Source: Gemmatimonadota bacterium
Lineage (GTDB): Bacteria > Gemmatimonadota > Gemmatimonadetes > Gemmatimonadales > GWC2-71-9
Length of the DNA: 44,374 nucleotides
NCBI GenBank assembly: GCA_003222155.1
Contig: QHUU01000069.1
Span: forward strand, 1-44,374
Direction of reading: 5' to 3'
The translations under genes and the position numbers were made by a program. The notes under the pieces are model-generated. The model made no database searches, was not told where the DNA came from, and saw only the letters and a list, made by a program, of their open reading frames with translations. Of this stretch, positions 1 through 44,374 are shown one piece after another (within the stretch, counting starts at the first letter, position 1; the number at the start of each line of letters is the position of its first letter).

Positions 1-1262
1 ACAACCTGCTGTCGGCGCTGCTCGACGCGCACCTGCATCACGGCAATGCGCTCGCTCTCGACACGCGTCGCATCACCTGGCCCCGGACCATCGACATGAA
101 CGACCGCGCCCTGCGGAGCATCATCGTGGGGCTGGGCGGCCTGAACGCCGGCCCCACCCGGGAAGAGCGGTTCGTCATCATTCCCGGCTCGGAGATCATG
201 GCGATCATGGCGCTCGCCTCGGGCCTGGACGACCTGGAGCAGCGGCTCGCGCGCATCATTGTGGGGCTGACCCACGACAAGCGGCCGGTGCGCGCGAGCG
301 ACCTCAAGGCGCAGGGGGCCATGACCCTGCTCCTCAAGGACGCGATCAGTCCCAATCTCGTGCAGACGCTCGAGGGTGGGCCGGCGTTCATCCACTGCGG
401 CCCGTTCGGGAACATCGCGCACGGCTGCAATTCGGTGGTCGCAACCAGGCTGGCCCTCACGCTGTGCGACGTGGTGCTCACGGAGGCGGGCTTCGGCGCC
501 GACCTGGGGGCCGAAAAATTCTTCGACATCAAGTGCCGGATGGCGCGTCTCGATCCGGAGGCCGCCGTGGTCGTCGCCACCGTGCGCGCGCTCAAGATGC
601 ACGGCGGGATCCCGAAGGATCGACTGGGCGCGGCTGACCCCGCTGCGGTGCAGCGGGGCTCCGCCAATCTGAGCCGCCACATCCGCAACGTGAAGAAGTT
701 CGGTGTCCCGGTGGTCGTGGCGCTCAATCGGTTCCTCAGCGATACGGAGGACGAGCTGGAAGCGGTGCGGGCGGAATGTGCCGCCGAGGGCGTGGGCGTG
801 GAGCTGTGCGAGGTGTGGGAAAAAGGTGGAGAGGGGGGCGTGGGCGTGGCCGAAGCCGTGCTCAAGCTGCTGGACGGCGGAGGGGCGAAGTTCAAGCCGC
901 TGTACGACGAGCGGCGTCCCATCCGGGAGAAGATCGAGACGATCGCCAAGGAGATCTACGGGGCGGCGGCCGTGGCGTTCGCGCCGGCAGCGGAGCGGGC
1001 CCTGGAACAGCTCCCGGCACTCGGCTTGGGCGAGACGCCGGTGTGCATGGCCAAGACGCAGTACTCGTTCTCCGACGATCCGGCGAAGCTCGGCGCCCCG
1101 AGTGGGTTCACGCTCCAGGTGCGCGACATTCTTCCGTCGGCGGGCGCAGGGTTCGTCGTCGCGCTTGCGGGCGACATCATGACGATGCCGGGGCTCTCCA
1201 AGACGCCCGCGGCGGAAAAGATCCGGGTGCACCCGGACGGCACAATCGAGGGACTGTTCTGA
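1..1262 (+). CDS. fhs: Formate--tetrahydrofolate ligase, C-terminal part (5' truncated by window edge)
   Basis: This is the C-terminal three quarters or so of 10-formyl-THF synthetase, which joins formate and tetrahydrofolate at the cost of ATP in one-carbon metabolism. The open frame enters the window at base 3 without a start codon. Recognisable family segments are RTIDMNDRALR, GLGGLNAGPTRE, the VIIPGSEIMAIMAL stretch, HCGPFGNIAHGCNS and TEAGFGADLGAEKF. The protein ends with a TGA that overlaps the ATG of ridA (TGATG), so the two are translationally coupled. The product is cytosolic. The coincidence with a selenocysteine tRNA 2.4 kb downstream could hint at formate metabolism elsewhere in the genome, but nothing here proves it. 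The family call is secure; the missing N-terminus, with the P-loop region, cannot be judged. Confidence 0.96.
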   Translation, partial: NLLSALLDAHLHHGNALALDTRRITWPRTIDMNDRALRSIIVGLGGLNAGPTREERFVIIPGSEIMAIMALASGLDDLEQRLARIIVGLTHDKRPVRASDLKAQGAMTLLLKDAISPNLVQTLEGGPAFIHCGPFGNIAHGCNSVVATRLALTLCDVVLTEAGFGADLGAEKFFDIKCRMARLDPEAAVVVATVRALKMHGGIPKDRLGAADPAAVQRGSANLSRHIRNVKKFGVPVVVALNRFLSDTEDELEAVRAECAAEGVGVELCEVWEKGGEGGVGVAEAVLKLLDGGGAKFKPLYDERRPIREKIETIAKEIYGAAAVAFAPAAERALEQLPALGLGETPVCMAKTQYSFSDDPAKLGAPSGFTLQVRDILPSAGAGFVVALAGDIMTMPGLSKTPAAEKIRVHPDGTIEGLF

Positions 1263-1663
1263 TGGGACGAAAAAACTTGAGCATGGTGGTGGCGGAGAGC
1301 GCCCCCAAGGCGATCGGCCCCTACAGCCAGGCGGTGGTGGTCGACGGGATGGTGTACACGGCGGGACAGATCCCCCTCGACCCGAAATCCGGCGCCATCG
1401 TCGGCGCGTCGACCGCGCAGCAGGCCGAACAGGTGTTCAAGAATCTCGCGGCCATTCTCGAGGCCGCGGGTTCCGGGCTCGACCTCGTCGTCAAAACCAC
1501 CGTGTATCTCGTCGACATGGCCGATTTCCCGGCGCTGAACGAGGTGTACGCGAGACACTTCACGAGTCACAAACCAGCGCGCTCCACGATTCAGGCCGCG
1601 GCGCTCCCCAAGGCGGTACGCGTCGAGATCGACGCGATCGCGCGAGTCGGGAGGGGAGCATGA
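1262..1663 (+). CDS. ridA: RidA/YjgF/UK114 family enamine/imine deaminase
   Basis: A 133-aa protein of the RidA family, which hydrolyses reactive 2-aminoacrylate and related imines released by PLP enzymes and so protects branched-chain and other amino acid pathways. Family signatures are AIGPYSQAV near residue 17, TAGQIPLDP near 37, and the C-terminal RSTIQAAALP containing the arginine that binds the substrate carboxylate. The length is normal for the family (about 125-135 aa). ATG at 1262 overlaps the fhs stop. The gene's own stop overlaps the next ATG at 1660, so fhs-ridA-lipoprotein read as one unit. A metabolic link to the leu/ilv/thr genes further on is plausible but inferred. Confidence 0.95.
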   Translation: MGRKNLSMVVAESAPKAIGPYSQAVVVDGMVYTAGQIPLDPKSGAIVGASTAQQAEQVFKNLAAILEAAGSGLDLVVKTTVYLVDMADFPALNEVYARHFTSHKPARSTIQAAALPKAVRVEIDAIARVGRGA

Positions 1664-2208
1664 CGCGCCGGGCGCTGCTCGGCGTGGCCCTGGTCGCCGC
1701 CTGCGCGACCGCGACGAAGCAGATCTCCCCCGACCGCCTGTCGGCGCTCCCCGAGTCCGACCGCGAGCTGGCCGAGAGCCTGTTCGACGCGGAGCAGGTC
1801 GTCGCCGGCCGGCTCGGCCAGGTCACGGAAGCCCAGGAGTACGAGCGGCCGGGTCAGCTGATCTTCGGGGCCGGCGGAACCAAGGCGACCGCCGCCCTGG
1901 CGTACTCGGCCGAGATCCGCGTGGACTCGACGCTCATGGGGCGGACCAGCCGCACCGTGCAAATCACGTTTTTTGCGCCCCGCGGCGCGGCCATTCCGCG
2001 CCAGGACACCACGGCGATCTGGATCCTGCATCGCCGCGTGCTGTGGCACCTCAAAGAATGCGCCGAGCGGCAATCGGTCACGTCCACCGCGTGTCCGTCC
2101 GACAACGGCCTGGCGCTCGACTCCAACTCCGATATTCGTCCCCTCGCCGAGTGGCCCCGCCTGCGGGCGCTGGTCGGGGCGCTCGGTCTTGAGGCCGGGC
2201 GCCATTAG
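1660..2208 (+). CDS. Putative lipoprotein of unknown function
   Basis: A 182-aa protein with a short basic N-terminus, a hydrophobic stretch and a lipobox-like LVAAC at residues 11-15, so probably exported and lipid-anchored. The mature part contains two further cysteines (in LKECAER and TACPSDN) that may form a disulfide. I do not recognise a catalytic motif or a named family. ATG overlaps the ridA stop by 4 bases, and the stop TAG directly abuts the ATG of the M20 peptidase gene, so it sits in the same transcription unit. Function unknown. Confidence 0.8.
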   Translation: MTRRALLGVALVAACATATKQISPDRLSALPESDRELAESLFDAEQVVAGRLGQVTEAQEYERPGQLIFGAGGTKATAALAYSAEIRVDSTLMGRTSRTVQITFFAPRGAAIPRQDTTAIWILHRRVLWHLKECAERQSVTSTACPSDNGLALDSNSDIRPLAEWPRLRALVGALGLEAGRH

Positions 2209-3615
2209 ATGCGTCGCGATCTGATGACCGTGGTCCTGGCCGGCGCAGTCCTCGCGACCGGCGCCGCGGCTCAGGATGGTCTGTCGCCCGCCGACCGCGG
2301 CCTCGCCCGTGAGGTCTTCAAGCAGCTGATCGAGATCAACACGACGGACTCGCTCGGCAACACGCCGCGCGCCGCGCGCGCCATGGCCCAACGGCTGCTC
2401 GCCGCCGGCTTTCCCGCGGCCGACGTGCGCGTGCTGATCGGTCCCGACAGTGCGCACGGAAATCTGGTGGCGCGCTACCGCGGCACGGGGACGGGGGGCC
2501 GCCCGATCGTCGTGTTCGCGCACCTGGACGTCGTGCCCGCGCGTCGCACCGACTGGTCCGTGGATCCGTTCACCTTCCTCGAGAAGGACGGCTACTTCTA
2601 CGGCCGCGGCACGACCGACGACAAGGTGGGAGATGTGATCCTGGTCGTGGACTTCATCCGGCTCAAGCGGGCGGGGTTCCGGCCCACGCGCGATCTCATT
2701 CTCGTGCTCACGGGCGACGAGGAGACGGCGGGCAGTTGCATCGCGTGGCTCGTGGTCAAGCATCGCGACCTGGTCGACGCGGAGTTCGCGTTGAACACGG
2801 ACGCGGGCGGCGGTGTGCTGCGCGACGGCCGCCGGGTCATGTTCACGGTGCAGGCGAGCGAGAAAGTGTACGCGACCTACGCCCTCGAAGCCGCGGACAA
2901 GGGAGGGCACAGCTCGCTCCCGCGGCCCGGCGACAATCCCATCTACCGCGTCGCCGCTGCGTTGCAGCACCTCTCGGATTACCAGTTCCCCGTACAGCTG
3001 AACGAGGTGTCGCGCGCCTTCTTCGAGCGCTCCGCCGCGATCGAAACGGGCCAGCTCGCGGACGACATGCGCGGTGTCCTCAAGGATCCGCCGGACCCGG
3101 CCGCGGTGACGCGCCTGTCTGCCGTGCCGTTCTATAATTCCAAGCTCCGGACCACCTGCGTGGCGACGATGCTGGCGGCGGGACACGCCGAGAACGCGCT
3201 GCCGCAGGCGGCGCGGGCGACGGTCAACTGCCGTATCCTCCCGGGGGAGCCGCCGGCGGGCGTCGAGGCGACGCTGCGTCGCCTCGCGGCCGACGACCGC
3301 ATCACCGTCAGCACCGTCTACACCCCCATCCCGAGCCCGCCCTCGCCGCTCACGCCCGCGATCATGGGTCCGCTCGAGCGGCTCGTGGCGGACCAGTTTC
3401 CCGGTGTGCCCATCGTGCCGGTGATGGAAGCGGGCGCCACCGACGGGTTGTTCCTGCGCAACGCGGGGATCCCGACCTACGGCGTGTCGGCGGTGTTCGA
3501 GGATCCGAACGACATCCGGGCACACGGCCGCGACGAGCGGATCGGCGTGCAGAGCTTCTACGACGCGCTGGAGTTCTGGCATCGGATGCTGCGGGCGTTT
3601 GCGTCGCAGCAGTAG
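2209..3615 (+). CDS. Secreted M20-family metallopeptidase/amidohydrolase
   Basis: A 468-aa zinc hydrolase of the M20/M25/M40 fold, which cleaves peptides or N-acyl amino acids. A signal peptide is visible (basic start, hydrophobic run, cleavage near GAAAQ, about residue 22). Metal and catalytic motifs are in the expected order: AHLDVVP with His105/Asp107, GRGTTDDK with the bridging Asp near 137, GDEETAGS with Glu171/Glu172, and NTDAGGG near 197. A dimerisation (lid) segment containing GGHSSLP follows. A C-terminal metal ligand is likely His in DIRAHGRDERI. Start ATG follows the previous stop with no gap. Substrate cannot be told from sequence. Export suggests nutrient peptide scavenging. Confidence 0.92.
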   Translation: MRRDLMTVVLAGAVLATGAAAQDGLSPADRGLAREVFKQLIEINTTDSLGNTPRAARAMAQRLLAAGFPAADVRVLIGPDSAHGNLVARYRGTGTGGRPIVVFAHLDVVPARRTDWSVDPFTFLEKDGYFYGRGTTDDKVGDVILVVDFIRLKRAGFRPTRDLILVLTGDEETAGSCIAWLVVKHRDLVDAEFALNTDAGGGVLRDGRRVMFTVQASEKVYATYALEAADKGGHSSLPRPGDNPIYRVAAALQHLSDYQFPVQLNEVSRAFFERSAAIETGQLADDMRGVLKDPPDPAAVTRLSAVPFYNSKLRTTCVATMLAAGHAENALPQAARATVNCRILPGEPPAGVEATLRRLAADDRITVSTVYTPIPSPPSPLTPAIMGPLERLVADQFPGVPIVPVMEAGATDGLFLRNAGIPTYGVSAVFEDPNDIRAHGRDERIGVQSFYDALEFWHRMLRAFASQQ

Positions 3616-3629
3616 ATTTGCGGGACCAA

Positions 3630-3723
3630 GGGGGCGGATCGGGCCTGGTGGCTCGAGCGGTCTTCAAAACCGTCTAGGGCTCGATTGAGCCTTGGTAGGT
3701 TCGATTCCTACACGCTCCCGCCA
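3630..3723 (+). tRNA. selC: tRNA-Sec (anticodon TCA), selC
   Basis: Folding by eye gives the diagnostic selenocysteine tRNA shape. The acceptor is 8 nt long (3630-3637 with 3712-3719; 7 pairs including one G-U, plus a terminal G/A mismatch). The D stem is 6 bp (3640-3645 with 3650-3655) around a 4-nt loop. The anticodon stem 3657-3661/3669-3673 carries TCA at 3664-3666. A long variable arm (3676-3682 pairs with 3687-3693) and a normal T arm (3695-3711, loop TTCGATT) follow. Discriminator G and an encoded CCA end it at 3723. TCA would read UGA, so the genome probably encodes SelA/SelB and at least one selenoprotein; none is visible in this window. It lies 14 bases after the M20 peptidase stop. 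Confidence 0.96.
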
Positions 3724-3887
3724 CACCCCGCGCTGCATCAGCGCCGCACGCGGCGCGCACCATCCTGGGAGACGCGCCGCTCTGCTCCCGCCCCGACATG
3801 AGGCAGTGCCGACGCGGGACCTCCCGCGACGCGCGGCATGCCGGTTGCCCGGACCGCCCCCCGCACAAGTAATCGGAGGGTACTTCT

Positions 3888-4433
3888 ATGCGGTGTTCGA
3901 TTCGTAACGCAACGGCACATCTCGGTCCGGCGGCGGCCGTCCTCGGTCTCGCGCTGCTCGCCTGCGACCGCGCAGGAATGTTCGAACCCGGGCGCGCCCA
4001 GGCTGCCCGGGCCGCAGCTCAAATCGTCGGCTCGTACGCCGGCACGGCAGTCGCGACCGTCGCCACGTCGGGCAAGACGTCGTCGGTGACGTGCCCAGGT
4101 GTATTGACAATCGCGACGCAGTCAGGCAACGACTTCTCCGGCAGCTTCGCGATCCAGTCCGGACAGGGCTGCGATGCCCAACAGGGCACCGTCGCGGGCA
4201 CGGTGCAGGACGACGGCAGCGTCTCGTTCACCGCCGACACGCCGGGCGGCGGGTCCAACGTCTGGGAAGACGCCGCGGAGCGCACCCACTGCCGCCTCGT
4301 GAGTGGCTCCACGTTCGACGGGACTGTCTCGGGCGGTGCCCTCACGGCGACGGGACGAGGCGTTTACTCCTGCCCGCTGGTGGGCACGGTGCGCGCGTCC
4401 GTGAGCTTCCAGGTATCGGCCACGCAGTCTTAG
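3888..4433 (+). CDS. Putative lipoprotein, unknown function
   Basis: A 181-aa protein with a signal sequence ending in a lipobox (LALLAC, Cys near residue 26). The mature part is rich in Gly, Thr and Ser with alternating polar/hydrophobic residues (GSYAGTAVATVAT, GSFAIQSG, GTVSGGALTATG), a pattern typical of an all-beta domain. Four cysteines in the mature part (SVTCPG, GCDAQQ, HCRLVSG, YSCPLVG) could form two disulfides. The start is supported by GGAGGG at 3875-3880, 7 bases before the ATG. It appears to be a monocistron. I do not recognise a family. Export to the envelope is likely; function unknown. Confidence 0.8.
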   Translation: MRCSIRNATAHLGPAAAVLGLALLACDRAGMFEPGRAQAARAAAQIVGSYAGTAVATVATSGKTSSVTCPGVLTIATQSGNDFSGSFAIQSGQGCDAQQGTVAGTVQDDGSVSFTADTPGGGSNVWEDAAERTHCRLVSGSTFDGTVSGGALTATGRGVYSCPLVGTVRASVSFQVSATQS

Positions 4434-4506
4434 CCGCGCAGTTCGTGCACGTCGCGGAGATCCGCTCGACCCGGTATCTTGGGCCGTCCACCGCGGAGAC
4501 CCCGGC

Positions 4507-5559
4507 GTGCACGTTGTCCCGCTTCTGGTTGCGTTGATCGTCGCCCTCGCGGGCCCGGGGCTGGGCTCTCTGCCGCCGGCCACCGTGCTGCTCGATCAGG
4601 CCCAGCATCGCCTCGTCATCGAACTCCCGGCGGTGGAGGTGCCGGTTGCGGCCCACGGCGACGTCATGGTCGGGCTGCCGCTCTGCCAGGTGCTCGTCCC
4701 CGTCAGCGCTTCCCTCCACAGCGCGCGCGTCGAAGTCCTCGACCGGTCCGGACACGAGCTGCCCCGCGAGATGCTGCATCATTTCAACCTGAGCGACCCC
4801 GAGCATCGGGAGCTCTTCCTCCCTATCGGGCTGCATCTCCTGGCGGCGAGCAAGGAGACGCCGGCAATCACGGTCCCCCGGCTGCTCTTCGGTCTGCCAC
4901 TCGTGCGCGGTCAGCGCCTCATCGCCGGCGCGATGCTCGCCAACACGACGGGCCAGGCCTACCACGGCGTACACGTGCGACTCGTGCTCCACTACACTCC
5001 CGCGGGTCGTCCCTGGCCGCTGTATCGCACCTATCCGTGGGCGATCGACGTCCAGTACCCGCTCGGTCGCCCGCGCACGGGGAGCAAGGCGTTCGATCTG
5101 CCGCCCGGCCGGACCGAGCGCTCGTGGGAGGGGAGCCCGTCGATCTCCGGCACCATACTGGGGCTGGGCGGTCATCTGCATGACTTCGGCGTCAGCCTCG
5201 AGCTGCGCGACGTGACCACGGGGGCGTTGTTGTGGCGCGGCGCTCCGACGACCGACGGGGCGGGGCGCGTCACATCGTTTCCGCTGGCCCGGTTCTACCG
5301 GTGGTATCGCCTCGGCCTGCATGTGGTCTCGACGCACCGCTACCGCCTCACGGCCGTATACGACAATCCCACCGGGCACGCGATCCGCAATGGGGGCATG
5401 GGGGCGGTCGCGGGCCTGTTCGTGCCCGACCGCGGCGCCGTGTGGCCCGAAGTGGACACCACCGATTCCCTCTACCAGCAAGACCTGGCGGCCACGATAC
5501 GGTCCGGCACCAGCGACGTGATGGCCGACATGATGGTCGGTCACCATACCGACCCCTGA
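4507..5559 (+). CDS. Secreted protein with copper-monooxygenase-like HLHDFG motif
   Basis: A 350-aa exported protein starting at GTG 4507 (GGAGA precedes it). The N-terminus is hydrophobic with a probable cleavage site near residue 20. Near residues 217-226 it has GLGGHLHDFGV, the His-x-His-Asp pattern found in the C-terminal copper site of type II ascorbate-dependent monooxygenase-like and Nod19-like beta-sandwich proteins. Further His residues (MLHHFNL near 90, VLHYTP near 159) and the C-terminal HH pair could add metal ligands. The last codons run into a heptad repeat at 5551-5585, and the stop TGA lies within it. The metal-binding idea is inference from the motif; no enzyme activity is claimed. 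Confidence 0.72.
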   Translation: MHVVPLLVALIVALAGPGLGSLPPATVLLDQAQHRLVIELPAVEVPVAAHGDVMVGLPLCQVLVPVSASLHSARVEVLDRSGHELPREMLHHFNLSDPEHRELFLPIGLHLLAASKETPAITVPRLLFGLPLVRGQRLIAGAMLANTTGQAYHGVHVRLVLHYTPAGRPWPLYRTYPWAIDVQYPLGRPRTGSKAFDLPPGRTERSWEGSPSISGTILGLGGHLHDFGVSLELRDVTTGALLWRGAPTTDGAGRVTSFPLARFYRWYRLGLHVVSTHRYRLTAVYDNPTGHAIRNGGMGAVAGLFVPDRGAVWPEVDTTDSLYQQDLAATIRSGTSDVMADMMVGHHTDP

Positions 5560-5585
5560 CCCCTGCCCCCTGATTCTCGACCCTG
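5551..5585. repeat. Five degenerate tandem heptads (GACCCCT type)
   Basis: Units of 7 bases run in register: GACCCCT, GACCCCT, GCCCCCT, GATTCTC, GACCCTG. They overlap the stop codon of the 4507-5559 gene and continue into the gap before the zinc-ribbon gene. Unlike the ilvC, leuD and ALDH copies there is no clear opposite arm. The shared 7-base period is the reason to group it with them. Confidence 0.6.
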
Positions 5586-5623
5586 GGTGGCGCGTAGCCG
5601 CCCGTCCTGTGCGGTGCGTCACG

Positions 5624-5651
5624 TTGCGACCGGGGGGTCCGGCGCTAAGTT
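5624..5651 (+). promoter_or_regulatory. Candidate promoter with leaderless start
   Basis: TTGCGA (5624-5629), a 16-base spacer and TAAGTT (5646-5651) lie just before GTG 5658, which would be at about +1. No Shine-Dalgarno sequence is present. The arrangement matches those in front of the leu leader ORF and the LpxH-like gene. Confidence 0.45.
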
Positions 5652-5657
5652 CCGCGC

Positions 5658-6017
5658 GTGACGGGAATGAAGTGGGGACGTCTCGTAGTGAACGTCAACT
5701 GCGCGCTGCGCCGGGGAGCCTGGTACCGCGTGGCGCGTATCCGCTCCCTGGAAGCCATCCTCGACGTCAACCGTAAGCCGCTCGTCGTCCCCAACTATCT
5801 CGTCCAAATCGTCACCCAGCCCCCCAGACGCTGGAGCGTGGTGCCGCGGCCCAAACGGGCCCGTGAGCTGCCGGCGGAGTGGGGCCCGCACTACGGGGTG
5901 TGCCCGGCCTGCCGCGAGCGGGCCGCCTTGCGCGGCCGTCCCCGGCGGCTGGAGTGCGTGCGGTGTCGGGGGGAGTTCGACGTCGCCTGGGACGAAGGCT
6001 ACCTCCTCGAGGCCTAG
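5658..6017 (+). CDS. Small zinc-ribbon protein of unknown function
   Basis: A 119-aa protein. Residues 1-55 form a compact, likely beta-rich region (GRLVVNVNCALRRGAWYRV) that I cannot assign. The C-terminal third has two Cys pairs, CPACRERA near residue 82 and CVRCRGEF near 100, forming a probable treble-clef or ribbon zinc site. It starts at GTG 5658; an in-frame ATG at 5667 is a possible alternative. No signal peptide, so cytosolic. It stands alone between a secreted protein gene and the leu/ilv leader. A nucleic-acid or protein-binding role is possible but not shown. Confidence 0.75.
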   Translation: MTGMKWGRLVVNVNCALRRGAWYRVARIRSLEAILDVNRKPLVVPNYLVQIVTQPPRRWSVVPRPKRARELPAEWGPHYGVCPACRERAALRGRPRRLECVRCRGEFDVAWDEGYLLEA

Positions 6018-6020
6018 CAC

Positions 6021-6049
6021 TTGACAGTGCCCCGCACGTCGCGTAGCGT
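6021..6049 (+). promoter_or_regulatory. Promoter of the leu/ilv operon leader
   Basis: A consensus TTGACA (6021-6026), a 17-base spacer and TAGCGT (6044-6049; 3 of 6 consensus positions). Transcription would begin near 6056-6057, exactly at the ATG of the leader ORF, so the leader mRNA would have no 5' untranslated region. It lies 3 bases after the stop of the zinc-ribbon gene. Confidence 0.6.
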
Positions 6050-6056
6050 CCCGTCC

Positions 6057-6164
6057 ATGCAACTGGTCTTCGCGCTTCCGCTGCTGCTGCTGGTCCTGCT
6101 CCTGGTCCTTATTGGACGACCCGGGGATCGCGGCGCGCTGGCCAGTATCGACTTGCAAGGCTGA
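6057..6164 (+). CDS. leuL: Leader peptide for leu/ilv attenuation (35 aa)
   Basis: An ATG-to-TGA frame of 35 codons just upstream of leuA. Residues 9-19 read LLLLVLLLVLI, eleven consecutive codons for exactly the three amino acids made by the operon (bases 6081-6113), with more Leu/Val at 3, 4 and 7. No Shine-Dalgarno precedes it; with the promoter at 6021-6049 the ATG is at about +1, so translation would be leaderless. It is followed by an intrinsic terminator at 6187-6223, and part of its coding sequence (6123-6135) can pair with the terminator's 5' arm. By analogy with LeuL/IvbL leaders, ribosomes stalled for lack of charged tRNA would favour antitermination. The alternative is a small membrane peptide, because the same run is hydrophobic. 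The name is by function, not homology. Confidence 0.75.
   Translation: MQLVFALPLLLLVLLLVLIGRPGDRGALASIDLQG
6123..6135 (+). promoter_or_regulatory. Antiterminator arm of the leu/ilv attenuator
   Basis: GGGGATCGCGGCG inside the leader ORF is the reverse complement of terminator bases 6188-6201 except for one bulged G. It can therefore form a 13-bp helix that destroys the terminator's 5' arm. It begins 10 bases after the Leu/Val/Ile codon run, where it stays free when a ribosome stalls early in the run and is covered when the ribosome moves on. Confidence 0.65.
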
Positions 6165-6186
6165 ACCGAGTAGGACACGCAAGCAG

Positions 6187-6223
6187 ACGCCGCGGATCCC
6201 CGAGATCCGCGGCGTTTTGTTTT
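6187..6223 (+). terminator. Intrinsic terminator/attenuator upstream of leuA
   Basis: A perfect 12-bp stem (6187-6198 with 6204-6215), 5-base loop CCCGA, then TTTTGTTTT (6215-6223). It sits between the leader ORF stop and leuA ATG, 23 bases before the leuA start. A full terminator inside an operon leader, with a competing upstream pairing partner, is the signature of transcription attenuation. Confidence 0.9.
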
Positions 6224-6246
6224 CACACGGCCAGAGGGGAGCGCTC

Positions 6247-7800
<1,554 letters not shown>

Positions 7801-7801
7801 C

Positions 7802-9493
7802 GTGGGCGAGCTCCTGTCGGGCGCGCAGATCCTCTGCCGCGTCCTGGTCGAGGAAGGCGTGGACACGATCTGGGGCTATCCCGGAGGCGCGATCATGCCG
7901 TTCTACCATGCGCTCCCGGACGTCCCCGAGATCCGTCATATCCTGGTGCGGCACGAGCAAGCGGCGGCGCACGCGGCGGACGGCTACGCGCGGGCCACCG
8001 GCCGGATCGGCGTCTGCGTCGCGACCTCGGGGCCCGGCGCCACCAACCTGGTCACCGGTCTCGCCACGGCGCAGATGGACTCGTCGCCCGTGGTCGCCAT
8101 CACCGGGCAGGTGCCGCGCGCCATGCTGGGTCGCGATGCGTTCCAGGAGACGGACGTGGTGGGGATCACCCTGCCCATTACGAAGCACAGCTGCCTGGTC
8201 GCCGACGTCACCGAGCTGGCCGACCGCATGCGGGAGGCGATCGCCATCGCGCGCGAGGGCCGGCCCGGACCGGTGCTGGTCGACGTGCCCAAAGACGTGC
8301 AGAACCAGAAGACGGAATACCGAGAGCCCGATCCCCGACTGACCCCGGGCGCAAGCCCGGGGTCCCCGGAGGCCCTGGCCGATCCGGTGTCGCAGGCCGC
8401 CCGCCTCATCGCCGCCGCCGAGCGCCCGCTCCTCATGGTCGGCCACGGCGTGATCTTGAGCGGCGCGTACGACGCCGTCCGCCAGCTCGCGGAGAAGACG
8501 GGCATGCCGGTGATCACGACGCTGCTCGGCATCAGCGCGCTCCCGGCCTCGCATCCGCTCCACCTCGGAATGCCGGGGATGCACGGCGAGGTGCACGTCA
8601 ACCGCGCCATCCAGCGCGCCGACGTGATCGTCGGCATCGGGCTGCGGTTCGACGATCGCGTGACGGGCAATACCAAAGGCTTCGCGCCGCGTGCCAAGAT
8701 CGTACACGTGGATTTGGACGCCTCGGAGATCGGTAAGAACGTGCCGGTGGCCCTCGCACTGGTCGGCGACGCGCGCAGCGTGACGGAGCGGCTGGTCACG
8801 GCCGTCGCGCCGCGCGGCTGCGAGGCCTGGCTCGCCGAGATCCTCGGCTGGGCCCGGCCGCCCGCCGATAGCTACCGCGGCGATCTCTCGCCCGACGCCA
8901 TCGTCGCCGGAATCCACGCCGCCGCCCACGACCGCTGCACCATCGTCACCGACGTGGGCCAGCACCAGATGTGGGTCGCGAAGCTCTATCCTTACGGCCG
9001 GCCCAACACGCACATTACCTCGGGGGGGTTGGGCACGATGGGCTTCGCCGTGCCCGCCGCGATGGGCGTCAAGCTCGCGCGCCCGCGTGAAGATGTCTGG
9101 GCGATCTCCGGGGATGGCGGGTTCCAGATGAACATGCAGGAGATCGCGACCATGGTGCAGGAGCGCATTCCGGTGAAGCTCGCTGTCTTCAACAACGGCT
9201 ACCTGGGGATGGTGCGGCAATGGCAGCAGTTCTTCCACGGTAAGCGCTACTCCGCCACGCCCATCTGGAGTCCCGACTACGTGAAGCTGGCGGCGGCATA
9301 CGGCATCCCCGGATGGCGCGTGGACAGCGCGAGCGAGCTCGAGCCGGTCCTGGCGCGCGCCAGCGTGGCCGAAGGGCCGGTGCTGGTGGAATTCGTGATC
9401 GAGCAGGAAGCGAACGTGTTCCCGATGATCCCGCCCGGCGCGACACTGTCCGAGCCGATCGAAGCGGAGCCGGCGGTCGGGGTGAGAGAGTGA
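7802..9493 (+). CDS. ilvB: Acetolactate synthase large (catalytic) subunit
   Basis: The TPP enzyme that makes 2-acetolactate or 2-aceto-2-hydroxybutyrate, the shared first step for Val/Leu and Ile. 563 aa from GTG 7802. WGYPGGAIMPFY near residue 20 and RHEQAAAHAADGYAR, with the catalytic Glu near 50, open the pyrimidine-binding domain. GDGGFQMNMQE near 440 with the later NNGYLGMVRQW is the TPP/Mg binding motif. A GC palindrome (8339-8364) encodes residues of about LTPGASPGSP (180-188) at the linker before the central domain, an unusual in-frame insertion at a tolerant site. It is coupled to the small subunit by a GTGA overlap. Confidence 0.97.
   Translation: MGELLSGAQILCRVLVEEGVDTIWGYPGGAIMPFYHALPDVPEIRHILVRHEQAAAHAADGYARATGRIGVCVATSGPGATNLVTGLATAQMDSSPVVAITGQVPRAMLGRDAFQETDVVGITLPITKHSCLVADVTELADRMREAIAIAREGRPGPVLVDVPKDVQNQKTEYREPDPRLTPGASPGSPEALADPVSQAARLIAAAERPLLMVGHGVILSGAYDAVRQLAEKTGMPVITTLLGISALPASHPLHLGMPGMHGEVHVNRAIQRADVIVGIGLRFDDRVTGNTKGFAPRAKIVHVDLDASEIGKNVPVALALVGDARSVTERLVTAVAPRGCEAWLAEILGWARPPADSYRGDLSPDAIVAGIHAAAHDRCTIVTDVGQHQMWVAKLYPYGRPNTHITSGGLGTMGFAVPAAMGVKLARPREDVWAISGDGGFQMNMQEIATMVQERIPVKLAVFNNGYLGMVRQWQQFFHGKRYSATPIWSPDYVKLAAAYGIPGWRVDSASELEPVLARASVAEGPVLVEFVIEQEANVFPMIPPGATLSEPIEAEPAVGVRE
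8339..8364. repeat. GC-rich palindromic repeat, copy 1 (inside ilvB)
   Basis: GACCCCGGGC, then GCAA, then GCCCGGGGTC: a perfect 10-bp stem with a 4-base loop (8341-8364), preceded by CT. A second copy with only two differences over the shared core lies at 22751-22775. Here it falls inside the ilvB coding sequence and is translated in frame. Confidence 0.75.
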
Positions 9494-9738
9494 GCGTCCC
9501 GATGGCGTACGCGCTGTCTCTCTCTGTGGACCAGGATCTGCTCGCGCTGGGCCGGGCGGTCGGCGAGCTGCGACGCCGCAACCTCAAAGTGTCGGCCATC
9601 ACGCTCGGCCCCGGCGCCGACGCGGGCCAGGCCCGGCTCACGGTGATCGTGGATGCCGACGAAGGCACGGTGGAGATGGCGATGCGAAAGCTGCTGAAGG
9701 TGTCGGGCGTGCGCGGCGCGACGCGCGAGCCACAATAA
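9490..9738 (+). CDS. ilvN: Acetolactate synthase small (regulatory) subunit, ACT domain
   Basis: An 82-aa protein consisting essentially of one ACT domain, with an alternating beta pattern (YALSLSVDQDLLALGRAVGELRRRNLKVSAITLG split by a helix). It activates the large subunit and mediates feedback by branched-chain amino acids. At this length it resembles the short IlvM/IlvN type rather than the roughly 160-aa IlvH type, so the second domain of IlvH is absent. Start GTG 9490 gives a GTGA overlap with the ilvB stop; ATG 9502 is a possible alternative. ilvC begins 24 bases after the stop. Confidence 0.88.
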   Translation: MSVPMAYALSLSVDQDLLALGRAVGELRRRNLKVSAITLGPGADAGQARLTVIVDADEGTVEMAMRKLLKVSGVRGATREPQ

Positions 9739-9762
9739 CCTCAAACAACTCGAGAGCGACCA

Positions 9763-10851
9763 ATGCCTGGAACCTCCTCACTGCGGGTGTACTACGACGC
9801 GGACGCCGACCTCGGACGCCTGCGCGGGCGCACCGTCGCGATCATCGGTTACGGCAGCCAGGGGCACGCTCACGCGCTCAACTTGCGCGAGAGCGGTGTC
9901 ACCGTCATCGTCGGCTTGCGGCCCGGCGGCGCCTCGTGGGCCCGCGCCGCGGCGGAAAAGCTCGATGTCCGCCCGGTGGCGGACGCCGCCCGCGCCGCGA
10001 ACTTCATCATGATGCTCGTTCCCGACCAGCATGGACGCGCCGTGTACGAGCAGGACGTGGCCGCGGGCGTAGTCCCCGGCAAGACCCTGATGTTCGCCCA
10101 CGGGTTCAACGTCCACTTCAAGCAGATCGTCCCGCCCGCGGGCGTGGACGTCTCGATGGTGGCTCCCAAGTCTCCCGGGCATCTCGTGCGCAGCGAATTC
10201 CAGGCGGGGCGGGGTGTACCGGCCCTCGTCGCGGTCGAGCGCGACGCGAGCGGCCACGCGCTCGCCGACGCACTCGCGTATGCGGCGGGGATCGGTTGCA
10301 CCCGCGCGGGCGTGCTGCCCACCACGTTCCGCGAGGAGACCGAGAGTGACCTGTTCGGGGAGCAGGTGGTGCTGTGCGGCGGGGTCACGGCGCTCATCAA
10401 GGCGGGCTTCGAGACGCTCGTCGCGGCGGGCTATGCCCCCGAGCTCGCCTACTTCGAGTGCCTGCACGAGCTGAAGCTGATCGTGGACCTGATGTACCGC
10501 GGCGGCATGAAGTTCATGCGCTACTCGATCTCGGACACGGCGGAGTACGGCGATTACACGCGCGGGCCGACGCTCGTCACGTCCGCCGTCCGCGCCCGAA
10601 TGCAGCAGATCCTGGCGGACATCCAGAGCGGCGTCTTCGCGCGGGAATGGATCGAGGAGAGCCGCCAGGGCGGCCCCAACTTCCAGCGCATGCGCCGTGA
10701 GCAGAACGACCACCTGATAGAGCGGGTAGGCGCGACGCTGCGCGCCATGATGCCGTGGTCCGAAGAAGGCAGGGCTTCGGGACTCGGGACTCGGGGCTCG
10801 GAGACGCCATCCGAATCCCGAACCCCGAGGCCCGAACCCCAGCGGGCATGA
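9763..10851 (+). CDS. ilvC: Ketol-acid reductoisomerase, class I, with repeat-derived C-terminal tail
   Basis: Rearranges and reduces acetolactate with NAD(P)H to the dihydroxy acid of Val/Leu/Ile synthesis. 362 aa. Rossmann motif [13 protein letters not shown] near residue 30, [11 protein letters not shown] near 137, [19 protein letters not shown] near 189 with Mg-binding acidic residues, and [17 protein letters not shown] near 232. The enzyme core ends near residue 337, the usual length for class I. The last 25 residues ([15 protein letters not shown] and on) are encoded by a heptad inverted repeat at 10776-10840, so the tail is probably a repeat insertion that moved the stop codon. The stop overlaps the leuC ATG (ATGA). 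Confidence 0.97.
10776..10840. repeat. Heptad inverted repeat at the ilvC 3' end
   Basis: Left arm of four 7-base units (TTCGGGA, CTCGGGA, CTCGGGG, CTCGGAG; 10776-10803), a 7-base centre, and a right arm of four units (CCGAATC, CCGAACC, CCGAGGC, CCGAACC; 10811-10838). Read in reverse complement, the right arm matches the left at about 21 of 26 positions. The whole repeat is inside ilvC and ends 8 bases before the leuC ATG. Confidence 0.75.
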
Positions 10852-12257
10852 CCCCCCGCACCCTGTTCGCGAAGATCTGGGACGCGCACGTCGTCCACCG
10901 GCTCCCCCTCCCCGACGGGCCGGAGCTCCTGTACGTGGACCTGCATCTGGTCCACGAGGTGACTTCACCCCAGGCGTTCGAGGGGTTGCGGCTGGCGGGA
11001 CGCCGGGTGCGTCGGCCCGAGCTGACGGTTGCGACCGCGGACCACAACGTGCCGACCGGTGATCGCGCCCTTCCGATCACGGACGCCCTGGCGGCCCGGC
11101 AGGTCGGGGCGCTCGCGGCGAACGCGCGCGAGTTCGGTATCGAGCTGTTCGACCTCGCATCCCCTCGCCAGGGCATCGTGCACGTCATCGGCCCCGAGCT
11201 GGGCCTCACGCAGCCGGGGATGGTGATCGTGTGCGGCGATTCGCACACGTCCACGCACGGCGCGTTCGGGGCGCTCGCCTTCGGCATCGGGACGAGCGAG
11301 GTCGAGCACGTGCTCGCGACCCAGTGCCTCGTCGTCATGCGACCCAAGACCATGGAGGTCCGATTCGAGGGGGCGCCGGCCTCCGGAGTCACCGCCAAGG
11401 ACCTGATCCTCGCGTTGATCGGGCGCATCGGGACGGCGGGGGCGACCGGTCACGTGATCGAGTACACGGGCGAGGCGATCCGCGGGCTCTCGATGGAGGG
11501 CCGCATGACGGTCTGCAACATGTCGATCGAAGCGGGCGCCCGGGCCGGGATGATCGCGCCCGACGACGCCAGCTTCGCCTACCTTGCCGGGCGCCCGCGC
11601 GCGCCCGAGGGAGAGCGGTTCACCCGGGCGGTCGCGCGCTGGCGCCGCCTGAAGAGCGACGACGGCGCGACCTACGACGCGCGTGTGACGCTGGACGCGG
11701 CGAGGGTCGGGCCGCAGGTGACCTGGGGGACGAACCCCGGTATGGTGGCGGACATCACGGCGCGCGTCCCCGACCCGGCGGGCTTCGCTTCGGCAGCCGA
11801 GCGGCAGGCGGTGGAGCGCGCGCTCGCGTACATGGACCTGCAGCCCGGTACGCCGCTCGAGGGCCTCCCCATCGATCGTGTGTTTCTCGGCTCCTGCACT
11901 AACGCACGGATCGAGGATCTGCGGAGTGCGGCCAGGGTGGTGCGGGGTCGACGCGTGGCAGCGGGCGTTCGCGCGCTGGTCGTGCCGGGCTCCCAGCAGG
12001 TCAAAGCGCAGGCGGAAGCCGAGGGACTCGACCGGGTGTTCCGCGAGGCGGGGTTCGAGTGGCGTAATTCGGGCTGCTCGATGTGCCTCGGCATGAACCC
12101 GGACATCCTGGCGAGCGGTGAGCGCTGCGCGGCGACGTCGAACCGCAACTTCGAAGGCCGCCAGGGGCGTGGCGGCCGTACCCACCTGATGAGTCCCGCC
12201 ATGGCGGCCGCCGCCGGGATCGCCGGGCACCTGGTCGACATCCGGAGGTGGGCGTGA
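10848..12257 (+). CDS. leuC: 3-isopropylmalate dehydratase large subunit
   Basis: The [4Fe-4S] aconitase-family subunit that, with LeuD, isomerises 2- to 3-isopropylmalate. 469 aa. [15 protein letters not shown] near residue 126, then the cluster cysteines: [11 protein letters not shown] near 349 and [13 protein letters not shown] near 409 (two Cys). [10 protein letters not shown] near 430 is the typical substrate-binding segment. ATG 10848 overlaps the ilvC stop and gives the normal N-terminus [14 protein letters not shown]; longer in-frame starts would only read the repeat. GGAGGTG just before the leuC stop serves as ribosome site for leuD. Confidence 0.98.
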
Positions 12258-12937
12258 CGCCCTTCGTCCGTCACGCCGGCCGGGTCGCGGCGTTGCCGCG
12301 CGTCAACGTCGACACCGACCAGATCGTGCCGAAGCAGTTTCTCAAGCGCATCGAGCGCACCGGGTTTGCACCGGTTCTGTTCCACGACTGGCGCTACCGC
12401 GCCGACGGCTCCCCCGACCCCGCGTTCGAGTTGAATCAGCCGGCCGCCGCGGGGGCGAGCATTCTGCTCGCGGGCGCGAACTTCGGCTGCGGCTCGTCGC
12501 GCGAGCACGCCGTGTGGGCGCTGCGCGAGCACGGTCTCCGCGTCGTCATCGCGGAGTCGTTCGCCGACATCTTCTACGCGAACTGCTGCCAGAACGGGCT
12601 CCTCGCCGTGCGCCTGGTGACGGGGGAAATCGCCGAGCTGTTCGCCCGCCACACGCGCGCCGCGGGCCGCTACGATGTGGTCGTCGATCTCGAGGCCCAG
12701 ACCGTGGTCGACGACGCGGGCTTCCACGCCGCGTTCAGCATCGCCTCCTATCATCGCGAGATGCTGCTCCGCGGGCTCGACGAGATCGGGCGTACACTCC
12801 TCGCGGAAGGTCAGATTGCGGCGTTCGAACGCGAAAGGTGGAACGCGGAAGGCGGAACAGCAGGGCGGGCGTCGGACCTCGCTGTTCCGCGTTCCGACTT
12901 CCGCGTTCCGCGTTCAGGGGAGGGAGACGTAGCATGA
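12254..12937 (+). CDS. leuD: 3-isopropylmalate dehydratase small subunit, with repeat-derived C-terminal tail
   Basis: The swivel-domain partner of LeuC. 227 aa, where about 190-200 is usual. [15 protein letters not shown] near residue 16 and [17 protein letters not shown] near 76 are the family signatures. From about residue 191 to the end the sequence ([17 protein letters not shown] and on) is encoded by a heptad inverted repeat at 12827-12915, so the extra tail is probably not functional LeuD sequence. GTG 12254 forms a GTGA overlap with leuC, with GGAGGTG 3-9 bases upstream. The stop overlaps the leuB ATG. Confidence 0.96.
12827..12915. repeat. Heptad inverted repeat at the leuD 3' end (GAACGCG family)
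   Basis: Each arm holds five 7-base units of consensus GAACGCG: left 12827-12861, right 12881-12915, with a 19-base centre. About 29 of 35 positions pair. In reverse complement, 32 bases of the right arm are identical to the left arm of the copy at 36279-36357, 23 kb away, so this is a true dispersed family. It is wholly inside leuD and directly precedes the leuB ribosome site. Confidence 0.85.
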
Positions 12938-14034
12938 AGGAGTACCAGATCGCGGTCCTCCCGGGCGACGGGATCGGGCCGGAAGTCACGGGCGAAGCGG
13001 TGCGCGTGCTGCAGGCCGCGGGCGAGCGATTCGGACTCCAGTTCGCGCTGCAGGATTACGCCGTGGGGGCGGCCGGCGTCGCGGCGGCGGGCGATCCCCT
13101 GCCGCCCGAGACGCGGGCCGCCGTCGTGAAGGCGGACGCGGTGCTGCTGGGCGCCGTGGGCGATCCGTCGCTCGATCATGCGCCCCGACGGATGCGGCCC
13201 GAATCCGGTCTGCTCGCCCTGCGCGGCCTGCTCGGCGTGTACGCGAACCTGCGGCCCGTGGCGACCAACCCGGCGCTCGCCTTCTGCTCGCCCTTGAAGC
13301 CCGAGCACCTCGCGGGCGTGGACATCCTCATCGTGCGCGAGCTCGTCGGGGGGTTGTACTACGGCGAGCCCCGCGGCCGGGAGGATGGCGGGCGGGCGGC
13401 GGTGAATACGCTGCGCTACACCGAGGCCGAAGTCGAGCGTGTGGCCCGCGTGGCGCTCGCCGCGGCCCGGACCCGGCGCCGGCGGCTGTTGTCCGTCGAC
13501 AAGGCGAACGTGCTCGAGACGTCGCAGCTGTGGCGCGAGACGGTGACGCGCGTGGCGCAGGACTATCCCGACGTCACGCTGGAGCACGCCTACGTCGACT
13601 ACGCCGCGATGCGGCTCGTCACCGACTCCGCCGGCATCGACGTCCTGCTCACGGAGAACATGTTCGGGGACATCCTGAGCGACGAGGCCGCCGTGCTCGC
13701 GGGATCGCTGGGACTGTTGCCGTCGGCGTCGCTGGGCGATGGCCCCGGCCTGTTCGAGCCGATCCACGGCTCGGCGCCGGCGCTGGCGGGCAAGGACGTG
13801 GCCAACCCCATCGGGGCGATCGCATCGGCGGCGCTGCTGCTGCGCCACGGGCTCGGGCTGGCGGAGCCCGCGGGGGCGGTGGAGCAGGCGATCGCCGCGG
13901 CGCTGGAGCAGGGGGCGCGCACGCGCGACATCGCGCGGCCCAGCGACCGCATGATCGGCACGCGCGAGATGGGTGGCTGGATCGCCGAGCTGGTGCGGTC
14001 GCCGGCGAAACGGCCGCTTTCACTGGTCAGATAA
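12934..14034 (+). CDS. leuB: 3-isopropylmalate dehydrogenase
   Basis: Oxidises and decarboxylates 3-isopropylmalate with NAD, the last specific leucine step before transamination. 366 aa. LPGDGIGPEV near residue 7, RELVGGLYYGEPRG near 132, DKANVLETSQLWRE near 189, VDYAAMRLV near 217, GDILSDEAAVLAGSLG near 245 and EPIHGSAPALAGKDVANP near 274 cover substrate, metal and NAD sites. ATG 12934 overlaps the leuD stop, with AGGGAGA upstream. Last gene of the plus-strand operon; a hairpin at 14037-14063 separates it from convergent ilvD. Confidence 0.98.
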   Translation: MKEYQIAVLPGDGIGPEVTGEAVRVLQAAGERFGLQFALQDYAVGAAGVAAAGDPLPPETRAAVVKADAVLLGAVGDPSLDHAPRRMRPESGLLALRGLLGVYANLRPVATNPALAFCSPLKPEHLAGVDILIVRELVGGLYYGEPRGREDGGRAAVNTLRYTEAEVERVARVALAAARTRRRRLLSVDKANVLETSQLWRETVTRVAQDYPDVTLEHAYVDYAAMRLVTDSAGIDVLLTENMFGDILSDEAAVLAGSLGLLPSASLGDGPGLFEPIHGSAPALAGKDVANPIGAIASAALLLRHGLGLAEPAGAVEQAIAAALEQGARTRDIARPSDRMIGTREMGGWIAELVRSPAKRPLSLVR

Positions 14035-14036
14035 TT

Positions 14037-14063
14037 CCCCGTCTCCACGTAGTGGAGAGGGGG
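14037..14063. terminator. Hairpin between convergent leuB and ilvD
   Basis: CCCCGTCTCCAC (14037-14048), loop GTA, then GTGGAGAGGGGG (14052-14063): 11 of 12 positions pair. It fills the whole 29-base gap between the two stop codons and could terminate both transcripts. There is no T-tract on either strand, so termination strength is uncertain. The adjoining GGGGGTCAGGGGGTGAGG resembles the heptad repeats but with an 8-base period. Confidence 0.6.
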
Positions 14064-15743
14064 TCAGGGGGTGAGGTCGGTTACCGCCCCCAGGCTCGCG
14101 CTCGACACCAGCTTCGCGTACTTCGCCAGCACCCCCGTGGTGTACTTCGGCTCAGGTGGCTTCCACGCCGCGCGCCGCCGCGCGATCTCCGCGTCGGGCA
14201 GGTCCAGCTCGAGCCGCCGCCGCTCGGCGTCGATCGTGACCGGGTCTCCGTCCCGCACCAGGGCGATCGCGCCCCCCACGGCCGCTTCCGGTGCCACGTG
14301 CCCCACCACCAGGCCGTACGTCCCACCCGAGAACCGCCCGTCCGTGATGAGGCCCACCTGGTCGCCCAGCCCCGCCCCGATGATCGCCGCCGTGGGGGAG
14401 AGCATCTCGCGCATCCCCGGTCCCCCCTTGGGACCCTCGTACCGGATCACGAGCACGTCTCCCGGCTTGATGCGGCCCGCGAGGATCGCGGCGAGCGAGT
14501 CCTCTTCGCAGTCGAACACGCGCGCCGGGCCCGTCATCTTCAGGTGCTTGATCCCGGTGATCTTCGCGACCGCGCCTTCGGACGCCAGGTTGCCGCGCAG
14601 CACGGCGAGATGTCCCTGCGGGTAGAGCGGCCGACCCCACGGCCGGATCACGTCCTGGTCACGGCGCGGCTCCTCCGGCACGTCCCGGAGCACCTCGGCC
14701 ACGCTCTGCCCGGACACGGTGGCCGCGTCGCCGTGCAGCGCACCATGCGCCAGCAGGATCTTCATTACTTGGGGGACGCCACCCGCCGCGTGCAGGTCGG
14801 TCGTCACGAACCGGCCCGAGGGCTTCAAGTCGCACAGCACCGGCACGCGCCCCCTGAGCGTCTCGAAATCGTCGAGCGCGAGCCGCACGCCTGCGGCTCG
14901 CGCGATGGCGAGCAGGTGCAGCACCGCATTGGTCGAGCCGCCCAGCGCCATGACGACGGCGATGGCGTTCTCGAACGCCGCGCGTGTGAGGATCGCCCGC
15001 GGGCGCCGGTCGTGGTGTACCGCCTCCACGAGCACCTCGGCGGAGCGCGCGGCGCTGTCGCCCTTCTCGCCGTCCTCGGCGGCCATGGTCGACGAATACG
15101 GCAGACTCATCCCCATTGCCTCGATGGCCGACGACATCGTGTTCGCCGTGAACATGCCGCCGCACGCGCCCGCGCCCGGGCAGGCCCGGCGCTCCACCTC
15201 CAGCAGGTCCGCCTCGGAGAGTTTGCGCGCGCTGTACTGGCCGACCGCCTCGAACGCGCTCACGACCGTCAGGTCCTGTCCCTTGTAATGGCCCGGCTTG
15301 ATGGTGCCGCCGTACACGAACACCGCCGGGATGTCCATGCGCGCGATCGCGATCAGCGCCCCCGGCATGTTCTTGTCGCACCCCCCCACGGCGAGCACGC
15401 CGTCCACGGACTGCGCGTTGCACACGGTTTCGATCGAGTCGGCGATCACCTCGCGCGACACGAGGGAGTACTTCATTCCCTCGGTGCCCATGGAGATGCC
15501 GTCGCTTACCGTGATCGTCCCGAAGGTCTGCGGCATGCCGCCCGCGGCGCGCACGGCTGCCTCGGCGCGCAGCGCCAGGTCGTTGAGCTTGGCGTTGCAG
15601 GGCGTGATCGTGCTGTGCGCGTTCGCGATGCCGATGATCGGCTTGGTGAAGTCCTGATCCCCGAACCCGACGGCGCGCAGCATCGCGCGGTTGGGCGTGC
15701 GTTCCACACCCGCGGTAATCGTGTGGCTCCGGAGGGGGCTCAT
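14064..15743 (-). CDS. ilvD: Dihydroxy-acid dehydratase
   Basis: Dehydrates the dihydroxy acids made by IlvC to 2-oxo acids for Val, Leu and Ile. 559 aa, normal length. Fe-S/Mg motifs are CNAKLNDLA near residue 49, [13 protein letters not shown] near 118, and [16 protein letters not shown] near 190. [19 protein letters not shown] near 468 is the C-terminal signature. ATG at 15743 overlaps the thrC stop, so the gene ends the thrB-thrA-thrC-ilvD operon. It is therefore outside the attenuated leu/ilv operon and converges on it. This links isoleucine synthesis to threonine supply. Confidence 0.98.
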
Positions 15744-17017
15744 CGTTTCATCGCTCGTTCCACGTCGTCCAAGTGCGGGTCGATCTCGACCGGCCGGTTG
15801 GCGTGTGGCGGGGCCGGATCGCGCTCCATGTGATAATACGTCACGCTCGCCGGATCCTTGAGGACGTGTCCGGTGAGGATCGCCACGACGCGCTCCCCGG
15901 CCTTGATCACTCCGTCGCGCCCCAGCCGTCGCGTGCCGGCGATGGCGGCCGCGCTCGCGGGTTCACAGCCGATGCCGGCCCCGTCGACCACCGCTTTGGC
16001 CTCGAGAATCTCATCGTCGGTCACCGCGATGACGACGCCCTTGGTGTCGCGCACGGCGCGGACGGCGCGGTCGTACGACACCGGGTTGCCGATCTGAATC
16101 GCGGTCGCGACGGTGTGCGGCTCTACGCGGTGACGCCGCGCGAATCCCTCCCGGAAGCTCAACGCAAAGGGCGCCGCGCCCTCAGCCTGCACCGCGGCGA
16201 GGCGGGGGACGCGGTCGATCAGTCCCCACTCGCACGCCTCCGCCAGCGCCTTGCCGAAGGCCGCCGTGTTCCCGAGGTTGCCCGCGGGCACGACGATCCA
16301 GTCGGGCGGCTGCCACGCGAGCTGCTGCAGCAGCTCGAGCACGATCGTCTTCTGACCCTCGAGCCGGAACGGGTTCACTGAATTGAGAAGGTATACGCCC
16401 AGCCGATCGCTCGCCTGGTCGGCCAGCTCCAGGCACTGGTCGAAGTTGCCCCGCACCAGGAGCGTGCGCGCCCCGTAGGCGAGCGCCTGCGCCAGCTTCC
16501 CCAGGGCGACGTGCCCCTTGGGAACGAGCACCAGGGCGGGCAGGCCGCCCAGGGCGGCGTAGGCGGCGAGGGCCGCGGCGGTGTTGCCGGTGGAGGCGCA
16601 CGCCACCGCGCGCGCGCCGATGCGCCGGGCCTGCGTCACGCCCACGGTCATGCCGCGGTCCTTGAACGAGCCCGTCGGGTTGTGGCCCTCGTGCTTGAGC
16701 AGCAGGCCCGTCGGACCCGCCCAGCGTGCCACGGCCGGGCTCGTCAGGAGGGGCGTATTGCCCTCCGGGTAGCACAGCACGTCCTGCGGCGGCGCGCTCG
16801 GGAGCACGGCCTCGCGGTAGCGCCACACGCCCGACGCCAGCACGCCCTGCCGCACGCCCCAGCGCGCGTCGAACGTGGCCCGCAGCGCGGCACCGCCCTG
16901 GGCCGGCGGGCGGTGGCGCACCTCGAGCAGGCCGCGGCACCGCGGGCAGCGGGGATGGGGATCGGACTCGGGAATCTCGCTGCCACAGCTCGTGCAGAGC
17001 TGCCACGTGTCGCTCAT
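15740..17017 (-). CDS. thrC: Threonine synthase
   Basis: PLP enzyme that turns O-phosphohomoserine into threonine. 425 aa. An N-terminal zinc-ribbon-like segment (CTSCGSEI near residue 8, CPRCRGLL near 24) precedes the catalytic fold, as in some longer threonine synthases. [13 protein letters not shown] near 114 holds the Schiff-base Lys, [10 protein letters not shown] near 141 and [10 protein letters not shown] near 243 are the phosphate/PLP loops. ATG at 17017 overlaps the thrA stop by 4 bases. Cytosolic; threonine feeds isoleucine synthesis through a threonine deaminase not seen here. Confidence 0.97.
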
Positions 17018-19536
17018 GCGCCTGCGAGTTTCAGTACGTCGTTGAGAATTCCACCCGCGGTCACCGCCGGCCCTGCGCCCGGTCCGGTGATGACGAGGGG
17101 ATTCTTCTTGTAGCGCATGGTCGTGAAGATAAACTGATTGTCGGTCCCGTTGAGCGAGGCCATCGGGCTCGCCGCGTCCACTACCACGAGTCCCACGCGG
17201 ATCCGTCGCGGCGTCACGATCGCCCGGTAGCGCAGCACCCCGTGCCGCTCCGCCGCCGCGGCCACGCGCTTCTCCCACGCCCCGTCGTATTCCTCCAACC
17301 GGCGCAGGAACGCGTCCAGCGACAGGCGGTCGGCCCCGTCCGGCACGAGCGATTCGACGGCGATGTCCGCGAGCTCTCCCGGGAAGCCGAGCAGCCGCCC
17401 GAGGATGAGCGCTTTGCGCGCGACGTCGAGCCCCGAGAGGTCTTCGCGCGGGTCGGGCTCGGGATATCCCTTGGCGATCGCGCCGCGCAGCGCCGCCGAG
17501 AAGCGCGTGCCCCGGCCCAGCTCGCCGAACAGATACCCGAGCGTGCCGGAGGGGCACCCCTCGATCTTCGCGACGCGGTCGCCCGAGTCCACGAGCTTCT
17601 GATAGGTGTCGATGATCGGCAGGCCCGCGCCCACGGTCGCCTCGTGCAACAGGCGACGGCCGTGCGCCTGCGCGGCGGCCCGCAGGGCATCGTAGCGGCG
17701 CTTGTCCGCGGTCACCGGGCGCTTGTTGGCGAGCACCACGTGCATCCCCGCGCCGAGCGCTGCCTTGATCGTGTCGGTCGTGTCGTCGGCCGTGAGGTCC
17801 ACGAGCACCGGGTTCGCGAGGGCGTGCCGCGCGACGAACCCCACTGCCTCGGCGGTGCTCGCCCGCCGCCCCCCCGTCGCCTTGGTGAGGGGGGTGCCCT
17901 TGGCCTTGGCGGCCGCGAGCGCCGCCAGCCGCCGCGGGGACAGGCCGCGCGCGTCGAACACCAGCCCGCTCGTGTCGATCAGTCCGACGATGCGGAGCGT
18001 GAGCGAATCCTGCTTCACCTTGGCGATCATGGGCGCGAGCGTCCGCCCGATCTGTCCAAAGCCCAGGAGCACCACGTCCGTTCGCTCGGGATGCGCCACG
18101 GCGCCGCCCCCGATCTTCGAGAGCTGGAACGCCGCGTGCACGGCGCGCTGCGCCCGCGGGGCGTCCTTGGCGTCGACGACGAGCGAGAGATTCAGCTCGG
18201 ACGAGCCCTGCGCCGTCGCGATGACGTTGATGCGCGCCTCGGCCAGCGCCGAGAAGACGCGCGAGGCAATGCCGGGCGTGCCTGCCATCCCCAGCCCCAC
18301 CACGACGAGTGTGGCGAGGCCGCGCTGCACCTCCACGCCGTCGATCTCCTGGCGCGCGATCTCGGGCCGGAACGTCTCCTCCAGACTCTTGCGGGCTCGC
18401 TCGGCGCTCTCCTCGGGCACGCTGAAGCAGATCGAGTGCTCGGACGACGCCTGGGTGATGAGCGAGACGGAGATGCCCTCGTGGTGCACCGCGGCGAAGG
18501 TCCGGGCCGCGATGCCCGGAACGCCGAGCATGCCGCTCCCGGCGACCGTGAGCAGCGCCTGGCGCGGGATGGCGGACAATGCTTTCACGGGATACTGATG
18601 CAGCGTGCGGCGGCGCGAGATCTCCGTGCCGAGCGACGCGGGGTCGGCGAAGGGACGGATCCGGATCGCCACGTTGCGCTTGATCACGGGGATCAACGCC
18701 CGGGGGTGCAGCACCTTGGCGCCGTAGTAGGCGAGCTCCGCCGCCTCCCGGACGTGCACCTGCGGCACCACGCGGGCATCGGGGACGATGCGCGGATCCG
18801 CGGTCAAGAGGCCCGGCACGTCCTTCCAGAGCGACACCTCGCGTGCGCCGAGCACGCGGGCCAGGAGCGTCGCCGTGAGATCCGAGCCCCCCCGGCCCAG
18901 CGTCGCGACTTGGCCGTCCGGCGCCGCGCCGAGAAAACCGGGCACGACCGGCACGGCGCCACGGGCCAGCACGGGTCGCAGCGCCTTGCGGGCGCTGCGC
19001 TCCGTGCGCCGCAAGTCGGGCGACGCGTTGCCGAACGTGCCGTCGGTTTGCACGATCTCGGTAGCATCGACGTACGCGGCCGGGCAGCCGGCGGCGTCCA
19101 GGGCGGCCGCGAACAGCCGCGCGCACAGCCGCTCCCCGCGTGCCGCGAGGTAGTCGGTCGTGCGCGGCGTGAGCTCGCGCAGGATGCCGAGGCCGCCCGC
19201 CACCTGGTCCAGCTCGGTGAACGCCTCGTCGATCGATCGCAGCAACTCCTGCAGGCGGGCGCCCGCGGGGACGAGCGCCCGCGCCGCCGCCGCGTGCTGG
19301 GCGCGCAGTGCCTCGGCGGCCGCCCGCACATGACTCGCGTCGCCGCGCGCGGCGCGGGCGGCGCCGTCGAGCAGCGCGTCCGTCACCCCGCTCATCGCCG
19401 ACACGACCACCACCAGCGGGCCCGGGCGCTGGGCCAGCACGATCCCGACGGCATGGCCAATCGCCGCGGCGTCCGCGAGCGACGCGCCGCCGAACTTGTG
19501 GATATGGGGAGGATGGGTCGGGCGAGCCCTGGCCAT
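17014..19536 (-). CDS. thrA: Bifunctional aspartate kinase / homoserine dehydrogenase
   Basis: Catalyses the first and third steps of the aspartate-to-threonine route in one 840-aa chain, the usual ThrA/MetL size. Aspartate kinase occupies about residues 10-300: HKFGGASLADA opens it (KFGGTS in most kinases, here with Ala) and GRGGSDLTATLLAR near 215 is the substrate loop. Tandem ACT domains cover about 315-460 and are the likely threonine-sensing part. Homoserine dehydrogenase covers about 475-840, with VVLLGFGQIGRTLAP as the NAD(P) site, LANKRPVTADKRRYDAL and GAGLPIIDTYQKLVDSGD. ATG at 19536 lies 3 bases after the thrB stop. asd, which supplies the intermediate between its two activities, is transcribed divergently from thrB. 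Confidence 0.97.
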   Translation of the reverse strand: MARARPTHPPHIHKFGGASLADAAAIGHAVGIVLAQRPGPLVVVVSAMSGVTDALLDGAARAARGDASHVRAAAEALRAQHAAAARALVPAGARLQELLRSIDEAFTELDQVAGGLGILRELTPRTTDYLAARGERLCARLFAAALDAAGCPAAYVDATEIVQTDGTFGNASPDLRRTERSARKALRPVLARGAVPVVPGFLGAAPDGQVATLGRGGSDLTATLLARVLGAREVSLWKDVPGLLTADPRIVPDARVVPQVHVREAAELAYYGAKVLHPRALIPVIKRNVAIRIRPFADPASLGTEISRRRTLHQYPVKALSAIPRQALLTVAGSGMLGVPGIAARTFAAVHHEGISVSLITQASSEHSICFSVPEESAERARKSLEETFRPEIARQEIDGVEVQRGLATLVVVGLGMAGTPGIASRVFSALAEARINVIATAQGSSELNLSLVVDAKDAPRAQRAVHAAFQLSKIGGGAVAHPERTDVVLLGFGQIGRTLAPMIAKVKQDSLTLRIVGLIDTSGLVFDARGLSPRRLAALAAAKAKGTPLTKATGGRRASTAEAVGFVARHALANPVLVDLTADDTTDTIKAALGAGMHVVLANKRPVTADKRRYDALRAAAQAHGRRLLHEATVGAGLPIIDTYQKLVDSGDRVAKIEGCPSGTLGYLFGELGRGTRFSAALRGAIAKGYPEPDPREDLSGLDVARKALILGRLLGFPGELADIAVESLVPDGADRLSLDAFLRRLEEYDGAWEKRVAAAAERHGVLRYRAIVTPRRIRVGLVVVDAASPMASLNGTDNQFIFTTMRYKKNPLVITGPGAGPAVTAGGILNDVLKLAGA

Positions 19537-19539
19537 GGC

Positions 19540-20466
19540 TCAGGCCGTCTCGTAACCGCCGGCCGGGCGGTCGGCGTGGAACGTGTCGGCGGCCACGGCG
19601 CAGGCGCGCCACGCGCGCACCATCGCATCCCCGACTTGGGCGGCGCGCGCCGCAGGGCACAGCCCGACCACGGTCGGCCCGGAGCCCGAGAGCGTGGCAC
19701 CGTAGGCCCCAGCCTGCCGCGCCGCGCTCGTGACCTCGTCGTAGCCGCGCACCAGCTGCCGCCGATACGGCACGTGCAGCACGTCGTCCAGCGCCGCCGC
19801 GAGCAGCCGCGCGTCGCCGTGCGCGAGGCCCTGCACCAGCGCGGCGCTCTTCGCCGCCGCGCGCACCGCCTGCTGGTGCGGCAGGGTGGCGGGCAGGGCG
19901 GCGCGCGCGCGCTTCGTCTCCACCATGAAGTCCGGCACCGCGAATACGAACGCGAGCGATGCATGGACGACCAGCGGTGCCACGATCAGCCCGTTCGGCC
20001 CTTGCAGGGCGAGGGTCGCTCCGCCGAACACGGCGGGAGCCACGTTGTCGGGGTGGCCCTCGAGCTCCGTCGCGAGCTCGGCCAGGGCGACGCCCTCGAG
20101 CGACAGGTCGAGCAGCACGGCCGCAGCCGCGGCTCCGGCGACCCCGGCCGCCGCGGACGACCCGAGCCCGCGTGCCACCGGTATCTCCGACTCGGCGGTG
20201 AGCACGAGGCCCGCGGGCACGTCGCGCCCGGAGCGGCGACACGCGGCGGCGAAGCCGCGATACAGGTAGTCCGCGTCCGCGGGCGTTTCGAGCGCACGCA
20301 GCGTGCCGCCACGCTCGATCGTGGGCGGGCCGACCGCGCTGCCCACGCGGGCCTCGAGCTGGACGGTCAGGCGGAGCCAGCGCGGGACGGCGACGCCCAC
20401 GCAGTCGAAGCCGGCCCCCAGGTTGGCCGTCGAGCCGGGCACGCGCACCGTTACGCTCGCTCGCAT
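19540..20466 (-). CDS. thrB: Homoserine kinase (GHMP family)
   Basis: Phosphorylates homoserine before ThrC. 308 aa. VPGSTANLGAGFDCVGVA near residue 9 and PVARGLGSSAAAGVAGA near 93 (the ATP-binding GLGSSAA loop) identify the GHMP fold, and YGATLSGSGPTVVGL near 265 is the C-terminal GHMP motif. ATG at 20466 is chosen because GACGAGGAC precedes it and the sequence begins at the family's usual N-terminus; the frame stays open far upstream but only through asd antisense. First gene of the minus-strand operon, with a 174-base divergent region to asd. Confidence 0.96.
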   Translation of the reverse strand: MRASVTVRVPGSTANLGAGFDCVGVAVPRWLRLTVQLEARVGSAVGPPTIERGGTLRALETPADADYLYRGFAAACRRSGRDVPAGLVLTAESEIPVARGLGSSAAAGVAGAAAAAVLLDLSLEGVALAELATELEGHPDNVAPAVFGGATLALQGPNGLIVAPLVVHASLAFVFAVPDFMVETKRARAALPATLPHQQAVRAAAKSAALVQGLAHGDARLLAAALDDVLHVPYRRQLVRGYDEVTSAARQAGAYGATLSGSGPTVVGLCPAARAAQVGDAMVRAWRACAVAADTFHADRPAGGYETA

Positions 20467-20487
20467 CCGCCGTCCTCGTCTCCCTGA

Positions 20488-20524
20488 AAACAGAAAAGCC
20501 CGGGCAATGCCACGCCGCGGGCGG
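20488..20524 (-). terminator. Possible attenuator hairpin in the thrB leader
   Basis: On the minus strand, GCCCG and CGGGC close a loop of about 13 bases and are followed at once by TTTTCTGTTTT, about 20 bases before the thrB ATG. Loop bases CGTGGC can pair with GCCACG about 30 bases upstream, an alternative fold. The stem is only 5 bp and I find no Thr/Ile-rich leader ORF, so the call is tentative. Confidence 0.3.
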
Positions 20525-20640
20525 TCGCTTTTTAGCACCTTGTTTAACGTGGCGGCAATACGCGGCAAAGCACCACGAGCACTGCGGTTGTGTGTATGTT
20601 CAATACTCGCCGCAGGCGTCCGGTGCGTCAAGGAGCAGCG

Positions 20641-21687
20641 ATGGGGACGGTTCGGGTCGGCATCCTCGGGGCGACGGGTACGGTCGGGCAGCGCTTCCTG
20701 CAGCTGCTCGAGCAGCATCCTCAGTTCACCGTCACCGCGCTCGCGGCTTCCGACCGGTCGCAGGGCAGGCCCTACGCCGAGGCCTGTGCCTGGCGGCTCC
20801 CGGGCGCCGTGCCGGACGCGGTACGCGGCCTCGTGGTCCAGGCGCCCGAGCCGCCGCTCGACTGCGACGTCGTATTCTCGAGCCTGCCGTCCGACGTGGC
20901 GGGGCCTGTGGAGACGCGGTTCGCCCGCGCCGGATACCGGGTCTTGACCAATTCGTCGTCGCACCGCATGGACGATGCGGTGCCGCTGCTCATTCCGGAG
21001 GTGAACCCCGACCACCTCGCGCTGCTCGACGCCTGCAAGCAGACGGGGGGTGGGTTCATCGTCGCGAACCCCAACTGCTCGACGGTGATGATCGCGCTCG
21101 CCTTGGCGCCGCTCGCCGCCCGGTTCGGCATCGCGGCCGTCGCCGTCACGACGCTGCAGGCCATCTCCGGCGCGGGATACCCCGGCGTGGCGTCGCTCGA
21201 CATCACCGACAACGTGGTCCCGTTCATCCCCGAAGAAGAGGAAAAGATCGAGCGCGAGACGCGGAGGATCCTCGGCTCCCTCGATGCCGGTCGAGTGGCG
21301 CCCGCGAGTTTTGCCGTGAGCGCGCAGTGCCACCGCGTGAACGTCGTCGATGGGCACCTGGCGGCGGTGCGGGTGAAGCTCGCCCGCGCGGCGGACCCCG
21401 CGGAGCTACGCGAGGCGTTCGCGTCCTTCACCGGGCTGCCCCAGGAGCTCCGCCTCCCCAGCGCCCCGGCGCGGCCGATTCTCGTACGCGACGAGCCGGA
21501 CCGCCCGCAGCCGCGGCTCGACCGCGACGCCGGGCGGGGCATGAGCGTCACCGTCGGCCGCATCGCCCGGGACACGGTGCTGGGGCACCACTTTGTCGCG
21601 TTGAGCCACAACACGATCCGCGGGGCCGCGGGCGCGGCGATTCTCAACGCCGAGCTGCTGCTCGCGCGGGGGTACCTGAAAGTGTGA
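20641..21687 (+). CDS. asd: Aspartate-semialdehyde dehydrogenase
   Basis: Reduces aspartyl phosphate to aspartate semialdehyde, feeding Lys/diaminopimelate, Met, Thr and Ile. 348 aa. GATGTVGQRFL near residue 10 is the NADP site, NPNCSTVMI near 143 has the catalytic Cys, ISGAGYPGVASLD near 176 and SAQCHRVNVVDGH near 223, with its active-site His, follow. The spelling of these motifs resembles the archaeal/fungal-type branch of Asd. AAGGAGCAG immediately upstream supports ATG 20641 over the in-frame ATGs further 5'. It is divergent from thrB and probably shares a regulatory region with it. Confidence 0.97.
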   Translation: MGTVRVGILGATGTVGQRFLQLLEQHPQFTVTALAASDRSQGRPYAEACAWRLPGAVPDAVRGLVVQAPEPPLDCDVVFSSLPSDVAGPVETRFARAGYRVLTNSSSHRMDDAVPLLIPEVNPDHLALLDACKQTGGGFIVANPNCSTVMIALALAPLAARFGIAAVAVTTLQAISGAGYPGVASLDITDNVVPFIPEEEEKIERETRRILGSLDAGRVAPASFAVSAQCHRVNVVDGHLAAVRVKLARAADPAELREAFASFTGLPQELRLPSAPARPILVRDEPDRPQPRLDRDAGRGMSVTVGRIARDTVLGHHFVALSHNTIRGAAGAAILNAELLLARGYLKV

Positions 21688-21753
21688 CCCGCGTCACGCT
21701 GTGACCGCCGGGCAACCCGCGCAGTCTTTACCTGCGGACGCGCTGCCGGGTCC

Positions 21754-21784
21754 TGTTAACGGCCGAAACGGAGCATCCGTCTAA
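21754..21784 (+). promoter_or_regulatory. Candidate ECF-sigma-type promoter
   Basis: TGTTAAC (21754-21760), 17 bases, CGTCTAA (21778-21784). An AAC-containing -35 and a CGTC -10 at this distance are typical of ECF sigma factors. It lies 52 bases upstream of the lipoprotein ATG 21837. Confidence 0.4.
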
Positions 21785-21836
21785 CCGGCGTCTCTCGAGC
21801 AGCGCCCTCGCACCCGAACCGTCGGAGGATTGTCGT

Positions 21837-22742
21837 ATGCGCCGCATCACCCCGAATGCCTGGCGGGCCGCCGCCGGTACGATCACCGTCGCGCTGTTCG
21901 CCGCATGTTCCCCCTCACCCGTAACCTCGCCCCAGAATTCCGTCCTCACTCAACCGCAAGCCAACGCCGTCGCCGAAGTCGTCGCCACCGATGCGGCCTC
22001 GCTCGTCGATGGGGCGACGCTCGACGCCGCGACCGGCACGCCGTTCGCCGTGGCCCCGATGCCCGGCTCGCCGGCGCTGGCCACGTCGTCCGCGACCTGC
22101 ACGCCCACGCGGAGCCCGTCCCCGCCGACCAACTCCGACGGCGACCCGGTACCCGACTCGGTGCGCGTTGACTTCACCGGCTGCACCTTCACCGGCGACG
22201 GGCACACCGTCGCGGTGAGCGGCTCGATCGACCTCGTCGATCCGACACCGGCGATCACCGACCGGGCGTTCCGGATGCGCTCCAACGCGCTCACGCGCAC
22301 GGTGACCAACTCGGCGACGGGGGCCACGCGCTCCGTGGTCGAAACCGGCGTCCGCTCGGTTGTGCCGACCGCCGACCGGGTGCAGCTCGCCGATACCATG
22401 ACGACCGAATACACCTTCGCCACCGGCACGACCGCATCCCACGTGCGCAAGTGGCTGGCGACCTTCACCGCCGACCAGGCCGGGTCGATCCAGCTCGGCT
22501 CGCGCCTCCCGAGCGGCGTTTGGACCATTGCCGGGAAGTCTGCGTACACGTCCGGCACCAACAGCTACTCCCTGTCCGTGACCACCACCGATCCGTTGCA
22601 CTACAACGCGAGCTGCAATGTCGAGCCGCGGTTCGATTCGGGGACGATCTCGGTGCAGGTGACCAAGGGCACGACGTCCACTACCGTGACGATTACGTTC
22701 ACCGGTTGCGGCCAGTACTCGGTCAGCAAACCTGCTGCCTAG
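21837..22742 (+). CDS. Putative lipoprotein, unknown function
   Basis: A 301-aa protein with a basic N-terminus, hydrophobic segment and lipobox ALFAAC (Cys near residue 24). The mature part is Thr/Ser-rich with a repeated alternating pattern, suggesting a beta-sandwich. Cysteines in ATCTPT, TGCTFTG, ASCNVEP and TGCGQYS could form two disulfides. CGGAGGATT lies 7 bases before the ATG. Expression may depend on the ECF-type promoter upstream. No known family recognised; likely a surface or periplasmic lipoprotein. Confidence 0.8.
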   Translation: MRRITPNAWRAAAGTITVALFAACSPSPVTSPQNSVLTQPQANAVAEVVATDAASLVDGATLDAATGTPFAVAPMPGSPALATSSATCTPTRSPSPPTNSDGDPVPDSVRVDFTGCTFTGDGHTVAVSGSIDLVDPTPAITDRAFRMRSNALTRTVTNSATGATRSVVETGVRSVVPTADRVQLADTMTTEYTFATGTTASHVRKWLATFTADQAGSIQLGSRLPSGVWTIAGKSAYTSGTNSYSLSVTTTDPLHYNASCNVEPRFDSGTISVQVTKGTTSTTVTITFTGCGQYSVSKPAA

Positions 22743-22750
22743 TGCTTGAC

Positions 22751-22775
22751 CTGACCCTGGGCGCGAGCCCGGGGT
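22751..22775. repeat. GC-rich palindromic repeat, copy 2 (intergenic)
   Basis: CTGACCCTGGGCGCGAGCCC continuing with GGGGT, differing at only two positions from the copy inside ilvB. The stem is GACCCTGGGC/GCCCGGGGT with one wobble. It lies 8 bases after the lipoprotein stop. Confidence 0.7.
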
Positions 22776-22800
22776 GACGGGAAGGTCGGCTGTACGAGTC

Positions 22801-22830
22801 GAGGCCCGATCCGCTGCCGGATCGGGCCTC
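22801..22830. terminator. Strong 13-bp hairpin between lipoprotein and lipid kinase genes
   Basis: A perfect 13-bp stem (22801-22813 with 22818-22830) around a CTGC loop. It is long enough to terminate the lipoprotein transcript, but no T-run follows. It ends 10 bases before the lipid kinase ATG and so could also affect translation of that gene if transcribed through. Confidence 0.6.
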
Positions 22831-22840
22831 ATTGCGTATA

Positions 22841-23749
22841 ATGGGGCCTCTGGTCCATGCCCACGTCATCCTCAATCCGGCCGCGGGGCGCGGTGCGGCG
22901 GCGCGCGCGCTTGACCCGATCGTGCGCGAGTTGCGGCGCCAGGGCTGGGCCGTGGAAGCGGAGCGTACCGACCGTCCCGGACACGGTGTCGAGCTCGCGG
23001 CGCGTGCGGTCCGCTCGGGTGCCCGCTGCGTCGTGGCCGTGGGCGGTGACGGCACGGTGCACGAGGTCGCGAACGGCCTGTTGCAAGGCGGGGGCGGGGA
23101 GAGTGCCGTGCTCGGTGTGGTGCCGATCGGCAGCGGCAACGACTTCGCGAAGCTCGTCGGCCTGGCGCGGCACAGTCCGGTGCGTGCGGTCCGACGGCTG
23201 GTCACGGCCCACGCGGTCGCGTTCGACGTCGGTCACGTGCTCGACGAGTACTTCGTGAACAGCGCAGGAGTCGGGTTTGGGGCCGAGGTCGTGCGCGTCC
23301 GGAACGCGATGCCGGGTCTGTCGGGGTTCCTGTCGTATCTCGTGCCCGTGTTTCGCGCGTTCGCGCGGTTCCGGCCGCCGCGCCTCGAAGTGCGGGCGTC
23401 CGGATTCGGCGAGACGGGGTACATGATGATGGTCGAGATCTGCAATGGCACCACGGCGGGAGGGAGCTATCGGTTCGCTCCGGCGGCGCTCCCCGGAGAC
23501 GGGCGGTTGGACGTGTGCGTCGTGCGGCGCGTCTCGCTCGCGCGGTTTCTCCTCGCCGTGCCGCGCGTGATGCGCGGCACCCACGGCACGATGCGGGAGG
23601 TGACGCTGTTCCAGACGCGCTCGATCACGCTGCGCTCTCTCGAGGGGCCGCTGGTGCTCCACCTGGACGGCGAGTTGCGCGAGTCGGCCGTGGGCGAGTG
23701 CACCGTGCGGGTGCGGCCGGGCCGGCTCAAGGTGCTGGTGGCACGGTGA
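22841..23749 (+). CDS. Diacylglycerol/lipid kinase, YegS/DAGK catalytic family
   Basis: A 302-aa cytosolic kinase that phosphorylates diacylglycerol or a related lipid at the membrane face. VILNPAAGRG near residue 9 opens the fold and VAVGGDGTVHEV near 65 is the nucleotide-binding GGDGT loop. GVVPIGSGNDFAK near 94 and CNGTTAGGSYRFAPAA near 201 are further family motifs. HLDGEL near 273 closes the beta-sandwich domain. ATG 22841 is taken because earlier in-frame codons would fall in the hairpin and the family starts at this point. The stop overlaps the next GTG. Confidence 0.93.
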   Translation: MGPLVHAHVILNPAAGRGAAARALDPIVRELRRQGWAVEAERTDRPGHGVELAARAVRSGARCVVAVGGDGTVHEVANGLLQGGGGESAVLGVVPIGSGNDFAKLVGLARHSPVRAVRRLVTAHAVAFDVGHVLDEYFVNSAGVGFGAEVVRVRNAMPGLSGFLSYLVPVFRAFARFRPPRLEVRASGFGETGYMMMVEICNGTTAGGSYRFAPAALPGDGRLDVCVVRRVSLARFLLAVPRVMRGTHGTMREVTLFQTRSITLRSLEGPLVLHLDGELRESAVGECTVRVRPGRLKVLVAR

Positions 23750-24246
23750 CGGGACACCGGCTCGGGCTCGTCGCCATGTTGCTCCTGTCCGCCGGACCGA
23801 CCGTCCGCCTCGCCGCCCAGGTTCCCGATACGTCCCATGCCCCGCCGCCGATCGTCACGACGGGCGCCGTGGTCGTCGCGTCCGATACGACCCATCGCAT
23901 CCGGCCGATGGGGGCGTTCTTGCGGTCGCTCCTCGTGCCCGGGTGGGGTCAAGCGGTGACGGGACGGCACGTCGCCGGCGCCGTGTTCGCGACGTGGGAA
24001 GGGGTGAGCGCGATGATGACCCTCAAAGCGCGATCGGAGTTTCACTACCTGCAGGAGGCTCGATCGGCGAACGTGGGGGCCAAGCGGCAGGAGGTGCAGG
24101 ACTGGCTCTTCTTGTGGATCTTCAACCACCTGTTTGCCGGCGCGGAAGCGTTCGTCTCGGCGCACCTCCAGGACTTCCCCAAGGATCTGAAGGTCCGGGC
24201 GTTTCCCGGCGGCGTCGGGCTCAGCGTGCCGGTGCCCCGCCCGTGA
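23746..24246 (+). CDS. DUF5683-like envelope protein
   Basis: A 166-aa protein starting at GTG 23746 in a GTGA overlap. A signal peptide (LVAMLLLSAGPT, cleavage near LAAQ) precedes a spacer and a segment SLLVPGWGQAVTGRH near residue 63, the PGWGQ turn typical of DUF5683 proteins, followed by two probable amphipathic or membrane segments (AVFATWEGVSAM, WLFLWIFNHLFAGAEAFVSA). Its function in the family is not established. Position between the lipid kinase and murI fits an envelope role. It is coupled to murI by another 4-base overlap. Confidence 0.75.
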   Translation: MTGHRLGLVAMLLLSAGPTVRLAAQVPDTSHAPPPIVTTGAVVVASDTTHRIRPMGAFLRSLLVPGWGQAVTGRHVAGAVFATWEGVSAMMTLKARSEFHYLQEARSANVGAKRQEVQDWLFLWIFNHLFAGAEAFVSAHLQDFPKDLKVRAFPGGVGLSVPVPRP

Positions 24247-25043
24247 ACCGCGCTCCGCTCGGCGTGTTCGACTCGGGGATCGGCGGCCTCACGGTGGCGC
24301 GCGCCCTGTTCGAGCGCCTGCCCCAGGAGTCGGTGATTTACTTCGGCGACACCGCGCGCGTCCCATACGGTCCCAAGTCACCGGACACGGTGCGCCGCTA
24401 CGCGGGTGAGATTCTCGCGTACCTGCTGGGGCGCGGTGTAAAGGCCCTGGTCGTGGCCTGCAACACTATCAGCGCACACGCGCTCGACTACCTCGCCGCC
24501 CGCTGCCCAGTCCCCCTGGTCGGCGTGATCGAGCCGGGCGCGCGCGCGGCCGTGGCGGCGACCCGCTCCGGGAAGGTCGGCGTGATTGGGACTGCGGGCA
24601 CGGTCGCGAGCGGTGCCTACGAGCGGGCCATCAAGGCGCTCAGGCCCGATACGCCCGTCTGCGCGCAGGCCTGCCCCCTGTTCGTGCCCCTCGTCGAGGA
24701 AGGGTGGTTCGACCACCCCGCCACCGAGCTGATCGCGCGGCAGTATCTCGAGCCGTTGCAGCGCGCCGCCGTCGATGTGCTCGTGCTCGGATGCACGCAC
24801 TACCCGCTGCTCAAACCCCTGCTGGCGCGCGTGCTCGGGTCCGGCGTGACGCTCGTGGACAGCGCGGAGGAGACGGCCAAGGTAGTCGCGCAGGCGTTGG
24901 AGCAGGGAGGCCTCGCGACGGCACCCGATGCCGCCGCCGTTCACCGCTTCGTGGTCTCGGACGACGAGCCGCACTTCCGCCGTGTCGGTGCGCGGTTCCT
25001 CGGAGAGAAGCTGCAGATCGTCGAGGTCGTCCCGCTGGGTTGA
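24243..25043 (+). CDS. murI: Glutamate racemase
   Basis: Makes D-glutamate for peptidoglycan. 266 aa from GTG 24243. GVFDSGIGGLTVARAL near residue 7, FGDTARVPYGPKS near 34, VVACNTISA near 72 with the first catalytic Cys, and LGCTHYPLLKPLL near 181 with the second catalytic Cys are all intact. Cytosolic. GTGA overlap with the DUF5683 gene makes it the last member of the lipid kinase-DUF5683-murI unit. Confidence 0.97.
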   Translation: MNRAPLGVFDSGIGGLTVARALFERLPQESVIYFGDTARVPYGPKSPDTVRRYAGEILAYLLGRGVKALVVACNTISAHALDYLAARCPVPLVGVIEPGARAAVAATRSGKVGVIGTAGTVASGAYERAIKALRPDTPVCAQACPLFVPLVEEGWFDHPATELIARQYLEPLQRAAVDVLVLGCTHYPLLKPLLARVLGSGVTLVDSAEETAKVVAQALEQGGLATAPDAAAVHRFVVSDDEPHFRRVGARFLGEKLQIVEVVPLG

Positions 25044-25073
25044 CGTCCTCTCGCGACGACCCTCCGTGACGTA

Positions 25074-25811
25074 TTACTGAAACGTCTTCAGCTCGATGCC
25101 GTCCCGCGTGACCATGGCGTAGCGTCCCCCATCCAAGAAGGCGCCCGGGTTGACATACGCTCGCCCGTTCGGGAGCTCGGCGATGGCAGGTCGATGCGTG
25201 TGGGCGAGGATCGCCAGCTGCAGGTCAGGTCGCCGGGCCAGCAGCTCCTCGGCGTAGCGGGCCTGCGCGCGCTCGGCGCGGTCCAGCACGGCCCGGTCGC
25301 GGGTGGTGTCCGCGAGCTTGCGCGACAGCTGGTGCGCGATCCAGAACCCCAGATCCGGGTGGAGCGCGCGGAACAGCCGGATGGTGGCGGCGTGGCGGGT
25401 CACACGGTGCATGAGGCGCGCGCTCCAATGCTGCTCGGTCAGCCCGTCGCCGTGGGCCACGAAGGCGCGGCGTCCCGCCACGTCGATCTCGGCCTCGCCG
25501 GCGTAGAACGCGATGCCTAGATCTTTGGTGAGGAAATCGCCGCCCCAGCGATCGTGGTTGCCGCCCACGAAGGTGACGGGGACGCCGCGGGTGCGCACGC
25601 TATGGAGCTTCGCGATGGTCCCGAAGTGACGCCGCGGGATCACCGCCCGGTACTCGAACCAGAAGTCGAACAGGTCGCCGTTGATGAGCAATGCGTCGCC
25701 CAGGTCCGGCACTGCGTCGAGGAAACGGTGGAACGCGGCGGCGACGGCGGGTGGCACCTGGCCCAGGTGGGCGTCGGCGACGACGAGCACGCGCGAAGCT
25801 GGGGCGGGCAC
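25074..25811 (-). CDS. lpxH: LpxH-like UDP-2,3-diacylglucosamine hydrolase (metallophosphoesterase)
   Basis: A 245-aa calcineurin-like phosphoesterase with the LpxH motif set: ADAHLG (DxH) near residue 12, NGDLFDFWFEYR near 41 with the LpxH-type DFW extension, GGNHDRWGG near 79, AHGDG near 116 and AHTHRP near 208. LpxH removes UMP from UDP-diacylglucosamine to give lipid X in lipid A synthesis. GTG 25811 is the preferred start: a promoter-like TTGCGG (25845-25840), 17 bases, TAGCTT (25822-25817) puts it at about +1, and the protein then starts just before the first beta strand. The gene is monocistronic and divergent from the thioesterase. A more general phosphoesterase role cannot be excluded. 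Confidence 0.85.
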   Translation of the reverse strand: MPAPASRVLVVADAHLGQVPPAVAAAFHRFLDAVPDLGDALLINGDLFDFWFEYRAVIPRRHFGTIAKLHSVRTRGVPVTFVGGNHDRWGGDFLTKDLGIAFYAGEAEIDVAGRRAFVAHGDGLTEQHWSARLMHRVTRHAATIRLFRALHPDLGFWIAHQLSRKLADTTRDRAVLDRAERAQARYAEELLARRPDLQLAILAHTHRPAIAELPNGRAYVNPGAFLDGGRYAMVTRDGIELKTFQ

Positions 25812-25816
25812 GCCCC

Positions 25817-25845
25817 AAGCTAGGAATCCCGCGAAACGCCCGCAA
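25817..25845 (-). promoter_or_regulatory. Candidate leaderless promoter of the LpxH-like gene
   Basis: On the minus strand TTGCGG, 17 bases, TAGCTT, then 5 bases to the GTG start. No Shine-Dalgarno sequence. The divergent plus-strand TTGACT (25859-25864), 17 bases, GATGTT (25882-25887) lies 8 bases before the GTG of the thioesterase, so both starts in this 84-base gap may be (nearly) leaderless. Confidence 0.45.
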
Positions 25846-25895
25846 GCGCCTGTCGTATTTGACTTTTGCCGATCGGCTGTGGATGTTGCCCCGGC

Positions 25896-26312
25896 GTGAT
25901 CAGCTCGATAACGCTCCGCGTCAACTACTCCGAGACCGATCAGATGGGCGTGGTCTACCACGCCAACTACTTGATCTGGTTCGATCGCGCCCGCACCGAG
26001 CTGATGCGCGAGACCGGGGTCGCCTACAAAGAGCTGGAGCAGCAGGGCGTGTACCTCGCGGTGTCCGAGGTCGATGTCCGCTTCCGCGCGGCGGCGCGCT
26101 ACGACGATCTGGTCCGGGTGCGCTGCTGGGTCCGCGAGGTGGAGTCGCGACGCGTCACCTTCGGCTATGCCGTCGATCGTGCGGCCACGGGCGATCTGCT
26201 CGCGACCGGTGTGACCTCGCTCGTGTCCCTCACGCACCAGCACACGCTCACGCGTCTCCCCGCGCATGTCCTCGACCTGCTCGAAGCGACTCCGGACCCG
26301 GTTCGCCTCTAG
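25896..26312 (+). CDS. Acyl-CoA thioesterase, YbgC/4-HBT hotdog family
   Basis: A 138-aa hotdog protein. YSETDQMGVVYHANYLIWFD near residue 10 contains the Asp of the 4-hydroxybenzoyl-CoA/YbgC active site and the conserved HxNY. Family members hydrolyse short or medium acyl-CoA, often near tol-pal or envelope lipid genes. GTG 25896 (MISSITLRV) is chosen over a longer in-frame ATG because it begins directly at the first strand. The end overlaps the HEAT-cyclophilin ORF if its ATG start is used. Substrate unknown. Confidence 0.9.
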   Translation: MISSITLRVNYSETDQMGVVYHANYLIWFDRARTELMRETGVAYKELEQQGVYLAVSEVDVRFRAAARYDDLVRVRCWVREVESRRVTFGYAVDRAATGDLLATGVTSLVSLTHQHTLTRLPAHVLDLLEATPDPVRL

Positions 26313-28314
26313 GTCTCGCGTGCTGCTCGTAGTGCTGTTGCTCGCGGCGCGCCCCGCCGCGGCCCAGCGCGAGGAGGGAGCCGTGGACGCGCTGGCCCGT
26401 CTCCTCGCCGCGACGGACGCCCGCGCCTTCGACGCGGGACTCGCGCGTGAGACGCTCGGGGCTGCCGACCCATTCGTGCGCCGACAGGCGGCCCTCGCCG
26501 CCGGCCGCAGCGGCGACACGGCCGCCGTGGCGCCGCTCCTCGCGGCGCTGCGGGACTCGAGCGCGCCCGTCCAGGCGGCAGCCGCGTTCGCGCTCGGGCT
26601 GCTCAAAGATGCGCGGGCGGTCGCGCCGCTCGCCGCGCTCACGCGCACCGGAGACGGCGCGCCCCAATGCGAGGCGGTCACCGCCATCGCGAAGATCGGC
26701 GGGGACGAGGGCGCGCGCGGCGTGGCGGACTTGCTCGACGTCAAGACCGCGCCAGGGGCCGGCACGTCGGCCGTCCAGCGGGTCGCGCTGCTCGAGGCGT
26801 GGCGCCTGGGGACCCGCGCGCCGGTGGCCCAATTGACGGACTTCGCCCGCGATCCCGATCCGGCCGCGCGGGCCCACGCGGTCTATTCGCTGGCGCGGCT
26901 GCGGATCGCGCGCGCCGTTCCCGCGCTGCTCGGCGCGCTCGCCGATCCCGAGCCGTACGTGCGCGCCGTCGCCCTGCCCGGGGTGACGCGTGCCTTGAGC
27001 GACAGCGCCCAGATCCCCCCGCCGGAGGTGATCGCCCGCATCCGGCCGCTGCTGGGCGATCGCGACCGTCGCGTCCGCGTCAACGCGTTGCGCGCGCTCG
27101 CTTCGTTTCGCGACAGCGCGCTCGTCGGTCTGGCGCTCCCGCTCGTCACGGACCGGGATGTGAACGTCGCCGTGCAGGCCGAAACGACCCTCGGGGTCTT
27201 GGGCGGGGTCCGCGCCGCGGCGCAGCTTCGGGCCAGGCTGGCGAGCGCCCGGTTCACGTTGCGCCGCCAGGCGGCGATCGCGCTGGCGCAGGCGGACAGC
27301 GCGGCCGGCGTGGCCGCCGCCGCCGAGCTGGCGCGGGACCCGGACTGGCGCTGGCGCAGCGTCGCGGCCGAAGCGTTCGGCGCCGCCCGCGACCGCGCGC
27401 GTCTCGAGGCGCAGCTGACGGACTCCGACGGTCGCGTGGTGGCGCAGGCGCTTCAGACCGTCGGCCGCGTCGTGGCCGAAGGTGACACGAGCCTCGCCCC
27501 TCGCGCCCGGGCGCTGCTCGCCCATCGCGACGCCGCCGTGCGGAGCGTCGCCGCCGATCTGCTCGCGCGCCATCCCGCGCTCGCCGACGTCGACGCGCTC
27601 GCGGCCGCCTATGAGCGTGCGGCGACCGACTCGTTCGACGATGCCCGCCTCTCCGCGGTCGCCGCGCTCGGCGCCATCGCCGGCACCGGCCCGGAGGGCA
27701 GGGCGGCCGTCACCACCCGGTTCGTGGACCGCGCGCCCCGCCCGGACGACTACCAGGTGCGGCGCATCGCCGCCGAGAAGCTCCCCGACGCCGCGGCGCG
27801 CTGGGGACCTGTGGCCCCGATCGCGACGGGACGGTCGCTCGACGACTACCGCTCCGTCGTGCGGCGCTATCTCCTGCCGGTGCGTCGGGGCGAAGTGCCC
27901 CCGCGTGTGACCATCGAGACCGATCGCGGCGCCCTGGTGGTCGAGCTGTTCCCGGCCGAGGCGCCGCTCACGGTCGCGGCCTTTCTCGCGCTCGTCGATC
28001 GGCGCTACTTTGACGGCTCCCGGTGGCATCGTGTGGTCCCGAATTTCGTCGTGCAGGACGGCGATCCGCGGGGTGACGGCTGGGGCGGGCCGGGTTTCGT
28101 GCTGCGCGACGAGCTGAACCCGGTGCGCTACGAAACGGGGACCGTGGGAATGGCGCTGTCGGGGCCCGACACGGGGGGCAGCCAGTTTTTCATCACGCAC
28201 TCGCCGCAGCCGGGTCTCGACGGCACCTACACCGTATTCGGCAGGGTGGTCTCGGGGCTCGCGATCCTCGGGAGCGTGGCGCAGGGTGAGCGCATTCGGA
28301 GCATCCACCGCTGA
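26266..28314 (+). CDS. Secreted HEAT-repeat protein with C-terminal cyclophilin (PPIase) domain
   Basis: A 682-aa fusion. An Arg/Lys-rich N-terminus and LLVVLLLAARPAAAQ form a signal peptide. Residues about 40-540 are a run of HEAT/PBS-lyase-like helical repeats (DPFVRRQAALAAGR, SSAPVQAAAAFALG, DPAARAHAVYSLAR and so on). Residues about 545-682 are a cyclophilin-type prolyl isomerase: GALVVELFPAEAPLTV, FDGSRWHRVVPNFVVQDGDP with the active-site Arg, GTVGMALSGPDTGGSQFFI and GLDGTYTVFGRV. Thus a periplasmic folding factor with its own protein-binding scaffold. ATG 26266 overlaps the thioesterase by 47 bases; GTG 26320 is an alternative but would remove the basic n-region. Confidence 0.92.
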   Translation: MSSTCSKRLRTRFASRSRVLLVVLLLAARPAAAQREEGAVDALARLLAATDARAFDAGLARETLGAADPFVRRQAALAAGRSGDTAAVAPLLAALRDSSAPVQAAAAFALGLLKDARAVAPLAALTRTGDGAPQCEAVTAIAKIGGDEGARGVADLLDVKTAPGAGTSAVQRVALLEAWRLGTRAPVAQLTDFARDPDPAARAHAVYSLARLRIARAVPALLGALADPEPYVRAVALPGVTRALSDSAQIPPPEVIARIRPLLGDRDRRVRVNALRALASFRDSALVGLALPLVTDRDVNVAVQAETTLGVLGGVRAAAQLRARLASARFTLRRQAAIALAQADSAAGVAAAAELARDPDWRWRSVAAEAFGAARDRARLEAQLTDSDGRVVAQALQTVGRVVAEGDTSLAPRARALLAHRDAAVRSVAADLLARHPALADVDALAAAYERAATDSFDDARLSAVAALGAIAGTGPEGRAAVTTRFVDRAPRPDDYQVRRIAAEKLPDAAARWGPVAPIATGRSLDDYRSVVRRYLLPVRRGEVPPRVTIETDRGALVVELFPAEAPLTVAAFLALVDRRYFDGSRWHRVVPNFVVQDGDPRGDGWGGPGFVLRDELNPVRYETGTVGMALSGPDTGGSQFFITHSPQPGLDGTYTVFGRVVSGLAILGSVAQGERIRSIHR

Positions 28315-28333
28315 CCGTTATCGGGTTTAACTA

Positions 28334-29062
28334 TTGAGACGGCAACGTTTTCCGCTTGACCGGCGGATAGCACTCTCCTACATTGGCGCCTGTGCGCTGC
28401 TGCTGCTCGGCTGCCCCGGCTCGTTGCCGCCGCTCGTGCCCATGCCGCTCGCACCGATGGACCGGGACAGTGGCGTGGTCTGGGCGGCGGCGACCGTGCC
28501 CGCTCGCTCGACGCTGATCCGATTCCGCTGGAAGTATCGCGACGCGGGCAAGAGCTACGCCGGCAGGGCCGCCGTGCGGATTGCACCGCCGGATTCCCTG
28601 CGCATCGACTATGCCGGGCCGTTCAACTGGGGGGCGGGAGCGGCGTTCGTGGTCGGCGACACCACCGTGTGGGCCGACCCGGAAAAGAACTTCCGCTCGC
28701 TCGTGCCGGCCGTCCGGATGCTGTGGGCGGGGCTCGGCATCGTGCGGCCGCCGGCGGTCGGCGCCGCCGTGTTCGGGATCGTGTCGTCGCCGGGTGTGGA
28801 TAGTGCGCGAATCTGGCGGTTCGTGCAGGGTGAGGACACGCTCGACTATCGCCTGGCGAGGGGCGGTGCGCGGGTGCTCGAGGCGGAGTGGCGGCGGCAG
28901 GGCAAGGTGGTGGCACGCAGCCGCGCCGAGTTGGACGTTCGTGCGATGCCGGCCAGCGCCCGCATCGACTTTCCGGAGGGCCCGGCGCGCTTTGAGTTCA
29001 CGGTCGGTTCGGTGGACACGACGGTGGTGTTCGATTCGGCGACGTGGCACAGGCGCCGCTAG
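28334..29062 (+). CDS. DUF4292/LolB-like outer-membrane lipoprotein
   Basis: A 242-aa lipoprotein: RRQRFPLDRR n-region, hydrophobic IGACALLLLGC with the lipobox Cys near residue 27. The mature domain (FRWKYRDAGKSYAGRAAVRIAPPDSLRIDYAGPF) has the concave beta-sheet spelling of LolB/DUF4292 proteins, which handle lipoproteins or lipids at the outer membrane. Start is TTG 28334, 19 bases after the previous stop; no better start gives a signal peptide. Directly followed, with overlap, by an LptE-like gene, which fits an outer-membrane assembly role. Family assignment is by pattern only. Confidence 0.75.
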   Translation: MRRQRFPLDRRIALSYIGACALLLLGCPGSLPPLVPMPLAPMDRDSGVVWAAATVPARSTLIRFRWKYRDAGKSYAGRAAVRIAPPDSLRIDYAGPFNWGAGAAFVVGDTTVWADPEKNFRSLVPAVRMLWAGLGIVRPPAVGAAVFGIVSSPGVDSARIWRFVQGEDTLDYRLARGGARVLEAEWRRQGKVVARSRAELDVRAMPASARIDFPEGPARFEFTVGSVDTTVVFDSATWHRRR

Positions 29063-29528
29063 CGCCCTCGCCCTCGCGCTGACGGGGTGCGTGTACGGCT
29101 TCAAGGGCGGCGGCCTGCCGAATATCAAGACGGTCGCGGTCCTGCCATTCGACAATCAGACCGCCGAGCCCGCGCTCACCAAGGAAGTGAACGATGCGGT
29201 GCTCGAGGCGTTCCAGGGTCGGCTCGGGCTCCGCACGGCGGGCGAGAACAACGCCGACGCCGTGGTGCGGGGCAAGGTGACCCGCTACGATCCCGACGTG
29301 CCGCTCTCGTTCCAGGCGGGGCAGGGGCGCACCGACGTCACCCAGCGCCAGGTGTCGATCACGGTGGATGTCGAGATCCTGGACCAGCGCGAAGGCAAGA
29401 CGCTGTGGCAGCGGCAGGGGCTCAGCGAGACAGGTGAATACCGGCCGCCCCAGGAAGCGGATGGGCGCAAGATCGCGCTGCAGAAGCTCGTGAGAGACCT
29501 GGTGGACGGAGCGCAGTCGCAGTGGTGA
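28992..29528 (+). CDS. lptE: LptE-like LPS-assembly lipoprotein
   Basis: The mature protein starts at the lipobox ALTGC and continues VYGFKGGGLPNIKTVAVLPFDNQTAEPALTKEV in pieces that match LptE family proteins, partners of LptD in LPS insertion at the outer membrane. No ATG or GTG exists near the signal sequence. TTG 28992, with GGAGGG at 28975-28980, gives a 178-aa precursor with an Arg-rich n-region and an unusually large 71-base overlap with the preceding gene. ATT 29034 (IRRRGTGAASALALALTGC) would give a more compact signal peptide. The start is therefore uncertain, the domain call less so. The stop overlaps the next GTG. Confidence 0.75.
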   Translation: MSSRSVRWTRRWCSIRRRGTGAASALALALTGCVYGFKGGGLPNIKTVAVLPFDNQTAEPALTKEVNDAVLEAFQGRLGLRTAGENNADAVVRGKVTRYDPDVPLSFQAGQGRTDVTQRQVSITVDVEILDQREGKTLWQRQGLSETGEYRPPQEADGRKIALQKLVRDLVDGAQSQW

Positions 29529-29878
29529 CCCGGCGGGGGGCGAGCTCGATGGGTTGTCTCGTCACCCTGCTCCTCTTCGTCGCGGCCCTGTACTACGGCG
29601 TCAACATCGGCGAAGTGTTCTTCCGCTACTACCGCCTCCTGGACGAGATGCAGACGCAGGCCCAGCTCGCGCCGTCCCTGGACGACGGCACGATCCGGCG
29701 CCGCATCCAGGCGGCCGCGCAGGACATCGGCCTCCCGGCCGAAGCGCAGCAGATTCGCATCGCGCGCCGGGCGTCGCCGCGCGAGATCGTGATCGAGACC
29801 GAATACGGCGAGACCGTCACGCTCCCGTTGTTCAAACACACCTTCACCTTTCATCCCAAAGCGTCCCAGCCGCTGTAG
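29525..29878 (+). CDS. Small single-span membrane protein
   Basis: A 117-aa protein with one N-terminal membrane segment ([16 protein letters not shown], about residues 10-26) and a soluble alpha/beta remainder ([43 protein letters not shown]). It looks like the DUF4845-type small membrane proteins, but I cannot confirm the family. GTG 29525 overlaps the LptE-like stop (GTGA). GTG 29522 and ATG 29549 are alternatives. It sits between LPS-assembly and heptose genes. Confidence 0.7.
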
Positions 29879-29885
29879 CGTCCGC

Positions 29886-30374
29886 GTGAACACCGCCGAG
29901 AAGATCCGGGCGGCAGAGGCCGCCGCGCGCTGGCGCCGGGGGCACTCCGGCCCCGTCGTGTTCACCAACGGCGTGTTCGATCTGCTGCACGTGGGACACG
30001 TCGCCCTGCTCGAGGCGGCCCGCGCCGAGGGCGCGGCGCTGGTCGTCGGCGTGAACAGCGACGCCTCGGTGCGACGGCTGAGCAAGGGGAGCCGCGGCGA
30101 CCGGCCGGTGGTGCCGGAGCGGGAGCGTGCCCGGCTGGTCGCCGCGCTCGAGTCGGTGGACTGCGTCGTCGTGTTCGACGAAGACAGCCCGCTGGCCTTG
30201 ATCGAGCGCCTCCGACCCGACGTCCTGGTCAAGGGGGCGGACTACGCGCGCGACGCGATCGTGGGGGCGGACGAGGTGGAAGGGTGGGGCGGGCGCGTCG
30301 TGCGCGTCCCCCTCGTCGCCGGCGTGTCGACGACCGAGCTGTTGGCGCGGCTGCGGGGCGAGGGCGGGCGGTGA
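29886..30374 (+). CDS. rfaE2: D-glycero-beta-D-manno-heptose 1-phosphate adenylyltransferase
   Basis: A 162-aa nucleotidyltransferase equal to the C-terminal domain of HldE, which makes ADP-heptose for the LPS inner core. [18 protein letters not shown] near residue 26 contains the HxGH active-site motif. [14 protein letters not shown] near 55 and [19 protein letters not shown] near 117 are typical of stand-alone RfaE2. Start GTG 29886. The kinase half (RfaE1) is not in this window. It is followed by rdgB in a GTGA overlap. Confidence 0.95.
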
Positions 30375-31012
30375 CGTCTCCCTCTGTCCCATCGAGGAAG
30401 CTCCTCATCGCCACCCGCAACGAGGGCAAGATCCGTGAAATCCGCGACCTGTTCCATGGTCTGCCCTTCCAGCTGGCCTTCCCGGTGGACCAGTTTCTCG
30501 AGCGCCTGCCGGACGAAGGCGATCTCGAGCGCGGTACCAGCTTCGCCGAGAACGCGGTCGCCAAGGCCCGCTACTTCGCCAAGCGGGGCAACGTCCCGAC
30601 CTTGGCCGAGGACTCGGGGCTCGAGGTCGACGCCCTCGAGGGCGCGCCCGGGGTGTTCTCGGCGCGCTGGGCGGAGATGCACGGCGCGGGCGCCGGCGAC
30701 GCGGCCAATAACGCGCTGCTGCTCGAGCGCCTGGCGGGCGTTCCCGACGCGCAGCGCACCGCGCGCTATCGCTGCGTCGTCGCCTATCTCGACACACCGC
30801 TTGCCAAGCCGCAGCTGGTCGAGGCGACGTGCGAAGGGCGCGTCCTCACCGAGCCGCGTGGGACCGGGGGCTTCGGGTACGACCCGTTGTTCTTCTCCCT
30901 CGACCTCGAGATGGCGTTCGCCGAGGCGCCGCTGCCGGCCAAGCAGCGGGTGTCGCACCGCGGGCGGGCGATCCGCGCGCTGGTCGAGGTGCTGGTGCGA
31001 CGCGCGGGCTAG
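30371..31012 (+). CDS. rdgB: XTP/dITP pyrophosphatase (RdgB/HAM1)
   Basis: Removes non-canonical purine nucleotides (ITP, dITP, XTP). 213 aa from GTG 30371. [14 protein letters not shown] near residue 10, [16 protein letters not shown] near 56, [11 protein letters not shown] near 78, [14 protein letters not shown] near 163 and [10 protein letters not shown] near 198 are the full motif set. Cytosolic. It ends 4 bases into the convergent phosphoesterase gene: the last bases of each overlap (31009-31012). Confidence 0.97.
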
Positions 31013-32991
31013 CGGCCGGGCGGTCCGTGGCACGGCGCCGCGCCCGAGTCGCTGAACGTCTGGCCCGGATCCGGGACGAACGTCCACTCGTAGCTCGACG
31101 GCCGCAGCGTGAGCTTCAGGACGCCGCGGGCGCTGTTGTTGCGAACCTCGCTGTTCGCCGCGATGGCGCCGAGCTGGTCGAGCGCGGCCCCCCCGGTCCC
31201 CACGGTGAACTCGCGGATGCCGGTGGCGGCGTCCGCCACCCCGGCGGCGGTCTGGGGCGCGAAGCGCTCGTACACGTGGGCGTGACCCGTCACCACGACC
31301 TCCGCACCAGCCTCATAAAGCGCCTGCCACAGGGGCTGCACGGCGGGGTTACCGCCCTGATGCGCCGAGCTCGACGAGAACAACGGCTCGTGCCACACCG
31401 CCAGCGCGCACTGCGCCGGGTGCGTGGCGAGGTCGGCGCGCAGCCAGTGCTCCTGCAGTGATCCCAGGGCCATGCTCTGGTAATTGTTGAGCACCACGAC
31501 GTGCCAGGTCCCCAGTTCGTAACTGTAGAACCCTCGCCCGGTGTCGCCGGCCGCGGCGCCGAAATACGCGAAATAGCCCGCCGCGCGCGGCGTCGCGTAT
31601 TCGTGGTTCCCGGGGGCGGGTCTTGTCCTGGCTCGATGACGGCCCCAAGACGGCGCATAGCACCTGGCGTAGTCGGTCGCGGTGCCGTCGGGGTACGCGT
31701 TGTCGCCCGCCGTGAAGACCGTGCCCGGGATCGCGTCGAGCAACACGGCGGTCGCCTCGTCGTACACGTCCGTGCAGGTGGCGATGTCCCCGGCGCCGAC
31801 GAGAATCGTCGCGGTCGTCGGTGTGACGGTGATGGTGGCGGCGACGCTGTGACCGTCCACGCCGGCCGTGACCGTGGCGCGGCCGGGAGCCCAGGCGGTG
31901 GCCACGCCGCGCGGGTTCACGCGCACCACAGTCGTGTCGCTGCTCACCCAGGTCGCCGCGCGCGCGGCCACTGCGCTGCCGCCGGCGTCCTTCGCCACCA
32001 CTGCGAGTCTGAGCCTGGCGCCGACTGCGAGATTCGCTGACGGGGGTGAAACGTCCAGGCTCGCCACCGGTGGCGGCGGTGCGGCGCCGTGACAGCGCGC
32101 GCTTCCCGTGTCGGCGAACGTCTCTCCCGCGACGGGCACGAACCGCCAGCGATAGCCACCGTCGTCGAGGGCGAGCCGCAGCACACCGGGCGCTCCGGTG
32201 TTGCGCACCTCGCTGTTCGCAAGCGGGCCCAGCGGGAATCGGTTGATGCCGATCCCTCCGGTGCCGACGATGAACTCGCGAATGCCACGCGCCGGGTCGG
32301 CTGCGCCGTCGGGCGTCTGCGGGGCGAAGCGCTCGTAGACCTCGTAATGCGCGTTGACGACGAGCTCGGCGCCGGCGGCGTACAGGTCGTCCCACAGTGG
32401 CTTGACCGCCGGCTCGACTTGACCGCCGCCCGCATAGGACACCGAGCTGAAGCGCGGCATGTGCCAGTAGGCGACCGTGCAGAACGTCGGGTGAGTCGCG
32501 AGATCCCCGCGGAGCCACTGCTCCTGCGTCGAGCCCGCGCTCATCGCGATGCTCGAATTGAGGACCACGACGTGCCACGTGCCGAGCTCGTAGCTGTAAT
32601 AGCCTTTCCCCGAATCGCCCGCGGCGCGGCCGAAGTATCGCCAGTATGCCGCCGCCCCGGGGCTCCAGTATTCCATGTGGCCCACCGCCGGCCTGGTGCG
32701 TGCCCGGAAGCGTCCCCACGACGGCCCATAACAGTTGGTGAAATCGGACGCCACGGAATCCGTGGCGTACACGTTGTCGCCCGCGGTGAAGATCGTACCG
32801 TGGATCGTATCGAGCAGGGCGGCGGTCGCTTCGTCGTCCGCCAGATCGCAGCGCGCGACGTCGCCGGCCCCGACCAGCACCGCGGCGGCATCCGGGGGCG
32901 GGGGCGGGGGCGGGTCAGTCGGTGGGCGATCGGTACACATGAGCGCACCGATGCACAACAAACACACACGGGTTCGACCGAGCGGCGACAT
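31009..32991 (-). CDS. Secreted tandem metallophosphoesterase with Big_2-like linker; first domain degenerate
   Basis: A 660-aa exported protein: lipobox-like GALMC near residue 19, a Pro-rich spacer, then two homologous calcineurin/purple-acid-phosphatase-like domains (about 37-300 and 395-655) separated by a Big_2-like immunoglobulin domain (LAVGARLRLAVVAKDAGGSA, NPRGVATAWAPGRATVT). The second copy has intact metal motifs: GAGDIATC, AGDNAYP, PGNHEYA, WHEPLF, TGHAHVYERF. In the first copy GNHE is replaced by GHME (104-107) and GHAH by AHYE (214-217), so it probably lacks catalysis. Substrate unknown. Extracellular phosphate scavenging or nucleotide hydrolysis is possible. It ends in a 4-base overlap with convergent rdgB. 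Confidence 0.85.
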   Translation of the reverse strand: MSPLGRTRVCLLCIGALMCTDRPPTDPPPPPPPDAAAVLVGAGDVARCDLADDEATAALLDTIHGTIFTAGDNVYATDSVASDFTNCYGPSWGRFRARTRPAVGHMEYWSPGAAAYWRYFGRAAGDSGKGYYSYELGTWHVVVLNSSIAMSAGSTQEQWLRGDLATHPTFCTVAYWHMPRFSSVSYAGGGQVEPAVKPLWDDLYAAGAELVVNAHYEVYERFAPQTPDGAADPARGIREFIVGTGGIGINRFPLGPLANSEVRNTGAPGVLRLALDDGGYRWRFVPVAGETFADTGSARCHGAAPPPPVASLDVSPPSANLAVGARLRLAVVAKDAGGSAVAARAATWVSSDTTVVRVNPRGVATAWAPGRATVTAGVDGHSVAATITVTPTTATILVGAGDIATCTDVYDEATAVLLDAIPGTVFTAGDNAYPDGTATDYARCYAPSWGRHRARTRPAPGNHEYATPRAAGYFAYFGAAAGDTGRGFYSYELGTWHVVVLNNYQSMALGSLQEHWLRADLATHPAQCALAVWHEPLFSSSSAHQGGNPAVQPLWQALYEAGAEVVVTGHAHVYERFAPQTAAGVADAATGIREFTVGTGGAALDQLGAIAANSEVRNNSARGVLKLTLRPSSYEWTFVPDPGQTFSDSGAAPCHGPPGR

Positions 32992-33271
32992 GAAGGATGC
33001 CTTAGCGGGTGTCGCCGACCGCTGGTCAACTCCGGTGCCGGAGCGGCGCAGGTATCCAAACTGTGACGAGACCGTGACCGGCGTGCGCTTCGCGTCGGGT
33101 ATGAATGACGCTGGGTCTCGATCGCAGCGGCGTATTGGGTGCGTTCGCTACATGGCGTTGCAACAACCATTGTCGATCCGTCACGGCAGAGGTGGGGCGG
33201 GTTCCGACTCCCGGATCGCCGCTCGCGCCGCGGCCCGGGGACTGCATCACCGGACGGTGAGTACTGAAACG

Positions 33272-34549
33272 ATGCCCGTTCTCGACCAGGATCCGATCCC
33301 CGACCTCGCCGTGCGGGCGAGTGCGACCCGGGACCGTCGCCACAGGCTGGCCCCGGCGATCGTGCTCGGCGCGGAGACCGCCAGCCTCGGCGTCGTCCGC
33401 GCGCTGGGGCGCCACCGCGTGCCGGTGGTCGTGCTGCACTACGGTGCCACGGACACGGCGCATCGCTCACGCTACGTGACCGCGAGAGCGCGAATCGCTC
33501 CCCCCCACGAGGACGAGGCCGCGTTCGTGACGGACGTCCTCGCGGCGGCCGAGCGGTACGGTGGGGGACTGCTCATTCCCACGTCCGATGAAGCCGTGGT
33601 GGCCGTTTCCCGCAACCTGTCCGTCCTCGCGGATCGCTACACCGTGGCGTGCACGCCGTGGGAGATCACCGCCACGTTCATCGAGAAGCGGCTGACTTAC
33701 GAGCTCGCGCAACAGATCGGCGTCGCGTGTCCGCGCACCCTCGCTCCCGCGTCGCGCGACGATGTCCTGCGCTATGCCGAGGACGCGCGTTTCCCCTGTC
33801 TCGTCAAGCCGTCTCGCGGCTACCGGTTCGTCGTGCGGTTCCATACGAAGATGTTCATGGTGTACACGCGGGAGGACCTGCTCGCGCGCTACGACCAGGC
33901 GACCGCAGCGGGATGCGAGGTGGTGCTGCAGGAATTCATCCCCGGGGCCGATGGGGAAGGCGTGAACTACAATTCCTACTGGTGGGACGGAGCGCCGCTG
34001 GTCGAATTCACGGCGGTGAAGGTGCGCGGGGGCCCGCCGGCCGTGGGCTCACCGCGCGTCGTCGAGAGCCGCTTCGTGCCGCAGGTGCTCGCCCCGGGAC
34101 GCGCCATCCTCCGGGCCATGGGGTTCTCGGGCTACGCCTGCACCGAGTTCAAGCGCGACCCCCGGGACGGCCGTCTCAAGCTGATGGAAGTGAACGGGCG
34201 CCACAATCTGTCGACCGCCCTCGCGGTGCGCTGCGGCATCGATTTCCCCTGGCTGCAGTATCGCCATCTGGTGCACGGCGTGGCGCCGGAGCCGACGCGC
34301 TTCGAAGAGGGGGTCTACTGGATCGACCTGTTGCGCGATGTGGGCTACAGCGTGACGCGTCGCCGCGCCGAGCGCTATCCGTTGCGCGACTACCTACGCC
34401 CCTACCTGCGTCGCCACGTCTTCGCCATCCCCGCGTGGCGCGACCCGGCGCCCTTCGTGTGGGAGTGCCGCACCCTCCTGGCGCGTCTGCGCGGCAGCCG
34501 GCGGGATCGGCCGGCGTCGGCCGCGGTTTGGACCGCGGCGAAGGACTAG
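33272..34549 (+). CDS. ATP-grasp family ligase, unknown substrate
   Basis: A 425-aa cytosolic protein with the carboxylate-amine/thiol ligase ATP-grasp layout. The N-terminal Rossmann-like part (APAIVLGAETASLGVVRALGR) precedes the ATP-grasp core: FIEKRLTYELAQQIGV near residue 137, FPCLVKPSRGYRF near 173 with the ATP Lys, VVLQEFIPG near 217, ACTEFKRDPRDGRLKLMEVNGRHN near 290 with Mg-binding Glu/Asn. Sequences of this shape ligate sugar- or amino-acid-like substrates in natural product or envelope pathways. Start ATG 33272; GTG 33257 in frame is equally possible, and neither has a clear ribosome site. The 280 bases upstream, shared with the divergent phosphoesterase, show nothing I can name. 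Confidence 0.82.
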   Translation: MPVLDQDPIPDLAVRASATRDRRHRLAPAIVLGAETASLGVVRALGRHRVPVVVLHYGATDTAHRSRYVTARARIAPPHEDEAAFVTDVLAAAERYGGGLLIPTSDEAVVAVSRNLSVLADRYTVACTPWEITATFIEKRLTYELAQQIGVACPRTLAPASRDDVLRYAEDARFPCLVKPSRGYRFVVRFHTKMFMVYTREDLLARYDQATAAGCEVVLQEFIPGADGEGVNYNSYWWDGAPLVEFTAVKVRGGPPAVGSPRVVESRFVPQVLAPGRAILRAMGFSGYACTEFKRDPRDGRLKLMEVNGRHNLSTALAVRCGIDFPWLQYRHLVHGVAPEPTRFEEGVYWIDLLRDVGYSVTRRRAERYPLRDYLRPYLRRHVFAIPAWRDPAPFVWECRTLLARLRGSRRDRPASAAVWTAAKD

Positions 34550-34573
34550 CTAACTTGAGGCTCGCAACGCCGA

Positions 34574-34647
34574 CGGGGCGTAGCGCAGCCCGGTAGCGCG
34601 TCTGGTTTGGGACCAGAAGGTCCCGGGTTCAAATCCCGGCGCCCCGA
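34574..34647 (+). tRNA. tRNA-Pro (anticodon TGG)
   Basis: A standard cloverleaf: perfect 7-bp acceptor CGGGGCG/CGCCCCG (34574-34580, 34640-34646), D stem GCGC/GCGC, anticodon stem TCTGG/CCAGA with loop TTTGGGA (TGG at 34608-34610), T arm CCGGG-TTCAAAT-CCCGG. Discriminator A. CCA is not encoded, unlike the selC copy. Confidence 0.97.
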
Positions 34648-34667
34648 TTTCCCGTTCGTCTGAACGT

Positions 34668-35099
34668 ATGCCCGATACCTCACGCCCCATCCATATCCTG
34701 CTCGTCGAGGACAACGTCGACGACGTCGAGCTGACCCTGCGGGCGCTCGAGCGCGCCAAGGTGCGAAACCAGGTCTGGACCGTCACCGACGGGACCGACG
34801 CCCTCGCGTTTCTGCGCGGCCAGCCGCCGCACCAGGACGCTCCCCGGCCCGACCTCGTGCTGCTCGATCTCAACCTCCCGGGCCTGGACGGTCGCGACGT
34901 GCTGCTGCGGATCCGGGAGGATCCCCAGCTGCGCGGGCTGGCCGTCGTCGTCCTCACGGCCTCCGACGAGGAGCGCGAGCACCTCGCGGCCCTGGCAGCC
35001 GACGCGTTCCTTACCAAGCCCGTCGACCTGGACCGCCTCGGATGGCTGGTCCGGGTGATGGCGAACCTGGGATGGGCGATCGTGAAGACCGGCGGCTGA
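34668..35099 (+). CDS. Single-domain response regulator (receiver only)
   Basis: A 143-aa CheY-fold protein without output domain. LLVEDNVDDVELTLRAL near residue 11 has the acidic pair, LVLLDLNLPGLDG near 62 the phospho-acceptor Asp, VVLTAS near 95 the switch Thr, and FLTKPVDLD near 115 the conserved Lys. The VEDNxDDxxLT spelling resembles Rcp1-like receivers that work with bacteriophytochrome or hybrid histidine kinases. No kinase gene is near, so it is an orphan in this window. No ribosome site is evident before ATG 34668, 20 bases after tRNA-Pro. Confidence 0.92.
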   Translation: MPDTSRPIHILLVEDNVDDVELTLRALERAKVRNQVWTVTDGTDALAFLRGQPPHQDAPRPDLVLLDLNLPGLDGRDVLLRIREDPQLRGLAVVVLTASDEEREHLAALAADAFLTKPVDLDRLGWLVRVMANLGWAIVKTGG

Positions 35100-35180
35100 C
35101 CCGGCCCCCCCCCGGGCCCGTGGAACCGCCGGGCGGCCCCGGGTGTTCTCACCGTTGCAGCTTGAGCGGAGGAGAATACG

Positions 35181-35348
35181 ATGCGCAGGAAGCCTCGCCG
35201 AACCGCGCAGCGCCGGCCCTGCCGCCACCCGCAGCAGCATGAAACCGACTGGCTCGGCCGGACCTATTTCGGCTGTCCCGTGTGCAACCGCTGGAAGTTG
35301 ACGAAGCCGAAGCACGCGCCCGCCGACGGCAAACGCCTGGCGGCGTGA
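35181..35348 (+). CDS. 55-aa zinc-knuckle protein
   Basis: A short frame with GGAGGAG at 35168-35174 and ATG 35181. The N-terminus is Arg-rich (MRRKPRRTAQRRPCRHPQQH), followed by a Tyr/Phe stretch and CPVCNRW near residue 32. C14, H16 or H20, C32 and C35 could form one zinc site. A dedicated terminator follows within 8 bases. Good ribosome site, codon pattern and terminator support a real gene, although the length is below usual gene-calling cut-offs. Function unknown; nucleic-acid binding is conceivable given the basic N-terminus. Confidence 0.7.
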   Translation: MRRKPRRTAQRRPCRHPQQHETDWLGRTYFGCPVCNRWKLTKPKHAPADGKRLAA

Positions 35349-35350
35349 AG

Positions 35351-35396
35351 AGAACAGGGGCCAGGACATGTAGTCCTGGCCCCGTTTCGCTGTTCT
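35351..35396 (+). terminator. Intrinsic terminator after the 55-aa ORF
   Basis: An 11-bp perfect stem (35357-35367 with 35373-35383), loop ATGTA, followed by GTTTCG. An outer AGAACA/TGTTCT pair (35351-35356, 35391-35396) extends it. Also between this ORF and the convergent ALDH gene, so it may serve both. Confidence 0.75.
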
Positions 35397-35431
35397 CCCC
35401 TGTGCGTCTGTGCGTCTAGCCTCGGCCTGTC

Positions 35432-37816
35432 CTATTCTCCATAGGGTATCCAGATGTTCTTGACCTGCGTCGCCTGTCGCAGGAACTCCCTGCCTTCACT
35501 CTCCATCCAGTCCCGCGGGTCCCACTCCACCCACGTCCGCTTCATGTTGCCCGCCGACGCCCGCTCAACCTCGGCGCCGGCCGCCTGATTCCCGAAATAC
35601 CACACGGCGTCCACGTCGTCGTGCTCGGCGAGCACTTTCGCCAGCGCGTCCTTGGCTCCGGTGATGATGTTGATCACCCCCGCGGGGACATCCGAGGCTT
35701 CGAGCACCGTGTACAGCTCGGTGGCGGCCAGCGGCTGCGTCTCAGAGGGGACCACGATCACCGTGTTACCGACCGCCACGGCGGGCGCGACCAGGGACAC
35801 GAGACCGAGCAGCGGGTGCTCGTCAGGACAGGCGATCCCCATCACCCCGATGGGCTCGTTCATCGCCAGGGTGACGCCCCGGATGGGCGTCTGATGCACC
35901 GCGCCGTCGTACTTGTCGGCCCACGCGGCGTACGAGAACAATCGCGCGACCGCGGCCTCAACCTCCTCTCGGACCGAAGCCTCGCCCTGTCCCGCCATGG
36001 CCCCGACGAGCCCGGCGAATTCGGCCGCCCGTACCGCCAGGTTCTCGGCGATATAGTAGAGGATCTGCCCGCGGGCGTGGCCGCTGGTGTGCGCCCACGC
36101 GGCCGCCGCGTGCGCCGCCTCGACCGCGTTGCGGATGTCTTTGCGATTCCCGTCGGCGACTTCGCCGAGGAGCGTGCCCGATGGGGCCAGGATCTTGCGG
36201 CTGTACCCCTGATCGGGGCGTACCTGCGCGCCGCCGATGAAGAGCTTGTAGGTGCGATCGATCGGCGGGACTTGGTTCGAACGCGGAACGCGGAAGTCGG
36301 AACGCGGAACGGGTGCGCGTCTCTTGTTCCGCGTTCCGCGTGCCGCGTTCCGCGTTTGTTGGAGATACTCCCACATCCCCTCTTTCCCGCCTTCCCGCCC
36401 GAACCCCGACTCCCGGTACCCGCCGAACCCCGATGCCGCGTCGAACAGGTTCGTGCAGTTGATCCACACCACGCCCGCCTTGATCTTGGGCGCCACGTCG
36501 AGCGCGAGGTTGACGTTCTCCGTCCACACGCTCGCGGCGAGCCCGTAGGGCGTGTTGTTGGCCAGCTCCACGGCCTCCGCCGGGGTGCGGAACGTCATCG
36601 TCACGAGGACCGGTCCGAAGATCTCGACCTGGGCGATCGTGGCCGCGGGCGACACGTTGGTGAACAGCGTCGGCGGATAGAAATACCCGTCCGTGGGACA
36701 GGCCCACGACGGCTGCCACAGCGTCGCCCCTTCTTCCACGCCGCGGCTCACCAGCGTGCGGATCCGCTCCAGCTGCACCGGCGCGACGATCGCGCCCATG
36801 TCGATCGCCTTGTCGAGCGAGGGACCCACCCGCAGCTTCTCCATGCGCGCGCGCAACTTCGCGACCAGCCGGTCGGCCATTCCCTCGTGTACCAGCAGCC
36901 GCGACCCGGCGCAGCACACCTGTCCCTGGTTGAACCAGATCGCGTCCACCACGCCCTCGACCACGCTGTCGAGATCGGCGTCGTCGAACACGATGAACGG
37001 GCTCTTGCCGCCGAGCTCGAGCGAGAGCTTCTTACCCGAGCCCGCCGTCGCTTTCCGAATGATGCGGCCCACCTCGGTCGACCCCGTGAACGCGATCTTG
37101 TCGACGTCCCGGTGGTTGACGATCAGCTCGCCGGTGCGGCCGTCGCCCGTCACGACGTTGAGCACGCCCGCCGGGAGACCGGCCTCGTGCGCCAGCTCGG
37201 CGAGGCAGAGCGCCGTGAGCGGCGTGAACTCGGCGGGCTTGAGCACCACCGTGTTTCCGGCGGCGAGCGCGGGCGCCACCTTCCACGCCACCATCAGGAG
37301 CGGGAAGTTCCAGGGCACGATCTGCCCGACCACCCCCACGGGCCCGTAACCCGCGAACTCCGACTGGGCGAGCTGCGCCCAGCCCGCATGATGATAGAAG
37401 TGGCGGGCGACGAGCGGGATGTCGAGATCGCGCGTCTCGCGGATCGACTTGCCGTTGTCGAGGCTTTCGAGCACCGCCAGGAGCCGGGCGTGCTTCTGCA
37501 CCGCACGGGCGAGCGCGTACAGGTGACGCGCGCGGGCGTGGCCCGGGAGCGCGGACCAGGCGGGGAGGGCCTTACGTGCGGCCGCGACGGCGGCGTCCAC
37601 GTCCGCCTGGCCCGCCTGCGTGACGCGCGCCAGCGGCGCAGTGGTGGCGGGGTTGATGACGTCGAACGCGTCGCCATTCTTTCCTTTGGTCCACCGGCCC
37701 CCGACGAACACCCCGAACGCTCGCCCGTGCCGCTCCAGCCATTCGAGCGCCGGCTTGTCGCTCTCGGGCGCCGGCCCGTATGCCATCGTTTTGAATATCT
37801 CGGAGACGGTCGTCAT
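35432..37816 (-). CDS. ALDH16-type tandem aldehyde dehydrogenase
   Basis: A 794-aa protein made of two aldehyde dehydrogenase modules. Module 1 (about 30-480) is complete: GQIVPWNFPLLM, KPAEFTPLTAL, FTGSTEVGR, LELGGKSPFIVF with the general base Glu, and NQGQVCCAGSRLLV with the catalytic Cys. Module 2 (about 525-790) keeps the fold motifs (GVMGIACPDEHPLLGLVSL, VPSETQPLAATELY) but has no catalytic Cys. This matches the known ALDH16 architecture. The linker at about 487-513 is encoded by a heptad inverted repeat. ATG at 37816 overlaps the deoC stop, so it probably oxidises an aldehyde from the deoC reaction (acetaldehyde), which is inference. Confidence 0.92.
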   Translation of the reverse strand: MTTVSEIFKTMAYGPAPESDKPALEWLERHGRAFGVFVGGRWTKGKNGDAFDVINPATTAPLARVTQAGQADVDAAVAAARKALPAWSALPGHARARHLYALARAVQKHARLLAVLESLDNGKSIRETRDLDIPLVARHFYHHAGWAQLAQSEFAGYGPVGVVGQIVPWNFPLLMVAWKVAPALAAGNTVVLKPAEFTPLTALCLAELAHEAGLPAGVLNVVTGDGRTGELIVNHRDVDKIAFTGSTEVGRIIRKATAGSGKKLSLELGGKSPFIVFDDADLDSVVEGVVDAIWFNQGQVCCAGSRLLVHEGMADRLVAKLRARMEKLRVGPSLDKAIDMGAIVAPVQLERIRTLVSRGVEEGATLWQPSWACPTDGYFYPPTLFTNVSPAATIAQVEIFGPVLVTMTFRTPAEAVELANNTPYGLAASVWTENVNLALDVAPKIKAGVVWINCTNLFDAASGFGGYRESGFGREGGKEGMWEYLQQTRNAARGTRNKRRAPVPRSDFRVPRSNQVPPIDRTYKLFIGGAQVRPDQGYSRKILAPSGTLLGEVADGNRKDIRNAVEAAHAAAAWAHTSGHARGQILYYIAENLAVRAAEFAGLVGAMAGQGEASVREEVEAAVARLFSYAAWADKYDGAVHQTPIRGVTLAMNEPIGVMGIACPDEHPLLGLVSLVAPAVAVGNTVIVVPSETQPLAATELYTVLEASDVPAGVINIITGAKDALAKVLAEHDDVDAVWYFGNQAAGAEVERASAGNMKRTWVEWDPRDWMESEGREFLRQATQVKNIWIPYGE
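36279..36357. repeat. Heptad inverted repeat in the ALDH16 interdomain linker
   Basis: Left arm 36279-36310 and right arm 36326-36357, each four and a half 7-base units of consensus GAACGCG; about 28 of 32 positions pair. The left arm is identical over 32 bases to the reverse complement of the right arm of the leuD copy. It is translated in frame between two enzyme modules. Confidence 0.85.
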
Positions 37817-38856
37817 ACCATCGGGTGCCTATGTGCGGCCGAGTACCGACCCGTCACGAAGTGCTCGAGCTGTCGCTCGATGTCGGTGAGCAGCGCCGAC
37901 GCGCCGAGCCGGAACAGGTCGTTGCGCAGCCAGCGATCGCCCAGCTCTTCCTTTATGAGGATGAGCCAGTCGAGCGCCTGCTTGGCCTTGCGGATCCCGC
38001 CGGCCGGCTTGAACCCGACCGTGTGGCCGGTGCGTTCGGCGTAATCGCGGATCTGACGGGTCATCACCACGCCGACCGGCAGCGTGGCGTTGAGCGGCTC
38101 CTTGCCCGTGGACGTCTTGATGAAGTCCGCGCCCGCCATCATCGCGACCTGGCTGGCGCGCGCTACGTTCCCGAGCGTCGCGAGGTCGCCCGTGCCGAGG
38201 ATCACCTTCATGTGAGCCTGGCCGCACGCGTCCCGGAACGCGCGAATCTCGTCGTACAATGCCTCCCAGTCTCCCGTGAGCGCGTACGCCCGCGTGATCA
38301 CCACGTCGATCTCCCGGGCACCAGCGGCCACAGAGGCGCGAATCTCGTCAACCCGCTGGGGCAGGGGATTGAGCCCCGCCGGAAACCCGGTCGAGACCGC
38401 GGCCACGGGGATGCCGGAGCCCTCGAGGGCTTTGACGGCTGCCGAGACGAAGGCGTGATACACGCACACCGCGCCCACCTTGATCCCAAGGTCGGCGGCA
38501 CCGAGCGCCTCGATCAGGTCGTGGCGGACGGGGCGTCGCGCCTTGGCGCACAGCCGCAGCACGTTGCCGGTCGTGTCGTCGCCCTGGAGCGTCGTCAAGT
38601 CGATGCAGGTGATCGCCCGCAGCAGCCAGGCGGCCTGCCATTCTTTCTTTACGGTGCGACGGGTGGGAATCGTGGCGGCGCGCCGCTCGACCGCGCTGCG
38701 GTTCACGCGCAGCGCGCGCACCAGGTCGAGGTCGAGGGGCGTGCCCGGGTTCCGGCCGGGTCGAGCGACGACGCGCAGCACCCGCTCGGGTGAGACCGCT
38801 GCCGGGAGGGTCTCTCCCGCCGGCTGCGCGTGCTCGTGTCGCCGCTTCGTTTCCAT
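37813..38856 (-). CDS. deoC: Deoxyribose-phosphate aldolase, eukaryote-type (DERA)
   Basis: Splits 2-deoxyribose 5-phosphate into glyceraldehyde 3-phosphate and acetaldehyde. Up to 347 aa, longer than the roughly 220-260 aa common in bacteria. RRTVKKEWQAAWLLRAITCIDLTTLQGDDT in segments closely follows the animal enzyme. EIDVVITRAYALTGDWEALYDEIR, DFIKTSTGKEPLNAT with the Schiff-base Lys, and GFKPAGGIRKAKQAL with the second Lys are intact; the C-terminus ends in a Tyr-containing tail (VTGRYSAAHR). ATG 38856 overlaps the upstream gene by 154 bases. In-frame GTG codons near 38780 and 38715 would shorten that overlap and still leave the whole domain. It shares a 4-base overlap with the ALDH16 gene. 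Confidence 0.94.
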   Translation of the reverse strand: METKRRHEHAQPAGETLPAAVSPERVLRVVARPGRNPGTPLDLDLVRALRVNRSAVERRAATIPTRRTVKKEWQAAWLLRAITCIDLTTLQGDDTTGNVLRLCAKARRPVRHDLIEALGAADLGIKVGAVCVYHAFVSAAVKALEGSGIPVAAVSTGFPAGLNPLPQRVDEIRASVAAGAREIDVVITRAYALTGDWEALYDEIRAFRDACGQAHMKVILGTGDLATLGNVARASQVAMMAGADFIKTSTGKEPLNATLPVGVVMTRQIRDYAERTGHTVGFKPAGGIRKAKQALDWLILIKEELGDRWLRNDLFRLGASALLTDIERQLEHFVTGRYSAAHRHPMV

Positions 38857-40673
38857 GGCCCGGCTCGGAATCTAAGGCTTCCTCTCCTTGTCGTATCCCG
38901 CTCGGCCGCACGACCCTTCGGCGCCCGGCGCTCGCGGGTCGGACGCTCGGGAGCGGGCTGCTCGTCCGGCCGCGCCCGCTCGGCGGGCGCGGGGCGCCCC
39001 GCCGGCTGAGGTGCGGGGCGCGGGCGTTCCGGACGCTCGGGGCGCGGGGCCCGGCTGGGACGCTCTTCAGGCGCCGGCCGCTCGGATGGCACAGCCGGCG
39101 GCAGTGAGCGCGGCGGTGGCAGGCCGTCGCGCGTCGGTCGCAGCACCGGAGCGGGGTGGTCTGCCGTCGCGGGAGGCGCGGCGGGCCGCACCAGCGGTCT
39201 GGCGCGAGTGGCAGGCGTGTGCTCGCGCAGCGTGCCGAGGGTCGTCTCGTCGAGCGGCCTGCCGGGATGCGCGCGCAGCGCCCGCTCGCGCGCTGTGAAG
39301 GGCACGGGAGGCGGTGGCGGCTGTCGCCGGACCACCACCTCGCGCGTGGTCACGGCGGGCGGGGGTCGGCGCATCGTGATGATGTCGGGGCGCCCCAGCA
39401 CGCTGTGCCGGTCTGGGACGACGCGCGCGGTGCTGCCGACCACCCGCGCCTCGTCCAGCCGCTCGCGCGGCACCACGATCACGCCCTTGTCCACCGGGCG
39501 CGACCGGACGAACGTCTCCTGCGAGACGACCGTGATCGCGCCCGGCGCGCCGCGGTTGCGATAATGGATGTTCGTGACGTTCACGTTGGTCACGTTGATG
39601 TTGGTGACGTTGACGTTCGTGATGTTGACGTTGCGGACGTATGTGTTACTCACGTGATACGCCGGCACGTACGGTTCCTCCGGCCCGAGCGGGAACCAAC
39701 CCAGGCCCCAGCTCCGCCCGCTCACGAACACCACCAGCGCCGGTGCGTACACCGGCCGCGCCACGCGCCGGCCCGGCACCCAGGCCCAGGCGCCGTCCCA
39801 ATACACCCAGCGGCCGTAGTGAAACGGCGCGAAGCCCCACGGCGCGTCGTCGATCCAGGTCCAGCCCCACGGCTCCACCCATACCCAGCGACCGTAGCGG
39901 TACGGCGCCCATCCCGCGACCGCCGTGCGCGGCAACCACACGGCCCCGTAGTCCGGCGTGTCGCGCCATTCGCCGTTGTCGTCCAGGTCTTCGTACCCGA
40001 TGGTCTCGCGGGACACGTAGTGCGCCGTGCGCGAGTCGTCCCAGCGGCGGTCGCGGTTGGAGCACCAGTCCTCCCAGTCGTCGGGCCGCGACGCGTCGCG
40101 GATGTCGTAGGTGGGGGAGTCGCCACCCGAGATGACGGCCGCGTCCCCCGAGTGCACCGGAAAGGCCGAGCCGGCGGCGGTGACGTCGGCCTGGCCGTGG
40201 CGCACGGTGAGGGTGGTGGTATCGCCTGTCGGGTCCACGTCCACGCGATAGGTGCCGGGGCGGAGCAGCGACACCGCGCCGGCCGGCGTGTCGATCTCGA
40301 AGCTGTCATCGTCGCCGAGGTTCCGCACCCGCACCTCGAGCGACCCTTGCGAGAGGCGCACTTGCGTCGTGCGGTCGTCGAGCGCCAGGAAGCCGAAGGC
40401 GCTCTGCGGAGCGAGCCGCATGGCGTTCGACCCGACCGTCAGCTCCGCGCGGGCACCGGCATCGGTCCAGAGGTGGTCGCCGCCGTGCAGCGGATAATTG
40501 ATCGTGGCGTCGGTCCAGTCGTCCACGGTGGCGGGCCGAAACGAGACGCCGCCCGACAGGAAGCTGAGCCGGCCGACCCGGCTGGGTGGATCGTCATCGG
40601 GCCGGTCCGCCTGGCGGAGCGTGGGTACCAGGACGAGGACGAGGGCCGGCATGACGAAGCGGGCGAGACGCAT
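38703..40673 (-). CDS. Secreted FecR/DUF6600-like protein with Trp-rich repeats and Pro-rich tail
   Basis: A 656-aa exported protein. Signal segment LARFVMPALVLVLVPTL; FecR-like beta domain at about 30-185 (GRLSFLSGGVSFRPA, GDHLWTDAGARAELTVGS, IDTPAGAVSLLRPGTYRVDV). Next come YGRWVWVEPWGWTWIDD and YGRWVYWDGAWAWVPG Trp-rich repeats. Then a short run of NVNITN/VNVTNI units at about 340-365, and a long Pro/Arg/Ala-rich low-complexity tail (after 450). ATG 40673 is chosen because AGGAG lies 8 bases upstream. The last 50 or so residues are read through the start of deoC in another frame. Envelope or extracellular role; function unknown. Confidence 0.82.
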   Translation of the reverse strand: MRLARFVMPALVLVLVPTLRQADRPDDDPPSRVGRLSFLSGGVSFRPATVDDWTDATINYPLHGGDHLWTDAGARAELTVGSNAMRLAPQSAFGFLALDDRTTQVRLSQGSLEVRVRNLGDDDSFEIDTPAGAVSLLRPGTYRVDVDPTGDTTTLTVRHGQADVTAAGSAFPVHSGDAAVISGGDSPTYDIRDASRPDDWEDWCSNRDRRWDDSRTAHYVSRETIGYEDLDDNGEWRDTPDYGAVWLPRTAVAGWAPYRYGRWVWVEPWGWTWIDDAPWGFAPFHYGRWVYWDGAWAWVPGRRVARPVYAPALVVFVSGRSWGLGWFPLGPEEPYVPAYHVSNTYVRNVNITNVNVTNINVTNVNVTNIHYRNRGAPGAITVVSQETFVRSRPVDKGVIVVPRERLDEARVVGSTARVVPDRHSVLGRPDIITMRRPPPAVTTREVVVRRQPPPPPVPFTARERALRAHPGRPLDETTLGTLREHTPATRARPLVRPAAPPATADHPAPVLRPTRDGLPPPRSLPPAVPSERPAPEERPSRAPRPERPERPRPAPQPAGRPAPAERARPDEQPAPERPTRERRAPKGRAAERDTTRRGSLRFRAGPWKRSGDTSTRSRRERPSRQRSHPSGCCASSLDPAGTRARPSTSTWCARCA

Positions 40674-40693
40674 GAGTGATCTCCTGGCCATAT

Positions 40694-41233
40694 CTACTTT
40701 GCGCCCCTCGCGGTCGGCGGCAGAATGCCGTTCAGCCGGAGGTAATTGGCCAACTGGCTGTAGTGATCGGCCCAATCCTCGTGCAGCTCGAAGATCATCG
40801 CCGCCCGAGTGGTTTGCCCGTCGTACCCCGGAATCTTGTCGCCCAACCCGCCGTCGTTGAGTTTGGCCATTTGGGTGCGGCAGAACGCGAAGGATCGCGT
40901 GAGGCGGGCGACCAGCTTCGGGACACTATCCGCGGGAGTCAGCTTGGGCTCGGCAGGGGCCTTCGCGCCGCCCAGCGACGCGCAGCCGAACTCGCTGTCT
41001 CCGGCGATGTGCAGCACCACCTCGGCGACGCTCATCTGCGCGGGTGTGGGCTTGAACTGATACTTGGTCGCCGGCATGTCGTCGGCTGCGGCCACGAGGT
41101 TGCGAGACAGCCGCTCTGCGTCTGCCCGGAAGGCAGTGGTAACCGGGCCGGAAGCGGCTTGCTGAGCGCGCGCCGGCTGATTGATGAGGAGGAAACCGGA
41201 TATCAGCGCCAGGTGATAGGTACGACTTCTCAT
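40694..41233 (-). CDS. Secreted DinB-like protein
   Basis: A 179-aa DinB/YfiT-type four-helix protein with an N-terminal signal (LALISGFLLINQPARAQ). The metal-binding His pattern is present: VVLHIAGDSEF near residue 73, then ELHEDWADHYSQLANYLRLNGILPP near 150 with two spaced His. Most DinB proteins are cytosolic, so the signal peptide is noteworthy; secreted versions are common in GC-rich soil phyla. GAGGGCC precedes the ATG at 41233. It lies after the PepSY gene on the same strand with a 152-base gap. Exact reaction unknown. Confidence 0.88.
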   Translation of the reverse strand: MRSRTYHLALISGFLLINQPARAQQAASGPVTTAFRADAERLSRNLVAAADDMPATKYQFKPTPAQMSVAEVVLHIAGDSEFGCASLGGAKAPAEPKLTPADSVPKLVARLTRSFAFCRTQMAKLNDGGLGDKIPGYDGQTTRAAMIFELHEDWADHYSQLANYLRLNGILPPTARGAK

Positions 41234-41385
41234 GTGGCCCTCGTCTCGACGTCGTAATTCGTGGGGTTAGCATAACCGATCGCGCTTAACGTGCGGGCGG
41301 GCCGCCCGCCGGCGCAAGGCCGTGGGGCGACCGTGTTGAGTTTACGGTTGACCTTGAAGGCCGGCCGGCGGATGTTTGCTATGCG

Positions 41386-41916
41386 CTACGGCAACGGCAC
41401 CGAAACCGTCTTGAGCTCGTCGCCCTTTGCGAGCGACACGTCGGCGACGGCGCGGCCATCCTTCAACGACGGCGTGACGCTGACGGCGCGGAAGCCTGCG
41501 TTGTCTCGCAGGGCCTGCTCCACCGCTGCCCGAAGAGACCCCTTGGATTTCGCCATCGCCGCAGTCTGGCTCTGCGCAGCGGTGTAGTCCTCGGCTTCTG
41601 TGATCGGCTCGGCCTTGACGACCTTACCGCTGTTGTGGTCGACGATCACCTCGAAGTACTTGCCGCCCTTCAGCGTATAAACGGAGAGCTGCAATTTGCC
41701 TTCCTCCATCTCGAACTTAGCGGAAATCGCCTGGCCGTGACTCGCGCTCGCCGCCAGACCCCGCTCGAGGGGCACCCGAGCGGCCATAAGGGCCTTTGCC
41801 AGCGTAGTCTGGTTGCCCTCCGGCGCGTCGTGGTCCTGGGCCGCGAGCGTGCTGCCCCCGCACATCGCTGCTGCGGCCAGAACCGGGACAATCCATCCCT
41901 TCCTCGTCATGTTCAT
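41386..41916 (-). CDS. Secreted PepSY-domain protein
   Basis: A 176-aa protein with a signal peptide (WIVPVLAAAAMCGGSTLAAQ). Two PepSY-like units follow: AKFEMEEGKLQLSVYTLKGG with EVIVDHNSGKVVKAEPI (about 66-105), and AVEQALRDNAGFRAVSVTPSL with VADVSLAKGD (about 132-170). PepSY domains bind or inhibit peptidases or act as envelope modules. GGAGG precedes the ATG at 41916. In front of it, with a 34-base gap, is the DUF1259 gene, so both are probably co-transcribed. Confidence 0.88.
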   Translation of the reverse strand: MNMTRKGWIVPVLAAAAMCGGSTLAAQDHDAPEGNQTTLAKALMAARVPLERGLAASASHGQAISAKFEMEEGKLQLSVYTLKGGKYFEVIVDHNSGKVVKAEPITEAEDYTAAQSQTAAMAKSKGSLRAAVEQALRDNAGFRAVSVTPSLKDGRAVADVSLAKGDELKTVSVPLP

Positions 41917-41950
41917 GTGGCCTCCGATCTCGGTGTGATGAACTGATGCC

Positions 41951-42850
41951 TCAGCCAGCTTTCTTGATGTTCATCTTGTCCAACGCAGCGCGGAGCCCGT
42001 GCGCCAGCTTGAGCGCGTCGTCGTTCGCCCAGTAATGCATGAAGAAGAGGTGCGGGCTGTCGGTCAGCATATGACTGTGGAGAGCCGTGATGGCGATGCC
42101 GTTGTCGCGCAGGGCACGGATCACGGGGTTCACCTCATTTCCGATCAAGACGAAGTCCCCGGTGATCGCCGTCTTGCCACCACCCGTCGGTTGGAAGTTG
42201 ATCGCCGTCGCCAAGCCCATGGACGTAGGGACGTCGATCCCGTCCGCCGTGATCTTCTCCGCCCGCGGCACGCCCACCTGGTACACTCCGCCGTTGACCT
42301 TACCGTGGTAGCCGAGGATCTGCCCGATCTGCGCGCTGTCGATGCCCAAGCTTCCGGCGGGCGCCGCCCCGGGCGCCCCGAACGGCGTCGTGGTGAGGGC
42401 CAGCGCGGCATGGATCGCCGCCGCGAGCCTCGCCGGCGCGCCGTGCCCACCGATGTGCATGTACATGACCCGCGGAGATTCGTGCAGGACGTGGTTATGC
42501 AACGCGGTCTGCTCGATCCCACCCTCCTGGAGCTTGCCGAGGACCGGGCCGACCTCGCTTTCGAGCAGCACGAGGTCGCCCATGAGCATCGTCTCGGTGT
42601 CGCTCACCTGCTTGAACGCGACCCACGAGCCAAGCGCCAGCGGGGGCTTCACGGCCACACCGCCGACGGTGACGTGGAGGTCACTGCGCGGCATCCCGAC
42701 TTTGTAGGCCCCGTCCGGCTGGAGCGCCCCGGACTTGCCGAGCCCCGCGTCCACCTGCTTCCAATCGACGGGCGCGAGCGGCTGTTGCGCCTGCTGGCGT
42801 GCGGGGACGATCAGTAGGAGCGCGGCGAGCACCGAGATTCGTTGACCCAT
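41951..42850 (-). CDS. Secreted DUF1259 (LppY/LpqO-like) protein, two tandem copies
   Basis: A 299-aa exported protein with two related units. Unit 1 (about 30-160) has YKVGMPRSDLHVTVGGV and ALHNHVLHESPRVMYMHIGGHG. Unit 2 (about 170-295) has YQVGVPRAEKITADG and ALHSHMLTDSPHLFFMHYW. The repeated ALHxHxLxxSPxxxFMH signature is that of DUF1259, with several His that could bind a metal. TGGAGGAG lies 3 bases before ATG 42850. Function not established. It is divergent from chrB, only 105 bases away. Confidence 0.88.
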   Translation of the reverse strand: MGQRISVLAALLLIVPARQQAQQPLAPVDWKQVDAGLGKSGALQPDGAYKVGMPRSDLHVTVGGVAVKPPLALGSWVAFKQVSDTETMLMGDLVLLESEVGPVLGKLQEGGIEQTALHNHVLHESPRVMYMHIGGHGAPARLAAAIHAALALTTTPFGAPGAAPAGSLGIDSAQIGQILGYHGKVNGGVYQVGVPRAEKITADGIDVPTSMGLATAINFQPTGGGKTAITGDFVLIGNEVNPVIRALRDNGIAITALHSHMLTDSPHLFFMHYWANDDALKLAHGLRAALDKMNIKKAG

Positions 42851-42887
42851 ATCTCCTCCAGTGAGGTGATCCCAATCCTGCAACATC

Positions 42888-42916
42888 TTGCTCGGAAAAT
42901 TCTCGCACGATACACT
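42888..42916 (+). promoter_or_regulatory. Candidate promoter of chrB-chrA
   Basis: TTGCTC (42888-42893), a 17-base spacer and TACACT (42911-42916). Transcription would begin near 42923, about 33 bases before the chrB ATG, leaving room for the GGAGA ribosome site. In known systems ChrB represses the chr operon; a CTTG/CAAG half-site pair at 42915-42929 could be an operator but is weak. Confidence 0.5.
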
Positions 42917-42955
42917 TGTGATAGTCAAGAGATTCGTTTGGGAGACGACACCGAC

Positions 42956-43945
42956 ATGCCGGAGCCCGCTGCAAACCGCTGGGTCTTGCTGATCCACCAG
43001 ATCCCGCCCAAGCCCGACTACTTCCGGGTCAAGGTGGGGCGCCGGTTACAACGTCTCGGCGCGGTCGCGATCAAGAACTCGGTGTACGTGCTCCCCCGGT
43101 CGGACGAGACGGTCGAAGACTTCCAATGGCAGAGCCGGGAGATCGTGGCCGGCGGGGGGGAGGCCTCAGTCTGCGAGGCCAACTTCGTCGACGGCCTCAC
43201 CGATACCCAGATCGAGGCGCTGTTTCGTACCGCTCGGAACGCCGATTACGGCGAGATCGTGGCGACCGCGCAACGCCTGCGCAAGGCAACCGACGGCCGC
43301 GGCCAGGTCGCGGCCGATCTCAGCCGGTTGAAACGGCGCCTCGCGGACATCGTCGCCATCGACTTCTTCGGGGCCCCGCGCCGCCGGGCGGCCCAGGAAG
43401 AGGTCGCGCGGCTCGAGGCGCGGCTGCGCCCGCGGGAGACGCAAGACCTACCACCAGCTCATCCCGGCCAGGCGCCCCGCGGTGCTACGTGGGTAACCCG
43501 GCAGGGGGTCTACATCGATCGCATCGCGAGCGCGTGGCTCATTGGCCGGTTCATCGACTCGAAGGCGCAGTTCAAGTTCGTCGCCGCTGAGGGGTACCGG
43601 CCGCGGCCGGGCGAGCTCCGGTTCGACATGTTCGAGGCCGAGTACACGCACGAGGGGGATGCCTGCACCTTCGAGACGCTCGTCGCGCGCTTCGGGCTCG
43701 GCGATCGTGCGCTCCGCGTCATCGCGGAGATCGTGCACGACATCGACTGCAAGGAAGCGAAGTTCGGGCGGCCCGAGGCGTCCGGGGTCGAGCGACTGGT
43801 CGCCGGCATCGCGCGGCAGCACGCGGAGGACACCGCGCGGCTCGCGCACGGCGCCGCGCTGTTCGACGCGCTGTACGCGGCGCTGGCGGCCAGCGCGGCC
43901 GAGACAGGCGCAGCGCGCAAGGCCAAGAAGACATCGCGACGATGA
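42956..43945 (+). CDS. chrB: Chromate-sensing regulator ChrB
   Basis: A 329-aa ChrB. The N-terminal half (ANRWVLLIHQIPPKPDYFRVKVGRRL in parts; KNSVYVLPRSDETVEDF; GGGEASVCEANFVDGL) is the DNA-binding/sensor region. The C-terminal half starts near 210 (TWVTRQGVYIDRIASAWLIGRFID, FDMFEAEYTHEGDACTFETL, VHDIDCKEAKFGRPEA) and is the conserved ChrB domain. Family members respond to chromate and control chrA. ATG 42956 has GGAGACGAC upstream; the ORF is open further 5' but without a ribosome site. The stop overlaps the chrA ATG by 4 bases. Confidence 0.93.
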   Translation: MPEPAANRWVLLIHQIPPKPDYFRVKVGRRLQRLGAVAIKNSVYVLPRSDETVEDFQWQSREIVAGGGEASVCEANFVDGLTDTQIEALFRTARNADYGEIVATAQRLRKATDGRGQVAADLSRLKRRLADIVAIDFFGAPRRRAAQEEVARLEARLRPRETQDLPPAHPGQAPRGATWVTRQGVYIDRIASAWLIGRFIDSKAQFKFVAAEGYRPRPGELRFDMFEAEYTHEGDACTFETLVARFGLGDRALRVIAEIVHDIDCKEAKFGRPEASGVERLVAGIARQHAEDTARLAHGAALFDALYAALAASAAETGAARKAKKTSRR

Positions 43946-44374
43946 CGACCCGCGCCGTCGAGCGTTCGAGCCTGCGGGCGTTTCTCCTCTACTTCCTGCG
44001 CCTCGGCACACTGGGGTTCGGCGGGCCGATCGCGCTCGCCGGACACATGCAGCAGGACCTGGTGGAGCAGCGCGGCTGGATCAACGCGCAGGAGTACAAG
44101 GAGGGCCTCGCCTTTGCGCAGCTCGCCCCGGGCCCGCTCGCGGCCCAGCTCGCGATCTACCTCGGCTGGGTGCGTGGCCAGGTGCTCGGCGCGACGTTGG
44201 TCGGGATCGCGTTCGTGGCGCCCTCGTTTCTCATGGTGCTCGTTCTATCGGAGCTGTACGTCCGCTTCGGCGGGCTGCCGTGGATGCAAGGGTTGTTCTA
44301 CGGGATCGGCGCCGCCGTCATTGCCATCATCGCCCGCAGCGTGCTGAAGCTCGTGCGGATGACGCTGGGCCGAG
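43942..44374 (+). CDS. chrA: Chromate transporter ChrA, N-terminal part (3' truncated by window edge)
   Basis: The first 144 residues of the CHR-family inner-membrane chromate efflux protein. LRAFLLYFLRLGTLGFGGPIALAGHM near residue 11 contains the conserved GFGGP, and FAQLAPGPLAAQLAIYLGW near 59 the conserved APGP motif. Membrane segments are visible at about 85-107 and 118-136. ATG overlaps the chrB stop. The frame runs off the window without a stop, so whether it is a short (one-domain) or long (two-domain) CHR protein is unknown. Confidence 0.94.
   Translation, partial: MTTRAVERSSLRAFLLYFLRLGTLGFGGPIALAGHMQQDLVEQRGWINAQEYKEGLAFAQLAPGPLAAQLAIYLGWVRGQVLGATLVGIAFVAPSFLMVLVLSELYVRFGGLPWMQGLFYGIGAAVIAIIARSVLKLVRMTLGR

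Follow-up and report, generated by a model that had tools for sequence, protein, structure and literature searches.

The window analyzed here, which is one whole contig (C12) of 44,374 nucleotides, belongs to a metagenome-assembled draft genome of a soil member of the Gemmatimonadota (3.45 Mb in 130 contigs, ~95% complete, 2.3% estimated contamination). On its plus strand, the window carries a selenocysteine tRNA (tRNA-Sec) gene just downstream of a peptidase gene, with the following features.

2209-3615 (+): M20-family peptidase (Pfam), ending 14 nt before the tRNA
3630-3723 (+): tRNA-Sec gene (selC) with TCA anticodon, G73 and encoded CCA (ARAGORN, RF01852, predicted fold)
3630-3637 (+): 5' acceptor strand GGGGGCGG; its base 8 stands opposite A in a non-standard G·A layer
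3640-3655 (+): D arm with a 6-bp stem (CGGGCC/GGCTCG) and a 4-nt loop, TGGT (sequence, Rfam alignment)
3664-3666 (+): anticodon TCA, decoding UGA, from position 35 of the gene (sequence, ARAGORN)
3712-3719 (+): 3' acceptor strand ACGCTCCC, beginning with the A that stands opposite the eighth base, G, of the 5' strand
3720-3723 (+): discriminator G73 and encoded CCA

ARAGORN reads the gene as tRNA-SeC with anticodon tca, and the Rfam family of bacterial tRNA-Sec, RF01852, matches it at full length (3630-3719, model positions 1-91) with 80.9 bits (E 3e-15) relative to a gathering score of 47 bits; together, these two results bear out the identity proposed in the first-pass annotation. A whole-genome search returned this single RF01852 match above the cut-off, with the runner-up at 44.5 bits, and the lower-scoring matches that ARAGORN could read are ordinary tRNAs (e.g., Ser, Leu). 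The traits typical of RF01852 are present, namely the UCA anticodon, the 6-bp D stem with a 4-nt loop, the long variable arm and G73, and the predicted fold is a cloverleaf of -48.4 kcal/mol (z = -3.9) that none of 200 shuffled sequences equaled. The D arm is also a feature that SelA recognizes (PMC7609411). Judging from the sequence, we are close to certain that positions 3630-3723 represent a functional chromosomal selC gene, that is, an ordinary bacterial selC and a known kind of gene, the product of which would insert selenocysteine (Sec) at UGA codons of host genes. We infer the biochemical steps involved, the function of SECIS elements and the role of the encoded CCA in easing maturation from established knowledge.

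Neighboring genes in the window

The close spacing raises the question of whether a working tRNA-Sec could be functionally coupled to one of its neighbors, either the upstream M20 peptidase or fhs, located 2.4 kb away. The 14 nt between the peptidase stop codon and the tRNA make read-through transcription likely, and the two genes are possibly co-transcribed. However, the peptidase lies beside tRNA-Sec in only 4 of the 29 other genomes of the order that were examined (some contigs end nearby). The adjacency persists in part of the genus and in one genome of a sister genus; other members of the same genus have no peptidase at this place. The peptidase, which shares 80-94% identity with proteins from "Gemmatimonadetes" metagenome-assembled genomes of soil, is also found without the tRNA in relatives, where the adjacency was lost and neither gene was. 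Based on this poor adjacency, we rejected a functional link and do not regard the peptidase as a functional partner. The gene fhs, in turn, encodes formate-tetrahydrofolate ligase, a folate enzyme, and is thus no evidence for a formate dehydrogenase, for which the first-pass annotation had taken it as a clue; the fdn gene cluster described below is on another contig. Overall, we consider coupling to either neighbor highly improbable.

Amino-acid biosynthesis genes are also found in the window. A plus-strand stretch (6112-14034) encodes LeuA-like, acetolactate synthase-like (TPP enzyme), KARI and isopropylmalate dehydrogenase-like proteins, all of branched-chain amino-acid synthesis, as is ilvD on the minus strand (14064-15743). 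In addition, a SAM_alpha (SAM-II) riboswitch match (20528-20577, minus strand; 38.3 bits vs. a gathering score of 36) is located directly upstream of minus-strand genes for homoserine kinase-like, aspartokinase/homoserine dehydrogenase and threonine synthase-like (PALP) proteins and ilvD. The SAM_alpha family is named for Alphaproteobacteria, and the host studied here lies outside this class.

Acceptor arm and encoded CCA

Of the structural features that the first-pass annotation had listed, the D stem, variable arm, TCA anticodon and CCA all stand, and the "extended acceptor" does so in part: each strand does have eight residues, but the eighth layer is not a standard pair. Specifically, seven standard pairs join the two acceptor strands, and the layer that adjoins the T stem is G·A. 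The acceptor-T stack therefore comprises 13 layers (seven standard pairs, G·A and five T-stem pairs), of which 12 are standard pairs. The gene thus resembles the 8/5 fold of bacterial tRNA-Sec (RF01852) in its TCA, 6-bp D stem with 4-nt loop, long variable arm, G73, CCA and eight residues on each acceptor strand, and differs from it by having G·A where the latter has a standard eighth pair. Acceptor-T arms of 12 bp exist in other phyla (PMC5330540), and the 7/5 (12-bp) tRNA-Sec of the Cloacimonetes type and others shares with our gene the presence of only seven standard acceptor pairs (PMC5330540); however, the 7/5 type has seven residues between the T stem and G73, whereas we counted eight here, giving a 13-layer stack with a mismatch rather than a 7/5 variant.

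The eighth layer varies among related genes. Among 70 tRNA-Sec genes of the order, a sample weighted toward the best-scoring matches, it is G·A in 48, G·G in six, A·G in one and C·A in one, and most of the others pair; a purine-purine layer is accordingly found in 55 of the 70. We evaluated whether G·A could be a novelty specific to this lineage and rejected this idea because a Clostridia tRNA-Sec, on a record of Acetoanaerobium noterae, has the same layer (others show a pair). The G·A layer is a minor variant, and no new class.

As the first-pass annotation had noted, CCA is encoded by the tRNA-Sec gene and not by the tRNA-Pro gene of the same window (34574-34647), and the difference extends well beyond this pair, since CCA is absent from all of the other tRNA genes that were checked in this genome, 30 in number and including tRNA-Pro. 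Within the order, all but two of the 70 tRNA-Sec genes read encode it, one of these two being an uncertain call. A CCA restricted to tRNA-Sec is not a new finding, having already been published together with an explanation (PMC5143459, PMC5330540): CCA is templated by 89% (PMC5143459) or 93% (PMC5330540) of bacterial tRNA-Sec genes, and the suggested cause is that the unusual acceptor arm hinders RNase P and the CCA enzyme (PMC5143459).

Selenocysteine machinery and UGA genes of the host genome

Genome searches found no selA, selB or selD match on the window's contig, and the five hits that a crude motif scan for in-frame UGA genes returned within the window do not, by inspection, resemble a known Sec site. 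The earlier statement that no sel gene or UGA-containing selenoprotein is near is thus right locally, with no sel gene and no convincing UGA gene found in the 44 kb window. Genome-wide, the search that the first-pass annotation had proposed recovered all three genes above curated cut-offs: selA (C68:40253-41578; 554.3 bits vs. 267.9), selB (C86:20786 onward; 351 bits over two stretches vs. 242) and selD (C93:86883-87815; 395.7 bits vs. 125). The tRNA-Sec looks isolated because it and the three sel genes are spread over four different contigs. Individual contigs of a binned draft such as this one could belong elsewhere; conservation in related genomes (below) argues against such misassignment.

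Selenoprotein families were searched selectively in this genome, and at least four UGA genes were recovered at known Sec/Cys sites, namely fdnG, selD and two peroxiredoxins (others may exist), in line with the expectation of unseen selenoproteins, including a formate dehydrogenase, that the tRNA had raised. The fdnG gene, on C119, encodes an FdnG-type formate dehydrogenase with TGA in NQARIUHSSSVPGLG (U, selenocysteine), at the position of the catalytic Sec (X) of E. coli FdnG (1kqf; NQARIU vs. NQARVX), and is followed by genes for a 4Fe-4S subunit, an NrfD-like membrane subunit and FdhE. A second formate dehydrogenase homolog, of the Cys type, is encoded on C101. The selD gene has its in-frame TGA within HGAGUACK. 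Two of the eight AhpC-TSA proteins of the genome contain TGA: a first peroxiredoxin (C1:48819-49256) in FYPGNNTPGUNRQ (TPGU) and a second one (C51:2888-3484), with a likely signal peptide, in FYKARTKGUTIQMHAYRD (TKGU). In both, U aligns to the peroxidatic Cys of solved peroxiredoxins. They resemble PrxU-type and PrxQ-BCP peroxiredoxins, which likewise belong to the AhpC-TSA family and have either Sec or Cys at their peroxidatic position, but score under the curated NCBIfam cut-offs for both PrxU and PrxQ.

Candidate SECIS elements could be assigned with different strength to each of these genes. In fdnG, a GGUCU loop begins at nucleotide 22 from the U of UGA, with the same letters and at the same place as in E. 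coli fdhF (the reference sequence of the latter was verified against E. coli genomes), and six pairs around the loop persist in every one of the 13 fdnG genes, one of which has exchanged C-G for G-C on both sides. The selD gene has GGUCU at nucleotide 36 within what may be a hairpin. The second peroxiredoxin carries an invariant GCGUAC/GUACGC hairpin with the loop CGUGAUCA at nucleotide 25. The stability of the candidates showed no excess over shuffled versions of the same GC-rich sequence (z from 0.1 to -1.5), so the case for SECIS function rests on position and conservation, and fdnG is the one gene with both positional and covariation support. Among the candidate SECIS elements, that of fdnG is good in terms of position and covariation, those of selD and the second peroxiredoxin are plausible, and that of the first peroxiredoxin is weak. 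Compared with E. coli fdnG/fdhF, the host gene has UGA at the homologous catalytic position and the GGUCU loop at +22, and the host differs in that the membrane subunit of its fdn cluster is NrfD-like and Sec is predicted in two peroxiredoxins as well.

These findings bear directly on whether the tRNA is a relic, or a UGA suppressor operating without Sec machinery, as the first-pass annotation would have concluded from a genome devoid of selA and selB. The lack of any sel gene in the 44 kb window could be read this way; however, selA, selB and selD are all present above curated cut-offs, as are UGA-bearing target genes, and the tRNA sequence and its CCA are conserved across the order. We consider this reading refuted and give it practically no weight; the whole Sec machinery, together with at least four apparent target genes, indicates that the tRNA-Sec is a working part and no relic. 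Similarly negligible is an identity as an allo-tRNA or selC* tRNA-Cys, which share with tRNA-Sec a long variable arm, an unusual acceptor arm and, in the case of some selC* tRNAs, a UCA anticodon (PMC7609411), given that selC* tRNA-Cys carries U73, that allo-tRNAs have 12-bp arms (8/4 or 9/3; PMC7609411), and that the gene in the window combines TCA, G73, a 6-bp D stem and a 13-layer acceptor-T arm in a genome with Sec machinery and UGA genes.

Retention and probable loss of selenocysteine in related genomes

The first-pass annotation had expected Sec use to be patchy in such phyla, but it is not rare in this group: tRNA-Sec was found in 188 of 288 genomes of the order and in all ten genomes searched of the window's own genus. 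Within the family, tRNA-Sec and selA are both found in 70 genomes, neither in 15 and only one of them in 17 (p = 8e-7, shared ancestry ignored). The apparent targets differ in how widely they occur. UGA is kept in the first peroxiredoxin in 30 and in the second in 42 of 61 family genomes, that is, in more genomes than have FdnG (18 of 61, counting only FdnG-type formate dehydrogenases, so that other Sec formate dehydrogenases may be missed); each N-terminal FdnG segment found has exactly one TGA.

The second peroxiredoxin differs between genomes with and without detected machinery. In three genomes (G075, G083 and G091), neither tRNA-Sec nor selA was found, and the gene (43-49% identity) has an unbroken frame with TGC (Cys) at the site, while 40 of the 42 genomes with the TGA form have detected machinery, the two exceptions being only 56% and 61% complete. 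The association between TGA and machinery is significant by Fisher's exact test (p = 7e-4), based on hand-compiled counts and ignoring shared ancestry. In genus g34 of the family (G075-G084), tRNA-Sec and selA were each found in only one of ten genomes (G082). The other nine include several at 96-99% completeness, a pattern that points to loss of the Sec trait within part of this genus.

Taken jointly, it is about an even bet that this lineage keeps Sec mainly for peroxiredoxins rather than for formate dehydrogenase, that Sec is replaced by Cys at the peroxidatic site wherever the machinery is lost, and that SelA and SelB must tolerate a standing purine-purine eighth layer in the tRNA-Sec acceptor arm. 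On the genomic evidence, we are nearly certain that UGA is read as Sec in a group of soil bacteria that is widespread and for the most part uncultured. Consequently, automated annotation probably truncates its formate dehydrogenase, SelD and the two peroxiredoxins. Sec use in Gemmatimonadota was apparently not named in the literature titles and abstracts or the full texts searched, a scope that lies outside subscription journals. Further, the second peroxiredoxin, with predicted Sec where the machinery is present and Cys where it is absent, would allow the chemistry of Sec and Cys to be compared cleanly in a natural setting. Apart from this comparison and the UGA decoding, the biology is ordinary.

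Finally, a cultured member of the phylum, Gemmatirosa kalamazoonensis KBS708, carries a tRNA-Sec of the same acceptor type, with CCA and with G·A as the eighth layer, although its gene is 97 nt long and plasmid-borne, compared to 94 nt for the gene in the window. The plasmid in question (plasmid 2, NZ_CP007130.1) is a replicon of 1.04 Mb, and this organism represents a possible laboratory relative.
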